The notes beneath the pieces are model-generated. The model was not told the DNA's origin. It saw only the letters and a program-made list of their open reading frames with translations, and did not search any database. A stretch of 64,000 nt of DNA, taken from the NCBI RefSeq assembly GCF_000988205.1, contig NZ_LAYQ01000019.1:1-64000 (forward strand). The letters run 5' to 3'. The position numbers and the translations under genes were made by a program. The DNA is from Corynebacterium minutissimum. Its GTDB lineage: Bacteria > Actinomycetota > Actinomycetes > Mycobacteriales > Mycobacteriaceae. Shown here piece by piece: positions 1-64,000 of the stretch. Position 1 is the first letter of the stretch. Each line of letters begins with the position of its first letter.

Positions 1-201
1 AGCGGCCTACCAACGAAAACACCAACGGGCTAGTCCGAGACTTCCTACCCAAAGGAAGCGACTTTAGTACCCTGACCGACAAGGGCGTCCAGCAGATTCA
101 AGACCTTCTCAACGGGCGCCCCAGAAAAGTCCTCAACTGGTACACACCAGAAGAGAAAATCCAAGAACTATTCAAGTGATGCATCCACCACTTGAAACCG
201 C
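1..201 (+). mobile_element. right end of an IS30-family insertion sequence (truncated by window edge)
   Basis: Contains the last codons of an IS30-type transposase followed by noncoding DNA before the tRNA-Ala terminator. The octamer TTCAAGTG (171-178) at the end of the ORF is repeated inverted as CACTTGAA (189-196), consistent with the end region of an insertion sequence. The left end lies outside the window, so the terminal inverted repeat cannot be confirmed. Confidence 0.6.
3..179 (+). CDS. IS30-family transposase, C-terminal fragment
   Basis: An open frame enters from the window edge and ends at TGA 177-179, giving about 58 residues. It contains the IS30 DDE-domain tail: RPTNENTNGLVRDFLPKGSD, then a Gln/Leu-rich helix, then LNGRPRKVLNWYTPEE. 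The catalytic glutamate of IS30 transposases lies just before or within the RPTNENTNG block, and the PRKxLxWxTPEE ending is diagnostic of the family. Transposase moves the element by cut or copy and paste. Only the tail is visible, so whether the full gene is intact is unknown. Confidence 0.8.
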   Translation, partial: RPTNENTNGLVRDFLPKGSDFSTLTDKGVQQIQDLLNGRPRKVLNWYTPEEKIQELFK

Positions 202-248
202 CACATCAGAAGACAACTGATCAACAAGACCAGAAAGACCAGAAAACC

Positions 249-276
249 TAAAAGGCGCTCACACAGTGAGCGCCTT
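249..276 (-). terminator. terminator of outer tRNA-Ala copy (also faces the IS30 gene)
   Basis: Perfect 11-bp stem AAGGCGCTCAC (252-262) / GTGAGCGCCTT (266-276) with a 3-nt loop. On the minus strand it is followed by TTTTAGGTTTT, so it serves the tRNA-Ala transcript, and it can also stop plus-strand reading from the transposase. Confidence 0.75.
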
Positions 277-351
277 GTGGAGCATAGGAGAATCGAACTC
301 CTGACCTTCTGCTTGCAAAGCAGATGCTCTACCAATTGAGCTAATGCCCCA
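275..351. repeat. 77-bp direct repeat, outer copy (contains tRNA-Ala)
   Basis: Identical over 77 bp to 3916-3992. The identity covers the whole tRNA-Ala gene with 3 bases outside one end and 1 outside the other. The two copies bound the deacetylase/cspB segment. Confidence 0.9.
278..350 (-). tRNA. tRNA-Ala (anticodon UGC), outer copy
   Basis: 73-nt cloverleaf on the minus strand. The acceptor arm is GGGGCAT/ATGCTCC (one G-U) with discriminator A, the D-arm starts AGCTCAATTGG, and the T-loop is GTTCGATTC. The anticodon loop TTTGCAA presents UGC, read as alanine. CCA is not encoded. It is identical to the copy at 3919-3991. Confidence 0.93.
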
Positions 352-537
352 GCAGCTACATAGCGTACTCCTTGTGCGCCCATCTACGAAATCATGACCG
401 GCAGAGTAGTCCCCATCAAGCGCGGTAACTTTCGTCACTTTAGTTAACTCACTCCTCATTAGTTGCGTGTCACCTGAGAAAACAACACGCGGAAGAGGGA
501 CAATGAGTCGTCTCTGAAACTTTAGTGGAAGGTCGTC

Positions 538-1437
538 ATGCGCCGAATACTCCTCCGCTCCGTAGCCGCACTCACGTTGGCTGCCACCGTCACGGTCCCA
601 CAGCAAGCAACTGCCCAACAGCTACCCACACTGCCGCAGCCAAAGATTCCGACCGTGCAGGACATGCGCAAGGAAGTAGACCGCATCGAGTACGAGGCCT
701 ACAAGGCCCTGCCCAAGGAGCTACAGGACAGTCCAGTTTTTGCCGGGTCCTCACGCCCGGCGGCGACCCAGAGCACCACGCCACAAGCAGACAAGCCCAA
801 CCAGGCTGACAAGGCGAAGTCCCAATCAATAGCGGACGATACCTGCTCCAATTGCGTAGCCATCACTTACGACGATGGCCCGGATGCATTGACGGGCCAA
901 CTTCTCGACACCTTGAAGGCCAAGGACGCCCACGCCAGCTTTATGGTCCTAGCTCCTCATGCCTATGCCCATCCCGAGCTCCTCCGCCGTATGAAAGCAG
1001 AGGGCCACACCGTGGGCAACCACACCGACACACACCGCGAACTAAACAAGCTTCCCGCGAATGAGGTTGACGCTGAAGTCAAGGCCGGCGCCGCTGCCAT
1101 CAAGGCAGCAACTGGCGAAAGCCCCCGTTGGCTGCGACCACCCTACGGTGCAACGAACCAGACAGTCGCCGACGCGGCCAAGAACAATGGGCAAGCGGAA
1201 GCCCTGTGGAACGTCGACACCCTAGATTGGAAGGACCGCAACTCCGACCATATCTGCGCTGCGGCCGTAGACGACACCCAAGCAGGCGACATCATTCTCA
1301 TGCATGACATTCACGCCACGACTGTCGACGCCGCCCCATGCGTTATTGACGGCCTCCGCGCCAAAGGTTTAGAGCCAGTATCGCTAGACACTCTCATCCC
1401 TAACCCCGAACCTGGACGCCAGTACCTCAATAGATAG
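538..1437 (+). CDS. secreted polysaccharide deacetylase (NodB/CE4 family)
   Basis: 299 aa. Residues 1-26 are a Sec signal peptide ending ATA-Q, followed by a Pro/Gln-rich spacer and a NodB domain from about residue 106. All five CE4 motifs are visible: Y-DDG (112-114), HTDTH (H162, H166), RPPY (200-203), DTLDW (228-231) and LMHDIH (H256). The family removes acetyl groups from N- or O-acetylated sugars of peptidoglycan or other surface polymers using a metal held by Asp-His-His. Two Cys pairs (C103/C106 and C240/C268) could form disulfides in the exported protein. A GGAAGG ribosome site precedes the ATG. It is convergent with cspB and shares the tRNA-bounded segment, so a role in preparing the wall for the S-layer is possible but unproven. 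Confidence 0.85.
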   Translation: MRRILLRSVAALTLAATVTVPQQATAQQLPTLPQPKIPTVQDMRKEVDRIEYEAYKALPKELQDSPVFAGSSRPAATQSTTPQADKPNQADKAKSQSIADDTCSNCVAITYDDGPDALTGQLLDTLKAKDAHASFMVLAPHAYAHPELLRRMKAEGHTVGNHTDTHRELNKLPANEVDAEVKAGAAAIKAATGESPRWLRPPYGATNQTVADAAKNNGQAEALWNVDTLDWKDRNSDHICAAAVDDTQAGDIILMHDIHATTVDAAPCVIDGLRAKGLEPVSLDTLIPNPEPGRQYLNR

Positions 1438-1466
1438 ACCAAGAGGTAACGGCCCAAGATCAGGTC

Positions 1467-1515
1467 ATGCCGTAGGAGCAGCTAAGACAAAAGCTTGCCC
1501 TACGGCATTTTCTTT
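1467..1515 (+). terminator. terminator of the deacetylase gene
   Basis: ATGCCGTAGG (1467-1476) pairs with CCTACGGCAT (1499-1508), an inner AGCT/AGCT extends the stem, and TTTTCTTT follows. Confidence 0.75.
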
Positions 1516-1568
1516 GCGTAGATCCGTCTGAAGTCGCAGCCCTCCATATACCCACTTTGGAGTCGGGC

Positions 1569-1611
1569 TAAAAAACAAAGAGAGGCACCCCACCAAGTGG
1601 TGGAGTGCCTC
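1569..1611 (-). terminator. strong terminator of cspB
   Basis: GAGGCAC...GTGCCTC stem (1582-1611) with an inner CCACCA/TGGTGG extension. On the minus strand it is followed by TCTTTGTTTTTT. Confidence 0.85.
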
Positions 1612-1642
1612 CTAAGCTCTGGCTCCGTTAGGGGCGAAGCCG

Positions 1643-1660
1643 ATTCAAGCTAGCTTGAAT
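1643..1660. repeat. 18-bp perfect palindrome at the cspB stop codon
   Basis: ATTCAAGCTAGCTTGAAT is fully self-complementary and overlaps the cspB stop codon by one base. Function unknown; it may add to the 3-prime structure of a highly expressed mRNA. Confidence 0.6.
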
Positions 1661-3426
1661 TAGAAGGGGAGCTTGATGTTCAGAGCCTTAGCAATTGCCG
1701 GGAAAGCAGCTGCGATTGCGGCCAGGACACCAGCGACGATGCCGAAGATAGCGAGCGGGGTCGGCTTGCCATCGTTGGACAGCTTGTCCTTGATGCCGGA
1801 GGACTTGTCGTCCTTGTTGTTGCCCGGCTTGGTAGCGTCGTCGGAACCGTTGTCGCCGCCCTTGTTGCCGCCTGCCAGGTTCTCGAGGGCGTCAGCGATA
1901 CGCTGGCGGTCCTTAGCCTCCTGCTCAGCGCGCTCCTTCTCAGCCTTAGCCTGCTCCTCGGCAGCCTTGGAGTCAGCGATGTCCTTCTTAACGCCATTGT
2001 CAGCGTTCACAACCTGGCGGTAGGCCTCTTCGTACTCGAGGTTGTAGTTGTTCGGACCGAACCAGAGCTGCTGTGCAGCAACCTTCATTGCCAGGTAGTC
2101 GAGACGCTCCTGGTCAGTGTCGCCGTCCCAGACAGCAACCAGGGTGTTGCCCCACGGGCTCTCCGGGTTAGCGAAGTCAGCCGGAATCTGCGGGGTCCAG
2201 ATGCGGTTGCCGTCGAAGTTAGCCTCGTCGGAAGCCCACTCCTTGAAGCCCTTGAAGTTAGCGACCTGCTCCTCGTAGACCTCCATGTTCTTCTGCTTAG
2301 CGATGGAGACGATGCCGGTCTTGTGAGCGATAAGCTCAGCGTAAGCCTCGCGGAGGGTCTTCTGCTCGCCGTTGACAACTACGGTGCCGTTCTCGTCGGA
2401 CTCGCGCAGCTCGAGGACGCGAGCGCCGATAGCGAACTCAGCCTCCATTGCGCGCAGGACGCGAACCTGTGCGTGTGCCTGGTCCAGGTAGCCCTGGCGA
2501 ACCAGGATGTCGGTAGCCTGAGCGCCACGGGAAGCCTCGAGGGCAGCCTTGCGAGCCTCTTCCAGCTCAGCGCCGTCAGCCTTGAGCTGCTCGAGCAGCA
2601 TCTCAGCGTCAGCGATCAGCTGCTTAAGGAGGGGCTCGTAGTCACGGGTGACGTAGCTATCCTCACCCTTGTCAGCACCGCGCCAGCCGATGTAGTCCAA
2701 GCGCTCCTTGTAGGTCTTGATGGTGTCCTCGAAGATCTTGATGTTCTTCGCCGGGGTCTTCTGGACAGACTCGAAGTTCTCCGGGTCAACCGGGCTGAGC
2801 TTCGGAGCCTCAAGCTTCGAGAGGCCGGTCTTGTCCTCGTCGTTGACCTTGTTACCTACCTGATCGTTCACCTTGTTCAGGTCGCTCTCCAGCAGACCGA
2901 GCTTGGACTCGTCCTTACCGTAGCGCTGGCCGCCAGCGGCGTTGGTAACGGTGTTGTTGTAGTCGAAGGCCTTCTCTTCGTAGTTAGCCCAAGCCTTGTC
3001 AGCGCCCTTGTCGTTCTGCAGAGCGTAAGCTACGGAAGCGCGAGCGTCCTGAACGTTCTTCTCAGCCTGTGCGAGCTGCTTGGTAGCCTCGTTGGCAGCA
3101 GCCTGGTAAGCCTTGTGGTCTGCCTGCTCGGAGCGGTCAAGACCGTCGGTGTTAGCAGCAGCGGCAGCTTCGTAGAGCTCGCGGAACTGGTTGTTGTTGA
3201 CGATGTAGTGGTCGGTTGCAGCTACGCGGTCGCGGAGCTCAGCCTCGGTGACGTTCTTAGCTTCAACGTCCTTGCCCAGGGATGCGTCCGGCTCGTTGAA
3301 GCCGCCGCCCTGGATGTTGGAAGTGTTGGTGTCCTGAGCGAAAGCCGGGACTGCAACACCGGAGACACCGGTGGCAACTGCGATAGCACCTGCGAGAGCA
3401 GCGGTGCGAACACGGTTCTTGAACAT
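1660..3426 (-). CDS. cspB: S-layer protein, PS2/CspB family
   Basis: 588 aa. The N-terminus MFKNRVRTAALAGAIAVATG...VPAFAQ is nearly the PS2 signal peptide of C. glutamicum, with cleavage expected after AFA (about residue 30). The mature protein is almost wholly predicted alpha-helical, Ala/Glu/Lys-rich and Cys-free. The C-terminus has a hydrophobic segment (about 556-582, PTPLAIFGIVAGVLAAIAAA) that in PS2 anchors the lattice in the mycomembrane. It is longer than PS2 (about 500 aa), partly because of a Gly/Asp/Lys/Asn-rich linker at about 515-550. The RBS AGGGGA is well placed before ATG. PS2 forms a hexagonal surface lattice; the same role is inferred. The gene lies between duplicated tRNA-Ala genes, which suggests an acquired segment. 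Confidence 0.88.
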   Translation of the reverse strand: MFKNRVRTAALAGAIAVATGVSGVAVPAFAQDTNTSNIQGGGFNEPDASLGKDVEAKNVTEAELRDRVAATDHYIVNNNQFRELYEAAAAANTDGLDRSEQADHKAYQAAANEATKQLAQAEKNVQDARASVAYALQNDKGADKAWANYEEKAFDYNNTVTNAAGGQRYGKDESKLGLLESDLNKVNDQVGNKVNDEDKTGLSKLEAPKLSPVDPENFESVQKTPAKNIKIFEDTIKTYKERLDYIGWRGADKGEDSYVTRDYEPLLKQLIADAEMLLEQLKADGAELEEARKAALEASRGAQATDILVRQGYLDQAHAQVRVLRAMEAEFAIGARVLELRESDENGTVVVNGEQKTLREAYAELIAHKTGIVSIAKQKNMEVYEEQVANFKGFKEWASDEANFDGNRIWTPQIPADFANPESPWGNTLVAVWDGDTDQERLDYLAMKVAAQQLWFGPNNYNLEYEEAYRQVVNADNGVKKDIADSKAAEEQAKAEKERAEQEAKDRQRIADALENLAGGNKGGDNGSDDATKPGNNKDDKSSGIKDKLSNDGKPTPLAIFGIVAGVLAAIAAAFPAIAKALNIKLPF

Positions 3427-3857
3427 GTAATTCCCCTATGAGAGTTGAGGTCGGACTGTGAAAATTATCTTACGATAACCGTCGTGTAGGGCGACGCTAG
3501 CAATCGTTCTTCATGAATGATCTTCACATTCTCAACGAGTAGTGCAGCTTTTGTCGCTGCAGCAAGATTATCGAAGTCTGGCGGGTCTTTCCAGTCAAAC
3601 ACAACTTATTTTTAAACTTTTTCCAACCAGCTGGCGGCGATGCCTCGCATTTTTGCTGGTAGATGGCCTTCTTCTATACAGGAGTTGAAATTGAAACTAT
3701 TTCGAACCTTTGTGACAGCTGTGAATGAACTACCCCTATCTGGGTAATAATTACACGAATGTCATTGCACTTGCTAGGGTGTCGGCCCAATTTTCACCCC
3801 TCACTCCCCCTGATACCTGGAACGGGTGGTTCCTGTGGGCCTTCGTGGGGCTTAAGT
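3427..3857 (-). promoter_or_regulatory. long noncoding region upstream of cspB
   Basis: About 430 bp without a convincing gene, AT-richer than its surroundings. It should hold the cspB promoter and leader. A TAAGAT hexamer on the minus strand (about 3468-3473) could be a -10 element, and TACCC...GGGTA (3731-3746) forms a small inverted repeat. I cannot assign the start site. Confidence 0.4.
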
Positions 3858-3908
3858 GGAAAAAGGAAAGACACCCAGCTTCGTTGTCGTCGCTGAGCGT
3901 CTTTCCTT
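3858..3908 (-). terminator. terminator downstream of tRNA-Ile/tRNA-Ala
   Basis: AAGGAAAGAC (3863-3872) pairs with GTCTTTCCTT (3899-3908). On the minus strand the stem is followed by TTTTTCC, ending the tRNA-Ile-tRNA-Ala transcript. Confidence 0.75.
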
Positions 3909-3915
3909 ATTTATA

Positions 3916-3992
3916 TTGTGGAGCATAGGAGAATCGAACTCCTGACCTTCTGCTTGCAAAGCAGATGCTCTACCAATTGAGCTAATGCCCCA
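3916..3992. repeat. 77-bp direct repeat, inner copy (contains tRNA-Ala)
   Basis: Identical to 275-351. This copy adjoins tRNA-Ile, the usual corynebacterial arrangement beside gyrA, so it is probably the ancestral copy. Confidence 0.9.
3919..3991 (-). tRNA. tRNA-Ala (anticodon UGC), inner copy
   Basis: Same 73-nt cloverleaf as 278-350, anticodon UGC, no encoded CCA. It lies 9 bp downstream of tRNA-Ile on the same strand and is probably cotranscribed with it. Confidence 0.93.
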
Positions 3993-4000
3993 TTGTTCCG

Positions 4001-4077
4001 TGGTGGGCCTAGCTGGAATCGAACCAGCGACCTCATCGTTATCAGCGATGCGCTCTAACCGACTGAGCTATAGGCCC
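4001..4077 (-). tRNA. tRNA-Ile (anticodon GAU)
   Basis: Minus-strand cloverleaf GGGCCTATAGCTCAG... with acceptor GGGCCTA/TAGGCCC, discriminator A at 4004 and an encoded CCA (4001-4003). The anticodon stem CATCG/CGATG holds loop CTGATAA, anticodon GAU. Confidence 0.95.
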
Positions 4078-4178
4078 TTGACCGGAACGAGTAGTTACTC
4101 TACATAGGACCGGCGATTTATTACAAATCGCCTGGTCATATGCAGTATTTGAAGCTGGTTTTACTTCACTTTGTATCG

Positions 4179-4526
4179 CTATTGATGCGGCTCATCTTGC
4201 AGGCGGATCTTGAATCCACCGAAGACGTCCACGATGGCGTTATATATAACAGCCATGAGCGGCGCCAGGATCGTCATCAGGACGGCGATGATGGCGCCGA
4301 ACAGGGCGGCTGCAGAGACGACCAATCCGAAGGAGACCTCAAATCCGCCGCCGACACCGCCAACAAGGCTGTTGAGGGAATCCCAGATGCCCGCCTGGTC
4401 AAGGCCGATGTACAGCAGGCACACGGCGATGATCCAGGCCACGAGGCCGACGAGGGACATGGCCAAGCCAACGCGGAACGCCGACATGGGCGAAATCCGG
4501 GCTAGTTGAAGCTCTCGTCCAATCAT
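4179..4526 (-). CDS. DUF3566 membrane protein
   Basis: 115 aa. A short basic N-terminus is followed by two hydrophobic segments (about 19-42 and 65-95) separated by a Gly-rich stretch (GGVGGGFEV). This layout and the position directly after gyrA match the DUF3566 family (Rv0007 in M. tuberculosis). Function unknown; probably an inner-membrane protein of the gyrA transcription unit. It starts 3 bp downstream of the gyrA stop, so the two are translationally linked. Confidence 0.82.
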   Translation of the reverse strand: MIGRELQLARISPMSAFRVGLAMSLVGLVAWIIAVCLLYIGLDQAGIWDSLNSLVGGVGGGFEVSFGLVVSAAALFGAIIAVLMTILAPLMAVIYNAIVDVFGGFKIRLQDEPHQ

Positions 4527-4529
4527 GGG

Positions 4530-7117
4530 TTACTCCTCGTCCTTATCGGAGTCCTTGTCTTCGCCCTTTTCCGGCTTGGAGTTCTCTCCAAGCTTGAGGT
4601 GTTCGGGCTTGACGTCCTCGACAGACTTTTCACCCTTGGCAACTGCCTGGGCGTCCTCCTCACCGTCGTCTTCAACATTGCGGTCGATAGCCAGCAGCTC
4701 GACGTCGTCGGCCAGGTTGACCAAGCGCACGCCCATGGTGGCGCGGGAGCTCGGGCGAATCTGGTTGACTTCGGTGCGGACAACACCACCTGCAGAGGTG
4801 ATGGCAAAGATCTCGTCGTCCTCGTCGACGGCGATTGCTGCAATGAGCTTGCCGCGCTTTGGCGTGTACTTGAAGGTCATCACGCCGAGGCCACCGCGGC
4901 CCTGCGGGGTGTACTCCTCAATGGCGGTGCGCTTGCCGTAACCGCCGGAGGTAGCTACCAGGAGGAACTGGCCGTCATTGACCACGGACATGGACAGCAG
5001 CTGGTCATCGCCGCGGAAGCGCATGCCCTTCACGCCGGCGGTAGCGCGGCCCATCGGGCGCAGCTGGTCATCGTCCGCGGTGAAGCGGATTGCCTGACCC
5101 TGCTCAGAGGTCAGCAGGATGTCATCGCCCTCGTTGACCAGCTGGGCGCCGATCAGCGCATCGCCCTCGTTGAGGTTGATAGCGATGAGGCCGGCGGAAC
5201 GTGCGGACTCGTAATCGGTCAGTCGGGACTTCTTTACGCGGCCCTGCTGGGTAGCAAGGACCAGGTATGGGGCGTCCTCGTAGGACTGGATCTGAATGAC
5301 CTGAGCGATCTTCTCCTCCGGCTGGAACTCCAGCAGGTTAGCCACGTGCTGGCCACGAGCGGTGCGGCCCGCCTCCGGAAGCTCGTAGGCCTTGAGGCGG
5401 TAGACGCGGCCGAAGTTGGTGAAGAACAGGATCCAATCGTGCGTGGAGCAGACGAAGAAGTTCTTCACAATGTCATCCTGCTTCAGCTCCGCGCCGCGCA
5501 CACCCTTGCCGCCGCGCTTCTGGGCCTTGTAAGCATCGACCTTGGTGCGCTTGGCGTAGCCAGTAGCGGTGATGGTGACCACGACGTTCTCGCGGGCGAT
5601 GAGGTCCTCATCGCTGACGTCGCCGGAGGCGGCAACAATCTGGGTGCGGCGCTCATCACCGTACTTTTCGACGATTTCCTCGAGCTCATCGTGGACGATC
5701 TGACGCTGGCGTTCCTCGCGGGCCAGGATGTCCTTGAGGTCCGCGATGATCTCCTCGATCTCCGCCAACTCATCAATGATCTTCTGGCGCTCCAGGGCGG
5801 CCAGACGGCGCAGCTGCATAGCGAGGATGGCATCTGCCTGGACATCGTCGACGTCGAGAAGCGCCTTCAGGCCCTCACGTGCCTCATCAACCGTGGTGGA
5901 ACGGCGGATGAGCGCGATGACCTCATCGAGCATGTCGAGTGCCTTGACCAGACCGCGCAGAATGTGGGCGCGCTTTTCGGCCTCATCGAGGCGGAACTGG
6001 GTACGGCGGACGATGACCTCGATCTGGTGGGCCACGTAGTAGCTCAGCATCTGATCCAGGCGCAGGGTGCGCGGCACGCCATCCACGATGGAAAGCATGT
6101 TGGCGCCGAAGGAGGTTTGCAGCTGGGAGTGCTTGTACAGGTTATTAAGGACAACGCGTGCTACGGCGTCTCGCTTGAGGGTGACCACGATGCGCATACC
6201 CACGCGGTCGGAGGACTCGTCCTCGATCTTGGCGATTCCGGCGATCTTGCCGTTGACCACAGACTCCGCGATATTGGAGATCATGTTGTCCGGGTTGACC
6301 TGGTAGGGCAGCTCAGTGATAACGATGGTCTGGCGGTTGCCCACCTCCTCAATGGAGGTCACGCCGCGCATACGGATGGAGCCGCGGCCGGTGGTGTAGG
6401 CATCCTTGATGCCCTGGTCACCCACGATGAGACCCGCGGTGGGGAAATCCGGGCCCTTGACGCGCTCCATACAAGCAGCCAAGGCTTCTTCCTCGGAAGC
6501 ATTCGGGTTATCCAGCAACCAGTAGATGGCCTCCGCCAACTCGTTCAGGTTGTGCGGCGGAATGTTGGTGGCCATACCGACAGCGATACCGCCGGAGCCG
6601 TTCATCAGCAGGTTCGGAACGCGGGAGGCAGAATCGTCGGTTCCTGCGTCTTGCCGTCGTAGTTCGGCGCGAAGTCGACGGTGTTTTCGCGGATATCGCG
6701 GACCATCTCCATGGCCAGCGGCGTCATGCGGCACTCGGTGTAACGCATAGCTGCCGGGCCGTCATTACCGCGGGAGCCGAAGTTACCTTGGCCGTCGACC
6801 AGCGGGTAGCGCATGTTCCACGGCTGGGCCAAGCGCACGAGGGTGTCGTAGATGGCGGAGTCACCGTGCGGGTGGAACTGACCCATCGTGTCCGAGACCG
6901 GGCGGGCGGACTTTACGTAGCCACGGTCCGGGCGGTAGCCGGAGTCATACATGGCGTAGAGGATGCGGCGGTGAACCGGCTTGAGGCCGTCGCGCACCTC
7001 CGGCAGGGCGCGGCCGACGATGACGGACATGGCGTAGTCGATGTAGCTCGACTCCATCTCCTCATTAATGTCAATTGGTTGGATGCGATCGAAGAGATCA
7101 CCGTTGTTATCACTCAT
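4530..7117 (-). CDS. gyrA: DNA gyrase subunit A, with one-base frameshift near 6630
   Basis: Restoring one base gives 862 aa, the normal length. The N-terminal part (7117 to about 6630) holds the breakage-reunion domain: catalytic tyrosine in AAMRYTE (Y126) and the quinolone-determining stretch [10 protein letters not shown] with susceptible-type S87 and D91. The rest (about 6630 to 4530) resumes at [13 protein letters not shown] and includes the coiled coil and the six-bladed C-terminal beta-pinwheel with the GyrA box QRGGKG. The break is CTGCCTCCCGCG on the minus strand, where L-P-S-R needs one more base. GyrA pairs with GyrB to introduce negative supercoils and is essential, so the lesion is probably a sequence error. 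A TAAGAT hexamer 8 nt before ATG suggests a very short leader. Confidence 0.93.
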
Positions 7118-7169
7118 GAGGCCCTATCTTACCGTTTAGGGCTGTCTGAGACGGTTTCTGGCGCGGCAG

Positions 7170-7188
7170 TGGTATCATGGTGATACCA
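7170..7188. promoter_or_regulatory. operator palindrome and -10 element of the RHH/Doc-like pair
   Basis: TGGTATCA-tgg-TGATACCA is a perfect inverted repeat. A TACCAT hexamer (7184-7189) overlaps its right arm and lies 7 nt before the ATG at 7197, the spacing of a leaderless promoter. A repressor bound here would block the start, as expected for autoregulation by a ribbon-helix-helix protein. Confidence 0.65.
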
Positions 7189-7196
7189 TTTCTACC

Positions 7197-7418
7197 ATGG
7201 CTATGACACTGCGCCTGACCCCAGAGCAAGACCACGCGCTGACCTTGTTGGCTTCTGCGCAAGGTACTTCCAAGCACGAGGCGGTAGTCCGCGCCGTCGT
7301 CGCGGCGGCCGCACGGACCTTGTCGGATGCTGAGGTACAGGACACCGCACGCCGGCTGCTGCCCGGGCGCTCAGAATTGGAGGCAGAGATCCGCCGGGCA
7401 CGAGGGGTGCGTCAGTGA
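7197..7418 (+). CDS. ribbon-helix-helix (CopG-type) antitoxin-like protein
   Basis: 73 aa. The N-terminus MAMTLRLTPEQDHALTLLA has the short beta-strand plus helix of RHH DNA-binding proteins, and GTSKHEAVVRAVV forms the second helix. The charged tail (RRLLPGRSELEAEIRRARG) would be the partner-binding region. The start is ATG 7197 (ATG 7203 is possible); there is no ribosome site, consistent with a leaderless mRNA. It overlaps the next gene by GTGA and sits behind a perfect palindrome, both typical of type II toxin-antitoxin modules. It lies divergently from gyrA. DNA binding is inferred from the fold. Confidence 0.65.
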   Translation: MAMTLRLTPEQDHALTLLASAQGTSKHEAVVRAVVAAAARTLSDAEVQDTARRLLPGRSELEAEIRRARGVRQ

Positions 7419-7675
7419 ATGTTGAGCAACTGGTTGTAGTCGCGCGGGAGTTTTGCCGGGTATATCGCGTGCGGATAACCAACTTCGCCGCCCTAGCCGC
7501 TGCCGCCGCCGCGAGCACGGCGAGCATCGAGGGAATTGCCGTGCACGGCAGCCGCGCTGCGGCGGGACAGTCGCTGGAGACAGTGTTGCGCTCAGTGCCC
7601 GCGCTGAGTGGAAAGAATGAAGAATTCGCGCGATTGTGCGCGCAGGTCTATCTTTCTGTTGCAGAAGTTATGTAA
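7415..7675 (+). CDS. small Doc/Fic-like protein lacking the catalytic motif
   Basis: 86 aa, starting with GTG that overlaps the RHH stop codon by 4 bases. The helical pattern (ITNFAALAAAAAASTASIEG ... SLETVLRSVPALSGKNEEFA) lines up by eye with Doc toxins, where HPFxDGNKR follows such helices. Here residues 61-70 read VPALSGKNEE, so the catalytic His and Arg are missing. The protein is also shorter than Doc (about 125 aa). It could be a decayed toxin, a toxin of another mechanism, or an unrelated small partner. The Fic/Doc link is my inference from the pattern, not a firm family call. Confidence 0.45.
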   Translation: MNVEQLVVVAREFCRVYRVRITNFAALAAAAAASTASIEGIAVHGSRAAAGQSLETVLRSVPALSGKNEEFARLCAQVYLSVAEVM

Positions 7676-7729
7676 GTTAAACAAGATAAGGAAGTCTCCC
7701 TCCCCTATCTTTCGAGAAAGGAATCCCCT

Positions 7730-8176
7730 ATGTCCTCTGTGTCTTTGAAGAAGTTCCTCGCCGCCGGCGTTGTGGCCACCACCCTCACCACTGCCATCGC
7801 CCCCGCCGCGAGCGCTGAGACCGCAGACGATTCCTGGAAGAACAACGTCAACCCCGACTTCCAGCAGGGCGAAGGTGGTTCCTCCCTGACTGGCTCCACG
7901 CCCATCGACATGACGCTCATCATCGGCGGTTCCATCGCTGCTGCGATGGCTCTGCTCAAGCTCGTAGTAGATAATGTCCCGGCACTGCGCGCCCAGGCAG
8001 ATGAATTCGCCGCGCAAATCGGCATGGCAGGCTCCTCCGGTTCCTCCGAGCACAACCGCCTCTACGAGGGTGGTCTCGACTTCGACCTCGAGCGCCTGGC
8101 CCGCACCAATGGTTTCCCGGAGATTGCTGACCAGCTTGCCACGCTCAAGGCAGGCTCCAGCGCCCCAGCACAGTAA
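7730..8176 (+). CDS. secreted/membrane-anchored corynebacterial protein of unknown function
   Basis: 148 aa. Signal peptide residues 1-29 (KKFLAAGVVATTLTTAI...ASA-ET), a short Gly/Ser-rich segment, then a hydrophobic segment at about 61-82 (MTLIIGGSIAAAMALLKLVV) and a hydrophilic Ser-rich tail. The RBS GAAAGGAA lies before ATG. I do not recognise a domain. It is followed 10 bp later by a DUF6918 gene on the same strand, so the two are probably cotranscribed. It may be an envelope protein with one membrane span. Confidence 0.6.
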   Translation: MSSVSLKKFLAAGVVATTLTTAIAPAASAETADDSWKNNVNPDFQQGEGGSSLTGSTPIDMTLIIGGSIAAAMALLKLVVDNVPALRAQADEFAAQIGMAGSSGSSEHNRLYEGGLDFDLERLARTNGFPEIADQLATLKAGSSAPAQ

Positions 8177-8186
8177 GCTCGCCTGT

Positions 8187-8633
8187 ATGACAAACCTCTC
8201 CCAACTCCTCCAGTCCCCTACCCGCAACGCCGTGGTGGCGGACTTGTCCACAGCAGCAGACGATGCCGTAGCATCCCTCACCGGTATCACCGGCATGGCC
8301 TTCAAGGGCGCCTTGGTGGCCGCAAAGAAGGCGGACTCCAAGGTTCTGTCGAAGGGAATCAACCAGATGCTGCCGGAGCTGCTCAACAGCCTGGATTCCT
8401 ATTGGAAGGAATTTGAGGGCTCAGAGCAGTCCGATTTTGGCACCTACCTCGATGGGCGCAGCGGCGAAGTTACCGAAGCCATCATGGCTGCGGCTGATAA
8501 GGCCGCCAAGGACATTAAGGCCCCCGGCATCGCGCGGACCTACAAGTCGCTGCGCGGCAAGGCCTCGTCCATTGTGGAGCCTCACGTGGCGACCATCGGC
8601 CGCGTTCTGCAGCGCCACATGGATACCGTATAA
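8187..8633 (+). CDS. DUF6918 family protein
   Basis: 148 aa, starting at ATG 8187 (the longer open frame runs into the preceding gene). It is helical, with the pattern PTRNAVVADLSTAADDAV ... GRSGEVTEAIMAAADKAAKD ... SLRGKASSIV that I associate with the actinobacterial DUF6918 family. There is no signal peptide, so it is probably cytoplasmic. Function unknown. Its downstream side faces gyrB across a shared terminator. Confidence 0.6.
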   Translation: MTNLSQLLQSPTRNAVVADLSTAADDAVASLTGITGMAFKGALVAAKKADSKVLSKGINQMLPELLNSLDSYWKEFEGSEQSDFGTYLDGRSGEVTEAIMAAADKAAKDIKAPGIARTYKSLRGKASSIVEPHVATIGRVLQRHMDTV

Positions 8634-8668
8634 GTGGATTAACTATCCGGGCCCCAGGCACCGAAGAA

Positions 8669-8707
8669 CAAAAGACCAGCACCTCCTTCTGAGGGCTGGT
8701 CTTTTTT
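8669..8707. terminator. bidirectional terminator between DUF6918 gene and gyrB
   Basis: AAAAGACCAGC pairs with GCTGGTCTTTT. A T-run follows on the plus strand and a mirrored T-run on the minus strand serves the end of gyrB. Confidence 0.85.
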
Positions 8708-8748
8708 GCTTTCTCTTGTTCCCCTATGGGCTCGTGCTCTGAGACGCC

Positions 8749-10824
<2,076 letters not shown>

Positions 10825-10932
10825 CTAGAGCTAAATCTAAGACTTTAGCCATTCTACACTGTGTCCCCCCACGCGAGGACAGTGCACGCCCGTGAGAGCC
10901 CCAAATTTGCGTGAATTTCGCGATCGCCCCGA

Positions 10933-11475
10933 TCAGCCGTACGTATCCTGTGAACCTTGCGGCTTGACCCATTGGCGGCCCTCATAGTTACGGTGCTGCT
11001 TGGGTCCTTGAATGTGGAGCTTAACCACCACGTCCGGGCCCAGGCGGTCCGCGATCTTCTGCAAGATGGGCCGCTGCAGGTAGCGCAACTCGGTGGCCCA
11101 GCTGGAGGAATCGCACGCCACGTAGACAACCTGCTCCTTGATGGTGAGCGGCTGGGTATGCGCGGCGATGCGCTCGCCGACGAGGTTTTCCCAATTGCCC
11201 ATGACCCAGCCATGAGCTAGTTCGTGCTCCCAGCCGCGCTTGCCAATCTCGCGTTGGATCTGCGCACCCAGGCTAGGGATGTCGAGGCTCCGGCGCCGGC
11301 GGCGACCGTCGGGTCCACTCGGCCGCCCGCGCCGAAAAGGCTTCGGCTGCTGTTCATTCGATGTAGCTGCCAGGTTCATCTTGGGAGCCGGTTTATTGAG
11401 CTTTGGCGGATTTTTCGACGTGTTTCGGGTGCGCTCAAAGAGCGCTTTGACCGGATCAAATTCCTGCTCAGTCAT
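10933..11475 (-). CDS. DUF721 (DciA-like) protein
   Basis: 180 aa from ATG 11475, which overlaps the recF stop by 8 bp; the longer upstream frame lies inside recF. The N-terminal third is basic and disordered ([18 protein letters not shown]). The C-terminal DUF721 domain (about 70-165) has [20 protein letters not shown] and the [12 protein letters not shown] motif. In bacteria without DnaC/DnaI, DUF721/DciA proteins interact with the replicative helicase DnaB; the place between recF and gyrB is conserved in actinobacteria (Rv0004 equivalent). Helicase loading is inferred from the family. Confidence 0.85.
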
Positions 11476-12646
11476 TGCTTTCACCGCCCGCATCGTACGG
11501 TGCGATCTCAGAGACCCGGCCCTCGTCGGTATCGCGCACGCTGACGGTAAAGCGCTCGATGGGCTGTAGGTTGCCGGGCAAATCCTCATCCACCGCCGCA
11601 GTGATGAGCACTTGTTCCGCGCCTGCGGCGAGATGGACGAGCTTCTCGCGGCGCTTGGCATCGAGCTCAGCAAAGACATCGTCAAGGATGAGGATCGGAT
11701 CCGTGCCATCCTGGCGCAGCAGGTTGAACTCCGCTAGGCGCAAAGAGATGGCATAAGACCAAGTCTCACCGTGGCTGGCAAAGCCCTTGGCGGGGCTCGT
11801 CCCCAGGTTAAGAACGAGGTCATCGCGGTGCGGGCCAACGAGCGAGATGCCACGCTCGATCTCGCGCTGGCGTTTATTTGCTAGCTCGGTGAGCATCATG
11901 GCCTCGATAACCTCGCGGTCGGAGGTATCCACCGTGGACTTGTACTCGATGGCCGCCGGGCGCGATTCCGGGGCCAGGCCGGCATAGGCGGCGGGGATGA
12001 GCTCGCGGAGTTCGTCGACAAGCGCCAGGCGTGCCTGGATCACCTTCGCGCCGAGCGAAGACAACTGCGTATCCCACACGTCGAGGGTTGCCAGCGCTGA
12101 GGCGCCGTCGCTGTCGTTGTAGCCGCGGCGCAGGCTCGGTGACGCCGACTTCAACAGCGCGTTGCGCTGCTTGAGCACCTTGTCATAGTCGGCCTTGATA
12201 CCCGCCAGGCGCGGAGTGCGGGAGGCAATGATGTCATCCAAATACTGGCGGCGCGTTGCCGGTTCGCCCCGCACGAGAGATAAATCCTCCGGGGAAAAGA
12301 GCACGGTTTGCACCACGCCGAGCAGCTCCCGCGGGGATTTCAGGCGCGTGCGGTTGATCTGTGCCTGGTTAGCTGCATGGGGTTTGATGAGCAGGTGCGC
12401 GGTGAGCTCGCGCCCCTGGTTGACCGCCGTGGCGGAAATGCGGGCGTTGGTTGCGCCGTGGCGCACGAGGGGGGCGTCGTGGGCGACGCGGTGCGAGGAC
12501 AGGTGGGCAACATAGCCGATGGTTTCGACGATATTGGTCTTGCCAAAACCGTTGCGGCCGATAAAAAGGGTAATCCCCGGTTGCAGCCTGAGAGTGAGCT
12601 CGGGCCAGGAGCGAAAGTCCCTGACATCGAGATCGCGAATAAACAT
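11468..12646 (-). CDS. recF: DNA replication/repair protein RecF
   Basis: 392 aa, full length. SMC-like ATPase: Walker [10 protein letters not shown] near residue 30, signature-like SRSVG-equivalent region, and Walker [12 protein letters not shown] near residue 325. RecF binds ATP and DNA and helps RecOR load RecA at single-strand gaps. It starts 5 bp downstream of dnaN and overlaps the DUF721 gene, so it is translated as part of the dnaN unit. Confidence 0.95.
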
Positions 12647-12651
12647 ATGGC

Positions 12652-13833
12652 CTAGCCCGGCAAGCGCACTGGCATCAGCAGGTAGGTGAAGTCAGTCTCC
12701 GGGGTGGGGAAAGAGCCATCCTCGTTGGCCTCCGGCAGCTCCTCCGGCTCCGGAATCATAATCGCCGGGCGCGAGGGCTCGGTAAAGCCGAAGACCACGC
12801 GGTCCGTGTGGACCACGGCCAAACCATCCTTGAGGTAGGACGGGTTAAACGCAATGACGAAGTTGTCGCGGCCGTTGAAAGCACAGGGCAGGGACTCGCT
12901 TGCGCGGCCGGAATCGGCGCCGGCGGCCAAGGTCACTTCACCTTCGCTGAACTCCATGCGGATCTGAGCGTTGCGGTCCGTCAGCAGGGATACGCGGCGG
13001 ATGGCTTCCTGCAGCGGTGCGACCTCAATGCTGGCCATGGCCGTGTGGGTCTTCGGCAGCAGGGGTGCCACATTCGGGAAATCTGCATCGAGCATGCGCG
13101 TGGTGGTCTCGCGGTTATCGGCATGCAGGCCGAATAAACCTTCCGCAGCGATGTTCTCACCCGTGCCTACGGCGATCTCCACCGGGATGTTGAGGTGTGT
13201 GTCGAGGGAGCGGCCGGTCTCCTGCAGCGTCTTTGCCGGGACGAGGAGCTTGGCCTCCACGTCGGGGGATACCGGATCCCACTCGAAGGTGCGCATGGCC
13301 AGGCGGAAGCGGTCCGTCGCCGTCATCTGCACGTGGGAGCCATTGATATCGATGTGCACGCCGGTGAGCATGGGCAGGGTGTCATCCTTGCCGGCAGCGG
13401 CGACAACTTGGCTGATGGCTTCCACGAAAAGCTGCGGGTTGATCGTGCCGGTGACCTCCGGAAGGACCGGCAACTGCGGGTAATCATCCAGCGGGATGAG
13501 CGGCAGCTCGAAGCGGGAGGAACCACAAACCAAGAGAACCTTGTTGTCCTCCTGCGTCATCTCAATTTCCTTGTTGGGCAAGGAAGCGACGATGTCAGAG
13601 AGCAACTTACCGGCCACCGCGATACGTCCCGGCTCATCCACCATGCCGGCGATGCGCACGCGAGTCGACACCTCGTAGTCGAAGCCCGTGAATTCCAAAC
13701 CATTGTCATCCGCGGTGATCAGCATGGCGCGCAGTACTGGTTGGGTGACCTTCGAAGGAAGGCTGCGCGCGACCCACGCTACGGCGTTAGCGAGATCATC
13801 TTTGGCAACGCGAAATGACACGGACTGCTCCAT
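12652..13833 (-). CDS. dnaN: DNA polymerase III sliding clamp (beta subunit)
   Basis: 393 aa from ATG 13833 ([13 protein letters not shown]), preceded by GAGGAG; the longer open frame has no family match upstream of that point. It has three topologically equal clamp domains, and the C-terminus [14 protein letters not shown] is the conserved beta-clamp ending that lines the peptide-binding cleft. The dimer encircles DNA and tethers polymerase. It lies 573 bp downstream of dnaA, a gap holding DnaA boxes. Confidence 0.96.
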
Positions 13834-14405
13834 GATGGTGAGACGCTCCTCTAGTTCCGGATGGAAGATTCTTGCAAGCTCACTCCAACTTACAGGATCA
13901 GCACCGAACCACAGGAGTTTTGTCATTCGCCTCTTCGGCCCTCGATGAGACCGTGCGGCCAGGCTGGGCGCCGGCGAATCACACACATCCTTTTTCTTCT
14001 TAGTTAGGGAGAAAACAAAATAGGAGTAGTAATAAGCGCTGTGGGATCTGTGGACAACCCAGCAAAGGCCAAGCTCTCAGCCGCGAACCGATCTGTGAGT
14101 GAGGGTGTGGGATCACTGTGATCAAATGACAAGAAATGTGAGTAACTCGGTCGGGGCCGAAGTTATCCACAATCCATCCCCAGATCTATCGCCGCTGATC
14201 ACAGGGTTGCTCACAAGGCTGAAGAGGCTGCTGATCTGCTGTGGAAGAAGAAAACGTGACGAGGATCTACAAATTACAACAGTGAAATTACACAGCTGTG
14301 AATAACTATGTGGATAAGTCTTCACCGATCAAAAAGACGCCCCGGCCCACGCCCGCGCGGAGGTTGTGCGGGGTGGGAGGGGACGTCGCCAAGCGCTGCG
14401 TGGTG
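13834..14405. other. dnaA-dnaN intergenic region, likely oriC
   Basis: 572 bp without a gene. DnaA-box matches to TTATNCACA: 14163-14171 (plus), 14297-14305 and 14309-14317 (minus, 3 bp apart), and a one-mismatch box at 14049-14057. AT-rich patches lie at about 14010-14040 and 14265-14295. GATCACtGTGATC (14111-14123) is a 13-bp palindrome. The place between dnaA and dnaN is where mycobacterial oriC lies. A second box cluster lies upstream of dnaA, so the exact start of unwinding is not settled by sequence alone. Confidence 0.7.
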
Positions 14406-16055
14406 CTAACGCTGGTTGTGGTTCTTCACGCGCTGGGTCAGCGCCTGGATCTCGTCGTAGGTGTTGCGGTTTTCTGTCATTTCCTTGCGGATCTTGCGGT
14501 CGGCATAGATGACGGTGGTGTGGTCCTTGCCGCCGAACTGATCACCGATCTTCGGCAGGGACAGCTCGGTGAGCTCGCGGCACAGGTACATCGCCAGCTG
14601 GCGGGCGTGGGCAACGGCGCGCTTCTTCCCGGAACCGCGCAGGGTGTCCACGTCGATGTTGAAGTAGTCCGCCGTGACCTCGATGATGGCCGCCGCGGTG
14701 ATCTGGCGATCCGCGGAATCCGGGGCCAAATCGTGCAGGGCAATCTCCGCCATCTCTAGGCTGATCGGCTCATTGACCAAGGAAGAGTAAGCAGACACAC
14801 GGATGAGCGCACCTTCCAGCTCGCGAATTGAGGATTCGAAGCGGGAGGCGATGAGCTCGAGGACCGAGCGATCGACGTCTGTGCCGTCCGCAGAAGCTTT
14901 CTTCATGAGGATGGCGATGCGGGTCTCCAGGTCTGGCGGCTGAATATCCGTAATCAGACCACCCTCAAAGCGGGTGCGGAGGCGATCCTCCAGGGTGGTC
15001 AGCTGCTTCGGCGGGCGGTCGGAGGACAAAATGATCTGCTTATTGGCCTGGTGCAGCGCATTGAAGGTGTGGAAGAACTCTTCCTGCGTGGACTCCTTGC
15101 CTTCCAAGAACTGGATGTCATCGACCATGAGGATGTCCAGGTTGCGGTAGCGGCGCTTGAAGGATTCTTGGCGGTCATCACGCAGTGAGTTGATGTAATC
15201 GTTGGTGAATTCCTCCGAGGACACATATTTCACCCGCAGGCCCGGGTGCAGGACCTGGGCGTAATTGCCGGCCGCGTGCAACAGGTGCGTCTTGCCCAGC
15301 CCGGAGCCGCCCCAAATGAACAGTGGGTTATAGGCGCGGGCGGGGTTTTCCGCCACCGCCACGGCGGCACCGTTGGCAAAACGGTTGGAGGAACCGATGA
15401 CGAAGTTCTCAAAAGTGTGTTTCGGGTTGAGAGATTTTTCGTGGTTTGGGTTGTGCGCAGGTTCCTCGCGCGGAATGCGCGCGCCGGCTGCCTCCGAGTA
15501 GTCCGGGTAGCCGCTGGGAGCGGTGTGTTGCTGTTCGCTGTAGTGCTGAGCCAACTCATCCAGGCTGGCCGGGGAATGCGCGGCATCCCATGAGCGCGGC
15601 TGATGATGAGCGGGCGGAGCGGGTTGGGCCGGCTGGGTCGGTGGCGTGGGCGGCATGGCTTGTTGGAAAGACTGAGCCTGGTGGCCCATGCCGTACTCCG
15701 GTGCCTCGGTCTGAATGGGGCGCTGGGGGGCGGGAGCTTCGGGTTCTTCCTGCGGAGCAGGCTGCGGGGGCGCGGCAATGGTCACGGCCAAGGAACACGG
15801 CCGGCCCATGTGCTGCGACAGAGCGCGGGTGATGTACTCCCCCAGCTCAGCCTCAATAACACTCTTGGCATTCTCGTGCGGGGCGGCAATCAACGCGTAG
15901 CCATCCCCGATCATGATGGGCTCTACGAGCTGGAGGTTGAGGCGTTGGCTGTGGGTGAAGTTGGGAACGTCCGAGTTCGGTTGTTCGGACTGTGCCAGCA
16001 AATCACTGACCACAGCTTTCCAGCTGGCCCTTAGGGCTGCTTGCGGATCAGACAA
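14406..16055 (-). CDS. dnaA: chromosomal replication initiator DnaA
   Basis: 549 aa. Domain I about 1-95, a long Pro/Gln/Ala-rich domain II about 95-215, then AAA+ domain III with Walker [14 protein letters not shown] and Walker [14 protein letters not shown], and domain IV with the DnaA-box-binding signature [15 protein letters not shown]. It binds DnaA boxes, oligomerises with ATP and opens oriC. Box clusters lie on both sides, consistent with autoregulation. Start ATG 16055 gives the normal domain I. Confidence 0.97.
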
Positions 16056-16851
16056 AACGCCTACCTTCCGTGTGCTTCACGGCCACGCGGTGCCGGCGGG
16101 TGGGGCCGGCCACAGCTACTTACGTGCCTGAAAGAGAGGCTTCAGGGCCGCAGTATGTACTGCGTGAACGTGGGTTGGATCGGGGACGGATGGACGGATG
16201 AGGAAGAGACGGGGATGCGGAAATTCCAATTTCTTGTGATTTCCACCGGGGATTCCACACGATGTTTTAGTGTGTAACCTCGGATTCCACAAAGTTATCC
16301 ACAGGTGTGAATAGGTGGTTTATCCACAGCCTATCTCATGGCTGTGGATAACTTTACATCGGCTCCTTAATGCAGTTGACCTGCTCAAATAGCAAAAGTC
16401 TCAAGTCATGATTGAGAGTTATCCACACCCTGTGGGCGGCTGTGGAATTAGATTCCTCAGTTGTACCGCGTTATGGGGATGCTGTCTAACGCACTTCTTT
16501 GCACGCCTGGCGCGACCGCGGCTCGACCGCGCCACGGTCGGTGGGAGGAGGCGTTGACCGCGCAGCATGTGGGTGAAAAGTGGCGCTCTAGCTGCGGATA
16601 AAAACATCCTTGTAATTTCGGGGACACCCAGTGTGTCGATTTGTTTAGCGCGCTACCTGTCACGTAACCTGTGATGGTCTATCGCAACAGTGCATGGTGC
16701 ACATGTTGCATGTGGGAATGCCTCGCCACGCCTCATGGCGCTTCAAGTGCGAAGCCTCATCCCCACGTACACCATTCATCAGTGGATGTTTAAGCCTGAG
16801 CGCCGGCGGCGCTGGGCTGTGCCATCCACCAACAACTTCAAGGAGTTAATC
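16056..16851. promoter_or_regulatory. dnaA-rpmH divergent intergenic region
   Basis: 796 bp with no convincing gene. It holds four exact DnaA boxes (listed separately), the dnaA promoter on the minus strand and the rpmH promoter and leader on the plus strand. Short open frames here lack family features. Confidence 0.6.
16295..16427. promoter_or_regulatory. DnaA-box cluster upstream of dnaA
   Basis: Four exact TTATCCACA boxes: 16295-16303 (+), 16320-16328 (+), 16343-16351 (-) and 16419-16427 (+). The middle two are arms of a perfect 12-bp inverted repeat, TTATCCACAGCC (16320-16331) and GGCTGTGGATAA (16340-16351), with an 8-nt spacer. Role: autoregulation of dnaA and/or part of oriC. Confidence 0.8.
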
Positions 16852-16995
16852 GTGGCAAAGGGTAAGCGTACCTTCCAGCCGAACAACCGTCGTCGCGCTC
16901 GCAAGCACGGCTTCCGTACCCGCATGAGCACCCGCGCCGGCCGCGCTATCGTCGCCGCTCGTCGCAAGAAGGGTCGCGCTAAGCTCACCGCTTAA
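16852..16995 (+). CDS. rpmH: 50S ribosomal protein L34
   Basis: 47 aa from GTG 16852 with AAGGAG 10 nt upstream. Basic throughout: [20 protein letters not shown] and the KKGRAKLTA ending are the L34 family pattern. It is a large-subunit protein contacting 23S rRNA. It is the first gene of the rpmH-rnpA-yidD-yidC set and diverges from dnaA. The longer upstream frame has no L34 sequence and is not used. Confidence 0.97.
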
Positions 16996-16998
16996 TTC

Positions 16999-17367
16999 AT
17001 GCTTCCAGCCCAGCACAAGCTCACGTCCCCGAGGCAGTTTCGGCGGACCATCAAGGGCGGGCGCCGGGCGGGCACGCGCACTGCCGTCGTGCATTTGCGC
17101 TTTAATGACGGTGAAGACGACATCGCGGCCACTGGGCCGCGGTTCGGCCTCATTGTGTCGAAAGCCGTCGGGAATGCCGTGGTTCGCCACCGCACCTCCC
17201 GGCGGCTTCGTCATGTGTGCATGTCGCTCATGCGCGATGGAGTCAACGGGAAAGCTTTACCCGCCAATGTCGACATCGTTATTCGTGCGCTGCCCGCCAG
17301 CAGCGAGGCCACCAGCCAGCGTCTTGAGCGTGATATCCGCAAAGCGTTAAGCACATGGGATATCTGA
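16999..17367 (+). CDS. rnpA: ribonuclease P protein component
   Basis: 122 aa. The family signature is present: [24 protein letters not shown], the RNR motif that contacts pre-tRNA leader and the RNase P RNA. It assists cleavage of 5-prime leaders from pre-tRNA. It starts 3 bp after rpmH and overlaps yidD by 13 bp. Confidence 0.95.
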
Positions 17368-17633
17368 ACTCCCAAGGCCAAGAGATCCCCGAAGCCCGCG
17401 GGTTCGGCAGGGTCTTGGTTTACGGGGTGCGCTTCTACCAAAAGCATGTGTCAGGCCTTAAGATGGTCTCCACCTGTCGTTTTGAACCGACGTGCAGTGC
17501 CTATGCCCTCGAAGCCATCTCCATCCATGGAGCCTTCAAGGGAACGGGCATGGCGCTCGCCAGGTTATGCAAGTGCGGTCCCTGGCACCCGGGTGGGTTT
17601 GATCCGGTACCGACCAAACAACAACTGAGGTAA
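17355..17633 (+). CDS. yidD: membrane protein insertion efficiency factor YidD
   Basis: 92 aa. Signature [20 protein letters not shown], then [16 protein letters not shown] and [15 protein letters not shown] with the conserved cysteines. A small membrane-associated protein that helps YidC-dependent insertion. It is frame-overlapped by the rnpA end and followed 9 bp later by yidC. Confidence 0.93.
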
Positions 17634-17642
17634 ACAACTCTC

Positions 17643-18632
17643 GTGCTTAATTTCATCTATTGGCCAATTTCAGCCGTCTTGTGGTTCTGGCATTGGCTCT
17701 TGAGCTTCGTCCTCGATTCCGCATGGGGCGGAACCTGGATCATCGCCATCGTCCTGCTGACGTGGACGCTCAAGGCCATCATGGTCAAGCCGACCATCAC
17801 CCAGCTGCGCTCTTCACGCAAGATGCAGGAGATCCAGCCGCAAATCCAAGAGCTGCGCACCAAGTACGCCAATGACCAGACCAAGGCGGCGCAGGAGATG
17901 CAGCGCATCTACAAGGAAGCCGGCGTGCGTCCCGTGGCGGGCTGCCTGCCCATGTTCGCGCAGATCCCCATGTTCATTGGTCTCTTCCACGTGCTGCGTT
18001 CCTTCGACCGTACTGTGGCCGTCGCCGGTGGTATCGGGCACCCGGCCGGTGAGGCGATGTCAGAGGAAATGAACGCCTCCATCGCCAACTACATCTTCAA
18101 GCCCGAGCTGGTGAAGCAGTTCGTGGATGCGAAGATCTTCGGCGTGCCGCTGGTGGCCAACCTGCGCCTGAACTCCGGTCTGGAGATCGTTAAGGAAACC
18201 ACCACCATGCAGGCGGCCGTTATTATCGTGCCGCTCATCGCCATCATTGCGGTGCTCACGCACTTCAACGCCCGCATGTCCCTCAACCGCCAGGAGGCAC
18301 GCCGCGCCGCCGGCAAGACCGCTACCCCGCAGGGCCAGAACGCGGAAATGATGCAGCAGCAGATGGCCATGATGAACAAGATGATGCTGTGGTTCATGCC
18401 GGCCATGCTGGTCTTCTCCGGCTTCATTTGGCCCATCGGTCTGCTCTTCTACATGCTGGCTAACACCGTGTGGACCTTCTTCCAGACTCGCATCGTCTAC
18501 GCCAAGATGGACCGCGAGGAAGAAGAAGAGGCAGCCGCCAAGGCTGAGCTCAAGCGCACCTCCGCGCCGAAGCCGGGTGCACGCAAGAAGGACAATCGCT
18601 CCAAGAAGCAGCGCCGCAAGAACAATAACTAG
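17643..18632 (+). CDS. yidC: membrane protein insertase YidC
   Basis: 329 aa from GTG. Gram-positive-type YidC: the first span at 10-30, the cytoplasmic helical hairpin [20 protein letters not shown], then four further spans, including [16 protein letters not shown]. The C-terminal tail is very basic ([20 protein letters not shown]), suited to ribosome contact. Unlike Sec-signal-bearing YidC of low-GC Gram-positives, no lipobox is seen. It inserts and folds membrane proteins alone or with SecYEG. Confidence 0.95.
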
Positions 18633-18655
18633 AAATTAACCCAGGAGTTTTCACA

Positions 18656-19285
18656 GTGACTGAATCTGTGTCCGACACTGTGCCACTGGACCCGTCTGAC
18701 GTCTTCGGATCGCGTCTGCCGCTCGCGCAGAAGTATCACGATTCGCTCGCCACGGACGGGTCCACTCGTGGTTTTATTGGCCCCCGCGAGGTCCCGCGCC
18801 TGTGGGAACGCCACCTCATCAACTGTGCCGTGGTCGCGGAGGTGATGCCGCAGGGCGCCACGCTTATCGACGTCGGCAGTGGCGCCGGCCTGCCCGGCAT
18901 CCCGCTTGCCATCGCGCGCCCTGACCTGAAGATCACTCTCATCGAGCCGTTGCTCAAGCGCTCGACCTACCTCAACGAGGTCGTCGACCTGCTGGGTCTG
19001 GATAACGTCACCGTCATCCGCGGCCGCGCCGAGGAAGGCCCCGTGAAAAAGCAGGTGCAGGGCGCCGACATCGTGACCTCCCGCGCGGTGGCCCCGCTGG
19101 GCAAGCTGGCCAAGTGGTCCTTGCCGCTGGTGCGTAAAGGCGGCGAGATGATCGCTCTCAAGGGCTCCTCAGTGCATGAGGAGCTGGAGCGCGACGCTGC
19201 CGATATCAAGCGCGCGGGTGGCGGAAAAGCCGAGGTCATGACCATCCACGGCACCACGATTATCCGTGTCCCGCGCGTGAACTAA
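18656..19285 (+). CDS. rsmG: 16S rRNA (guanine527-N7)-methyltransferase
   Basis: 209 aa from GTG with AGGAG upstream. SAM-binding motif [20 protein letters not shown] and the family block [18 protein letters not shown]. It methylates G527 of 16S rRNA; loss gives low-level streptomycin resistance in other bacteria. It follows yidC by 23 bp. The jag/khpB gene found between yidC and rsmG in mycobacteria is absent here. Confidence 0.95.
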
Positions 19286-19288
19286 AGT
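19283..19288 (+). promoter_or_regulatory. candidate leaderless -10 element of parA
   Basis: TAAAGT lies 7 nt before the parA ATG at 19296, with no ribosome site between, inside the end of rsmG. Confidence 0.5.
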
Positions 19289-19295
19289 AGACGGC

Positions 19296-20144
19296 ATGAC
19301 TCATCCTCGTCTTATCACCATCGCGAACCAGAAGGGTGGCGTGGGTAAAACCACCTCCGCCGTCAACCTTGCCGCCGCGCTCGCTGAGGCCGGCAAGAAG
19401 GTCTTGGTGATCGACTTGGACCCGCAGGGCAACGCCTCCACCGCGGTAGGCGCGGAGCATACCTCCGGCACCAAATCCAGCTATGAGGTCCTTTTGGGTG
19501 ACTGCAGCGCGGACGAAGCAATGCAGCACTGCCCCGACGATGAGAACCTCTACTGCATCCCGGCCACCATTGATCTGGCCGGCGCTGAGATCGAAATGGT
19601 TTCTCTGGTCCGCCGCGAGTTCCGCCTTTATGACGCCCTGCACAACGGTTTTCTTGAGGAGCACGGCTTCGACTACGTCTTCATCGACTGCCCGCCCTCC
19701 CTGGGCCTGCTGACCATCAATGCGATGACGTGTGCGGAGGAAGTCATCATCCCCATCCAGTGCGAGTACTACGCGCTGGAGGGCGTGGGCCAGCTGTTGG
19801 GCAATATTTCCATGATCCGTGAACACCTCAACGAGGACCTCCACATCTCCGGCGTGCTGCTCACCATGTTCGATGCCCGCACCAAGCTGGCTGAGCAGGT
19901 GGCCAACGAGGTGCGTGAGCAATTCGGCGCCGTCGTTTTGGGCAACGTCATCCCGCGTTCCGTGCGCGTTTCGGAGGCGCCGGGCTATGGTAAGACGGTT
20001 ATCGCTTATGACCCGTCGTCGACAGGCGCCCGCGCCTACTCCGCCGCCGCACGCGAGCTGGACAAGCGCGGAGACTACACGCCGCACCCCACCACGGGTG
20101 CCATCGGCGTGAGCCCAGAGATTTTCGCGGAATTGGAAGGATAG
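19296..20144 (+). CDS. parA: chromosome partitioning ATPase ParA
   Basis: 282 aa. Deviant Walker A KGGVGKTTSAVNLA, Walker A-prime DLDPQGNASTA, and Walker B FIDCPPSLG. No N-terminal HTH, so it is a Soj-type chromosomal ParA. It binds DNA nonspecifically with ATP and moves ParB-parS complexes. It starts 10 bp after rsmG; the TAAAGT-N7-ATG arrangement suggests an extra leaderless promoter. It forms a unit with parB (6 bp gap). Confidence 0.96.
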   Translation: MTHPRLITIANQKGGVGKTTSAVNLAAALAEAGKKVLVIDLDPQGNASTAVGAEHTSGTKSSYEVLLGDCSADEAMQHCPDDENLYCIPATIDLAGAEIEMVSLVRREFRLYDALHNGFLEEHGFDYVFIDCPPSLGLLTINAMTCAEEVIIPIQCEYYALEGVGQLLGNISMIREHLNEDLHISGVLLTMFDARTKLAEQVANEVREQFGAVVLGNVIPRSVRVSEAPGYGKTVIAYDPSSTGARAYSAAARELDKRGDYTPHPTTGAIGVSPEIFAELEG

Positions 20145-20150
20145 GACACC

Positions 20151-21206
20151 ATGGCAGATAAGAAGGCAGACCAGAAGCCGGAGCAGCGCCAGGGCGGACT
20201 AGGCAAGGGACTGGCCGCTCTCATTCCGTCTGGCCCGGGTGCTCCCTCCCGCAAGCCGCGTCTTGGGGATTCGGCGGCTGACATTATCCTCGGCGCTTCG
20301 ACCGGCGGGGCTCAGGGCTCTGCGGCAAAGAAGGTGCAGGGTGCGCCGACCATCCAGCAGTCCACTGGCTCGAAGAAGCGGCAGGCGAAACCTTCGGTGA
20401 TTGGTGCGACGTACCGGGAGATCTCCGTCGGGGACATCATGCCCAACCCGAAGCAGCCGCGTTCTGTCTTCGACGAAGATGAGTTGGCGGAGCTGGTCCA
20501 CTCCATCAAGGAGTTTGGCCTGCTGCAGCCGGTCGTTGTGCGCCCCGCCGAGGAGGGCGGCTTCGAGCTCATCATGGGTGAGCGCCGCTGGCGCGCCTCC
20601 TCCAAGGCGGGCCTGGCCACCATCCCGGCCATTGTGCGCGATACCAAGGATGATGATCTGCTGCGGGATGCGCTTCTGGAGAACATCCACCGCGTGCAGC
20701 TCAACCCGCTGGAAGAGGCCCACGCCTACCAGCAGCTGCTGGAGGAATTCGGCGTGACCCAGAACGAGTTGGCTGATCGCATCGGCCGCTCCCGCCCGCA
20801 GGTCACCAACATGATTCGCCTGCTCAAGCTGCCGGTCAGCGTGCAGAAGCGCGTCGCCGCTGGCACCTTGTCCGGTGGCCATGCCCGCGCGCTGCTGGGT
20901 CTGCCGGATGCCGAGGCCATGGAGCTCATTGCGAACCGCATCGTGGCCGAGGGCCTGTCCGTGCGCGCCACGGAGGAAGCCGTCACCCTATACAAGCGCG
21001 ACGGCAAGCCGGCCGAGCCAAGCAAGAAGCCTGCCGCCCCGCAGCCGCAGTTCTTTACCGATTCCGCTGAACGTCTGGCCGATCGCTTTGACACCAAGGT
21101 CACCGTCACCATGGGCAAGCGCAAGGGCAAGATGGTCGTCGAATTCGGCGACCAGGAAGACTTCGAGCGCATTCTGGCCCTCATTGAGGGCAAGGAAAGC
21201 AGCTAG
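20151..21206 (+). CDS. parB: chromosome partitioning protein ParB
   Basis: 351 aa. Basic N-terminus, linker, then the CTP-binding domain with [19 protein letters not shown] and [13 protein letters not shown], and the [23 protein letters not shown] that reads parS, followed by a C-terminal dimerisation domain. It loads at parS as a CTP-dependent clamp. Six exact parS palindromes occur 18-41 kb downstream on this window. Confidence 0.96.
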
Positions 21207-21212
21207 CTGACC

Positions 21213-21788
21213 ATGCTTGTCCAAGCCGTCAACGAAGGCGTTGCCATCAACCCCTTGGCGGCCCGATCCATCTTCTGGGAGCTGAAGACCACGGTCGCTG
21301 ATCCGGCCTTCGAGAAGGAAGCATGGATCAGCTCCACGCTGCTGCGCTGCGGCGAGTGCGGGTTTACCGTGGGTGATGAAGCCACCGTGTTCTTCTGCCC
21401 GCCCGATCTTGCCCCCGGTGCCGCAAAGCTGCCCACCTCCCCTGTTTCGGAGGACGCGGTGCTGGTGTCCTCCCTGTTCGTGAAGTCGCACCGTGCGGCG
21501 AAGGGCTTGGAGGCAGTGCTTCTCGATGCCACCATCATGCACCTCACCTCCCGCGAAGCCAGCGCCGTTGAGGCCTTTGGTTACCGCGATGCCCGCGCCG
21601 CCGAGAATCTTTTGCGGGATAAGCCCGGCCGTATCGGCCTACTACCGGTAGAAACGCTGGAATCCGCCGGTTTCAGGGTGGAGCGCGATCACCCCATCAC
21701 GCCGCGCCTGCGCCTCGAGCTGCCGCCTGCCTTCGATCTGCTGACCGCAGCCGCCGTGGAGGACCTCCTCGCCCGCGCCTTGGCCTAG
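21213..21788 (+). CDS. GNAT-like acetyltransferase homologue (Rv3916c position)
   Basis: 191 aa. Residues 1-130 have the alternating strand/helix pattern of a GNAT fold, with a CGECGFTVGDEATVFFCPP segment and a C-terminal winged-helix-like part (RDKPGRIGLLPVETLESAGF). The position between parB and cwlM is conserved (Rv3916c in M. tuberculosis). The substrate is unknown, and I cannot confirm an acetyl-CoA motif. It is probably cotranscribed with parB (6 bp gap). Confidence 0.6.
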   Translation: MLVQAVNEGVAINPLAARSIFWELKTTVADPAFEKEAWISSTLLRCGECGFTVGDEATVFFCPPDLAPGAAKLPTSPVSEDAVLVSSLFVKSHRAAKGLEAVLLDATIMHLTSREASAVEAFGYRDARAAENLLRDKPGRIGLLPVETLESAGFRVERDHPITPRLRLELPPAFDLLTAAAVEDLLARALA

Positions 21789-21794
21789 ATACAG

Positions 21795-21945
21795 GATGGT
21801 TCTAGTAAGAAGGTTCTACTCAAACGGTTCTGTTGGGGGCAAGGGAACCTTTTGGAAAGTCCTAGAAGGTTTGTTTGGGGGCAAGGAAACCGTTTGACTG
21901 GAACCATTTGAGGGGAACCGTCTGGGACGGCACCCCCCCTAGGCT
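21795..21945. repeat. GGTTC/GAACC repeat cluster between convergent genes
   Basis: About 150 bp built of related units. GTTGGGGGCAAGGGAACC and GTTTGGGGGCAAGGAAACC are an imperfect direct repeat, and CAAACGGTTC can pair with GAACCTTTTG around the first. More GGTTCT/GGAACC copies lie on both sides. It may end both flanking transcripts or be the remnant of a small repeat element. Confidence 0.6.
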
Positions 21946-21948
21946 CCA

Positions 21949-23133
21949 TTAGGAAGAGCGCTCCGCGCGCAGGAGCTCGTCGAAGCGGTACGTGCCGGTC
22001 ACGGCGGTGTCCTCGTCGAGGAGGTAGAGGCGCTTGACGGAGACAACGATGGCCTCGGCGATGTCATCGCGGCACTCCGGGTTGGTCAGGATTGCCACGT
22101 CCTTGGGGCTGGTCAGGTAACCCAGCACCACCTGCACCACCGGCATCTGAGTCAGGCGCAGCAGCGCCCACGTGCGGCCGTGGTTGCGGCAGTTGCCCAG
22201 CTCGGTGCGGGCAACGATCTCACGCTGGATGAAGCCGGAGAGCGTTTCACCAATGAGGGAGGAGTTACCGGATTCCGACCCAAAGTAGAAGGTGGCCACG
22301 CCGTTGGCCTTTTCCGTGGGGTACTCATCGCAGGCCAGCGAAATAACCAGGTCAGCGCCGAAGGCATTGGCTATGTCGGCGCGGTCATGGATGGAGGGAT
22401 CATCGGTACGCGGGCGCGAGATGATGGTCTCCATGCCGGCGGCGATCATGCGGCCGGCAACGCGCTCGGCCAGATCCCAGAGGATCTCTTCCTCCGTGAT
22501 GTCGCCATAGCGGCCCTTGACCGTGCGGCCCTTGTTGAAGCCGCCGAGGCTGGGATCGATCACCACGCGCTTGCCCGCAAGCTTGGGGCCCGCATTGCGC
22601 ACGCGTTCGCGCTCTTGGATATTGTGCGCCGAGCCGCCGGTGATGCGCCGGCCCAGCAGGTTGAGCGCGTTGATGGTGGCCGGGCCGCAAATGCCATCGC
22701 TGCGCAGGCCGGAGTTCAGTTGGTATTCCGCCAGCGCCGCGTAGGTGCGGGCCCCAAAATGGCCATCGATGCGTTCTTGGTAGAAGCCGAGTTCCTGGAG
22801 CTGTTGCTGCAGCTGGGATACATCATCGCCCACCTGCACGTTGCCCGGTTCATAAGCCAGCACGCGCGCGCCCAAGGTGTAGGAAGCCTGACGCAGCTCA
22901 CGCAAAGTAAGGTCATCAATATCGCCGCTGGGTACGATACCGCGGGATTGCTGGAAGGCTTTGAGCACTTGTGCCAGCTCGCTATCAAAGTGCTTATCGG
23001 CTTCGGAGTACTTCTGCTTCTTCCAGTCGGACAACGTCCCCTGGTAGTCAGTCATCAGGCCGAGGCGGGCAAGGGTTGCGCGTGCTTCGGCGACCCGAAC
23101 GCTCTGGTCACCTACACGTAAAACGCGGTTCAC
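21949..23133 (-). CDS. cwlM: CwlM-like amidase-fold protein, zinc ligands missing
   Basis: 394 aa from GTG 23133 (AAAGGGG 6 nt upstream); a further TTG start is less likely. Two peptidoglycan-binding-like domains (about 1-90 and 95-165) precede an Amidase_3 fold (about 185-385). Amidases have IDPGHGG; here it is IDPSLGG, losing the first zinc His, and the later His is replaced in ISLACDE. No signal peptide. In mycobacteria CwlM is cytoplasmic and, when phosphorylated, activates MurA; a similar regulatory role fits the lost zinc site. It lies in the conserved trxB-trxA-cwlM set. Confidence 0.85.
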   Translation of the reverse strand: MNRVLRVGDQSVRVAEARATLARLGLMTDYQGTLSDWKKQKYSEADKHFDSELAQVLKAFQQSRGIVPSGDIDDLTLRELRQASYTLGARVLAYEPGNVQVGDDVSQLQQQLQELGFYQERIDGHFGARTYAALAEYQLNSGLRSDGICGPATINALNLLGRRITGGSAHNIQERERVRNAGPKLAGKRVVIDPSLGGFNKGRTVKGRYGDITEEEILWDLAERVAGRMIAAGMETIISRPRTDDPSIHDRADIANAFGADLVISLACDEYPTEKANGVATFYFGSESGNSSLIGETLSGFIQREIVARTELGNCRNHGRTWALLRLTQMPVVQVVLGYLTSPKDVAILTNPECRDDIAEAIVVSVKRLYLLDEDTAVTGTYRFDELLRAERSS

Positions 23134-23198
23134 ACCTACCCCTTTCGTGATCAAGGAGGCGCACCTTAGTGCGCCGTCAACGAGTTAAAGACTACCAG

Positions 23199-23522
23199 TT
23201 AGAGCTGCTTCTTTACCTGTGCCACGATGTCGGCCTTAGAACGCAGGCCAACGAACTCATCGACCTTCTCGCCGTTCTTGAAAATCAGGACGGAGGGGAT
23301 GGACATGATTTGGAACATAGCACCCAGGGTGCGCTCTTCATCCACATTGACCTTGACCACGGAGACATCATCACCGAGCTCCTCGGCGACCTCCTCGAGG
23401 ATCGGGGACAGCTTCTTGCACGGCCCACACCATTCGGCCCAGAAGTCCACGACGACGGGCTTGCCAGCCTCCACGACATCCGCGCGGAAGGAATCAGTAG
23501 TGACGTTTTTAATGTTGCTCAT
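23199..23522 (-). CDS. trxA: thioredoxin
   Basis: 107 aa from ATG 23522. Active site WAEWCGPCKK, cis-proline SIPSVLIFKNG. Reduces protein disulfides using electrons from TrxB, encoded 8 bp upstream. The longer frame into trxB is not used. Confidence 0.96.
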   Translation of the reverse strand: MSNIKNVTTDSFRADVVEAGKPVVVDFWAEWCGPCKKLSPILEEVAEELGDDVSVVKVNVDEERTLGAMFQIMSIPSVLIFKNGEKVDEFVGLRSKADIVAQVKKQL

Positions 23523-23529
23523 GTGATCA

Positions 23530-24456
23530 CTAACGGTTCTCGGCCAGGAAATGTTCCGCATCAATCGCCGCGCGGCAACCGGAGCCCGCAGCGGTGATGG
23601 CCTGCTGGTAGTGGTCATCCACCAAGTCACCACAGGCAAAGACACCTGGCAGTGAGGTCTTGGTGGACGGCTGCTCCACCACCACGTAGCCAGCTTCATC
23701 GGTCTCTACCTGGCCGTTGAGGAAACCGGAGCGCGGGTCGTGGCCAATGGCCACGAACATGGCGGTCAAATCCAGCTCGCTGGTCTCACCGGTCAGTACG
23801 TTCTTGACCTCGAGGGCACCGACCTTGCCGTCCTTCTCCAGGACGCGCTCGACGGTGGTGTTAGTCAGCCACTTAATCTTTGGATTGTCCTTGGCTCGCT
23901 CCAGCATGATCTTGGAGGCGCGGAAGTTCTCCGAGCGGTGGATAATGGTGACGGTCTCGGCGAACTTGGTGAGGAAGGTAGCCTCCTCCATGGCGGAATC
24001 GCCGCCGCCGACGACGGCGATGTTGTGGTCCTTGAAGAAGAAGCCATCGCAGGTGGCACACGCGGACACGCCGCGGCCGGTCAGCTCTGACTCGCCGGGA
24101 ATCCCCAGGTAGCGCGGAGCGGCACCGGTAGCGAGGATGACAGCGCGGGCTTCATAAACCTCGTCGCCCACGTGCAGCCTCTTCACCTCGCCGTCGAGCT
24201 CGATGGAATCTACGACTTCCATGCGCAGGTCGGCACCGAAGCGGATGGCCTGGGCGCGCATCTCTTCCATGAGCTCAGGGCCCATGATTCCCTTCTGGAA
24301 GCCCGGGTAGTTCTCTACCTCGGTGGTGTTCATGAGTTCGCCACCGTATTCAAAGCCCTCGAAGACGATGGGATTGAGCTCGGCGCGTGCTGCGTAGAGC
24401 GCTGCGGTGTAGCCGGCGGGGCCGGAGCCGACGATGGCGACATCGTGGATAGTCAC
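23530..24456 (-). CDS. trxB: thioredoxin reductase
   Basis: 308 aa. FAD-binding [16 protein letters not shown], redox motif [13 protein letters not shown]-binding [12 protein letters not shown] and C-terminal FAD motif [14 protein letters not shown] low-molecular-weight class flavoenzyme. Next to trxA and downstream of sigM, which controls thiol genes in related species. Confidence 0.97.
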
Positions 24457-24510
24457 TAAAAACTCCCTTGAAACGATAATTTTTAAGTAAGACTCAGATT
24501 CTACTCGCCC

Positions 24511-25053
24511 TCAGTCTATCGCCGCACGCAACACTTGCCGAGCCCGGGCTCGGCGCGACTTCACCGTGCCAGGCGCCACGCCCTGCACCTTAGCTACCGT
24601 ATCGATGGGATAACCTGCGACATCGGTGAGGTACAGCGCCTCGCGCTGGTCCTGGCGCAGCGTCTCCATCGCTTGGGCCACCGTGATGCGTTCCGCCAGG
24701 TTTTCGCTGGGGTTGTGCGCGAGCGCATAGTTGCGGTCATCCTCAATGATCTCCGCATCCAGGGATGCGTTTTCCCGATTCGATCGATGGTTGAGGAAGT
24801 CATAGCCGGAGTTCATCACCAGCCGGTGCAGCCATGTGCTCAGCGTGGCATCGTGCCGGTAGGAAGCCATGTTGCAGCTGGCCTTGAGCAGGGCCTCCTG
24901 CACAATGTCCTGCGCATCGTCATCGTTGCGCGTATAGCGTCGCGCCATGGCGGTCAGGCGCGTGCGGTGCTTTTCGACGATTGCCGAAAAGGCTTTAGTA
25001 TCTCCGCCAATGAAGGCGTCGACGAGTTCACGATCGGTCGGCTGTGCTGACAC
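24511..25053 (-). CDS. sigM: ECF RNA polymerase sigma factor SigM
   Basis: 180 aa from GTG 25053, with GGGGGG upstream. Region 2 includes DAQDIVQEALLKA, and region 4 includes LYLTDVAGYPIDTVAKVQGV with a helix-turn-helix and SRRARAR. The order sigM-trxB-trxA identifies it as SigM, a disulfide/oxidative-stress sigma factor in C. glutamicum. M. tuberculosis has the anti-sigma gene rsmA between sigM and trxB; here only 54 bp separate them. Partner control must come from elsewhere or be absent. Confidence 0.87.
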   Translation of the reverse strand: MSAQPTDRELVDAFIGGDTKAFSAIVEKHRTRLTAMARRYTRNDDDAQDIVQEALLKASCNMASYRHDATLSTWLHRLVMNSGYDFLNHRSNRENASLDAEIIEDDRNYALAHNPSENLAERITVAQAMETLRQDQREALYLTDVAGYPIDTVAKVQGVAPGTVKSRRARARQVLRAAID

Positions 25054-25192
25054 GAAGAATCCCCCCGGAAACTTGAGCAATGACAAGTGGGTCAACACAG
25101 TCCCCCAGCCGAAGCTGATGGTTTGTGATTGTCCCCCCGTTAATGTGTCTGCGAGTTTACGGGAAGATTCTGCTATCCGCTACGCGCCGCGT

Positions 25193-27721
25193 CTAACGTG
25201 TCGCGCTCACTGCGCGGCACGCACGCACGCGGCGTGCACGACGCAGCGCATCCTGGCATTCCAGCAGCACGCGGCGAAGTGCACGCGGACGTTCTTTGCC
25301 CAGGAATTCGCTGGTGGCAGCGTCGGCCATTGTGAGATCCGGGTAGAGGCCGCGCACGAGGCGGTTGGCAATCTCGATGGGGTGCTCCTCCCAGAGCTTC
25401 GCCAGAGAGGCGAAGTATTCCTGGGCAAAGGCCTCGGTGAGGTGGGCCGAACGCGGGGCGTTAAACGCCGCGAGCAGGGAATCCACCTCCGCGTTGGAGT
25501 ACTTGCCCGGCGTGCGCACGAGGTCGAAGACCTCCCGCTTGACCTCGGCTGCTGGGAAAGCATGGGAGGCGCCCAGGTAGGCGGCGGCACCGGTGAGCGT
25601 GTTATCGCGCTCCTTCTCAGCTTCCAGCTCTTCGGTGCTGACGGCATCGCGGGCGGCCAGCGCGCGCAGGATGGCCCAGCGGATATCCGGGTCGAGGGCG
25701 AGGCCGTCGAGGGATCCGTCGAGAAGCGCGCGCAGGCGCTGCGTGCCGGACTCCGCCGGGGTGGCGGCAAGTGCCTGGATGGCGGCGCGGGCGACGGTGA
25801 GCTGTGCGTCGGAGCCTGCCGGTGCTTGCTGCAGCACCTCCCACAGGCGCTCGGCGTAGTCGGCGCGAATCTCCTCGCGAGCCTCCTCGCCCACAAAGTG
25901 GTTGATGGCATAGGCGGCGTTGGCGAAGGCCGTGGTCAGAAGCGTCGGGTTGGACTCCGCCGGGGCGTGCTTCAGCACGGTGTCGAGGTAGGAGCGCACC
26001 GGCCACTCGCCATCGCGGGTGAGGTTCCACAGGGAGGTCCAGATAACCGCGCGGGAGAGCTCATCCGGAACTTCAGACAGGCGCGTGCGAATGGTCTCCA
26101 AGGAGGTCTCGTCGAAGCGGACCTTGGCGTAGGTGTGGTCGCCGTCGTTCAGCAGCAGCAACGCCGGCGCCTGAAGTCCAGATGCCTCGTCGAGGATGGT
26201 GCGCTCGCCCTCCAGATCGACGTCAAGGGTGGCGTATTTGTTCAGGGAGTCATCGAATAGCGTCACGTTGAGGCGGTGCGGGCGCGTGGTGTCTTCGGCC
26301 TCGACCACGATGGCGAGCTCGTGGATCTTATCGCCGTCGGTGTGAAGCTCCGGGGTGAGTGTATCCGGACCCCATGTGCGCAGCCAGGCGGTGGACCAGG
26401 CATCGAGGTCGCGGTCGGTGTGCTTCTTCAGGGCCTTGAGGAGGTCGTCGAAGGTGGCTGCGCCAAAGGCGTGCTCCTGGAAGTAGTCGCGCGCGCCGGC
26501 GTAGAAGTTCTCGCGGCCCACGTAGTGCACCAGCTGCTTGAGCACCGCCGCGCCCTTGGCATAAGTAATGCCGTCGAAGTTCTGGCGCGCGGCATCCACG
26601 TCTGGGATCTCGGCCTTGATCGGGTGCGTGGTGGGCAGCTGATCCTGCAGGTAGGCCCAGTTCTTGCGCTGACCGGCGAAGTTGACCCAGGCCTCGGTGT
26701 AGTCGGTGGCGTGCACCGAGGAGTCCGCGCCCATGAATTCCGCGAAGGACTCCTTGAGCCACAGGTCATCCCACCACTGCGGGGTGACTAGGTCTCCGAA
26801 CCACATGTGCGACATCTCGTGCAGGATCGTATTCGTGCGCCCGGCATGCTGCGCGCGGGTGGCGGCGGAACGGAAGAGGTAATGCTCCGTAAAGGTCACC
26901 AGGCCGGGGTTCTCCATCGCACCCAGGTTGTACTCCGGCACGAAGATGGAATCGTACTTGCCCCACGGGTAGGGGTAGCCGTAATTGCTGTGGAAGAAAT
27001 CCATGCCTTGCGCGGTGACCTGCAGGATCTCATCATCCAGGTACTCCGCCATGGAGGCGCGGGCAAAGGCGCGCAGCTCCACGCTCAGGGAACCATCGGG
27101 TGCGGTCCAGGTGCTGTGCTTCTCGACGTACGGCCCCGCCGCAAATGCCGTCAAGTACGTCGACAGCAGAGGCGTCGGCGCGAAGTGCGCTACTTCCCCA
27201 CCCTCGGTCTTCTCGCGGCCAACCTCCGGCTGGTTGCTGAGCAGTTGCCAGCCCTGCGGGCCGGTGAGGTGCACTGCGTAGCTGGCCTTGAGGTCCGGCT
27301 GGTCAAAGCAGGGGAAGATGCGGCGGGCATCGGAAGGCTCGAGGTGCGAGTAAAGGTACGTGGTGTCATCGGCCTGGTCGTGCATGCGGTGCAGGCCCTG
27401 GCCGGTACGGGAGTAATAGGAGGAGCCGGTGATCTCCACGGTGAGTTCCTCCCCCACCGGAAGATTGCGCAGGTAGACGCGTCCGCCATCGAAGGTGTTC
27501 TCCACTTCCTCGCCGTTGACGCGCACTGTGTGCACGGCCTTGCCCAGGTAGTCCACGAAGGTCTCGGGCTCGGTGGTGGCGAACGTAATGCGTGAGGTGA
27601 CCTCGTAAGAGTCGGCGTCGGTTGGCGCGCTCGTGACGTCGAGGTATAGCTCGTAGGTGCTCAGGCGCAGCGCGGCGCTGCGGGCGGAAGCTTCAGCATG
27701 GGTGAGGTTTGCGGTAGTCAT
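25193..27721 (-). CDS. pepN: aminopeptidase N (M1 metallopeptidase)
   Basis: 842 aa. M1 exopeptidase motif LGAMENPGLVTF and zinc motif HEMSHMWFGDLVTPQWWDDL with the third ligand in LKESFAEF, then the ERAP1-like C-terminal helical domain. It removes N-terminal residues from peptides in the cytosol. Present between sigM and murJ, where the actinobacterial order usually has no gene. Downstream of a cluster of AACAACT repeats in its promoter region. Confidence 0.94.
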   Translation of the reverse strand: MTTANLTHAEASARSAALRLSTYELYLDVTSAPTDADSYEVTSRITFATTEPETFVDYLGKAVHTVRVNGEEVENTFDGGRVYLRNLPVGEELTVEITGSSYYSRTGQGLHRMHDQADDTTYLYSHLEPSDARRIFPCFDQPDLKASYAVHLTGPQGWQLLSNQPEVGREKTEGGEVAHFAPTPLLSTYLTAFAAGPYVEKHSTWTAPDGSLSVELRAFARASMAEYLDDEILQVTAQGMDFFHSNYGYPYPWGKYDSIFVPEYNLGAMENPGLVTFTEHYLFRSAATRAQHAGRTNTILHEMSHMWFGDLVTPQWWDDLWLKESFAEFMGADSSVHATDYTEAWVNFAGQRKNWAYLQDQLPTTHPIKAEIPDVDAARQNFDGITYAKGAAVLKQLVHYVGRENFYAGARDYFQEHAFGAATFDDLLKALKKHTDRDLDAWSTAWLRTWGPDTLTPELHTDGDKIHELAIVVEAEDTTRPHRLNVTLFDDSLNKYATLDVDLEGERTILDEASGLQAPALLLLNDGDHTYAKVRFDETSLETIRTRLSEVPDELSRAVIWTSLWNLTRDGEWPVRSYLDTVLKHAPAESNPTLLTTAFANAAYAINHFVGEEAREEIRADYAERLWEVLQQAPAGSDAQLTVARAAIQALAATPAESGTQRLRALLDGSLDGLALDPDIRWAILRALAARDAVSTEELEAEKERDNTLTGAAAYLGASHAFPAAEVKREVFDLVRTPGKYSNAEVDSLLAAFNAPRSAHLTEAFAQEYFASLAKLWEEHPIEIANRLVRGLYPDLTMADAATSEFLGKERPRALRRVLLECQDALRRARRVRACRAVSATR

Positions 27722-27771
27722 GCGCTACATCTTAAACGTCGCTGCGGTGCGTATCACAGGTAAGCCGCCCG

Positions 27772-27830
27772 GAGTTGTTTCAGAGTTGTTTATTACTCCA
27801 TTGTTGTCCCTCTAGTTGTTAAAAAGTTGT
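27772..27830. repeat. AGTTGTT repeat cluster upstream of pepN
   Basis: AGTTGTT occurs four times, with a related TTGTTG, at intervals of 10-18 bp between 27772 and 27830, then again inverted in the yceI terminator. On the minus strand these read AACAACT. The same CAACAA/TTGTTG core makes the palindrome at the yceI promoter. Confidence 0.5.
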
Positions 27831-27869
27831 TGCCCGCAGTACCGAAATGGGCACTACGGGCAACAACTT
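27818..27869 (-). terminator. terminator of yceI
   Basis: AAGTTGTTGCCCG pairs with CGGGCAACAACTT. The minus strand continues TTTTTAAC. Confidence 0.75.
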
Positions 27870-27907
27870 AGAACTACTTCCTACGGTGAGGTTTCGCGCT
27901 TGATGGC

Positions 27908-28441
27908 TTACTGCTTGATGGCAGAAACCTCGAGCTCAATCTTGATGTACTCGGAGACGAGTACGCCGCCGGTCTTCAGCGGGGCGTTGAAGTCAATGCC
28001 GAAGTCGGTGCGGTTAATAGAGGTCTTAGCCTCGAAGCCCAAGCGGGTGTTGCCGAAGGGATCCTCGGCCACGCCGGTCTCTTCGACCTTGAAATCAACG
28101 GACTTGGTGGTGCCCTTGATGGTGAGATCACCGGTGACGGTGCCCTCGCCCTCCTCGTTAACGTCGAACTTGGTCGCAGTGAAGGTCATCTCCGGGAACT
28201 TCTCAACATCGAAGAAGTCCTCATTCTTCACGTGTGCATCGCGGTCAGCGTTCTTGGTATCGATTGACGCCGTCTTCACCGTGGCGGTGGCTGCGGAGTC
28301 AGTAATGTTCTCCCCTACCTTCAGGGTGCCCTCGAACTCGTTGAAATTGCCGCGCACCTTGGTGATCATGGCGTGGCGGGCAACAAAGCCGATGGTGGTG
28401 TGTGCCGGGTCCAGTGCGTACGTTCCTGCAGTGATAGTCAT
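27908..28441 (-). CDS. YceI family protein
   Basis: 177 aa from ATG 28441 (GAGGAACC upstream). Lipocalin-like YceI fold: YALDPAHTTIGFVARHAMIT at the start, VGENITDSAATATV in the middle, and TGDLTIKGTTKSVDF. No signal peptide, unlike E. coli YceI, so probably cytoplasmic. The family binds isoprenoid or other hydrophobic ligands, and in corynebacteria members are often stress-induced. A strong TATAAT and an overlapping palindrome point to repression. Confidence 0.88.
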   Translation of the reverse strand: MTITAGTYALDPAHTTIGFVARHAMITKVRGNFNEFEGTLKVGENITDSAATATVKTASIDTKNADRDAHVKNEDFFDVEKFPEMTFTATKFDVNEEGEGTVTGDLTIKGTTKSVDFKVEETGVAEDPFGNTRLGFEAKTSINRTDFGIDFNAPLKTGGVLVSEYIKIELEVSAIKQ

Positions 28442-28462
28442 GGGGTTCCTCAGTTCTCTAGT

Positions 28463-28488
28463 TTGTTGACGTGACAACAACAATTATA
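28463..28488 (-). promoter_or_regulatory. yceI promoter with overlapping palindromic operator
   Basis: TATAAT on the minus strand at 28483-28488. TTGTTG-N6-CAACAA (28463-28480) covers the expected start of transcription. A MarR-type repressor site is a reasonable guess. Confidence 0.6.
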
Positions 28489-28536
28489 CGCCCCTCCCCT
28501 TATCTGTCAAGGGAAGAGAGCGCAAGAACTACAAAG

Positions 28537-28632
28537 CCCCAGACCTGCAACCCGAAACCTGCAGGTGGGCGTCGTCAAGCGCGTTGCACATCTGAGTCAG
28601 CGAGCAGGGAGTTGCGGGATCGAGGTCTGGGG
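28537..28632 (-). other. large hairpin downstream of murJ
   Basis: CCCCAGACCT (28537-28546) and AGGTCTGGGG (28623-28632) are perfect 10-bp arms enclosing 76 nt, with further pairing CTGCAAC/GTTGCGG inside. It could terminate murJ, or be a structured RNA end. Confidence 0.5.
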
Positions 28633-28651
28633 AAATGCGTGAGGTGGTGTG

Positions 28652-31600
28652 TTAGTTGGTGGGGATACCCACCAGGGTGGCCTCCTTCAGCGTGACGGAA
28701 CCGGACTTGGGCATGTCAGTGAAGAGGATGAGGGCGCCGTCGAAGGCCGCCGACTTCTTCTTCAGCTCGATGTCCTGGCGCGCGCTAGTCAGGGTGCCGT
28801 GCGCGAGTTCGGTGAGCGTGCCGGATTCCGGATCCGTGGGATCGAAATCCTTGGTATCCACCCCGTAGACCACGTACTTCGCACCGATGGAATCCTCCTG
28901 CTTTAGCGGTAGCACGTGCAGCTGCGTGGGCTTGTCAATGCTGAGCAGAAGTCCGGATTCTGCTTCCTTCGTGGTCCATTCGCCCGTGACCTCCTTGCCC
29001 TCCGGAACGGACGTGCTCTTGACGTCCTTGAACAAGACCGGCGGGACGTTGGGGAACGTGGCCTCCGTCGAGGCTTCGCTCTTGGTCACCACCGGGGAAG
29101 TCTTTTCGTTACCCACCTGGGAGAGGATCCACACGCTCAGCGCGGCCATCGCCACGACGAAGAGGGTGGCAAGAACGCCCAGCACGATGGTGCCGGAGCC
29201 CGAGTAGCCGCGGCCGCCGAAGCCCGGTGCGGGGCTCGGATCCTCCTTGCGCGGGGTTTCCTCCACTGGAACCTGGAGGGTTTCCTCGCCCTCTTCGCCA
29301 TCGCCGGCGAAGGCCGCCAGGCGGTGAGCGATGTCCTCGAGATCGGAGTCCTCGCCCTCTTCGGCATCGGCAGCAATCTCCTGCAGCACCTCCGGGGTGG
29401 GCTTGGTGGACTCCACGAGGAGCGAGATGGCGGAGGCCAGCGCCGAGCGGTCCGTCTCCTCATCGTTGCTGTGCAGTACCGCGGGGAAGGCCAGCGTGGC
29501 AACGCCCTCGGTGGAAATGCGGATGCGGTTGCGGTTCTCAATACCCAGCACGAGGTCCGCCGCGTGGGCGGCGGCCGTGGTGCGCACCAGCGGTACCAAG
29601 GCGTGGGCCACGGCGCGCGGATCGAGGTCCTTGTCTTCCGACACCGTCTTCAACGAGGTGCCCTCGACCCAGTCCGCCACGACGAGGCAGCCCTGGCGGT
29701 AGGACAGGATATCGATGTTCTCCGCCACGGCATCCAGCTCCATTTCCGCCAGGCGGCGCGTGGCGCGGGAGACCTCTGCGGAGCGGCGGGCGGCCACGGC
29801 CGGGGTGGCCGGAGCCATGGGTGCCTCGCCCGTGGTGTCCACGAAGGTCAGCGATACCAGGCGTCCGGTGGCCTGCTCGCGGGCCTTCCAGAAGCGGGTA
29901 CCCGCGGCAGAGCCGTAGTCCTTGAGGAGACGGAAGCGGCCATCGGAGACCGGGGCGCCCGGCACCAGGCGTGGACCGCGGACGATACCGGCGGACATCG
30001 GCGGTGGTACCGGCGAGGAGTTGAAGGCATCCACGCTGAAGATGGGCTGGAACTCCAGCTGCTCCGGGGCTTCGACCTCGATGGCCTCGGCATGCTCGAT
30101 CTTGATGATGCGGGACATGCCCGGAATGCGCTGCAGCTGGCGGCCCAGGTTGATGACCTCCGGAAGACTGGAGCGCGAGAGTACGATGCCGGTCACGATC
30201 ACGAAGACCAGGCCTACAACGGCGAGCTTGAGCAGGTACACAAACGGCGGCACCTGTGCCGGGAGGACGAGGTTGATGCCGTAGTTGATGGCGTAGGAAA
30301 CGACCAGACCCACGATTGAGGCCAGCACTGACCAGATAGTCGTCGCGATGACCGCGCGGCCACCCAGGCTGCCCAGCTTGCGCTTGAGCAGGAAGCCACC
30401 GATGACCGCGCCGGCCACGAAGCCGAAGCCGTTGGCCGTACCCAGCAGGATGACCACGCGCTCCGGGGAGTCCGCCACGTGCGGGGCCAGCAAGGAAAGC
30501 ACCACCTTGGTCAGCGTGATGCCGGCGATGATGAACGTCGGCGTCCACGCTTCCTCACGGGCGTAGAATACGCGCAGGTGCAGCAGCACCAGGGCGTACG
30601 GGATGAGGGTGAAGGCGGAGAAGCTCAGCGTGAGGCCGAGCAGCTCGGCCGCGTCGGCGTCGAAGGCGCCGTACTGGAAGAGGCCGCGGGCAATCGGGAT
30701 GCCGAAGCCCGTCATGAAGATGACGATCGGAATCAGGGCGATAAACGTCAGCTTCGTGCCCAGCGTGAGATCCCGAACCACGGCCTTGACGTCACCGTCC
30801 GCGGCGTTGCGGGACAGTCGCGGCATAATCGCGGTCAGCAGGGTGACACCGATGACGCCGTAGGGCACCTGCAAGAGCAGCCACGCCTGCTGGTAGGTAA
30901 AGGGCGCGCCGTCGTCCGCATGCGCCGCCACGCGGGAGGTGATGACGTAACCCAGCTGGGAAATCGCCACATAGGCCACGATGGCCAACGCCATCCCACC
31001 GAACTGTTTAAGGCGGTCATCCAAGCCCCATAGTGGCTTGAGGTTGATGCCTGCCTTCTTGAGGTACGGGAACAAGATGAGGCATTGCACCACGACGCCC
31101 GCCGTGGTACCAAGCGCCAAGAGCAGCACGTGCCCGTCCGTGATCGGCGAGGGCGCATTGGGATGTAGGCTGCCCGGCACCAGCTGATAGGCCACGAGCA
31201 CCGAGATCGAGATGATGTTATTGACCACCGGCGCCCACGCGCCCGGCCCGAAGATGTTCTTGGTGTTGAGCACCGCTTGGAAGAGCGCGAAGAGCCCGTA
31301 GAAGAAGATCTGCGGTAGCAGCAAATAGGCAAAGGAGGTGGCCTGCACGGCGTTGACCTTGCCGTCCTCCGGCAACATCATGCGCGTGAGCTGCGGGGCA
31401 AAGATGCAGGAGAGCACCGTGATCGTTGCCAGCAGGGAGAAGGCTAGCGTGAAGAGGCGGCGGACGAAGGCCTCGCCGCGGTCGGAGTCTTCCTTCTCCG
31501 CGCGTACGAGCACTGGCACGACGAGCGAGGTGAGCACCGCGCCCAGCACGATCTCCGTGATGAGGTTGGGCAGCTGGTTCGCCGTGGTGAAAGCGGAAGA

Positions 31601-31894
31601 AATGGCGGGGCCGAGCGACGAGCCGATGAGAACGTTGCGGATGAATCCCGTGATGCGGGAGATCATCGTCGCGATGGCCATCGAACCGGTGGCGCGCACA
31701 ACGGCGCGGTCGGAGTTCTCTTCGCCGGGGGACTCACTCGGGGCCGAGGCAGACTTGCCCTTCAGTCCCGAACGGTCCTCGAGTTCGTCGTCGACAGCAA
31801 CGACGCCGCTCGGCGCGCGCTTTTCCGGGACCGGTGCCGGCGGCGAGGGCGTCACAATGCGTCGACGGGCACCAGACATAGGTTCATGTGTCAT
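28652..31894 (-). CDS. murJ: MurJ lipid II flippase with pseudokinase-like extension
   Basis: 1080 aa. Residues about 60-580 carry the MVF domain with 14 spans, including RITGFIRNVLIGSSLG. They are followed by a kinase-like cytoplasmic domain (about 650-850) that lacks the VAIK lysine and HRD/DFG motifs, then a membrane span (GTIVLGVLATLFVVAMAALS, about 925-945) and an external domain. The same layout occurs in M. tuberculosis Rv3910, where the pseudokinase binds FhaA when phosphorylated. It flips lipid-linked peptidoglycan precursor. An acidic patch separates the pseudokinase from the last span. Confidence 0.93.
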   Translation of the reverse strand: MTHEPMSGARRRIVTPSPPAPVPEKRAPSGVVAVDDELEDRSGLKGKSASAPSESPGEENSDRAVVRATGSMAIATMISRITGFIRNVLIGSSLGPAISSAFTTANQLPNLITEIVLGAVLTSLVVPVLVRAEKEDSDRGEAFVRRLFTLAFSLLATITVLSCIFAPQLTRMMLPEDGKVNAVQATSFAYLLLPQIFFYGLFALFQAVLNTKNIFGPGAWAPVVNNIISISVLVAYQLVPGSLHPNAPSPITDGHVLLLALGTTAGVVVQCLILFPYLKKAGINLKPLWGLDDRLKQFGGMALAIVAYVAISQLGYVITSRVAAHADDGAPFTYQQAWLLLQVPYGVIGVTLLTAIMPRLSRNAADGDVKAVVRDLTLGTKLTFIALIPIVIFMTGFGIPIARGLFQYGAFDADAAELLGLTLSFSAFTLIPYALVLLHLRVFYAREEAWTPTFIIAGITLTKVVLSLLAPHVADSPERVVILLGTANGFGFVAGAVIGGFLLKRKLGSLGGRAVIATTIWSVLASIVGLVVSYAINYGINLVLPAQVPPFVYLLKLAVVGLVFVIVTGIVLSRSSLPEVINLGRQLQRIPGMSRIIKIEHAEAIEVEAPEQLEFQPIFSVDAFNSSPVPPPMSAGIVRGPRLVPGAPVSDGRFRLLKDYGSAAGTRFWKAREQATGRLVSLTFVDTTGEAPMAPATPAVAARRSAEVSRATRRLAEMELDAVAENIDILSYRQGCLVVADWVEGTSLKTVSEDKDLDPRAVAHALVPLVRTTAAAHAADLVLGIENRNRIRISTEGVATLAFPAVLHSNDEETDRSALASAISLLVESTKPTPEVLQEIAADAEEGEDSDLEDIAHRLAAFAGDGEEGEETLQVPVEETPRKEDPSPAPGFGGRGYSGSGTIVLGVLATLFVVAMAALSVWILSQVGNEKTSPVVTKSEASTEATFPNVPPVLFKDVKSTSVPEGKEVTGEWTTKEAESGLLLSIDKPTQLHVLPLKQEDSIGAKYVVYGVDTKDFDPTDPESGTLTELAHGTLTSARQDIELKKKSAAFDGALILFTDMPKSGSVTLKEATLVGIPTN

Positions 31895-31903
31895 AGAGAA
31901 AAA

Positions 31904-34045
31904 CTATCCGTGAGACTTCTTTTTCTTCCGCTTACCCAGCCGGAACAGTGCGGCAAGGACGAGGGCGAGCGCGGCGATCGCGCCGACTCCATAGACGCTA
32001 ACGATACCGGCGCGCGTCTGCACCGTGATGTCGATTGGATCCGAAATGAGGTGCTCAGATGGTGTTGCTAGCCACAGGCGCAGCGACATCTGGTCAACGT
32101 CGCTCGGCAGGTCAGCGGTCATGGACACGGTAATGGATCCCTTGGCCGGAATGTGAATCAAGTCCTGCGTGTTCAAGGTGGCGCCGTCGGGGGCATCGTA
32201 GGCCAGGTGGGCGTCGACAGGCAGCGGCAGGCCGTTCTCCGCCACGATGAGCAGCGGCGATGACTCCGAAACGCGGGTATACACGTTGCCCGGCGGGATG
32301 AGGGAGACGGAGGCGCGGAGCTCGCGCAGCATATTCGCGTTCTTCTCCAGCCGCGCCCGGCTCTGCTTCACCGAGGGCGTGAAACCGTGCAGGCTGGAGC
32401 GGTCGGTAGCGCTCAGCGCCGTGAGCAGATCGTGGCGCAGGGGCGCCGTGAAGCTATAGCGCGTCATGGCGATGCCTGGATCATTAACCATGATGGACAT
32501 CAGCTCGTCGGTATAGCGCGCCTGCTGTGTCACCTGCGTGATCTCGGCGTCGTGAAACGCCGCGGGATCTGGATACGGGCTGCCGGGGGTACCGCTGCCC
32601 TCCTCCACATCTAGCGCGGTGACGGGGCGCGGCTGGAGGCGCCCAGAATCAAGGAGCCTCTGCGCTGCTTCCATCACCGCACGCGCGGCGGCTGGGTCCT
32701 GGTAGTTCGGCAACTTGGCCACGGTCTCCTCTTGTGCGGACGCCACGCTTATCGACGCCCCCGCCGTCAGCGCCCGCGCCTGCTCCGAATCCATGGAAAA
32801 GTCATAGCGCAGCTCCGGGTTGGAGTACCCGGTGGTCTGTGGTTTCGAGCCGGTTTGGGCTAAGAGTGCGCCGAGGGAAGCATCGAAGGTGGCGGCCTTG
32901 CCTGCCCATTCGGAGTTATCCGCTACCAGCAGCGGGACTGGCATTGCGTGCTCGCTTGTCCCGGAGGCCGGCGCGGTCAGTGGCGTGCTGAGCGGGGCGC
33001 CGAGGATGCGCTCGATGGTGGCCGCGCCCTGCTCGACGGCCTCGTGGGTGAGCCACTCGTTTCCTACCTGGGCCACGGCGTCGGTGTCTGCGTTGGCCCA
33101 CGGCATGAGCATGCGGCAGTCCACCTTTTTCAGTTTCTCCAGCCACGCGGCGGCGTCTTGGGCACCCGCGCCCGGTTCACCGCGATCGGAATCGGACTGG
33201 GTGAACCAGGAATCGCGCAGGCGGGTGGGGCGTTTGGCGATAGAGGGGCGGGTCTCGTTGACGGTGTAGCCGGCGGACATGCGGTCGGCGGCGTCGACAA
33301 GCGCGGGGTCCAAGGCCACGCAGCCGGAGCCGTGCAGATCATGCTTCAGGTAGGCATCGAGCAGCTGATCGAGGCGCCCGCCCGGCGAGAGCTGCTCTGC
33401 CAGCTGCTCGCTTTCTAAGATGAGCTCCTCGCCGCCGGTATCACCTGGAACCACGTCCACTTGGGCGGTGATGGGATAGACCAGGGAAAAGGAATGCTCG
33501 CCCTCCTCTTCGGCATCCGGCTCTTCTCCTTGGAAATCCAGGATCGTCCGCTCCTCCGCGAAACTGGCCGCTTGGCCGTCGCGGGTGCCGGTCAAGGTAA
33601 ACAGGAGCGGGTACGCGCCGGGCTCCGTGATGGCCAGGGTCGAGTCCTCCCCCAGAGCGGTGGGCACCTTGACGGTGACGTCGCGGCTCTCCCCCGGTTG
33701 GAGCGTCCCTGCGCCGAGCGAGGCCCCATAATAAGGAAAGGATCCTGCGGCCAGCTCTTGGCGGGCCTGCGTAGTGGAGGTCACGGCAGTGCTGCGGCGG
33801 GAGGTGATCTGAAGATCATCAACGGCGCTCTCGGTTGGGTTGTGGATGCGCAGCTGCAGCTCCAGCGTCTCCCCTACCCGCGCCTCGCTCGCGCTGAGCA
33901 GGCTCAGCTCCAGCTCATCAGGTCCGCGGGAGCCGAGCCAGTAGTGGGAGTCGGTGATCCCAGTATCGAGGGTTTCCGCCTGGGCCACGGGGACGGTGCA
34001 GCCCACCGCCAAGGCCGCGATGGCCGCCGCTGCGCGCCAGCTCAC
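31904..34045 (-). CDS. DUF6049 family secreted/membrane protein (Rv3909 homologue)
   Basis: 713 aa from GTG 34045, which overlaps the NUDIX stop; the longer frame is inside the NUDIX gene. Signal peptide ([21 protein letters not shown]), large extracellular part with two Ig-like strands-rich areas, and a C-terminal span ([20 protein letters not shown]) followed by [12 protein letters not shown]. The family always sits next to murJ in actinobacteria, so a role in cell-wall assembly is inferred. The molecular function is unknown. Confidence 0.8.
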
Positions 34046-34644
34046 CGCGGGGTCGCCTTTCCTTCGGCAGCTTCCTTTCGCGCGAGATCCGGAAGAAGGT
34101 CGTGGGCGATGCGCGCCAGCTTGCGCTCGTCGGCATAGGCCAGGTGCTCGATGAGCTCGGAGACCGGGATCCAGGACACCTCCGTGACCTCCGGGTCCTC
34201 GTCGTTCATGATGCCATCGACAAAACGCAGCAGGTGATGGTGCACGGTCTTGTGAATGCGCACGCCATCGGAGACGAACCAATAATCAATCATGCCCAGG
34301 TCCGCGAAGACCTCGCCGTGGATGCCGGTCTCCTCCCAGACCTCGCGCTCGGCGGTCAGCTCCTTGGCTTCGCCGTTTTCCACATGTCCCTTCGGCATGG
34401 ACCACAGCAGGCGCCCGCGGCGGTCCAGCCTGCCGATGAGCGCCACATAGATCTGTGAGAGGTCTACGTTGCCGTCCTCGTCGACGGCCTCCGCCAATCC
34501 GGACACGACGAGTCCGCCCGCGGACGTCTCATCCCGCGTGGTCATGCGGTTGGTGGACGTGCGCTGGGGGCGTCCCGTGCGGTGGTTCCGGTGGCCCGCG
34601 CCCCGCCGGCGGCGGCGCTTGGACCCTGGCGTGTTCTTAGTCAT
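34042..34644 (-). CDS. NUDIX hydrolase (MutT4-like)
   Basis: 200 aa. A basic N-terminal tail ([15 protein letters not shown]) precedes the Nudix domain. The Nudix box [23 protein letters not shown] is complete (GX5EX7REUXEEXGU). It hydrolyses nucleoside-diphosphate-X substrates; the exact one is unknown. Rv3908 (mutT4) has the same place. It is the first gene of the NUDIX-DUF6049-murJ transcription unit, diverging from the CCA gene by 28 bp. Confidence 0.88.
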
Positions 34645-34659
34645 CCCTGCTAATCGTAG

Positions 34660-34665
34660 TAGACT
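34660..34665 (+). promoter_or_regulatory. candidate leaderless -10 element of the CCA gene
   Basis: TAGACT followed by 7 nt and the GTG at 34673; no ribosome site is seen. It lies in the 28-bp divergent gap with the NUDIX gene. Confidence 0.55.
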
Positions 34666-34672
34666 TCGATCC

Positions 34673-36106
34673 GTGAATTTTCAGGACACTCAGCTAATCG
34701 GCGTTCTCGCCCGCGCGGACGCCACCGTCGCCCGGCTCAGTGGCCTCTTAAGCGGCCTGGTGGAACGCTTTGCGCTTCACGACGCCCCCCTCTACCTCGT
34801 CGGCGGCTCCGTCCGCGACGCGCTGCTCGGCCGCCTGGGCAACGATCTCGACTTCACCACCCCGGCCCGGCCCGACGTGGTCTATTCCATCCTCGAGGAG
34901 TGGGCGGAGACGGTGTGGGATACCGGCATTGACTTCGGCACGGTCTCGGCGGCCTATAAGGGCCAGCAGATCGAGATCACCACGTTCCGCTCAGATAGCT
35001 ATGACGGGCAGTCCCGCAACCCCGAGGTCATGTACGGCGATACCCTCGAGGGCGATCTCGTGCGCCGCGATTTCAAGGTCAACGCCATGGCCATCGAGCT
35101 GCGGCCCGACGGCACCCGCGAATTCCACGATCCGATGGGCGGTCTCGAGGACTTGGCGAATCGCATCCTCGATACCCCAGATGCGCCGGAGATTTCCTTC
35201 CACGATGATCCTCTCCGCATGCTCCGTGCTGCGCGTTTTGCGGCGCAGTTGGAGTTTGACGTCGCCCAGCGCGTGCGCGATGCCATGACCGACATGGCGG
35301 GCGAAATCCAGCGCATCACCGTGGAGCGCGTGCAGGTGGAGCTCAACAAGCTCATCTGCGGTGTCGCGCCGTGGAAGGGTATTGACCTGCTCGTTGACTC
35401 CGGGATTGCTGATTATGTTTTTCCGGAGATCCCGGCGTTGCGCATGGCTCCCGACGAGCACGCGCAGCACAAGGACGTGTACGCGCACTCGCTGACCGTA
35501 CTGCGCCAAGCCATGGAGCAGGAGGAAGACGGTCCCGATCTCATTCTTCGGTGGGCCGCCCTGCTCCATGACATTGGCAAGCCGGATACCCGCGATACCA
35601 CCGACGGCAAGGTGAGCTTCCACCACCACGAGGTGGTGGGCGCGAAGCTCACCCGTAAGCGCCTGCGCAAGTTGAAGTTCCCCAAGGCGACGACCGAGGA
35701 TATTGGCCAGCTGGTCTACCTCCACATGCGTTTCCATGGTTTCGGCGATGGCCAGTGGACCGATTCCGCTGTGCGCCGCTACGTCACCGATGCCGGCGAT
35801 CTCCTTCCGCGCCTGCACAAGCTCGTTCGCGCTGACTGCACCACCCGTAATGAGCGCAAGGCCCGCCGCCTGCAGCGCACCTACGATCAGTTGGAGGAGC
35901 GCATCGCGGATATCGCCGCCAAGGAGGATCTTGCACGCGTGCGCCCGGATCTCGATGGCAACGAGATCATGGAGATCCTCGGCCTTGAGCCCGGCCCCGA
36001 AGTGGGCCAGGCCTGGTCTTACCTCAAGGAGCTCCGCCTCGAAGAGGGGCCCCTCGAGCGCGAGGTGGCTATTGCGAAGCTGCGCGAGTGGTGGAATTCT
36101 AGATAG
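34673..36106 (+). CDS. cca: CCA tRNA nucleotidyltransferase
   Basis: 477 aa from GTG 34673. Nucleotidyltransferase motif [14 protein letters not shown] and the metal-binding [20 protein letters not shown] phosphohydrolase domain with LLHDIGKP and HHHEVVG. It adds or repairs CCA ends of tRNA. That matters here because the two tRNA-Ala genes have no encoded CCA. The name pcnA is used for the same gene in Mycobacterium. Convincing leaderless start: TAGACT-N7-GTG. Confidence 0.93.
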
Positions 36107-36108
36107 GG

Positions 36109-36708
36109 ATGTACGCAGACAGACTTTTCAACGCCCTCGAGCGCAATGATCCCGCCCCTGGCCAGCTCCTTGTGGCGGCGCCCGACACTCTCACGCCCCA
36201 CTACAACCGTTCCGTCATTCTGATCACGGAGCAGCACGCCGGGCGCACGTATGGCGTGGATCTAACCAACCGCTCCGAGGTCGCCCTCTTCAACGTCTTG
36301 CCGGAATGGGTACCCGTAGCGGCCAAGCCGCAGGCCCTCTATATCGGCGGCCCGCACAACCAGCAAGCGGCCATCGGTGTGGCGCTGACCCGCCAGGGCG
36401 TGGACATTGAGAAAGAGCCTTCGCTGAATCGCCTCGCCCCGCGCGTGGCGCTCGTCGATCTGCGCGTGAGCCCGGAGGACGTCGCCGATCTGGTGGAGGG
36501 CATGCGCTTCTTCGCCGGTTTCTTTGAGTGGGGACCGGGCGAGCTGGACGAGGAAATTGACCGCGGCGAGTGGTACGTGGCCCCCGCCCTGCCCCAGGAC
36601 GTGGTCTCCTCAGGCTCGACCGATACGTGGTCGGACGTCATGCGCCGCCAAGCCATGCCCCTGCCGCTGTTTGCAACCTTCCCGCGCTACATCGATGAAG
36701 ATAATTAG
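36109..36708 (+). CDS. YqgE/AlgH family protein
   Basis: 199 aa. PGQLLVAAPDTL...FNRSV-type start (PHYNRSVILI), GGPHNQQAAIGV and the WGPGELDEEIDRGEWYV signature of UPF0301. Cytoplasmic; function unsettled. It starts 2 bp after the CCA gene, so it is cotranscribed. Confidence 0.9.
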   Translation: MYADRLFNALERNDPAPGQLLVAAPDTLTPHYNRSVILITEQHAGRTYGVDLTNRSEVALFNVLPEWVPVAAKPQALYIGGPHNQQAAIGVALTRQGVDIEKEPSLNRLAPRVALVDLRVSPEDVADLVEGMRFFAGFFEWGPGELDEEIDRGEWYVAPALPQDVVSSGSTDTWSDVMRRQAMPLPLFATFPRYIDEDN

Positions 36709-36730
36709 AGCTCTTCGCCTCTCCCTGCGC

Positions 36731-36736
36731 TAACAT
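36731..36736 (+). promoter_or_regulatory. candidate leaderless -10 element of azlC
   Basis: TAACAT with a 7-nt gap to ATG 36744; no ribosome site. Confidence 0.5.
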
Positions 36737-36743
36737 CTCTGCC

Positions 36744-37460
36744 ATGCGCGCGGAGATCATCAAGGCTATACGGACTTGCATGCCCATCGCCGTGGGTGTG
36801 GTGCCGCTGGGCCTTGCCTTCGGCGTGCTCATGGTCCAGACCGGCTTCGACTGGTGGTGGACCCCTATCTTTTCCATCGTTATTTACGCTGGCTCGATGG
36901 AGTTTCTTGCTATTTCCATGGTGACCGGCGGCGTGACGCCCGCTGTCGCCGCGCTCACGGGTTTCATGGTCAACTTCCGGCACATCTTTTATGGATTGAC
37001 CTTCCCGCGCGATCAGATTTCGGTGCGCCTCGGCCGCGCCTATTCCACGTACGCGCTTACCGACGAATCCTATGCCGTCCTCTCCGCCTTTCCCCGAGAC
37101 TCTCGCCCAAGTGGCGCCTTCGTCTTCACGGTGCAGTTGTACTGCCAAGTGCTGTGGGTCGGTTCCGGCATCGTCGGCGCGGTGGCCGGTCAGGCAATCC
37201 CGCCCTCTGTGAAGGGACTGGAGTTCGCCCTTATTGCGCTGTTCATCGTCCTTGCCATCGATTCCTTCCAGAACAACAAGGACTACTCGCTTCCGCTGTC
37301 TGCCGCGGTGCTCGGGATTCTCGCGGGCTTCTTGTTTCCTGGTCAGCTTCTTATGGTGGCGCTGTCCGCCTACTTTGTGTTGCTCGTGGTGCGCTACCTC
37401 TCTCCGCGTATCGATAACGCACTGATTCTGCGGAGGGAGGCGTCATGCCAGCCGGAGTAA
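36744..37460 (+). CDS. AzlC family branched-chain amino acid exporter, large subunit
   Basis: 238 aa. Hydrophobic with about seven spans; MPIAVGVVPLGLAFGVLM, FSIVIYAGSMEFLAIS and the FRHIFYGLTF motif identify AzlC (BrnF type). With the AzlD-like partner it exports branched-chain amino acids or methionine in C. glutamicum. It overlaps azlD by 16 bp. A divergent lrp gene, as found next to C. glutamicum brnFE, is not present, so this may be a paralogue. Confidence 0.88.
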   Translation: MRAEIIKAIRTCMPIAVGVVPLGLAFGVLMVQTGFDWWWTPIFSIVIYAGSMEFLAISMVTGGVTPAVAALTGFMVNFRHIFYGLTFPRDQISVRLGRAYSTYALTDESYAVLSAFPRDSRPSGAFVFTVQLYCQVLWVGSGIVGAVAGQAIPPSVKGLEFALIALFIVLAIDSFQNNKDYSLPLSAAVLGILAGFLFPGQLLMVALSAYFVLLVVRYLSPRIDNALILRREASCQPE

Positions 37461-37777
37461 CCTTAGCCAGCATCGTCGCCGTGTTGATCCCCGTCGGGAT
37501 TGTGACCGTCGTGCTGCGTTGGCTTCCCTTCGCCTTCGTGAAGGCCCTGAAGGGTAGCAAGTTCATCAGCATGCTCGGGTTCACCATGCCGGTCGGCGTG
37601 ATGACAGTTCTGGTGGTCTATACCTTATTCGGCCAAGCCCGCGATACGGGAAGCATTGTTGCTCCCCTCGTAGCCGCCGCTGTGACCGCCGCGTTGCACC
37701 TGTGGCGCCGCAATTCCGGCCTTTCCATCTTCGGCGGGACGGCCTTCTATATGCTGCTGGTGAATCTCGTTCTGTAA
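37445..37777 (+). CDS. AzlD family branched-chain amino acid exporter, small subunit
   Basis: 110 aa, four hydrophobic segments. The LRWLPFAFVKALKGSKFISMLG block is the AzlD (BrnE) pattern. Overlaps azlC, so translation is coupled. Confidence 0.86.
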   Translation: MPAGVTLASIVAVLIPVGIVTVVLRWLPFAFVKALKGSKFISMLGFTMPVGVMTVLVVYTLFGQARDTGSIVAPLVAAAVTAALHLWRRNSGLSIFGGTAFYMLLVNLVL

Positions 37778-37787
37778 CGCGGGTGCT

Positions 37788-38096
37788 CTAAATGTCGCCG
37801 AATAGCGCGATAGCCTCGGTCCACAGGGAGTGGAACTGGAAGGCGTCGATAAGCTCGGCGTCGATGTCGGGGAACGTGTCGTAGGTATCGGGGTGCGGCA
37901 CTACTTGCTGTGGGATGTTGGCGTCACCCACCGAGGCGGTCGGCGTTGCGGCGCCGACGATGGCGTCATTCGGCGCGAGGGCAATCATGCGCAACATGGA
38001 GCACGCCTCGTTGCTGATTTCCTCGAGTTCCGCGATGTGGATGGCGGTGCCGACCTCTGGGACAGTCATGGTGGTGCGAACGTAAAGCTTTTTCAT
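37788..38096 (-). CDS. conserved hypothetical protein
   Basis: 102 aa, acidic and soluble, no signal peptide. It has a small N-terminal strand region (KLYVRTTMTVPEVGTAIHIA) and a C-terminal FPDIDAELIDAFQFHSLW. I do not recognise the family. A TAGAGT hexamer lies 8 nt before ATG 38096, inside the end of the upstream transporter gene, so a leaderless transcript of its own is possible. Confidence 0.55.
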   Translation of the reverse strand: MKKLYVRTTMTVPEVGTAIHIAELEEISNEACSMLRMIALAPNDAIVGAATPTASVGDANIPQQVVPHPDTYDTFPDIDAELIDAFQFHSLWTEAIALFGDI

Positions 38097-38102
38097 GTGG
38101 TC

Positions 38103-39062
38103 TCACTCTACCCGCGAATAGCGAGCCGCCATAGACGCGCAAATCATCAATTGCACCTGGTGGTAGATCATGAGCGGGAGGATGAGAAGCCCCAAAGACG
38201 TGCCACCCGAGGCGAAGATCACCGAGGCCATGGGCAGACCCGTGGCGAGGGACTTTTTCGAACCGCAGAACTGGATGGCGATGGTGTCCTCCCTGTCGAA
38301 GCCCAGCTTTTTGCTCACGACCTTGGTGAGCCACAGCATGAAGAAGACGAATGCAGTTGAGAACACAATCTGGAACAGAATCTGCCAGACGCTAATTGAC
38401 GCCCAAATCCCGTCGACCATCCCCTTCGAAAAGGCCGCGTAAACAACCATCGCGATGGAGCCGCGGTCCACCACTTTGGTGGCTTTGCTGGCTGCGACTT
38501 TTCCTACCCATTTTCTGGTGAGTTGCCCGAGCACGAAAGGCAGAAGCAGAAGCACGGAAATCTCTAGGAAGACGGAGCTATCGATGTGGATGCCGTCGCC
38601 GGCACCCATGAGCGCCATGACAAGTAGGGGCGTGAGAAAGACGCCGGCCAGATTCGATGCGGACGCGGAGACAATTGCGCCGGGAACGTTTCCGCGCGCG
38701 ATGGACGTGAAGGCTACCGATGATTGGACCGTTGATGGAACTAAGGTGAGGTAAAGAATGCCTAGGTATAGATCGGTTGGGATGAAAGCCGTGAGCGGAC
38801 GGAGTGCGAGACCGATGATCGGATACACCACGAAGGTAAAGACCAAGATGGTCAGATGGAGTTTCCAATGCTTGACGCCGTTGATCGCCTCGCGCGTCGA
38901 CAGCCGGGCTCCGTAGAGAAAGAAGAGGACGGCAATTGCGATGTTCGTGAGGACGTCGAAGGTATCTGCAAAGCTGCCTCGCGCGGGAAGAACGATGGCG
39001 ACCGCAACGGCGCAGAGGATGAGAACAATGAGGGGATCGAGTCTTTTGAGGCGCTCAAGCAT
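38103..39062 (-). CDS. SLC10-like (bile acid:sodium symporter family) transporter
   Basis: 319 aa, about ten spans. SLC10A7/YfeH-type blocks: LYGARLSTREAINGVKHW, TLVPSTVQSSVAFTSIARGN, CGSKKSLATGLPMASVIF. The substrate is unknown; bile acids are unlikely in this organism. It ends 6 bp before the hypothetical gene on the same strand; its start is next to a parS site. Confidence 0.85.
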   Translation of the reverse strand: MLERLKRLDPLIVLILCAVAVAIVLPARGSFADTFDVLTNIAIAVLFFLYGARLSTREAINGVKHWKLHLTILVFTFVVYPIIGLALRPLTAFIPTDLYLGILYLTLVPSTVQSSVAFTSIARGNVPGAIVSASASNLAGVFLTPLLVMALMGAGDGIHIDSSVFLEISVLLLLPFVLGQLTRKWVGKVAASKATKVVDRGSIAMVVYAAFSKGMVDGIWASISVWQILFQIVFSTAFVFFMLWLTKVVSKKLGFDREDTIAIQFCGSKKSLATGLPMASVIFASGGTSLGLLILPLMIYHQVQLMICASMAARYSRVE

Positions 39063-39087
39063 ATAACAGAGTGTAGACGCCCCTCAA

Positions 39088-39103
39088 GGTTTCACGTGAA
39101 ACA
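39088..39103. promoter_or_regulatory. parS site 1
   Basis: GTTTCACGTGAAAC (39089-39102) is a perfect palindrome, the ParB-loading sequence, in the promoter area of the SLC10-like gene. Confidence 0.92.
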
Positions 39104-39137
39104 TCTTTTCAGCCGCCAGAGCTCCTGGGGATGTTCT

Positions 39138-39509
39138 TTAGGCTGAAACGTTCTTGATTGTTCCCCTATCATTTTCGACGCCGTACTCCGTGAGCGGCTT
39201 GGCGCTGGGACCGCCGGTCACTTCGCCGCTGCTGAGGTCAAAGCTGGAATAGTGGCTGGTGCAGGTGGCGGTCATGCCCTCGATTTTCGTAATGAGGGAT
39301 CCCTGGTGCGGGCAGGTTTGGGAGTAAGCTTTGAACTCCCCTTCCGTGGGTTGAGCAAAGATCACTTTGTCCACGATGATGGCTGATCCAACGGGAATAT
39401 CCGTCGCGGCTATTTCGGCGGTAGGTTCTTTGCCGCACGCGGCGAGATAGGCACCGGCGAACGTGGTGGCAGTACCGAGGAGGAAGAGGCGGCGGGAACA
39501 CGTAGTCAT
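39138..39509 (-). CDS. exported Rieske [2Fe-2S] protein, Tat/lipoprotein type
   Basis: 123 aa. The twin-arginine SRRLFLLG is followed by lipobox LAAC (about residues 22-25), so it is likely exported folded and lipid-anchored. Cluster ligands are CPHQG (CxH) and CTSHYSSFD (CxxH), with the two cysteines and two histidines of a Rieske fold. No oxygenase or cytochrome partner is next to it. An electron-transfer role is inferred; its redox partner is unknown. Confidence 0.87.
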   Translation of the reverse strand: MTTCSRRLFLLGTATTFAGAYLAACGKEPTAEIAATDIPVGSAIIVDKVIFAQPTEGEFKAYSQTCPHQGSLITKIEGMTATCTSHYSSFDLSSGEVTGGPSAKPLTEYGVENDRGTIKNVSA

Positions 39510-39560
39510 GGTGCTTACTTTATCTGATCGGCGTGTTCCATAGTGTGAGGTATAGCGTTC

Positions 39561-39800
39561 TTAACTGAGTTTGCCATCCCACACAGGTAACTCTTCTTCC
39601 CTACTGCCGCCGAAATCGTAGGATCCGTACGATGTACCGACATCGCTATAGATGGTCCCTGGCGAAGCCACGTGTCGTCCGCCCCGTGAATCATTCGTGA
39701 AGGCATAGGTTGCCCCAGCGCCCAGAACGCTAATGCTGAGTGCGGCTGCGGCGATGATACGGAGAGCTCGAGTGTTAACGCTTTTCTTCATGCCCTCCAT
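39561..39800 (-). CDS. small secreted hypothetical protein
   Basis: 79 aa from ATG 39800, or 76 aa from ATG 39791; neither has a well-spaced ribosome site. KKSVNTRALRIIAAAALSIS..ATYA is a signal peptide, and the mature part is about 47 residues, rich in Gly, Ser and Tyr. No family recognised. Confidence 0.5.
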   Translation of the reverse strand: MEGMKKSVNTRALRIIAAAALSISVLGAGATYAFTNDSRGGRHVASPGTIYSDVGTSYGSYDFGGSREEELPVWDGKLS

Positions 39801-39895
39801 AGTGCGCCGTAGGTTAAAGGTTGTCACGAGACGATGCCGGCTTCCCACGAAGTTGGCGTTGAGTTCCCAGTCTTCCTTCAGATTGGGCTAGACAT

Positions 39896-39948
39896 ACAAA
39901 GGGCCATTCCAATGGTGAGTGGCACCCACCGTTGAAATGGCCCTTTGT
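39896..39948 (-). terminator. 53-bp near-perfect palindrome, probable terminator of the SdpI gene
   Basis: Arms of 26 nt (39896-39921 and 39923-39948), 23 of 26 matched, beginning ACAAAGGGCCATT. On the minus strand two of the three mismatches become G-U pairs. It lies 70 bp after the SdpI-family stop. The stem is unusually long and has no clear T-run, so a mobile repeat origin is possible. Confidence 0.55.
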
Positions 39949-40018
39949 CATTACGTTAGTGACGAAACGTGAGCAATCAAGATGTCACTATAATAGCGTC
40001 ACTTTACGTTATTTATTT

Positions 40019-40489
40019 CTAGCGAAGATTGCCGTTATCGGCACGCTTTGCGGCAGCACGGGCCGCGGAGACGTCGACAGTCGGTGCCTTCCCCCCGCAC
40101 CCACCGTCGCCACAGTTACAGGATTCACCGCAACCCTCATCCTCTTTGTGAGCTTGATCCCAGAGATACGCCGCGCGGGCGCCCATATTGGAACCGACCG
40201 AGAGTGCGAGAACAGCTACGACAAACGTGAGTGCTGGGATCAACCACATCCACCCCTCGGCCCGCAGCGCGATGATTCCGCCAAACACTAAAGCGACGCC
40301 GGCGAGGAACCAGAACGGTCCTGCAACGGCGTGGGCATTATCCCAAGCTTCCTTAGTCTTGCGGATCTCCGCGAGGCGCAAACCGACGACGCTATTACCC
40401 GGGAGCTTCCGGAGCGAGGCTAGGCCGCCGACGACGATAAGGATGGCGGCCACGATGAGGAAGATGATTCCGACTACGAGCATGCCCAT
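40019..40489 (-). CDS. SdpI-family membrane protein with Cys-rich tail
   Basis: 156 aa. Three hydrophobic segments and the SdpI-type block LPGNSVVGLRLAEIRKTKEAWDNAH identify the family. SdpI in Bacillus gives immunity to a toxin peptide; members in actinobacteria have unknown roles. The tail holds CGESCNCGDGGCGG (5 Cys within about 14 residues), which could bind a metal or form disulfides. Confidence 0.78.
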   Translation of the reverse strand: MGMLVVGIIFLIVAAILIVVGGLASLRKLPGNSVVGLRLAEIRKTKEAWDNAHAVAGPFWFLAGVALVFGGIIALRAEGWMWLIPALTFVVAVLALSVGSNMGARAAYLWDQAHKEDEGCGESCNCGDGGCGGKAPTVDVSAARAAAKRADNGNLR

Positions 40490-40639
40490 AGTCTATCCCG
40501 CCCCGTAGTTAGGGAGAAAGTCAGTTCAATTTATTCGCGCGCTGCTGTAATATACATTTCGTGTCGCTTGGTAGATATTAAAGACTTTATTATCGAGCGA
40601 ACTGATCAGCGTGGTAGCAACCATAGAAAAGATTCAATC

Positions 40640-41875
40640 ATGACATTTAAGAGTGTTCTCAACTCTCTGTTGTTCAAGATTATCGTCGCGATAGTCTTGG
40701 GCATCATCGTTAGCCAGTTTGCCCCGGAATGGTTTGGCAGGGCTTTCGCAACCTATAACGGCCTGTTTTCAAACTTCCTCGGCTTCTTCATTCCAGTCCT
40801 TATCCTTGCTCTCGTGGCCCCGGCAATCGCAGGCCTTGGGCGTGGTGCCGGTAAGTGGTTGGGCATTACTGCGGGAATTGCCTACGGCTCGACTATCGTG
40901 GCAGGGCTTATCGCATACGGCTTGACCCAGGTCCTCTACCCCACTTTGCTGGCCGGACAAACGCTCAATACCGAGGTTTCTGACATCGATGCGGGAGCTC
41001 TGGAGCCCTACTTTACGGTTGAGATGCCAGCGCCTTTCGAAGTGATGACGGCGCTGCTGCTGTCCTTCTGTATCGGCGTAGCCATGACGACTGTGAAGTC
41101 GGATAATCTTTACGCAATTACGAAGGAATTTGAGAACGTCGTCATCAAGGTCATTTGGGGTTTCGTGATCCCCCTTCTGCCGATCTACATCTTCGGTATG
41201 TTCCTCTCCTTGGGTATGAATGGAAATATCGGTACCGTGCTGATCGCCTTCACTAAGGTGCTTCTGCTCGCGGTTGTGATGACCTTGGTCTACCTGGTCC
41301 TGCAGTACATTATCGCTGGCGCGATTGCGGCCAAGAATCCATTCTCCGCACTGAAGAACATGGCCCCGGCGTACTTTACTGCGTTGGGTACGTCTTCCTC
41401 TGCGGCTACTATTCCGGTCACTCTCGACGCCGCACTGAAGAATGGAATCTCCAAGACGGTGGCAGGTTTCGTGATTCCGCTTTGCGCGACGATTCACCTT
41501 TCTGGTTCGATGATCAAGCTCACCCTGTACGCTTTCGCGATCGTGTACATGGCTGATGGTATGGAGGCTGACCTTGGGAAGGCTCTTGGCTTCATCTTGC
41601 TGTTGGGCATCATGATGGTCGCTGCTCCTGGCGTTCCGGGTGGCGCGGTGATGGTCGCGGTCGGACTTCTGCAAGCGAATATGGGTTTTGATGACTCGAT
41701 GGTCGCATTGATGATTGCCGCCTACATCGCTATTGACTCCGTGGGTACCGCCGCAAACGTTACTGGCGACGGCGCCATCGCCATGATCGTCGACCGCTTC
41801 GCGCGCGATAGGATTGAGGGCCTAGAGGCCGAGGCAGATGCCGAGGCTGCTGACGAAGAGCTCAGCAAGGCCTAA
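40640..41875 (+). CDS. dicarboxylate/amino acid:cation symporter (DAACS family)
   Basis: 411 aa from ATG 40640. GltPh-type transporter: spans through the first half, ALGTSSSAATIPVT (HP1 serine motif), then ATIHLSGSMIKLTLYA and APGVPGGAVMVAVGLLQANM (HP2), and DSVGTAANVTGDG (TM8 substrate motif). It takes up dicarboxylates, glutamate/aspartate or serine with Na+ or H+. The initiation region is poor in ribosome-site bases. The acidic C-terminus (EAEADAEAADEELSKA) is soluble. Confidence 0.93.
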   Translation: MTFKSVLNSLLFKIIVAIVLGIIVSQFAPEWFGRAFATYNGLFSNFLGFFIPVLILALVAPAIAGLGRGAGKWLGITAGIAYGSTIVAGLIAYGLTQVLYPTLLAGQTLNTEVSDIDAGALEPYFTVEMPAPFEVMTALLLSFCIGVAMTTVKSDNLYAITKEFENVVIKVIWGFVIPLLPIYIFGMFLSLGMNGNIGTVLIAFTKVLLLAVVMTLVYLVLQYIIAGAIAAKNPFSALKNMAPAYFTALGTSSSAATIPVTLDAALKNGISKTVAGFVIPLCATIHLSGSMIKLTLYAFAIVYMADGMEADLGKALGFILLLGIMMVAAPGVPGGAVMVAVGLLQANMGFDDSMVALMIAAYIAIDSVGTAANVTGDGAIAMIVDRFARDRIEGLEAEADAEAADEELSKA

Positions 41876-41889
41876 GTTTCACGTGAAAC
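41876..41889. promoter_or_regulatory. parS site 2
   Basis: GTTTCACGTGAAAC, starting at the base after the transporter stop codon. Confidence 0.93.
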
Positions 41890-42088
41890 CCTGAAGCTTC
41901 TACTCCCCCTTTTCCGACATGATATCCGCGATGGATAGTTGGGCGAAGGGGGATTTTTCTTGCCCTAATTTCGGAGAGTGTGCGCATCCGTGTAGGGGGC
42001 TAGTGGCCCGATGTGTAGACTGCGGTTCTGGCCGTGGCGGTTCGGACCTAAGCCCCATTTTCTTGGGAGAGGTCTTGCGCCTTATTGT

Positions 42089-42104
42089 TAGAACAGGTAT
42101 TCTA
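42089..42104. promoter_or_regulatory. LexA-like (SOS) box upstream of the HNH gene
   Basis: TAGAACAGGTATTCTA matches the corynebacterial TCGAACANNTGTTCGA pattern at 11 of 14 defined positions. It overlaps a -10-like TATTCT (42098-42103) that has TTGCGC 17 bp upstream. A second inverted repeat, GGAAC-N5-GTTCC (42119-42133), follows. Confidence 0.4.
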
Positions 42105-42157
42105 TAGATGGGTGTGGGGGAACGAATTGTTCCGCAAATTTAGGGGTGCAGCTACCC

Positions 42158-43441
42158 ATGGCAACCACAGCACAATCATCTACGTCACTTCCCACTGCAT
42201 ACTTTTCCCACTCAAATCCGCGTGATCCTGAATGCTTGGCTGGTCAGCTCATGCGCAGAATCGAGTACGAATTCTGGTCAGGCGTCCAACCACTACTCGA
42301 TGAGGACTCCGATACCGCCTTTATGCGCATCGGGCAAAAGACCGGAAAATCTCCGGCTCACGTTGCGCGCAATGTCATGGCGCTGATCCGTCTTGATGAA
42401 ATGCCGAAGCTGCGTGCCCTGCAGAAGGCGGACTGTTTACTGGACATGCAGATGCTAGTTGCTATCGATCAGGTGATGGCAAAGCTTGGCAATCCGACGG
42501 CGGCTGTTATAGCGGAAGTGGATGAGAAGCTATCCGTCTGGTTAACGCCGACCAAGCCGAATCAAGTCTTTCCCTCAGTAGAGAAGATACGGCGCAAGGT
42601 TCGAGACATCTGCAAGGTGCTCGATGACTCCGTATCCTTCCGTGACAAGCGCAAGAAGAATCGCTACTCTCTTCTCACCCGCGGGGAACGTGGGTTAATC
42701 GAGCTAGAAGTGGATAGCAACGTGGGTGTCGTCATCCACGAAACCATCAAGTTGGCAGCAAAGGAACACGGCGTCTCCATGGCCGATGCGCTGGTACTGC
42801 TCATTACCGGCAAGATCGAGCCAGAGGCGGGTAAGGTCGTCGTCCACGAATACAAGGCAAAAGACGTCGAGGGTGCGCCGGTCTATGTCCAAGGACATGG
42901 GTGGAACGGCGAGGGCGTTCCGGCTTCGAAGACCGTGAGGCGCGATTTCACCACTGCCCCGGAAGCTTGTCAGGGCTATCAGCCTTCAGAATTCACGCGA
43001 AAGTATGTCGAAGGCCGCGACGGTACGTGCCGGGCACCTGGTTGTAATCGTCCTGCATGGGCCTGCCAGTTGGATCACCGGATTAACTACGCGGATGGAG
43101 GCCCGACGCATCCGGATAACATGGTGGCCCTGTGCCAGCACCATCACAATATGAAGACCGACGGGCGGGCCTTTTACATCCTGGATCCCGTAACCGGCGA
43201 TGTCGTGTGGCTGTACGAGGACGGAACCTGGGCGGTCACGGAAGCGACCGGCCCATTGGCACCAGCCTCGAAGGTGTGGGCCCAAACCATTGCGGAAGAA
43301 GTGGTTGCGCACCGTCGCAAGATGCACGAAGCCGCGCAGGCCCTGAAGGTGGAAATGGACAACGGAACCATGGTCGAAGTATTCGACATGACTGATCCGG
43401 CAGATCGCTACACGAATGGCGGAGAGGAGATTCCCTTCTAG
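42158..43441 (+). CDS. HNH endonuclease (DUF222/13E12-type)
   Basis: 427 aa from ATG 42158, with AGGGG 11 nt upstream. The N-terminal helical half (SPAHVARNVMALIRLDEMPK...) resembles DUF222/13E12 proteins. The C-terminal HNH domain has GTCRAPGCNRPAWACQLDHR (zinc Cys pair and catalytic His), NMVALCQHHHNMKT and the conserved TDGRAFYILDP. Such genes are multicopy in actinobacteria and often DNA-damage induced, consistent with the LexA-like box. Confidence 0.82.
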   Translation: MATTAQSSTSLPTAYFSHSNPRDPECLAGQLMRRIEYEFWSGVQPLLDEDSDTAFMRIGQKTGKSPAHVARNVMALIRLDEMPKLRALQKADCLLDMQMLVAIDQVMAKLGNPTAAVIAEVDEKLSVWLTPTKPNQVFPSVEKIRRKVRDICKVLDDSVSFRDKRKKNRYSLLTRGERGLIELEVDSNVGVVIHETIKLAAKEHGVSMADALVLLITGKIEPEAGKVVVHEYKAKDVEGAPVYVQGHGWNGEGVPASKTVRRDFTTAPEACQGYQPSEFTRKYVEGRDGTCRAPGCNRPAWACQLDHRINYADGGPTHPDNMVALCQHHHNMKTDGRAFYILDPVTGDVVWLYEDGTWAVTEATGPLAPASKVWAQTIAEEVVAHRRKMHEAAQALKVEMDNGTMVEVFDMTDPADRYTNGGEEIPF

Positions 43442-43447
43442 GGAAGC

Positions 43448-43461
43448 GTTTCACGTGAAAC
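43448..43461. promoter_or_regulatory. parS site 3
   Basis: GTTTCACGTGAAAC between the convergent HNH and trpA genes; its right edge forms part of the terminator arm. Confidence 0.93.
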
Positions 43462-43516
43462 GGCCCCCTTCCGCCCTGCCGCGCGTCGGCGCGGATTCTG
43501 ACGGAAAGAGGCCGTT
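43459..43516. terminator. terminator between HNH gene and trpA
   Basis: AACGGCC (43459-43465) / GGCCGTT (43510-43516) with inner CTTCCG/CGGAAAG pairing and a GC-rich loop. It can act for both convergent transcripts. Confidence 0.65.
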
Positions 43517-43531
43517 ATGATTTGAACTTAG

Positions 43532-44362
43532 CTAGGACTGCTTCTGCCTGGTGGCTGCCTTCATGGTGGAGACGAAGTCGGTGACCGCAGCGGCGAGAGT
43601 GTCGTTGGGGCGGTTGTCATCGTCGAGGTGGGCATCAACGACCTTGGCCAGAGCGGAACCGGTGATTGCTCCCGCAGCGCCAGCAGCAATGGCGTCGGCA
43701 ACGTGTTGCGGGGTGGAGATTCCAAAGCCAAGGAGAATTGGTGCACCTCCGAATCGCTTCACGTTGTCCACTACGTCAGCGAGCCCGCGGGTCTCAGACT
43801 CCTTCTCAGTGCCGGTAACGCCGTCGCGGGAAATCGCGTAGATATAGCCCTTGGAATACTTCGCTACGCCCTCGAGGGTTTTCTCGGAGGCTTGTGCTGG
43901 TGCGATGAAGATAGGATCGATTCCTGCTTTGTCGGCTGCGGCGACGAAGGGGGCGCCTTCGCGAACAGGGACGTCGGGAAGCAGGATGCTATCGGCGCCG
44001 GCCTCGTGAAATTCGGAATAGAAGGTCTCGAGCCCGCGGGTGAAGGGAACGTTGCCGTAGATGAGCATGCCGATGGGCAGGTCCGGGAATTCACTGCGGA
44101 TCTGACGGATCTGGTCGATAGCGGAATCTACCGTCGCACCGCCGGCGAGAGCGCGAATGTGGGAGGCCTGGATCGTGGGACCGTCGGCGACAGGATCCGA
44201 GAACGGGACACCTAGCTCGAGGGCGTCGGCGCCACCGGCGACAGCCGCGCGGACGATGGTGAGGGCGGTCTCGGGATCGGGATCGCTGAGCATGATGAAA
44301 GGAACGAACGCGCCTTCACCGCGTGCGGCGAGGGTGGAGAAGAGTTTCTCGTAACGGCTCAT
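43532..44362 (-). CDS. trpA: tryptophan synthase alpha subunit
   Basis: 276 aa. TIM barrel with catalytic Glu in [19 protein letters not shown] and the catalytic Asp in the LPDVPVREG block, and phosphate-binding GFGISTPQH. It cleaves indole-glycerol phosphate. It overlaps the trpB stop by one base, typical coupling for the alpha2beta2 enzyme. Last gene of the operon. Confidence 0.96.
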
Positions 44363-45575
44363 TACTTGTCCTCCGTGATCTTAAGTTCGGGGTGCTCGTG
44401 AAGGGTTCGGCGGACGTGGTCGATGTCCTTGTCGCCACGCCCAGACAGGGAAACGAGAATGGTGATGTCTTCATCCTTGCGCTTGAGGGCATAGGCCAAT
44501 GCGTGTGAGGACTCGAGGGCGGGGATGATGCCCTCGCAGCGGCTGAGGAGCTGGAAGGCTTCGAGAGCTTCGGCGTCGGTGATGCCGACGTAGGTTGCGC
44601 GCCCCGTCTGAGCGAGGTGCGCGTGTTGTGGACCGACGCCCGGGTAGTCGAGGCCAGCGGAGATGGAATAGGATTCCTCAACCTGGCCGTCGGCATTGCG
44701 CATGAGATAGGAGCGGGCGCCGTGGAGGATGCCGATGGTGCCGTTGTTGATGGTCGCGCCGTGGTGTCCGGAATCGAGTCCCTCTCCCCCGGGCTCCGCA
44801 CCGACGAGTTCGACAGACTCCTCGTCGATGAAATCAGCAAACATGCCAATAGCGTTGGAGCCGCCGCCGACGCACGCGACGACGAGATCCGGCAAGCCGC
44901 CGGTCCGCTCGAGCATCTGGCCTTCGCCTCTTCGGAGATCACCTTGTGGAATTCGCGGACGATCGTTGGGAAGGGGTGGGGTCCGGCCGCGGTGCCGAGG
45001 AGGTAGTGGGATTCGTGGAATGTGGCGGTCCAATCACGGAGCGCTTCGTTGACGGCGTCCTTGAGCGTGCCGGAACCAGAATCCACGGGAACCACCTTCG
45101 CGCCCATCAGCTCCATGCGGTAGACGTTGGGCTGCTGCCTCTCGACGTCCTTAGCGCCCATGTAAATCACGCAGTCGAGATCAAGCAAAGCGCAGGCGAG
45201 GGCGGTCGCCGTGCCATGCTGTCCGGCGCCGGTCTCGGCGATGATGCGGGTCTTCCCCATCCGCTTGGCCAGGAGCGCCTGGCCGATCACCTGGTTGGTC
45301 TTGTGGGCACCGCCGTGGACGAGGTCTTCCCTCTTGAGGAAGATTCGTGCCTTGCCGCCGAGCTTTGTTGCTTCGGTCAAGGGGGTTGGACGGCCGAGGT
45401 AGTCGCGAAGGTAGCCGGCCAGTTCTTCGCGGAAGGTGGGATCGTTCTGGGCATCGACGAAGGCCTTCTCTAATTGGTCGAGTGCCGGAATGAGGGATTC
45501 GGGAACGAATTGTCCGCCAAACTCCCCGAAATAAGCGGGTAGGAGGGTCTCCCTGGTGTCCTGTTGGTTGGTCAT
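44362..45575 (-). CDS. trpB: tryptophan synthase beta subunit, one-base frameshift near 44919
   Basis: 404 aa if one base is restored. PLP lysine in HGGAHKTNQ and the PLP-phosphate loop [10 protein letters not shown]. The first half reads in frame to VISEEAKA, where the minus strand has GCCAGATG; GCCCAGATG would continue [12 protein letters not shown] to the end. So a single C is missing. The rest of the gene is intact and conserved, so sequence error or a very recent mutation is likely. A true mutation would make the strain a tryptophan auxotroph. Confidence 0.92.
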
Positions 45576-45620
45576 AGTGTTCCTTTAAGCTAGGGCTTGG
45601 AGCAAAGCTTGGGGTGGGGG

Positions 45621-47003
45621 TTAATACGTAAAGTGACGAATCGTGTCGAAGGCCTTGGCGATGAGCGCCGTGTCCTTCCTACCGTTAACCTCTACGCCTG
45701 AATTGATGTCGAGGCCAACGGTACCGACGCGGAGAGCATCCGGTAGGTTGTCGGGACTGAGGCCGCCAGCGAGTAGTGCCTTCTTTTTTACGCCGTCCGG
45801 AACCGTAGTCCAATCGAAGGATGTGCCGGTGCCGCCGGCGCCGGAGTCGAGGATGAGTTTGTCGGCGGCGTCGGCAAGCGCGGAGGCAAGGGCGGGGCCA
45901 TGGGGCGCCGTCATGTCGATGGCGCGCCAGACCTGTCGCTCCCCCGCCACGGCGCGCACTGACTCAATGAGTTCGAGCTCAGCCTTGGTGCTTCCTTGGT
46001 AAGGCGCGTGGAGTTGTAGGGCGGCGATGTCGTCGAAGGCAAGCTCCTCCCAGCCGGAGGTGCGGCGAGAGACCGCGACGTAGTTGAGGTCGGGTTCGTG
46101 GGCGATGATGTCGAGCGCGGTTTCACGTGAAACATTGCGCGGGGAGGCCTCCTCGAAGATGAATCCTCCGTAGACGGCACCGGCGGCACGGGCGGCCTGG
46201 GCCGCTGACCACGTCGTGAGGCCGCAGACCTTGTTCTGGCCATAGACTAGCTCACGGGCGGCCCGGTCGATATCGGGCGTGCCGGTGAGCTGGGAGCCAA
46301 CGAGGAAGGCATTGGCATGAGAGCCCAGACGTCGAACGGTCTGGTTGTCGCGGATGCCCGACTCGGAGACGATGACCTTGCCAGAGGGAACGTGGTGCGA
46401 AAGGCGCTCGGAGCGAGTGAGATCGATGCTGAGGTCGTGGAGGTTGCGGTTGTTAATTCCGATCACGTCGATGCCAAAGGCAGTGGCGCGGGCGACCTCC
46501 TCCTCGGTGATGGCCTCGGTGAGGACATCGAGCCCAAGGGAATCCGCCAGCTGCTTGAGTTCCGCGTAGGTGTCGTCATCGACGATCGACATCATGAGCA
46601 GAATGGCGTCGGCGCCAAAATAGCGAGCGGCGTAGACCTGAATGGGGTCAACGATGAAGTCCTTGCACAGCACTGGCAGGTGCGTGGATAGAGCCACGGT
46701 CTGAAGGTGGTCGTAGTCGCCACCAAAACGATCCGGTTCGCACAGCACCGAAATGGCCGAAGCGTAGCGCGAGTACACCCGTGCGATGGCCCCGGGCTCG
46801 TAGTGCTCACGAATCAGCCCCAGCGACGGAGAGGCAGACTTACACTCCATGATGAAGCGGTTGGTGCCGCGGAGCGCATCGTAGAAGGAGCGCTCCGAGC
46901 GCGGGAGGGAAGCTAAATCAACGTACGCCAGGCGCTCACGGATTGCGGGCAGATGCGTGCGGCGCTTGGCGACGATCCCCTCAAGCACGGTCGGCAGAGC
47001 CAT
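45621..47003 (-). CDS. trpC: bifunctional indole-3-glycerol phosphate synthase / phosphoribosylanthranilate isomerase
   Basis: 460 aa. TrpC half (about 1-255) with ECKSASPSLG and KDFIVDPIQVYAARYFGADA; TrpF half (about 258-460) with VCGLTTWSAAQAARAAG, LDSGAGGTGTSFDW and LAGGLSPDNLPDAL. The fused trpCF type is seen in Corynebacterium and enterics. It converts PRA to CdRP and then to indole-glycerol phosphate. It overlaps trpD by 23 bp. An exact parS palindrome lies inside the coding sequence, at VSRET. Confidence 0.95.
   Translation of the reverse strand: MALPTVLEGIVAKRRTHLPAIRERLAYVDLASLPRSERSFYDALRGTNRFIMECKSASPSLGLIREHYEPGAIARVYSRYASAISVLCEPDRFGGDYDHLQTVALSTHLPVLCKDFIVDPIQVYAARYFGADAILLMMSIVDDDTYAELKQLADSLGLDVLTEAITEEEVARATAFGIDVIGINNRNLHDLSIDLTRSERLSHHVPSGKVIVSESGIRDNQTVRRLGSHANAFLVGSQLTGTPDIDRAARELVYGQNKVCGLTTWSAAQAARAAGAVYGGFIFEEASPRNVSRETALDIIAHEPDLNYVAVSRRTSGWEELAFDDIAALQLHAPYQGSTKAELELIESVRAVAGERQVWRAIDMTAPHGPALASALADAADKLILDSGAGGTGTSFDWTTVPDGVKKKALLAGGLSPDNLPDALRVGTVGLDINSGVEVNGRKDTALIAKAFDTIRHFTY
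46120..46133. promoter_or_regulatory. parS site 4 (inside trpCF)
   Basis: GTTTCACGTGAAAC inside codons for V-S-R-E-T, near the start of the TrpF half. Confidence 0.92.
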
Positions 47004-48018
47004 AGTTCGCCTCCTCGTGCTTCTTCAGCCATGCGGCTACGGTGCCATCCTTGATGAGCTGGTCGGCATGCGCGACGCCCTCGTGGATGGAGTCGGTCGT
47101 GCCATTGAGGTAGAACATCGCGCCGGCGGTCGCGGCGATCGCATCGTGGTGGGCTGGCTTTCCGGTGCCGGCGAAGACGGCGCGCAGAGCTTCGGCGTTT
47201 TCCTTGCCGTTGCCGCCGGCGAGGTCAGCTAGCTCGTGGCGGGAAATGCCGAGGTCCTCAGGGGTGAGTTCGTAGTGGGTTATGGTGCCGTCGCGAAGCT
47301 CCCAGACCTGGGTGGTGCCGTGGACAGCGATCTCATCGGTGCCGGCGCCGTGGACGACGAGCGCGCGTGTGCGGCCAAGATCCTTGAACACCTCAGCAAT
47401 GAGCTGACCCTGTTCGGGGTTGGCGATGCCCATGATCTGGAACTCCGGGTGGCCTGGGCTGAGCAGTGGGCCCATGGTGTTGAAGAGTGTGGAGACGCCA
47501 AGGCCCTTGCGCACCGGTTGCACGTGGGCAACCGCCGGGTTATACGCGGGAGCGAAGAGGAAGGTGAAATTCGAGGCCTCGAGTTGGCGGACCGCGCGGT
47601 CTGGATCGAGATCAAGCGGAATGCCGAGGGCCTCAAGGACGTCCGCGGAGCCCGACTTGGAGGATACGGAGCGGTTGCCGTGCTTGACCATCTTGACCCC
47701 GCCGGCGGAGGCGACGAGGGATGCGCCGGTGGTGACGTTGATGGTGTTGGCGCCATCGCCACCGGTTCCCGCGGTATCCATGAGGCCCTTGCCGGTAACC
47801 GGGAAGGGGCGGCCGGCGTTGAGGAAGGCGCGGGCGGCGCCGGCCACATCGGCGAAGGTCTCGCCGCGCGTGCGGATGTGAGTAAGGAGGGCGGCGATAT
47901 GGATGTCGTCATACTCCCCCACCGTCAGCGGGGTGAAGACCTCGATGGCCTGCTCGAGGGTCGGTTCGGAGATGTCGAGGAATTCCTGCAGTGTCTTGAG
48001 GGCGTGGTTATTGGTCAT
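46981..48018 (-). CDS. trpD: anthranilate phosphoribosyltransferase
   Basis: 345 aa. Motif MDTAGTGGDGANTINVTT and the KHGNRSVSSKSGSADVLEAL block. It transfers phosphoribose from PRPP to anthranilate. It starts on the last base of trpG and overlaps trpCF. Confidence 0.96.
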   Translation of the reverse strand: MTNNHALKTLQEFLDISEPTLEQAIEVFTPLTVGEYDDIHIAALLTHIRTRGETFADVAGAARAFLNAGRPFPVTGKGLMDTAGTGGDGANTINVTTGASLVASAGGVKMVKHGNRSVSSKSGSADVLEALGIPLDLDPDRAVRQLEASNFTFLFAPAYNPAVAHVQPVRKGLGVSTLFNTMGPLLSPGHPEFQIMGIANPEQGQLIAEVFKDLGRTRALVVHGAGTDEIAVHGTTQVWELRDGTITHYELTPEDLGISRHELADLAGGNGKENAEALRAVFAGTGKPAHHDAIAATAGAMFYLNGTTDSIHEGVAHADQLIKDGTVAAWLKKHEEANYGSADRA

Positions 48019-48662
48019 TACTTGGCTCCTTCCATGGTGGGTAGAGAAGAAAGTTGTTCAATGCAGCGTTCGATCATGATGGGACCGGTCGGAGTTAATA
48101 CCGACTCCGGGTGGAACTGCAGGCCGAGGGCCATGCCGTCGAGGGTTTCTGCCGCCATCGTGACAGGGCCGATGTCGGTTTCCGTCTCCGCGAGGCTGCG
48201 CATCTGGGTGGGAATGCTCGCGCAGCCCAAGGAGTGATAGCGCGCAACGGGGACGAGGCGGCCCACGTAGTTCGGATTATCTGGCTCGGAATCAGTAGTG
48301 AGCCCTTGGAAGAGGGGGTGTTTTGCGCCAGCGTCGGTCAGCGTCATGGGTACGGAGGAACCGTGGACTGGGCCGCAGGGCTCGACGGTGCCGCCGAAGT
48401 GATCGAGCAGCGCCTGGAAGCCCAGGCAGATACCGAGGATGGGGATGCGGCCGAGGGAGGCGTCGATAAGCTGCATCATCGATCCGGCGTCGCGGGGATG
48501 ACCGGGGCCGGGCGAGAGAATGATGATATCGGGCTTGGCGGCGAGGATTTCCTCCACCGGCACGGTATTACGGAAAACGGTGGTGTTATAGCCGGCGAGG
48601 GCGTCGACGAGGTTGTAGACGAAGGAATCGTGGTTATCAATGAGGACGACGTGCGGGTTCAT
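48018..48662 (-). CDS. trpG: anthranilate synthase component II (glutamine amidotransferase)
   Basis: 214 aa. Class I amidotransferase: SPGPGHPRDAG, nucleophile in GICLGFQALL and the His-Glu pair in LQFHPESVLT. It overlaps trpE by 4 bp. It supplies ammonia to TrpE. Confidence 0.96.
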   Translation of the reverse strand: MNPHVVLIDNHDSFVYNLVDALAGYNTTVFRNTVPVEEILAAKPDIIILSPGPGHPRDAGSMMQLIDASLGRIPILGICLGFQALLDHFGGTVEPCGPVHGSSVPMTLTDAGAKHPLFQGLTTDSEPDNPNYVGRLVPVARYHSLGCASIPTQMRSLAETETDIGPVTMAAETLDGMALGLQFHPESVLTPTGPIMIERCIEQLSSLPTMEGAK

Positions 48663-50158
48663 CGGATGACCTCCAGGGATGCGTTGTGTGCCTGGGCGAT
48701 AGCGCTGAGCACCGCGTAGGCCTTGTGGACCGTTTCATCGGCTTCGGATTGGGGGATGGAATCACGAACGACACCGGCGCCCGCCTGGACGACGGCCGTG
48801 CCATCCTTGACGTAGGCGGAGCGGATGACGATGCAGTTGTCCATGGATCCATCGCCGCGCAGGTATCCGATAGCGCCGCCGAAGGAGCCGCGGCGAGTAC
48901 CTTCGGTCTCGCGGATGAGCTCCATGGCGCGCAGCTTCGGTGCGCCGGTGAGCGTTCCCATGTTCATGCAGGCGCGGTAGGCGTCGAGGGCGTCGAAATC
49001 CTCGTGCAGCGTGGCGACGACGCGGGAGACCAGGTGCATCACGCGGGAATAGCGGTCCACCTGGAGCAGATCAGCGACCTGTCGGGTGCCGGGGACGGCG
49101 ACGCGGGCGAGGTCATTGCGCGCCAGGTCCACGAGCATGATGTGCTCGGAGACCTCTTTGGAATCCGTGCGCATCTCCAGTTCGTTTCGGATGTCCAGCT
49201 CGTGGGTCGCACCGCGCGGGCGGGTGCCGGCCACGGGATAGAGCTGCACCTGCCGGTCGGTGGCCGTGTACTTCAGGTTGGATTCCGGAGAGGCCCCGAA
49301 CAGCTCGTGCTCGGCGCCGCGCAGGTAAAACATGTACGGCGAGGGGTTGGTCTCACGCAGTGTGCGGTAGGCAGCGAAGGCATCGGGGCAGTCGAGACTA
49401 AACGCACGGGAAGGGACCACCTGATAAATATCGCCGGCGTGGACGTTGCCTTGGAGGCGCTCCACGTGACGCCGGAAAGCAGCGTCGTCGATGGAGGCGC
49501 GCGCGGATATGTGAGGTAGTGGCTGTGGGGGCTGGGGCGTGATGGGATCGGTGCGGGCGGCGCGGTCGAGCTCCTCCTCAAGTGCCTGCTTGTCGACGCC
49601 CCACCCCTCTATCTTCGCGGTCTCCGTCAGGTGGTCCACGGTGAGAACGTGCTCGGCGACGAGAAACTCATAATCGGGGTATCCGTTGAGTCCGTCGGGA
49701 ACCGGGGGTAGCTTCTCGAAGGTCTCGACGTAGTCGAAGGCGAAACCGCCACCGATGAAGGGTAGTGATTCGCTGGAATACAGTGTGCTGAATTGTAAGG
49801 TGCGCAGGATATCCGCGGTGGAGGTAGCGCGGAGCCGGGCGCGCTCATCGTGTTCGGTGGAAAGCTCGAAGCTAAAGGTGGTGCTCTCCTCGCTGTCCTG
49901 GCTGATCCTGGAGCGGAAGTCCTGGCGAAGCTCGTCGAGGAGCAGCTGGCCAGCGGATGTTAATGCGGTAGCGGTGACCTCTTGGCCGTGGCAGACGACT
50001 TTGAGCGCTGCCTTGGTGATCGCAATGCACGTGAGGTTCTTCTTGGATTCAATGTCCGCGGATTCTAAGAGCAGGGAATCTTGCGGCGTGGCGAGGGCAT
50101 AAAAGAGCGCACTGGCATCGGGTGTGTACCCGACCTCGCGTTTGGCTGTAAACGGCAT
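48659..50158 (-). CDS. trpE: anthranilate synthase component I
   Basis: 499 aa. Chorismate-binding domain with the signature blocks PSPYMFYLRG, PVAGTRPRGATHELD, RNDLARV, VSRVVA and GALTGAPKLRAMELI. The N-terminal LLESAD motif (residues about 31-36) matches the LLES-type feedback site that binds tryptophan, so feedback inhibition is likely. First structural gene after the attenuator. Confidence 0.96.
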   Translation of the reverse strand: MPFTAKREVGYTPDASALFYALATPQDSLLLESADIESKKNLTCIAITKAALKVVCHGQEVTATALTSAGQLLLDELRQDFRSRISQDSEESTTFSFELSTEHDERARLRATSTADILRTLQFSTLYSSESLPFIGGGFAFDYVETFEKLPPVPDGLNGYPDYEFLVAEHVLTVDHLTETAKIEGWGVDKQALEEELDRAARTDPITPQPPQPLPHISARASIDDAAFRRHVERLQGNVHAGDIYQVVPSRAFSLDCPDAFAAYRTLRETNPSPYMFYLRGAEHELFGASPESNLKYTATDRQVQLYPVAGTRPRGATHELDIRNELEMRTDSKEVSEHIMLVDLARNDLARVAVPGTRQVADLLQVDRYSRVMHLVSRVVATLHEDFDALDAYRACMNMGTLTGAPKLRAMELIRETEGTRRGSFGGAIGYLRGDGSMDNCIVIRSAYVKDGTAVVQAGAGVVRDSIPQSEADETVHKAYAVLSAIAQAHNASLEVIR

Positions 50159-50220
50159 ACGGTGTCTTTCTTTAACGATGTTGTGTGCTGCCGCGAGCTT
50201 TTAAAGAGAGCAAAACGCCG

Positions 50221-50241
50221 AAAAGCCCGCAGCTGCGGGCC
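50221..50241 (-). terminator. trp attenuator terminator
   Basis: Minus strand GCCCGCAGCTGCGGGC followed by TTTT. The upstream CCGCGGGCC can pair with GGCCCGC to form the antiterminator. Confidence 0.88.
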
Positions 50242-50272
50242 TTAAATATGGGAGAACAACGAGGCCCGCGGG

Positions 50273-50311
50273 TTACGCGCGCCACCACCAAAGGTTCGAA
50301 ATGTTCTTCAC
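50273..50311 (-). CDS. trpL: trp operon leader peptide
   Basis: 12 aa, starting GTG 50311: M-K-N-I-S-N-L-W-W-W-R-A, stop TAA at 50273. Three consecutive Trp codons precede complementary segments that form either an antiterminator or the terminator at 50221-50241. When charged tRNA-Trp is scarce, ribosomes stall in the WWW stretch and the operon is read through. Confidence 0.87.
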   Translation of the reverse strand: MKNISNLWWWRA

Positions 50312-50589
50312 ATCACTGACTCTAACACCGATACCTTCTGCCGTACAGATAAATGCCGGCGGGTACCCCCGTGGGGTCTATGTGCTGCAGGGCCACAGCG
50401 AGGTGGGTGATGTAGGAAACATGCAGCTTAAGCATGTGATATAGAACTCTAAAACTGTCAAAGTATAGCTTTTGGAGGGCTAAGAGTACCCCCGTGCGGG
50501 AAAAATATTCACAAAACTGCTGCTTAAACGCATGGAAAGAGGCTTAAATAACGGTCACAACAGTCACTCTAGAGTAGAAAAGGACCGTT
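50312..50589. promoter_or_regulatory. divergent control region, trp operon / TrpXYZ-like ABC operon
   Basis: 278 bp. GTACCCCCGTG occurs twice (50363-50373 and 50486-50496), one near each transcript. GCTTAA occurs three times. TAACGGTC (50549-50556) can pair with GACCGTTA (50583-50590), covering the ribosome site of the ABC substrate-binding gene. I see no T-box. Confidence 0.55.
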
Positions 50590-51573
50590 ATGTTCTCTAA
50601 AACTGCTGCTGCTCTCTCCGCTCTCGCTCTGAGCGCCGCCGCCCTCGTGGGGTGCTCCTCATCCTCGGACAGCGCCGGCGGTGATTCCGGTGGTGGGGAC
50701 TCCTATTCCATCGGTATCAACCAGCTGGTTCAGCACCCCTCGCTCGACGCCGCCGCGGAAGGTTTCCAGGAAGCCTTCGAGGAGGCGGGCGTGGACGTGG
50801 ATTGGGACATCCAGAATGCCAATGGCGAGCAGGGCACCGCGGTGTCCATCTCCCAGCAGATGGCAAATGCTAATCACGACCTCTACCTGGCAATCGCCAC
50901 CCCGGCCGGCCAGGCCATGAGCAAGTCCATCAAGGACAAGCCGCTTCTGTTCACCGCGGTGACGGACCCCGTGGAGGCGGAGCTGGTGGAGTCCCTGGAT
51001 AAGCCGGGCAAGAATGTCACTGGTACCTCTGACGCCGCGCCCATCGAGGAGCAGGTTGAGCTGATTACCCAGCTGGTCCCAGACGCCAAGACCGTCGGCG
51101 TGGTCTACTCCTCCGCCGAGGTCAACTCCAAGGTGCAGGTGGAACAGTTGACGGAGGCCGCTAAGCCGAAGGGTATTGAGGTGAAGTCGCAGACCGTAAC
51201 CTCCGTGACGGAGATCCCGCAGGCCGTGGAAGCGCTGGGCGATGTCGATGCCATCTACGTGCCCACCGACAACATGGTCGTCTCCGGCATCTCCTCCCTG
51301 ATCAAGGTAGCCAACGACAAGACCATCCCGGTCATCGCAGCGGACTCGGGTGCCGTTGAAGGTGGTGCTGCCGCCACCATCGGTATCGACTACAAGGAGC
51401 TGGGCCGCCAGACCGGTGAGATGGCGCTGCGCATCCTCCAGGACGGCGCAGACCCGGCCGAGACCCCGGTAGAAACCGCCTCTGAGTACACCTACGTCAT
51501 TAACGAGGATGCCGTGAAGGCACAGGGCGTTGAGGTACCGAAGGAGATCATGGAGAAGGCTGAGAAGCTGTGA
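50590..51573 (+). CDS. ABC transporter substrate-binding lipoprotein (TrpX-like)
   Basis: 327 aa. Lipobox LVGC with Cys22, then a Ser/Gly-rich linker and the ABC_sub_bind (PF04392) fold: INQLVQHPSLDAAAEGFQEA, LAIATPAGQAM, and VYVPTDN-type motif YVPTDNMV. This family includes TrpX, an aromatic/tryptophan-binding protein in Gram-positive bacteria. The divergent trp operon makes tryptophan or another aromatic amino acid the best substrate guess. Its ribosome site AAGGA is in a possible hairpin. Confidence 0.84.
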   Translation: MFSKTAAALSALALSAAALVGCSSSSDSAGGDSGGGDSYSIGINQLVQHPSLDAAAEGFQEAFEEAGVDVDWDIQNANGEQGTAVSISQQMANANHDLYLAIATPAGQAMSKSIKDKPLLFTAVTDPVEAELVESLDKPGKNVTGTSDAAPIEEQVELITQLVPDAKTVGVVYSSAEVNSKVQVEQLTEAAKPKGIEVKSQTVTSVTEIPQAVEALGDVDAIYVPTDNMVVSGISSLIKVANDKTIPVIAADSGAVEGGAAATIGIDYKELGRQTGEMALRILQDGADPAETPVETASEYTYVINEDAVKAQGVEVPKEIMEKAEKL

Positions 51574-52427
51574 TTGGTGCACTCGAGCTAGGGCTCATCT
51601 ATGCGGTCATGGCCGTGGGCGTCTACCTGACATTCCGCGTCCTTGACTTCCCGGACCTGACCGTCGATGGCTCCTTTACCACCGGGGCTGCGACGGCCGG
51701 CGTGCTCATTACGAATGGGGTTAATCCCTTTCTGGCATCGGCCGCGGGCTTTGTCACCGGCTTTATCGCCGGCTGCATCACGGGGCTTCTGCACACGAAA
51801 GGCCGCATCGACGGTTTGCTTGCGGGTATCCTCACCATGATTGGTCTGTGGTCCATCAACCTGCGCATCATGGGCAGCGCCAACGTTCCGTTGCTCTCCC
51901 AAGATTCGGTGTTTACCCCGCTGGATGCAGTAATGGGGTCGTGGGCCGGGGTGGGCTTGCTCGCCTTGGGTGCGGTGTTGCTCTGCCTGCTGATCGTGTG
52001 GTTCCTGTCCACGGACCTGGGACTTTCGCTGCGCGCAACAGGTGACAATCAGCAGATGATCACCTCCTTTGGCGTGTCCACCGATTTCACCAAGATCCTG
52101 ACCCTGGCCCTGTCCAATGGCCTGGTGGGCCTGTGCGGTGCTCTCATCGCGCAGTACCAGGGCTTCGCCGACATTTCGATGGGTATCGGACTCATCCTGG
52201 TTGGTCTGGCATCCGTCATTCTGGGACAAGCGGTACTCCCCCAGTCGCGCTTGTGGATGGCCGTGGTGGCGGTGGCCTTGGGCTCTGTGATCTACCGTCT
52301 CATCATCTTCGCTGCGCTTCAGGTAGGCCTTAACCCGAATGACATGAAGCTCATCACGGCGCTGCTGGTTATTGTCGCTCTGCTGGTGCCGCGTATGACG
52401 AAGGTCCGCGGGAAGAGGAAGGCCTAG
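51570..52427 (+). CDS. ABC transporter permease (TrpY-like)
   Basis: 285 aa from GTG overlapping the previous stop. About eight spans; FRVLDFPDLTVDGSFTTGAA and LRATGDNQQMITSFGV are typical of permeases paired with ABC_sub_bind proteins. It forms the membrane channel of the predicted aromatic amino acid importer. Confidence 0.86.
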   Translation: MIGALELGLIYAVMAVGVYLTFRVLDFPDLTVDGSFTTGAATAGVLITNGVNPFLASAAGFVTGFIAGCITGLLHTKGRIDGLLAGILTMIGLWSINLRIMGSANVPLLSQDSVFTPLDAVMGSWAGVGLLALGAVLLCLLIVWFLSTDLGLSLRATGDNQQMITSFGVSTDFTKILTLALSNGLVGLCGALIAQYQGFADISMGIGLILVGLASVILGQAVLPQSRLWMAVVAVALGSVIYRLIIFAALQVGLNPNDMKLITALLVIVALLVPRMTKVRGKRKA

Positions 52428-52430
52428 ATC

Positions 52431-53219
52431 ATGCTCAAAGTAGATAAGATTTCGAAGACCTTCTTCCCGGGTACGGTCAACGAACGCCGTGCGCTTCGCG
52501 ACGTCTCCCTGGAACTTGCCTCCGGCGACTTTGTTACTGTCATCGGCTCTAACGGTGCCGGAAAGTCGACGCTGCTGAACTCCGTCGCGGGCCGGCTCAT
52601 CCCGGATTCGGGAAAGATCTCGATCGACGGCCAGGACGTGACGAGCCAGCCGGAGCACAAGCGTGCAAGGAAGGTCGGGCGCGTCTTTCAGGACCCCATG
52701 GCGGGTACGGCACCAAACCTCACGATTGAGGAGAATCTCTCCTTGGCGTACCTGCGTGGCAAGAAGCGGGGCCTCGGTTTGGGTCTCAACTCCGCGCGCC
52801 GGGCCATCTTCGTAGAACAGTTGGAATCCCTCGAGCTCGGCCTAGAGAAGCGTCTGGGGACCAAGGTGGGGCTGCTCTCCGGCGGTCAGCGCCAGGCGCT
52901 GTCGTTGCTCATGGCCGGCTTTACTAACCCGAAGGTGATGCTTCTGGATGAGCACACGGCGGCCCTCGACCCGCAGCGCGCCGAGCTGGTAACGACATTG
53001 ACGAAGCGCATTGTGGAGCAAGGTCAGCTCACGACTCTGATGGTGACGCACAATATGGCGCAAGCGCTGCAAGTGGGGAACCGTCTCATCATGATGCATG
53101 AGGGAGAGATCATCTATTCCGCTGACGCCGAGCAGAAGGCGAAGCTCACGGTAGAGGATCTCATGGCGGAGTTCGCAAAGATTAAGGGAGCGACCTCCGA
53201 TAGGACGCTGCTGCAGTAG
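52431..53219 (+). CDS. ABC transporter ATP-binding protein (TrpZ-like)
   Basis: 262 aa. Walker A GSNGAGKST, Q-loop FQDPMAGT, signature LSGGQRQAL and Walker B VMLLDEHTAALDP. Energises the permease. It starts 3 bp after the permease gene; the operon ends at a parS-overlapping terminator. Confidence 0.92.
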   Translation: MLKVDKISKTFFPGTVNERRALRDVSLELASGDFVTVIGSNGAGKSTLLNSVAGRLIPDSGKISIDGQDVTSQPEHKRARKVGRVFQDPMAGTAPNLTIEENLSLAYLRGKKRGLGLGLNSARRAIFVEQLESLELGLEKRLGTKVGLLSGGQRQALSLLMAGFTNPKVMLLDEHTAALDPQRAELVTTLTKRIVEQGQLTTLMVTHNMAQALQVGNRLIMMHEGEIIYSADAEQKAKLTVEDLMAEFAKIKGATSDRTLLQ

Positions 53220-53234
53220 CATTCCTGCGAGGTT

Positions 53235-53248
53235 GTTTCACGTGAAAC
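53235..53248. promoter_or_regulatory. parS site 5
   Basis: GTTTCACGTGAAAC, whose last bases form the left arm of the ABC operon terminator. Confidence 0.93.
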
Positions 53249-53284
53249 CTAGGTGCTGTGTTTGGCAGCAGCTAGGTTTCTTTT
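53245..53284 (+). terminator. terminator of the ABC operon
   Basis: AAACCTAGGTGCTG and CAGCAGCTAGGTTT arms (one bulge) with CTTTT following; overlaps parS site 5 by 4 bases. Confidence 0.78.
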
Positions 53285-53326
53285 GCTAGGTTTCTTTCTT
53301 TCTGTGGGGGCTTAGCGGCGGCATTA

Positions 53327-53354
53327 AAAGAGGGCCCAGCGTTGTGCTGGGCCC
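53327..53354 (-). terminator. terminator of the hydroxylase gene
   Basis: GGGCCCAGC-GTTGT-GCTGGGCCC (53332-53354), followed on the minus strand by TCTTTTAA. A second hairpin, GTTTCAAGCTC/GAGCTTGAAAC (53361-53385), lies between it and the gene. Confidence 0.8.
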
Positions 53355-53388
53355 CTTTCAGTTTCAAGCTCCTTGAGCTTGAAACGAA

Positions 53389-55238
53389 CTACGTGAGCTT
53401 GATGAGCGCGGAAGAGAAGTAGTCCTCGATGGCAGCTGGGTCATCGAGCGGAAGGACCGCTCCCACGTACTGGTCCGGGCGGACGATGACGACGGCACCG
53501 TCGCGAGAAATGCCGCGGGTGTGGAAGATGTCCTTGTCTCCCGGCAGAGCATTGAAAACATTCTCCCAGTTCGGGATATTGAACTTGCCGTTGCGGGGGC
53601 GGAACAGGAGCGGAGCGTCCAGGATCTCGTACTCGTGATGGTTCGTCTGCTGGTAAATAGCCTTCACGTCGAAATAGGTGTTCTCATCGGCGCCTCGGGC
53701 GTGAACTTAGCCAGGATGGGGCCCACCTTGTCAGCCCACTCGCTGAGCTTCGAGGTCTCGCCGGCCTTGGGGGCATCAGCGAAGGCGTAGATGCGGTAGC
53801 GACCGTCGGCTGTGTGCTGGTGGCCCAGGTGCTGGGGGTACGCGTCACAGCGGCGCAGAACCTCGTAGGACTTGAAACGCTTGCCCACCGGGAAACCGAC
53901 GGCCAAGTTCTGGTGCTCGGTGCTGCCGACGATGAGGTTCTCTTCGTACTGCGTCATCATGCCGGCAGCGAATTCCTCCGCGGAGACGTAGTACTTCTCG
54001 ACTGCCTCGGGATCATCCAGCTCCTCGGTTGGGGTGGCCATGAGGGTCGACCACTCGCGGTCGAAGTTGATGAGGTTCTGCGCGGCTGGCTGGCGCTCGC
54101 CGTGGTAGGTGGCCAGGAGTTCCTTCGGTGCGCGGCCGTCGAGGACGTGGCCGAGCTTCCACCCGATATTGAAGCCATCCTGCATGGAGACGTTCATGCC
54201 CTGGCCGGCCTTGGCGGAGTGGGTGTGGCAGGCATCTCCGGTGAGGAAGACGCGCGGGTCCTCATCGTTGTTATCGAAGGCATCGACGAGGCGGTGCCCC
54301 ACCTCGTACACGGAGTGCCAAGCGACCATCTTGACGTCGATGAAGTAGGGCGAGTAGATCTCGTTTGCCTTCTCGATGATCTTCTCAATCGGGGTGGAGC
54401 GGACCTTGTGGTTGTCATCCTCGGGCACGACGCCAAGGTCGACGTAGATGCGGCAGAGGTAACCGCCCTCACGCGGGATGTGCAGGATCGAGCCTGCCTG
54501 GGAGTGGATGGCACACTTGGTGCGCCAGTCCGGGAAGTCGGTATCGACGACAACGTCCATGACGCCCCATGCGTGATTGGCCTGGTCACCCTTGAGCGAG
54601 CAGCCAATGGACTTGCGGACGCGGGACTTCGCGCCATCGCAGCCCACGACGTACTTAGCGCGTACGTCGCGCGGGTTGCCATCGACATCCTCGAGGTGCA
54701 CCGTCACGGGGTATTCGCCCTCCCCTACCTCAAGGGAGATGAAGTTCCAGCCGTAATCTGGGGTGATTCGGCCGGGTGCTCGGCGTGCGTAGCGGGCGAA
54801 GTAGTCCAACACGCGAGCCTGGTTCACAATGAGGTGGGGGAACTCGGAGATTCCGTGTTCGTCGTCAATCGGGCGTGCACCGCGAACAATCTTGGAGCGG
54901 TCCTGCGGATCGGGGTTCCAGAAGGACATCTCGGTGATTTCATAGGCCTCTTCCGTGATTTCCTTGGCAAAGCCAAAGGCCTGGAAGGTTTCTACGGAAC
55001 GGGACTGGATGCCGTCGGCCTGGCCCAACTCGAGGCGGTGGGGGCGGCGCTCAATGATGCGCGTGTTGACGTCGGGGAACATTGCTAGCTGTGCGGCCGC
55101 GATCATGCCGGCCGGGCCGGAGCCCACAATGAGGACGTCCATTTCATCGGGAAGTTCAGAGACGCGATCGATGCCGTATCCGGCAGGCTCGTGCACGCGG
55201 GGATCTTCCGAAACATAGCCGTTGTGGTGGAACTGCAC
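53389..55238 (-). CDS. single-component flavin aromatic hydroxylase (phenol 2-monooxygenase type), one-base frameshift near 53694
   Basis: 616 aa if one base is restored; as sequenced it is split into 524 and 92 residues. FAD motif [17 protein letters not shown], the second FAD/NADPH motif VGCDGAKSRVRKSIG and GDACHTHSAKAGQGMNVSMQD of the phenol hydroxylase class. The 92-residue end is the thioredoxin-like domain (VKAIYQQTNHHEYEI...VVIVRPDQYVGAVLPL). The break lies at CCCGAGGCGCC, where CCCGAGGGCGCC continues GADENTYFDVKAIY. By position it probably hydroxylates a hydroxyphenylacetate to homoprotocatechuate; related enzymes act on phenol or 3-hydroxybenzoate. Confidence 0.85.
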
Positions 55239-55392
55239 TGTGGACTCCTTAGTCAGCGGGTTGTCGTGGTCGAGAACAAAAGCGAGTGATGGGGGTGGTA
55301 GCTATTCCCCCATCGCTCTGTGAGCTTTGCTCCTGGAGGTGGTGACTCAGTTCAAGGCGTCTGGAGGATGTGAGCTGGGTCTTATTTCTAGA

Positions 55393-55404
55393 ATCATATA
55401 TGAT
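55393..55404. promoter_or_regulatory. palindromic operator candidate upstream of the hydroxylase
   Basis: ATCATATATGAT, perfect 12-bp palindrome, 155 bp before the hydroxylase start. Related sites at 56835-56844 and 56884-56895 flank the divergent operon. Confidence 0.55.
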
Positions 55405-55443
55405 GCGCGGCTCCTGCACAATGATCTGCGCACAGGACGTCGT

Positions 55444-56808
55444 CTAGCGCTGGCTGAAGATGAAGTGTCCCTGAGATTGCTCGGCCTCGTGCTCCGCGCC
55501 GAGAGCGATTCCCTTGCGCTCGCGCAGGATGAAAGCGCAGATGAAACCGACAATCGAGGCGGAGACGAGGTAGCCCGACACCGCGAAGGTGGTGCCAGTA
55601 GCCTCCACGAGCGACGCGGCGATCATGGGGGCGAAGGCGCCGCCCAACACCGAGCCAAGCGCATAAGTGATGGACACGCCGGTAGCGCGAATGGAGGCTG
55701 GGAAGAGCTCGGCGTACATCGCGGACTGTGCGCCATAGGTCAGGCCCAGGCCGACGGTCAGGAAAATGAGTGCGCCGTAGAGAAGCCCCAGGCTACCGGT
55801 GTTGACCAGCGGGAAAAGGGCGGCAGCGCCGATTCCCTGCAGGATGAATCCGATGAGGTAGGTGTTTCGGCGGCCGATGTAATCGGAGATGTATCCCGCG
55901 AACAAAGTCATCAATGCCCACGTGACCGCAGAGACGGTCACCGCGTTGAGGACGTCACCGCGGTCGAGGGCAACGAGGCCGTCGGGATCGGTGGCGTAGC
56001 GCTGAATATAGCCGCCCGTGGTCATGTAGCCGACGGTGCCGTTACCTGCAAAAACGAGGGCCGCGACCAGGACCAGCGGGGTGAAATTCTTGAAGAGCTT
56101 GCCAATGGGGTTGGTGGCCTCTTCCTCCTCGCGCTCTGCAATCTCTTCGAAGACTGGGGACTCGTCGACGCCCATGCGGATGAGGTAGCCCACCAGGATG
56201 AGAACGAAGGAGAGCAGGAAAGGTACGCGCCAGCCCCAGCTCATGAAGGCGTCGCCAGGCGCGATGGTGTTCATGATGGAGAGCACGCCGGAAGAAAGCA
56301 GCAGACCGGCAGGAACGCCGATCTGGGGGCCTGCGCCGTAGAGGCCGCGCTTGTCATTCGGCGCGTGTTCCACAGCCATGAGCACGGCGGATCCCCACTC
56401 GCCACCTGCGGAGATGCCCTGGATGATGCGCAGGGTGATGAGAAGGATCGGCGCCCAGATTCCAGCGGTCTCGTAGGTGGGCAGAAGGCCGATGAGGGTG
56501 GTCGCACCGCCCATGGCGATGAGCGTGACCATGAGAACCACGCGGCGGCCGAATCGGTCGGCAAAGTGCCCTGCTAGGAACGCGCCGACCGGGCGGAACA
56601 GGAAGGACAATCCCACGGTCAGGAAGGAAATGATGGTGGCTAGGCCACCCTCGAGCGGGCCGAACATGAGCTGGTTGAACACGAGTCCGGCCACTGCGGC
56701 ATAGAGGAAGTAGTCGTACCACTCGATGGCGGTACCGATGGTAGTCGCGGCGACGACGCGGCGGCGTTCGGCCGTCGAAATTGCCGGCGTGACAGATGTG
56801 TGCGACAT
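55444..56808 (-). CDS. MHS-family MFS carrier, probable aromatic acid uptake
   Basis: 454 aa from ATG 56808 (AAAGGAAC upstream). TIGTAIEWYDYFLYAAVAGL, HFADRFGRRVVL and LGGAFAPMIAASL fit the metabolite:H+ symporter family (ShiA/KgtP type), 12 spans. In related clusters such carriers import the aromatic acid; hydroxyphenylacetate is inferred here. It lies on the same strand as the hydroxylase and diverges from the meta-cleavage operon. Confidence 0.86.
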   Translation of the reverse strand: MSHTSVTPAISTAERRRVVAATTIGTAIEWYDYFLYAAVAGLVFNQLMFGPLEGGLATIISFLTVGLSFLFRPVGAFLAGHFADRFGRRVVLMVTLIAMGGATTLIGLLPTYETAGIWAPILLITLRIIQGISAGGEWGSAVLMAVEHAPNDKRGLYGAGPQIGVPAGLLLSSGVLSIMNTIAPGDAFMSWGWRVPFLLSFVLILVGYLIRMGVDESPVFEEIAEREEEEATNPIGKLFKNFTPLVLVAALVFAGNGTVGYMTTGGYIQRYATDPDGLVALDRGDVLNAVTVSAVTWALMTLFAGYISDYIGRRNTYLIGFILQGIGAAALFPLVNTGSLGLLYGALIFLTVGLGLTYGAQSAMYAELFPASIRATGVSITYALGSVLGGAFAPMIAASLVEATGTTFAVSGYLVSASIVGFICAFILRERKGIALGAEHEAEQSQGHFIFSQR

Positions 56809-56834
56809 TCTGGTTCCTTTCGGCATGCGGTGTG

Positions 56835-56844
56835 CCATATATGG
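56835..56844. promoter_or_regulatory. CATATATG operator candidate, carrier promoter
   Basis: CCATATATGG palindrome, 27-36 nt before the carrier start, in the expected -10/+1 area. Confidence 0.5.
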
Positions 56845-56883
56845 AAATGCGTGTGAGTTGAACCACTTGCGGTGGTGGTAGGG

Positions 56884-56895
56884 ATAATATACGAT
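56884..56895. promoter_or_regulatory. operator candidate, FAH-RraA operon promoter
   Basis: ATAATATACGAT; its reverse complement matches ATCATATATGAT at 10 of 12 positions. It contains a -10-like TAATAT and is 36 nt before the start. Confidence 0.5.
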
Positions 56896-56930
56896 CTGGG
56901 CAAGGATTTGTTCACAATTAAGGATTCTTC

Positions 56931-58406
56931 ATGGCTGTACCTGAGTTCTTGCCGGTTAAACCGGGCAAAATGATCGCTGTCCATGTGGCTTTCGAGTCCC
57001 GCGCAGCTCAGCGCGGTCGCTGGCCCAAGACCCCGAGCTACTTCCTTAAGGCGACCAGCACGCTGGCTGAATCGGGCGGGGTTGTTGAACGCCCCGAGGG
57101 AACGGAGCTGCTGGCTTTCGAGGGAGAAATCGCGCTCATCATCGGAACCCCGGCCCGCAACGTATCGCTTGAGGATGCGTGGAAGCACGTCGCCTACGTG
57201 ACGGCTTCGAACGACATTGGCCTGTATGACTACAAGGTGCAGGACAAGGGCTCCAACACCCGCTCCAAGTCCCGTGACGGGTACACCCCCATTGGGCCGG
57301 AGCTTATCGACGCCCAAGGGATCGACCCGAAGGGTCTGCGCCTGCGCACCTGGGTCAATGGCGAGGTTGTTCAGGAGGGAACCTCTTCTGATGAGGATCT
57401 CATCTTCCCGCTCGCCCAGTTTGTGGCCGACCTGTCCCAGCACATGACGCTGGAGACCGGTGACATCATCCTCACCGGCACCCCGGCGGGTTCCTCCGTT
57501 ATCGAGCCGGGGGATGTCGTTGAGGTCGAGGTTGACGTGCCGGGTGGCGTGAGCTCCGGCAGGTTGAAGACCACCGTGAAGGAAGTCCCCGCTTCCTTCG
57601 ATCCACAGCTGGGCAACCTGCCCTACGTGGACGATAAGCAGCGCGAGGACGCCTACGGTGACCGCGAATCCGCCGGCCTTCCCCCCAAGGATGAGGGCGG
57701 GCTCGACCCCGAGCTCAAGGCAGCGTTGGAGAAGGCACCGACCGCCGGCCTGTCCGCCCAGCTGCGACAGCGCGGAATCAACCAATCCGTGATCGAAGGC
57801 GTCTACCCGCAGGCCAAGGGAACCAAGATGGTGGGTGTTGCCCGCACGCTGCGCTTCGTGGCTGGCCGTGAGGATCTGTTTAAGTCTCATGGCGGCGGTC
57901 TCAACGAGCAGAAGAAGGTATTCGACACCGTCAAGGAAGGCGAGGTCATCGTTATTGAGGCCCGCCAGGAATCCGGCTCCGGAACGCTCGGCGACATCCT
58001 GGCGCTGCGGGCGAAGGTCCGCGGTGCGGCCGGTGTCGTGACCGACGGTGGCGTGCGTGACTACGAGGCCGTCAAGGAGATTGGTCTGCCCGTCTTCACG
58101 CAGGGCGCGCACCCGTGCGTTCTCGGCCGCAAGCATGTCCCGTGGGATAGCGATATCGCTGTCTCCTGCGGCAACGCCACCGTCCTCCCGGGTGACATCA
58201 TCGTTGGTGATGATGACGGCGTCGTGGTCATCCCCCGCGATATCGCAGCCGAAGTCGCCGAAGGTGCCCTGGCTAAGGAGCACGAGGACGAATGGGTCGC
58301 CTCCCAGGTGGAGGAAGGCGCCAGCTTGGATGGGCTCTTCCCGCCGACCGGAGCGAACAAGGAAGCCTACATCGCTTTCCGTGATGGAAAGGCAGGTGGT
58401 CAATGA
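56931..58406 (+). CDS. FAH-domain / RraA-domain fusion protein (HpaG-like isomerase-decarboxylase)
   Basis: 491 aa. The FAH domain (about 10-225) has the metal ligands E64, E66 and D95 (LAFEGEIALI, ASNDIGLYD) and LTGTPAGSS. The RraA-like domain (about 265-480) has GDILALRAK, GVVTDGGVRD (D372, R376) and GDDDGVVVIP (428-436), the layout of HMG/CHA aldolases and oxaloacetate decarboxylases. In E. coli HpaG, two FAH domains perform decarboxylation and isomerisation of the ring-cleavage product. Here one FAH domain is paired with RraA, which could supply the decarboxylation. It overlaps the GntR gene by 4 bp. Confidence 0.8.
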   Translation: MAVPEFLPVKPGKMIAVHVAFESRAAQRGRWPKTPSYFLKATSTLAESGGVVERPEGTELLAFEGEIALIIGTPARNVSLEDAWKHVAYVTASNDIGLYDYKVQDKGSNTRSKSRDGYTPIGPELIDAQGIDPKGLRLRTWVNGEVVQEGTSSDEDLIFPLAQFVADLSQHMTLETGDIILTGTPAGSSVIEPGDVVEVEVDVPGGVSSGRLKTTVKEVPASFDPQLGNLPYVDDKQREDAYGDRESAGLPPKDEGGLDPELKAALEKAPTAGLSAQLRQRGINQSVIEGVYPQAKGTKMVGVARTLRFVAGREDLFKSHGGGLNEQKKVFDTVKEGEVIVIEARQESGSGTLGDILALRAKVRGAAGVVTDGGVRDYEAVKEIGLPVFTQGAHPCVLGRKHVPWDSDIAVSCGNATVLPGDIIVGDDDGVVVIPRDIAAEVAEGALAKEHEDEWVASQVEEGASLDGLFPPTGANKEAYIAFRDGKAGGQ

Positions 58407-59065
58407 CGCAAACCGCAGCACCAGCCGGGGAAAGTAAATCCCAACAAGCCTATAACTGGATAAGTGAAAGGATTCGGACTCGCGACTATGAGCCCGGGTA
58501 TCGCCTCGTGTTGGCAACAATCGCGGATGAACTGGGGATCAGCGTAGTTCCCGTCCGTGAGGCTATTCGGCAACTCGAAGCGGAAGGGATGGTCACCTAC
58601 GAACGTAACGTCGGTGCCAGCGTGACCACCTACAATCGCGAGGCCTACTACGAATCCATGGACATCGTGGCCACCGTGGAAGCCAATGCCACGGCCCAAT
58701 CCGCCCCGTATCTCAACGCGGAGGATATTGCCCGGGCGCGGGAGATCAACCAGCGCATGCGGGAGCTCGATATCCACCACGATCCAGAAGAATTTACCCA
58801 GCTCAACAAAGAATTTCATAGCGTTCTCTTCTCCAAGTGCCCGAACGAGAGGTTGAAGGACTTGGTGGTGGACCAATGGAAGCAATTGGAATACCACCGC
58901 GTCTCGACCTTCCGCTACGTGCCGGAGAGAGCCCAAGAGTCAACGCGCGAGCACGAGCAATTGGTCAGCCTCATCGAGGCTGGCGCGGAACCCGCCTACA
59001 TAGAAAAAGTGGCCAGGCAACACCGACTGGCCACCCTCAACACCTATCGCAAGAAAAACGATTAA
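58403..59065 (+). CDS. GntR-family (FadR/FCD-type) transcriptional regulator
   Basis: 220 aa. The N-terminal winged helix (IRTRDYEPGYRLVLATIADELG, VPVREAIRQLEAEGMVTYER) is followed by the FCD ligand domain with its metal-binding histidines (ELNKEFHSVLFS, EHEQLVSLIEAG, RQHRLATL). Embedded in the operon between FAH-RraA and hpaE, it is probably the repressor, released by a pathway acid. Likely sites are the CATATATG palindromes. Confidence 0.9.
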   Translation: MTQTAAPAGESKSQQAYNWISERIRTRDYEPGYRLVLATIADELGISVVPVREAIRQLEAEGMVTYERNVGASVTTYNREAYYESMDIVATVEANATAQSAPYLNAEDIARAREINQRMRELDIHHDPEEFTQLNKEFHSVLFSKCPNERLKDLVVDQWKQLEYHRVSTFRYVPERAQESTREHEQLVSLIEAGAEPAYIEKVARQHRLATLNTYRKKND

Positions 59066-59081
59066 GGAGTTCACAGTACTC

Positions 59082-60599
59082 ATGGCTATCAACAACGATG
59101 CTGCTAAGCCCACCGACCTTCCAGAGAAGATTCTTCACTACATCAACGGTGAGTTTGTCCCGTCGATTGACGGAGATGAATTCGAGGTCCTCGACCCGGT
59201 AACCAATAAGGCCTACATCAAGGCCGCTTCTGGCAAGCCGGAAGACATTGACAAGGCTGTTGCTGCCGCTAAGGAGGCCTTCGAGAACGGCCCATGGTCT
59301 AAGGCGCTGCCGCGTGAGCGCGCCCGTGTGCTCAACAAGATTGCGGATATCGTCGAAAGCCGCGCGGACAAGCTCGCTGCTTGGGAATCCTTCGACTCCG
59401 GCTTGCCGATCACCCAGGCCAACGGTCAGGCCAAGCGCGCTGCGGAGAACTTCCGCTTCTTCGCTGACCTGATTGTCGCCCAGGCTGACGACGCCTACAA
59501 GGTACCGGGCCGCCAGATCAACTACGTCAACCGTAAGCCGATTGGCGTGGCGGGCCTGATTACCCCGTGGAACACCCCGTTCATGCTGGAGTCCTGGAAG
59601 CTCGCCCCGGCCATCGCCACCGGTAACTCCGTCGTCCTCAAGCCGGCCGAGTTCACTCCGCTTTCCGCACAGCTGTGGGCAGGCATCTTCGAGGAGGCCG
59701 GCCTCCCGAAGGGCGTCTTTAACCTGGTCAACGGCTTCGGCGAAGAAGGCTACGCCGGCGACCCGCTGGTTAAGCACCCGGACGTCCCGCTGATCTCCTT
59801 CACCGGTGAATCCCGGACCGGCCAGATCATCTTCGGCAATGCAGCCCCGCACCTCAAGGGACTGTCGATGGAGCTGGGCGGCAAGTCCCCGGCCATCGTC
59901 TTCAGCGACGCCGATCTGGAGACCGCGATCGATGCCTGCATCTTCGGCGTCTTCTCCCTCAACGGTGAGCGCTGCACCGCCGGCTCCCGCATCCTGGTTC
60001 AGCGCGATATCTACGATGAGTTCGTGGAGCGCTACGCCGCCCAGGCTAAGCGCGTGAAGGTGGGTCTTCCCTCCGATCCGACCACCGAGGTCGGCGCCCT
60101 GGTGCACCCGGAGCACTACGAGAAGGTCACCTCCTACATCGAGATCGGCAAGCAGGAGGCCACCCTGGCCGCCGGCGGCGAGCGCCCGGAAGGCTTCCCG
60201 GAAGGCAACTTTGTTCAGCCGACCGTCTTCGTTGACGTCAAGCCGGACGCACGAATCTTCCAGGAAGAAATCTTCGGCCCCGTCGTTGCTATCACCCCGT
60301 TCGATACCGACGAAGAGGCACTCGAGCTGGCGAACAACACGAAGTATGGTCTTGCCGCCTATGTGTGGACCTCGGATCTGAAGCGTGCCCACAACTTTGC
60401 CCAGAACGTTGAGGCCGGCATGGTGTGGCTCAACTCCAACAATGTCCGCGACCTGCGCACCCCCTTCGGCGGCGTGAAGGCTTCCGGCCTGGGCCACGAG
60501 GGCGGCTACCGCTCGATCGACTTCTACACCGATCAGCAGGCCGTCCACATCAACCTGGATAAGGTGCACAACCCGGTCTTTGGCAAGCAGGACCAGTAA
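59082..60599 (+). CDS. hpaE: 5-carboxymethyl-2-hydroxymuconate semialdehyde dehydrogenase
   Basis: 505 aa. Aldehyde dehydrogenase with NAD site TPWNTPFMLESWKLAPA, FTGESRTGQIIFGNAAP, catalytic Glu in LSMELGGKSPA and nucleophile Cys in NGERCTAGSRI. HpaE-type features and the hpaD neighbour define the role: it oxidises the ring-cleavage semialdehyde to the dicarboxylate. It follows the regulator by 16 bp. Confidence 0.9.
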   Translation: MAINNDAAKPTDLPEKILHYINGEFVPSIDGDEFEVLDPVTNKAYIKAASGKPEDIDKAVAAAKEAFENGPWSKALPRERARVLNKIADIVESRADKLAAWESFDSGLPITQANGQAKRAAENFRFFADLIVAQADDAYKVPGRQINYVNRKPIGVAGLITPWNTPFMLESWKLAPAIATGNSVVLKPAEFTPLSAQLWAGIFEEAGLPKGVFNLVNGFGEEGYAGDPLVKHPDVPLISFTGESRTGQIIFGNAAPHLKGLSMELGGKSPAIVFSDADLETAIDACIFGVFSLNGERCTAGSRILVQRDIYDEFVERYAAQAKRVKVGLPSDPTTEVGALVHPEHYEKVTSYIEIGKQEATLAAGGERPEGFPEGNFVQPTVFVDVKPDARIFQEEIFGPVVAITPFDTDEEALELANNTKYGLAAYVWTSDLKRAHNFAQNVEAGMVWLNSNNVRDLRTPFGGVKASGLGHEGGYRSIDFYTDQQAVHINLDKVHNPVFGKQDQ

Positions 60600-60652
60600 C
60601 GTCTACACGCCCCCTCCACTCCCCCATTACTAACTCACACTAAGGAGCCATC

Positions 60653-61729
60653 ATGGCTGACATTCAGGCCCCCGACATTCTGCGTTGCGCCTACATGGAG
60701 ATCATCGTTACCGATCTCGCTGCATCCCGTAAGTTCTACGTTGACACCCTCGGTCTCGTCGTGACCGAGGAAAACGAGAACGAAATCTACCTGCGCACCT
60801 ACGAGGAGTTCATCCACCATAACCTCGTGCTGCGTCAGGGCCCCGTCGCTGCCGTCGCTGCATTCTCCTTCCGCGTTCGTTCGCCGGAGGACCTGGACCT
60901 CGCCGAGGAGTTCTACAAGGCACGTGGCTGCGAGGTCCGCCGTAACAAGGATGGCTTCGTCAAGGGCATCGGTGATTCGGTCCGCGTTCAGGACCCGTTG
61001 GGATTCCCGTACGAGTTCTTCTACGAGGTAGAGCACGTCGAGCGTCTTGCCTGGGCATACGACGCTCACATCCCTGGCGCGCTGGTTCGCCTCGATCACT
61101 TCAACCAGATCACCCCGGATGTCCCTGCCGCCGTGAAGTACATGGAGGAGCTCGGATTCCGCACCACCGAGGACATTCGCGATGAGGAAGGAACCGTTTA
61201 CGCTGCATGGATGCGTCGTAAGCCGACGGTGCACGACACTGCCATGACCGGTGGCGATGGCCCGCGTATGCACCACATCGCCTTCGCTACCCACGAGAAG
61301 CACAACATCATCGCGATTTGTGACAAGCTGGGTGCGCTCCGCGAATCCGACCGCATTGAGCGCGGCCCGGGCCGCCACGGCGTCTCCAACGCCTACTACC
61401 TGTACCTGCGTGACCCGGATGGCCACCGCGTAGAGATTTACACCCAGGACTACTACACCGGCGACCCGGATAACCCGGTCGTGACCTGGGATGTCCACGA
61501 TAACCAGCGCCGTGACTGGTGGGGAACCCCGGTTGTTCCGTCCTGGTACCGCGATGGCTCCACCGTCCTCGACCTGGATGGCAACCCGGTGCCGCTGGTC
61601 GCTCGCGAGGATGAGTCCGAGCTCGAGGCCACCATTGGTGCGGACGGCTTCTCCTACACCCGTAAGGAAGACTCGGAGGAGATGCCGGAGTGGAAGCAGG
61701 GCGAGTACAAGCTGGGTAACCAGCTCTAA
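60653..61729 (+). CDS. hpaD: 3,4-dihydroxyphenylacetate 2,3-dioxygenase
   Basis: 358 aa. Vicinal oxygen chelate extradiol dioxygenase, closely similar to Brevibacterium fuscum HPCD, including the DHFNQITPDVP and RMHHIAFATHEKHN blocks. Metal ligands by alignment: H149, H208, E261. Second-sphere H194, H242 and Y251 are also kept. It opens the homoprotocatechuate ring with O2 and Fe(II) or Mn(II). TAAGGAG precedes the ATG. Confidence 0.95.
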   Translation: MADIQAPDILRCAYMEIIVTDLAASRKFYVDTLGLVVTEENENEIYLRTYEEFIHHNLVLRQGPVAAVAAFSFRVRSPEDLDLAEEFYKARGCEVRRNKDGFVKGIGDSVRVQDPLGFPYEFFYEVEHVERLAWAYDAHIPGALVRLDHFNQITPDVPAAVKYMEELGFRTTEDIRDEEGTVYAAWMRRKPTVHDTAMTGGDGPRMHHIAFATHEKHNIIAICDKLGALRESDRIERGPGRHGVSNAYYLYLRDPDGHRVEIYTQDYYTGDPDNPVVTWDVHDNQRRDWWGTPVVPSWYRDGSTVLDLDGNPVPLVAREDESELEATIGADGFSYTRKEDSEEMPEWKQGEYKLGNQL

Positions 61730-61756
61730 AACGGCCTAAGCACTCAGGTTGATTAA

Positions 61757-61810
61757 CGTGGTCCCGCGGCGTCGATAATGCGCACATAACGCGGGGCCGC
61801 GTTGTCGTTT
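61757..61810 (+). terminator. hairpin after hpaD
   Basis: CGTGGTCCCGCG (61757-61768) pairs with CGCGGGGCCGCG (61790-61801), two G-U pairs, then TTGTCGTTT. May partly terminate and so lower expression of hpaHI. Confidence 0.6.
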
Positions 61811-61820
61811 CACGTGAAAC
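61807..61820. promoter_or_regulatory. parS site 6
   Basis: GTTTCACGTGAAAC between hpaD and hpaH, just after the hairpin. Confidence 0.93.
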
Positions 61821-61885
61821 CGCAACGTTTAACAACCATTACAACACCACAGTCACGTTCAATAACACAGTAAGGAGCGAAATAC

Positions 61886-62671
61886 ATGCTGGATGAGAAA
61901 CAGCACATCGCTATCGCAGATGAATTGGCGCAGGCCGAAAAGGACCGTTCCATGGTCCCGCTGCTGACCGCCCGTTTCCCGGAGATGAGCATTGAGGACT
62001 CCTACGCGGTGCAGCGCGAGTGGGTGCGCCGCGGCATCGAAGACGGGCGCCGTCTCGTCGGCCGTAAGATTGGCCTGACCTCCAAGGTTATGCAGGAGGC
62101 CACGGGAATCACCGAGCCAGACTACGGCGCAATCTTTGAAGACCAGGTTTATGAGAACGGCTCCACTATCGAGCACGCGCAGTTCTCCAACGTCCGCATC
62201 GAGGTTGAGCTGGCCTTCGTGCTCAAGGAGGAGCTCAAGGGACCGAATTGCAGCATTTTCGACGTGCTGCGCGCTACGGAGTATGTCGTCCCTGCTCTAG
62301 AGATCCTCTCCTCCCGCATTGAGATGGAGGGACGCACCATTGTCGACACCATTTCGGATAACGCAGCCCTCGGCGCCATGATCTACGGCGGCAACCCGGT
62401 GGATCCCGCGGACGTCGACCTGCGCTGGGTGTCTGCATTGCTCTACCGCAACGAATCCATCGAAGATACGGGTGTGGCCGCGGCTGTGCTCAACCACCCG
62501 GCAATGGGCGTGGCTTGGCTTGCCAACAAGCTTCACGCGCACGGCGATAGCCTTGCCGCCGGCGACATCATCCTGGCCGGTTCCTTCACCAAGCCCATGT
62601 GGGTTGAACCGGGCGATACCGTCCATGCAGACTATGGAAAGTTGGGGTCCATCACATGCCGATTCCAGTAA
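61886..62671 (+). CDS. hpaH: 2-oxohept-4-ene-1,7-dioate hydratase
   Basis: 261 aa. HpaH/MhpD fold: RKIGLTSKVMQEATGITEPD and the metal-site EVELAFVLKEEL, with ALEILSSRI and HPAMGVAWLANKL. Adds water to the 2-oxo-diene acid. AAGGAG lies ahead of the ATG; it overlaps hpaI by 16 bp. Confidence 0.92.
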   Translation: MLDEKQHIAIADELAQAEKDRSMVPLLTARFPEMSIEDSYAVQREWVRRGIEDGRRLVGRKIGLTSKVMQEATGITEPDYGAIFEDQVYENGSTIEHAQFSNVRIEVELAFVLKEELKGPNCSIFDVLRATEYVVPALEILSSRIEMEGRTIVDTISDNAALGAMIYGGNPVDPADVDLRWVSALLYRNESIEDTGVAAAVLNHPAMGVAWLANKLHAHGDSLAAGDIILAGSFTKPMWVEPGDTVHADYGKLGSITCRFQ

Positions 62672-63441
62672 AGCTGCCGCCCACCTTTGCGGACGTCCTA
62701 GAAAAGGCCGAGCAGCCGCTTGTTGGCGCATGGATCTGTTCCGGCTCGGAGGTCGCGGCGGAGATCATCGCCTCGGCTGGCTTTAGCTGGACGCTGATCG
62801 ACGGCGAACACTCGCCCTATGGCCTCGAAACCATCCTCTCTCTGCTGCGGGCTACCGACGCCTACGGCGTGACGCGCGTGGTCCGCGTGCCAGTAAACAA
62901 CACGGCACTCATCAAACAGTACCTTGACCTGGGTGTACAAAACTTGATGGTGCCCATGATTGATACCGTCGAGGAAGCCGAGGCTGCCGTAGCAGCCATG
63001 CACTACCCTCCCCGCGGCGTGCGCGGCGTGGGCTCGGCGCTGGCCCGCTCCTCACGCTGGAACGGCGTGGAGAACTACCTCGCCAATGCCTCAGACACAG
63101 TGAGCCTCACGGTGCAGATTGAGTCTGCGACCGCGGTAGAGAACGTGGAAGAGATCGTGGCCGTGGATGGAGTAGACAATATCTTCGTCGGCCCCTCGGA
63201 CCTGGCGGCCTCCATGGGGCTGCTGGGTCAGCAGACCCATCCGGATGTGATCGAGGCGGTTAATCACACATTTGAAGCCGTGCGCGCTTCCGGAAAGAAG
63301 GTAGGCGTCAACGCTTTCAACCTTGAACAGGCCCAGAAATACATAGCTTCCGGTGCATCATTTGCCCTGGTTGGGGCGGATGTTCAACTTCTTTCGGGTG
63401 CGGCACGCCAACTGGCAGACAAATTCCATTTGGGAGGGTAA
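62656..63441 (+). CDS. hpaI: 4-hydroxy-2-oxoheptanedioate aldolase
   Basis: 261 aa. HpcH/HpaI class II aldolase: WTLIDGEHSPYGLETILSLL (catalytic His in GEHSPY), VQNLMVPMIDTVEEAEAAV, RGVGSALARSSRW and IFVGPSDLAASMG. It cleaves the aldol to pyruvate and succinic semialdehyde; the next gene oxidises the latter. Confidence 0.93.
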   Translation: MPIPVKLPPTFADVLEKAEQPLVGAWICSGSEVAAEIIASAGFSWTLIDGEHSPYGLETILSLLRATDAYGVTRVVRVPVNNTALIKQYLDLGVQNLMVPMIDTVEEAEAAVAAMHYPPRGVRGVGSALARSSRWNGVENYLANASDTVSLTVQIESATAVENVEEIVAVDGVDNIFVGPSDLAASMGLLGQQTHPDVIEAVNHTFEAVRASGKKVGVNAFNLEQAQKYIASGASFALVGADVQLLSGAARQLADKFHLGG

Positions 63442-63450
63442 AAAAGAACC

Positions 63451-64000
63451 ATGAGTGAAAACAACAAGGTCAATATTGACGAGCTGCTGGCCAAGGTTCC
63501 GACTGGCTTGCTGATTAACGGTGAGTGGGTAGACGCCTCCGATGGCTCCACTTTCGATGTGGAAAACCCGGCGACCGGTGACGTCATCGCCACCCTTGCT
63601 TCCGCTACGTCTGAGGATGCGAAGAAGGCTTTGGACGCCGCCTGCGCCGTGCAGGATGAGTGGGCACGCACGTCCACCCGCGAGCGTTCTAACCTGCTAC
63701 GCCGTGCTTTTGACCTGGTGCAGGAGCGCAAGGACGAGTTCGCCGCGCTGATGACCCTGGAGATGGGCAAGCCGCTGGCGGAGTCCTACGGTGAGGTTAC
63801 TTATGGCGCTGAGTACCTGCGTTGGTTCAGCGAGGAGGCCGTTCGTGACTACGGCCGTACCCTGCCGGCGCCGGAGGGCACCCTGCGCATGGTGACCCGT
63901 CGTAAGCCGGTGGGTCCGTGCCTGCTCATCACTCCGTGGAACTTCCCGCTGGCCATGGCTACCCGCAAGATTGCACCGGCCATCGCCGCTGGTTGCACCA
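63451..64000 (+). CDS. gabD: succinate-semialdehyde dehydrogenase, partial (3-prime end outside window)
   Basis: The first 183 residues are seen, from ATG 63451 to the window edge. LINGEWVDASDGSTFDVENP, VTYGAEYLRWFSEEAVRDYG and ITPWNFPLAMATRKIAPAIA are SSADH-type aldehyde dehydrogenase blocks. The catalytic Cys lies beyond the edge. It follows hpaI by 9 bp and converts succinic semialdehyde to succinate, completing the route to the TCA cycle. Confidence 0.9.
   Translation, partial: MSENNKVNIDELLAKVPTGLLINGEWVDASDGSTFDVENPATGDVIATLASATSEDAKKALDAACAVQDEWARTSTRERSNLLRRAFDLVQERKDEFAALMTLEMGKPLAESYGEVTYGAEYLRWFSEEAVRDYGRTLPAPEGTLRMVTRRKPVGPCLLITPWNFPLAMATRKIAPAIAAGCT

What the first reader, a model, noticed from the sequence alone, without database searches (positions are those of the whole stretch)
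7170..7675. RHH/Doc-like pair with operator, a possible atypical toxin-antitoxin module beside gyrA
A perfect 8+8 palindrome overlaps a TACCAT -10 and is followed by a leaderless RHH gene that overlaps an 86-aa partner by GTGA. The partner has the helix pattern I associate with Doc but lacks the HPFxxGNKR catalytic residues (VPALSGKNEE at 61-70). It could be a decayed Doc kept only for regulation, or a new small toxin.
Basis: inference. Interest (0 to 1): 0.7.

Follow-up and report, generated by a model that had tools for sequence, protein, structure and literature searches.

The report
Dead Doc toxin kept beside gyrA
Most of the Corynebacterium genomes sampled carry, usually beside the gene for DNA gyrase, a small repressor and a Doc-like toxin that has lost its catalytic residues, a sign that an old toxin-antitoxin pair was kept for a regulatory job rather than for poisoning.

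Summary
The window (a Corynebacterium genome) holds a 73-aa ribbon-helix-helix (RHH) gene, a 4-nt-overlapping 86-aa partner, and a perfect 8+3+8 palindrome upstream, beside gyrA. Both gene profiles hit 162 of 201 Corynebacterium genomes; gyrA lies divergently within 300 nt in 104 of 110 loci read. The partner is a Doc homologue: profile comparison with 14 canonical Docs gives E 3.7e-11, and a sister model aligns with P1 Doc over 86 residues at 2.2 A. Its Fic motif is dead: none of 170 distinct sequences keeps H + D/E + R, while the motif Asn is kept in 168. Close pairs show purifying selection (median dN/dS 0.107). The 'palindrome' is two adjacent 8-bp sites, TGRTAYCA, at 11-bp pitch, in any orientation, with one exact copy in the window's genome. 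Catalytically complete RHH-Doc modules of Mycolicibacterium, Rhodococcus, Amycolatopsis and, sporadically, Corynebacterium use the same or a closely similar operator. Best reading: a former RHH-Doc toxin-antitoxin module, fixed beside gyrA, whose inactive Doc now serves its repressor as co-repressor. What it controls beyond itself is not shown; shielding against active RHH-Doc modules or tuning gyrA remain open.

The parts
7170..7177 (+). operator subsite 1, TGGTATCA (8-bp quasi-palindrome TGRTAYCA, proposed site of one RHH dimer)
7181..7188 (+). operator subsite 2, TGATACCA, 11 bp from subsite 1; overlaps the TACCAT -10 of the RHH gene
7184..7189 (+). TACCAT, candidate -10 of a leaderless RHH transcript (inferred)
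   Evidence: TANNNT between -18 and -6 in 66 of 110 relatives, in 60 of them only at -13 or only at -12, none in 44
7197..7418 (+). RHH repressor/antitoxin gene, 73 aa
   Evidence: (weak TacA1 and RHH_1 hits, both below Pfam cut-offs)
7415..7675 (+). Doc-fold partner without Fic catalytic residues, 86 aa, GTG start overlapping the RHH stop
7598..7624 (+). remnant of the Fic motif: PALSGKNEE (residues 62-70) where canonical Doc has HALVDGNKR
4530..7117 (-). gyrA, divergent neighbour, start 79 nt from the RHH start; TAAGAT candidate -10 at -14 from its ATG; its frame is interrupted in this assembly

Best explanation
The pair is the fixed, vertically inherited descendant of an RHH-Doc type II toxin-antitoxin module. 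RHH dimers bind two adjacent 8-bp sites (TGRTAYCA, 11-bp pitch) over the core promoter of their own leaderless operon and repress it. The partner keeps the Doc fold but not the Fic catalytic residues or the C-terminal part of Doc; it binds the C-terminal helix of RHH and acts as a non-catalytic co-repressor (ratio sensor), as Doc does for Phd. Shown by comparison: homology, loss of the motif, operator architecture, co-occurrence, selection. Inferred: vertical descent (from conserved position; no tree was made), binding, repression, co-repression, absence of toxicity.
For: Partner profile hits 165/201 and RHH profile 164/201 Corynebacterium genomes; both 162, partner only 3 (E 0.004-0.009), RHH only 2, neither 34. 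RHH before the partner in 110/110 loci read and gyrA divergent within 300 nt in 104/110. Partner profile hits 16 non-Corynebacterium genomes at E 2e-6 to 4e-3; the nine read are canonical Docs. The Doc profile finds partners down to E 9e-10; hhalign probability 97.2, E 3.7e-11 over 88 columns. AF2 of the C. marambiense partner (pLDDT 98, no canonical Doc in its alignment): best Foldseek rows are P1 Doc (TMq 0.80, prob 0.98, but E 0.48), VIA Z 10.0, rmsd 2.2, 86 aligned to Doc 1-89, Fic/Doc entries filling ranks 1-12. Fic motif in 170 distinct partners: H 3, R 0, all three catalytic residues 0, Asn 168. dN/dS median 0.107 in 20 usable of 23 close pairs. Operator in 99/110 loci, starting at -27/-26 in 68 of 99; 53 of 56 exact sites in 201 genomes lie at this locus, reversed control 0. 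Catalytically complete RHH-Doc modules use the same operator. Doc is a known co-repressor or derepressor of phd-doc (PMC4803016, passages).
Against: No binding, transcription or toxicity data. The window partner's own model had no significant Foldseek match and its best second-look match was a Fic protein at only Z 4.8; the Doc match comes from a sister protein, its Foldseek E-value is not significant, and the tool warns that Z under about 13 can be a common arrangement for helical proteins. 11 of 110 loci score below 14/16 for the operator. Three of 110 partner frames have no usual start codon at the expected place. A module that regulates only itself has no evident benefit, so an output is missing from this account.
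Confidence: 0.58

Rival explanations
1. Anti-addiction guardian: the chromosomal RHH, still carrying operator specificity and a toxin-binding tail, represses and neutralises active RHH-Doc modules that enter the cell; the inactive partner only keeps the repressor correctly regulated.
For: Docs matching the canonical profile occur in 45 of 201 Corynebacterium genomes; of 30 such loci read, 16 have an RHH gene upstream, 14 of these 16 with an intact H...D.N.R motif. An operator-like pair at 11-bp pitch scoring at least 14/16 lies within 480 nt upstream in 9 of 30 (position not constrained). Genome G113 has the dead pair and an active-type RHH-Doc with an exact operator match. A Tsukamurella plasmid carries RHH-Doc. 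The RHH C-terminus fits a tail pattern of active antitoxins in 79 of 110 (pattern made after the fact).
Against: Active RHHs in Corynebacterium are distant (profile E about 6e-7 to 2e-12 in single-locus searches) and most of the sites listed are of TGGTACC type, so cross-talk is unproven. The window RHH finds no plasmid match at E 1e-4; a mycobacterial relative finds none in plasmids or phages at 1e-4 and one plasmid at E 2e-3.
Confidence: 0.2
2. gyrA regulator: the complex at the shared intergenic region tunes divergent gyrA transcription and so couples supercoiling to the ratio of the two proteins.
For: gyrA is divergent within 300 nt in 104 of 110 loci; operator 53-71 nt upstream of the gyrA ATG in the window.
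Against: The operator keeps its distance to the RHH start (-27/-26 in 68 of 99) but not to gyrA (RHH-gyrA spacing 33 to 249 nt among the loci within 300 nt, some gyrA starts extrapolated); in the window it lies upstream of the inferred gyrA -35 region (inference). In 20 genomes, 17 of them with neither profile hit and 3 with only a weak partner hit, gyrA stands without RHH, partner or operator nearby.
Confidence: 0.12
3. The partner is still a toxin, by binding a target without catalysis or by new chemistry with the conserved Asn.
For: Motif Asn conserved in 168 of 170 and Leu in 167 of 170; purifying selection.
Against: The columns of the catalytic His, acidic residue and Arg vary freely; the part of Doc after about residue 89 is missing.
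Confidence: 0.07
4. Non-functional relic on its way out.
For: No hit to either profile in 34 of 201 genomes; one named partner is truncated in the frame read (L242).
Against: Median dN/dS 0.107 (partner) and 0.087 (RHH); uninterrupted frames of 81-104 aa in the 110 loci read, 107 with a usual start codon; operator kept in 99 of 110.
Confidence: 0.03

Closest known systems
Catalytically complete actinobacterial RHH-Doc modules (loci L239 Rhodococcus koreensis, L244 Amycolatopsis, L245 Mycolicibacterium, L251 M. stellerae, L286 Tsukamurella plasmid)
   Same: RHH (MAMTLRL...), 4-nt gene overlap, operator like TGRTAYCA-N3-TGRTAYCA upstream (exact or one mismatch in L239-L251, 14/16 in L286), Doc homologue
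   Different: They keep HxxxDGNKR and the C-terminal part of Doc, and no gyrA was found in the stretches of L239, L244, L245, L249 and L251; L249 (Mycobacterium) has Gln in the His column
P1 Phd-Doc
   Same: Fold (3kh2/3dd7, VIA Z 9.8-10.0 for the sister model); a second protein that can act as co-repressor (PMC4803016, passages)
   Different: Antitoxin of the Phd/YefM type, not RHH (passages); Doc is a catalytic EF-Tu kinase (passages)
MtvTA, inactive plasmid TA of P. aeruginosa
   Same: A TA-like pair without detectable toxicity that works as a regulator (PMC11826091, abstract and passages)
   Different: AbrB/MazE-type antitoxin, plasmid-borne, several target promoters; here an RHH, chromosomal, with exact operator sites almost only at its own locus (53 of 56)
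C. doosanense PanA-Doc
   Same: A Doc in Corynebacterium (PMC10440598, passages)
   Different: Conserved active-site residues, targets translation, and another antitoxin (Panacea domain) (passages)

Membership tests
Fic/Doc catalytic family (PF02661) | Fic motif HPFx[D/E]GN[G/K]R | tested here: not met
   0 of 170 distinct partners have H + D/E + R; R 0, H 3
Fic/Doc catalytic family (PF02661) | Doc fold | tested here: met
   For the C. marambiense partner: P1 Doc, VIA Z 10.0, rmsd 2.2, 86 aligned; Foldseek prob 0.98 but E 0.48. Inconclusive for the window protein's own model
Fic/Doc catalytic family (PF02661) | Score above the Pfam cut-off | tested here: not met
   No Fic hit listed among 44 and 59 partners scanned; three canonical relatives score 41-50 bits against a cut-off of 24
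Fic/Doc catalytic family (PF02661) | Common ancestry with Doc by sequence | tested here: met
   hhalign E 3.7e-11 over 88 columns; hits in both profile directions
Type II toxin-antitoxin module | Two-gene operon, small DNA-binding antitoxin first, overlapping frames | tested here: met
   RHH first in 110/110; chosen partner start at or before the end of the RHH stop in 74/110; operon transcription not tested
Type II toxin-antitoxin module | Operator for the antitoxin at its own promoter | tested here: met
   By sequence only: 99/110 loci; binding not tested
Type II toxin-antitoxin module | Second protein toxic, neutralised by the first | not testable with these tools
   No assay; loss of catalytic residues argues against Doc-type toxicity
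RHH/CopG-like repressor | Score above a Pfam RHH cut-off | tested here: not met
   TacA1 20 vs 21 bits, RHH_1 16 vs 20.5; the RHH label rests on these near hits, the MAMTLRL strand (recalled as RHH-like) and the RHH annotation of a plasmid homologue

The most novel reading that the evidence does not exclude
A widespread Corynebacterium toxin-antitoxin 'vaccine': a disarmed RHH-Doc pair, fixed beside gyrA, whose repressor reads the same operator code as active RHH-Doc modules and intercepts them when they invade, with the dead Doc setting the level of free repressor.
Probability: 0.2. Interest if true: 0.85.

Novelty: new variant of a known kind. Interest (0 to 1): 0.62.

Why it matters
Whether chromosomal toxin-antitoxin loci can persist for functions other than poisoning is debated (my own knowledge). 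Here evolution has done the control experiment: across most of the genus sampled the toxin's catalytic residues are gone, yet both genes, their operator and their place beside gyrA are kept, and the genes evolve under purifying selection, with catalytically complete relatives available for comparison. It makes the co-repressor-only and anti-addiction ideas directly testable in a harmless setting, and it gives an operator code (TGRTAYCA at 11-bp pitch) that finds RHH-Doc modules.

Tried and rejected
Single-sequence and per-member Pfam, NCBIfam and PADLOC scans found no Fic relation; their weak hits (GARP, DUF7259, CARF and others) scatter and were dropped. The profile search of the PDB with the partner gave mainly TALE repeat proteins through repeated weak stretches, rejected as repeat artefacts. 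The RHH profile matched only a designed protein, rejected. Foldseek with the window partner's own model gave nothing significant. A genome-wide regulon was looked for and not found: one exact site in the window genome and one 2-mismatch site elsewhere, while the reversed control pattern also gives 2. Three exact sites away from the dead locus in 201 genomes: one (G113:C10) is an active-type RHH-Doc, two (G064:C2, G073:C49) have no RHH or Doc hit within about 1.5 kb. Plain dN/dS over all pairs with dS 0.1-1.2 gave higher values (medians 0.555 partner, 0.361 RHH); I set it aside because it mixes in distant pairs whose dS is underestimated, and use close, non-overlapping pairs, of which 3 of 23 gave no usable partner estimate and 2 of 23 none for RHH. 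Genomes counted as having both profiles include weak cases such as G148, whose RHH hit (E 1e-5) may belong to an active-type module (L308). Literature searches listed no paper whose title or abstract shows this locus; only an open-access library was searched, and most listed papers were not opened.

Full report
What is there. On the + strand, between gyrA (minus strand) and a 148-aa ORF, lie an operator-like element (7170-7188), an RHH gene (7197-7418) and an 86-aa gene (7415-7675) overlapping it by GTGA. The TACCAT at 7184-7189 sits where the -10 of a leaderless RHH transcript would be (inference); among 110 homologous loci, 60 have TANNNT only at -13 or only at -12, 44 have none between -18 and -6, and 107 lack a Shine-Dalgarno-like string.

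How common it is. A search with the 86-aa protein finds a relative in 144 of 201 Corynebacterium genomes at E 1e-3, one per genome. Profiles raise this to 165 of 201 for the partner (E 0.01) and 164 of 201 for the RHH (E 1e-4). 162 have both, 3 have only a weak partner hit (E 0.004-0.009), 2 have only an RHH hit and 34 have neither (recounted); a few of the 162 are weak, for example G148. I read 110 of the 144 loci (30 returned with it, 80 fetched): RHH precedes the partner in 110, gyrA is divergent upstream in 106 and within 300 nt in 104. In five loci more than 50 nt separate the two genes, up to 961 nt. In 20 genomes (17 with neither hit, 3 with only the weak partner hit) I looked at the gyrA flank and found no RHH, partner or operator. 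Named carriers include C. striatum, C. flavescens, C. macginleyi, C. minutissimum, C. phoceense, C. tuberculostearicum and C. silvaticum.

The partner is a Doc homologue without Fic catalysis. Family libraries miss it. But its profile hits 16 genomes of other genera of the family at E 2e-6 to 4e-3, and the nine of these loci that I read are canonical Docs with DGNKR. A profile of 14 canonical Docs picks up partners down to E 9e-10, in small single-locus sets, and profile-profile comparison gives probability 97.2, E 3.7e-11 over 88 columns. AlphaFold2 models are confident: pLDDT 95.3 for the window protein and 98.0 for the C. marambiense homologue. The first gave no significant Foldseek match and, in the second look, a Fic protein at Z 4.8, rmsd 2.8, 82 aligned. 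The second, folded without any canonical Doc in its alignment, has P1 Doc as its best Foldseek rows (TMq 0.80, prob 0.98, E 0.48, so not significant by E-value) and VIA Z 10.0, rmsd 2.2, 86 aligned to Doc residues 1-89, with Fic/Doc entries filling the first twelve ranks and the first unrelated row at Z 4.3. The partner thus ends where the last third of Doc begins.

The motif. In the alignment PALSGKNEE (62-70) faces HALVDGNKR. In 170 distinct partners (from 185 sequences) the His column holds H in 3, the Arg column holds R in none, the acidic column D or E in 16, and no sequence has H, D/E and R together; the motif Asn is kept in 168 and the Leu in 167. Of five canonical comparators, four have His and one (Mycobacterium L249) has Gln in that column. 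The loss is therefore shared and probably old, not a recent accident. In close pairs the partner evolves under purifying selection: median dN/dS 0.107, maximum 0.315, 20 usable of 23 pairs; RHH median 0.087, 21 usable. An earlier count that mixed in distant pairs gave higher medians, 0.555 and 0.361.

The operator. Relatives show that the palindrome is two 8-bp quasi-palindromes, TGRTAYCA, 11 bp apart. At that pitch 99 of 110 loci score at least 14 of 16; at pitches 8-10 and 12-16 only 0-2 do; none of 2,200 randomised sequences exceeded 13; the same scoring in 81 nt after the RHH stop never exceeds 10. Among the 99, the sites face each other in 36, run in the same direction in 44 (31 + 13) and face away in 5; 14 are mixed or unclear. 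Free flipping of sites at fixed pitch fits one RHH dimer per site better than one protein reading a single palindrome (inference). The first site starts at -27 or -26 from the RHH ATG in 68 of 99. The exact pattern occurs 56 times in 55 of 201 genomes and the reversed control never; 51 sites lie next to an RHH by listed coordinates, and two more by local reading or by the partner's position (G091; G058), so 53 of 56 belong to this locus. The window genome has no other exact site and one 2-mismatch site, no more than the control pattern.

Where it came from. Loci of Rhodococcus koreensis, Amycolatopsis, Mycolicibacterium (two) and Mycobacterium carry an RHH 56-68% identical in the matched stretch, a Doc with the C-terminal part, the same 4-nt overlap, and the same operator: exact in three, one mismatch in two; no gyrA was found in these stretches. 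In 301 genomes of the family the exact operator occurs outside Corynebacterium in four; three of these sites are at a canonical Doc with an RHH-profile hit, one of the RHH hits weak (E 1e-3). Corynebacterium also has Docs matching the canonical profile in 45 of 201 genomes: among 30 such loci read, 16 have an RHH hit upstream (14 of them with an intact motif) and 9 an operator score of at least 14, and one genome (G113) has both the dead pair and an active-type RHH-Doc with an exact operator. A Tsukamurella plasmid also carries an RHH-Doc pair.

Mechanism. Doc co-represses or derepresses phd-doc according to the Phd:Doc ratio (PMC4803016 and PMC3920265, passages), and the solved complexes include DocH66Y bound to the Phd C-terminus (entry title), so this binding does not need the catalytic His (that a His-mutant Doc can also co-repress is recalled, not checked). 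The RHH C-terminus of the dead locus fits a tail pattern like that of active Corynebacterium RHH antitoxins in 79 of 110, against 0 of 110 in residues 1-45, but the pattern was chosen after seeing the sequences and a mycobacterial antitoxin fails it. I therefore infer that the partner is a non-catalytic co-repressor. What the module does for the cell is open: it may guard against active RHH-Doc modules, tune gyrA, or act on an unknown target. The gyrA reading is weakened because the operator keeps its distance to the RHH start but not to gyrA.

Novelty. Inactive toxin-antitoxin pairs acting as regulators have a precedent (MtvTA, PMC11826091, abstract and passages), and Fic proteins with altered active sites are known (PMC5033356, abstract). 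Nine searches of an open-access library listed no paper that shows this locus in title or abstract. A disarmed RHH-Doc fixed beside gyrA in most sampled Corynebacterium genomes, sharing its operator code with active relatives, is a new variant of a known kind.

Noticed in passing
window 6600-6740: The gyrA reading frame is split into two overlapping ORFs (4530-6734 and 6605-7117, minus strand); a close relative is not interrupted there. Probably an assembly or sequencing error in an essential gene.
   Followed up: partly
G113:C10:41039-41643 (L284, L301): A Corynebacterium genome with the dead pair also holds an active-type RHH-Doc (THPFVDGNKR) with an exact tandem operator.
   Followed up: partly
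L287-L316: Docs matching the canonical profile in 45 of 201 Corynebacterium genomes; 16 of 30 loci read have RHH antitoxins, many ending in RLKDA, several with TGGTACC-type operators at the same 11-bp pitch.
   Followed up: partly
L249:3201-3575: The Doc of Mycobacterium sp. M26 has Gln in the catalytic His column (RHQPLVDGNKR), so inactivation may have occurred elsewhere too.
   Followed up: no
G073:C49:18617 and G064:C2:241461: Exact operator matches with no RHH or Doc hit within about 1.5 kb; chance or unknown targets.
   Followed up: partly
window genome G000: Six matches to the Fic family above the Pfam cut-off elsewhere in the genome (C1, C2, C10, C11), apart from the partner studied here.
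   Followed up: no
window 7730-8176 and 7974-8633: Downstream: a 148-aa ORF with a signal-like N-terminus and no Pfam or NCBIfam hit, and an ORF with a strong DUF6918 match (E 8.6e-43).
   Followed up: no
window 277-350, 3918-3991, 4001-4077: Two tRNA-Ala(tgc) genes and one tRNA-Ile(gat) gene on the minus strand near gyrA.
   Followed up: no
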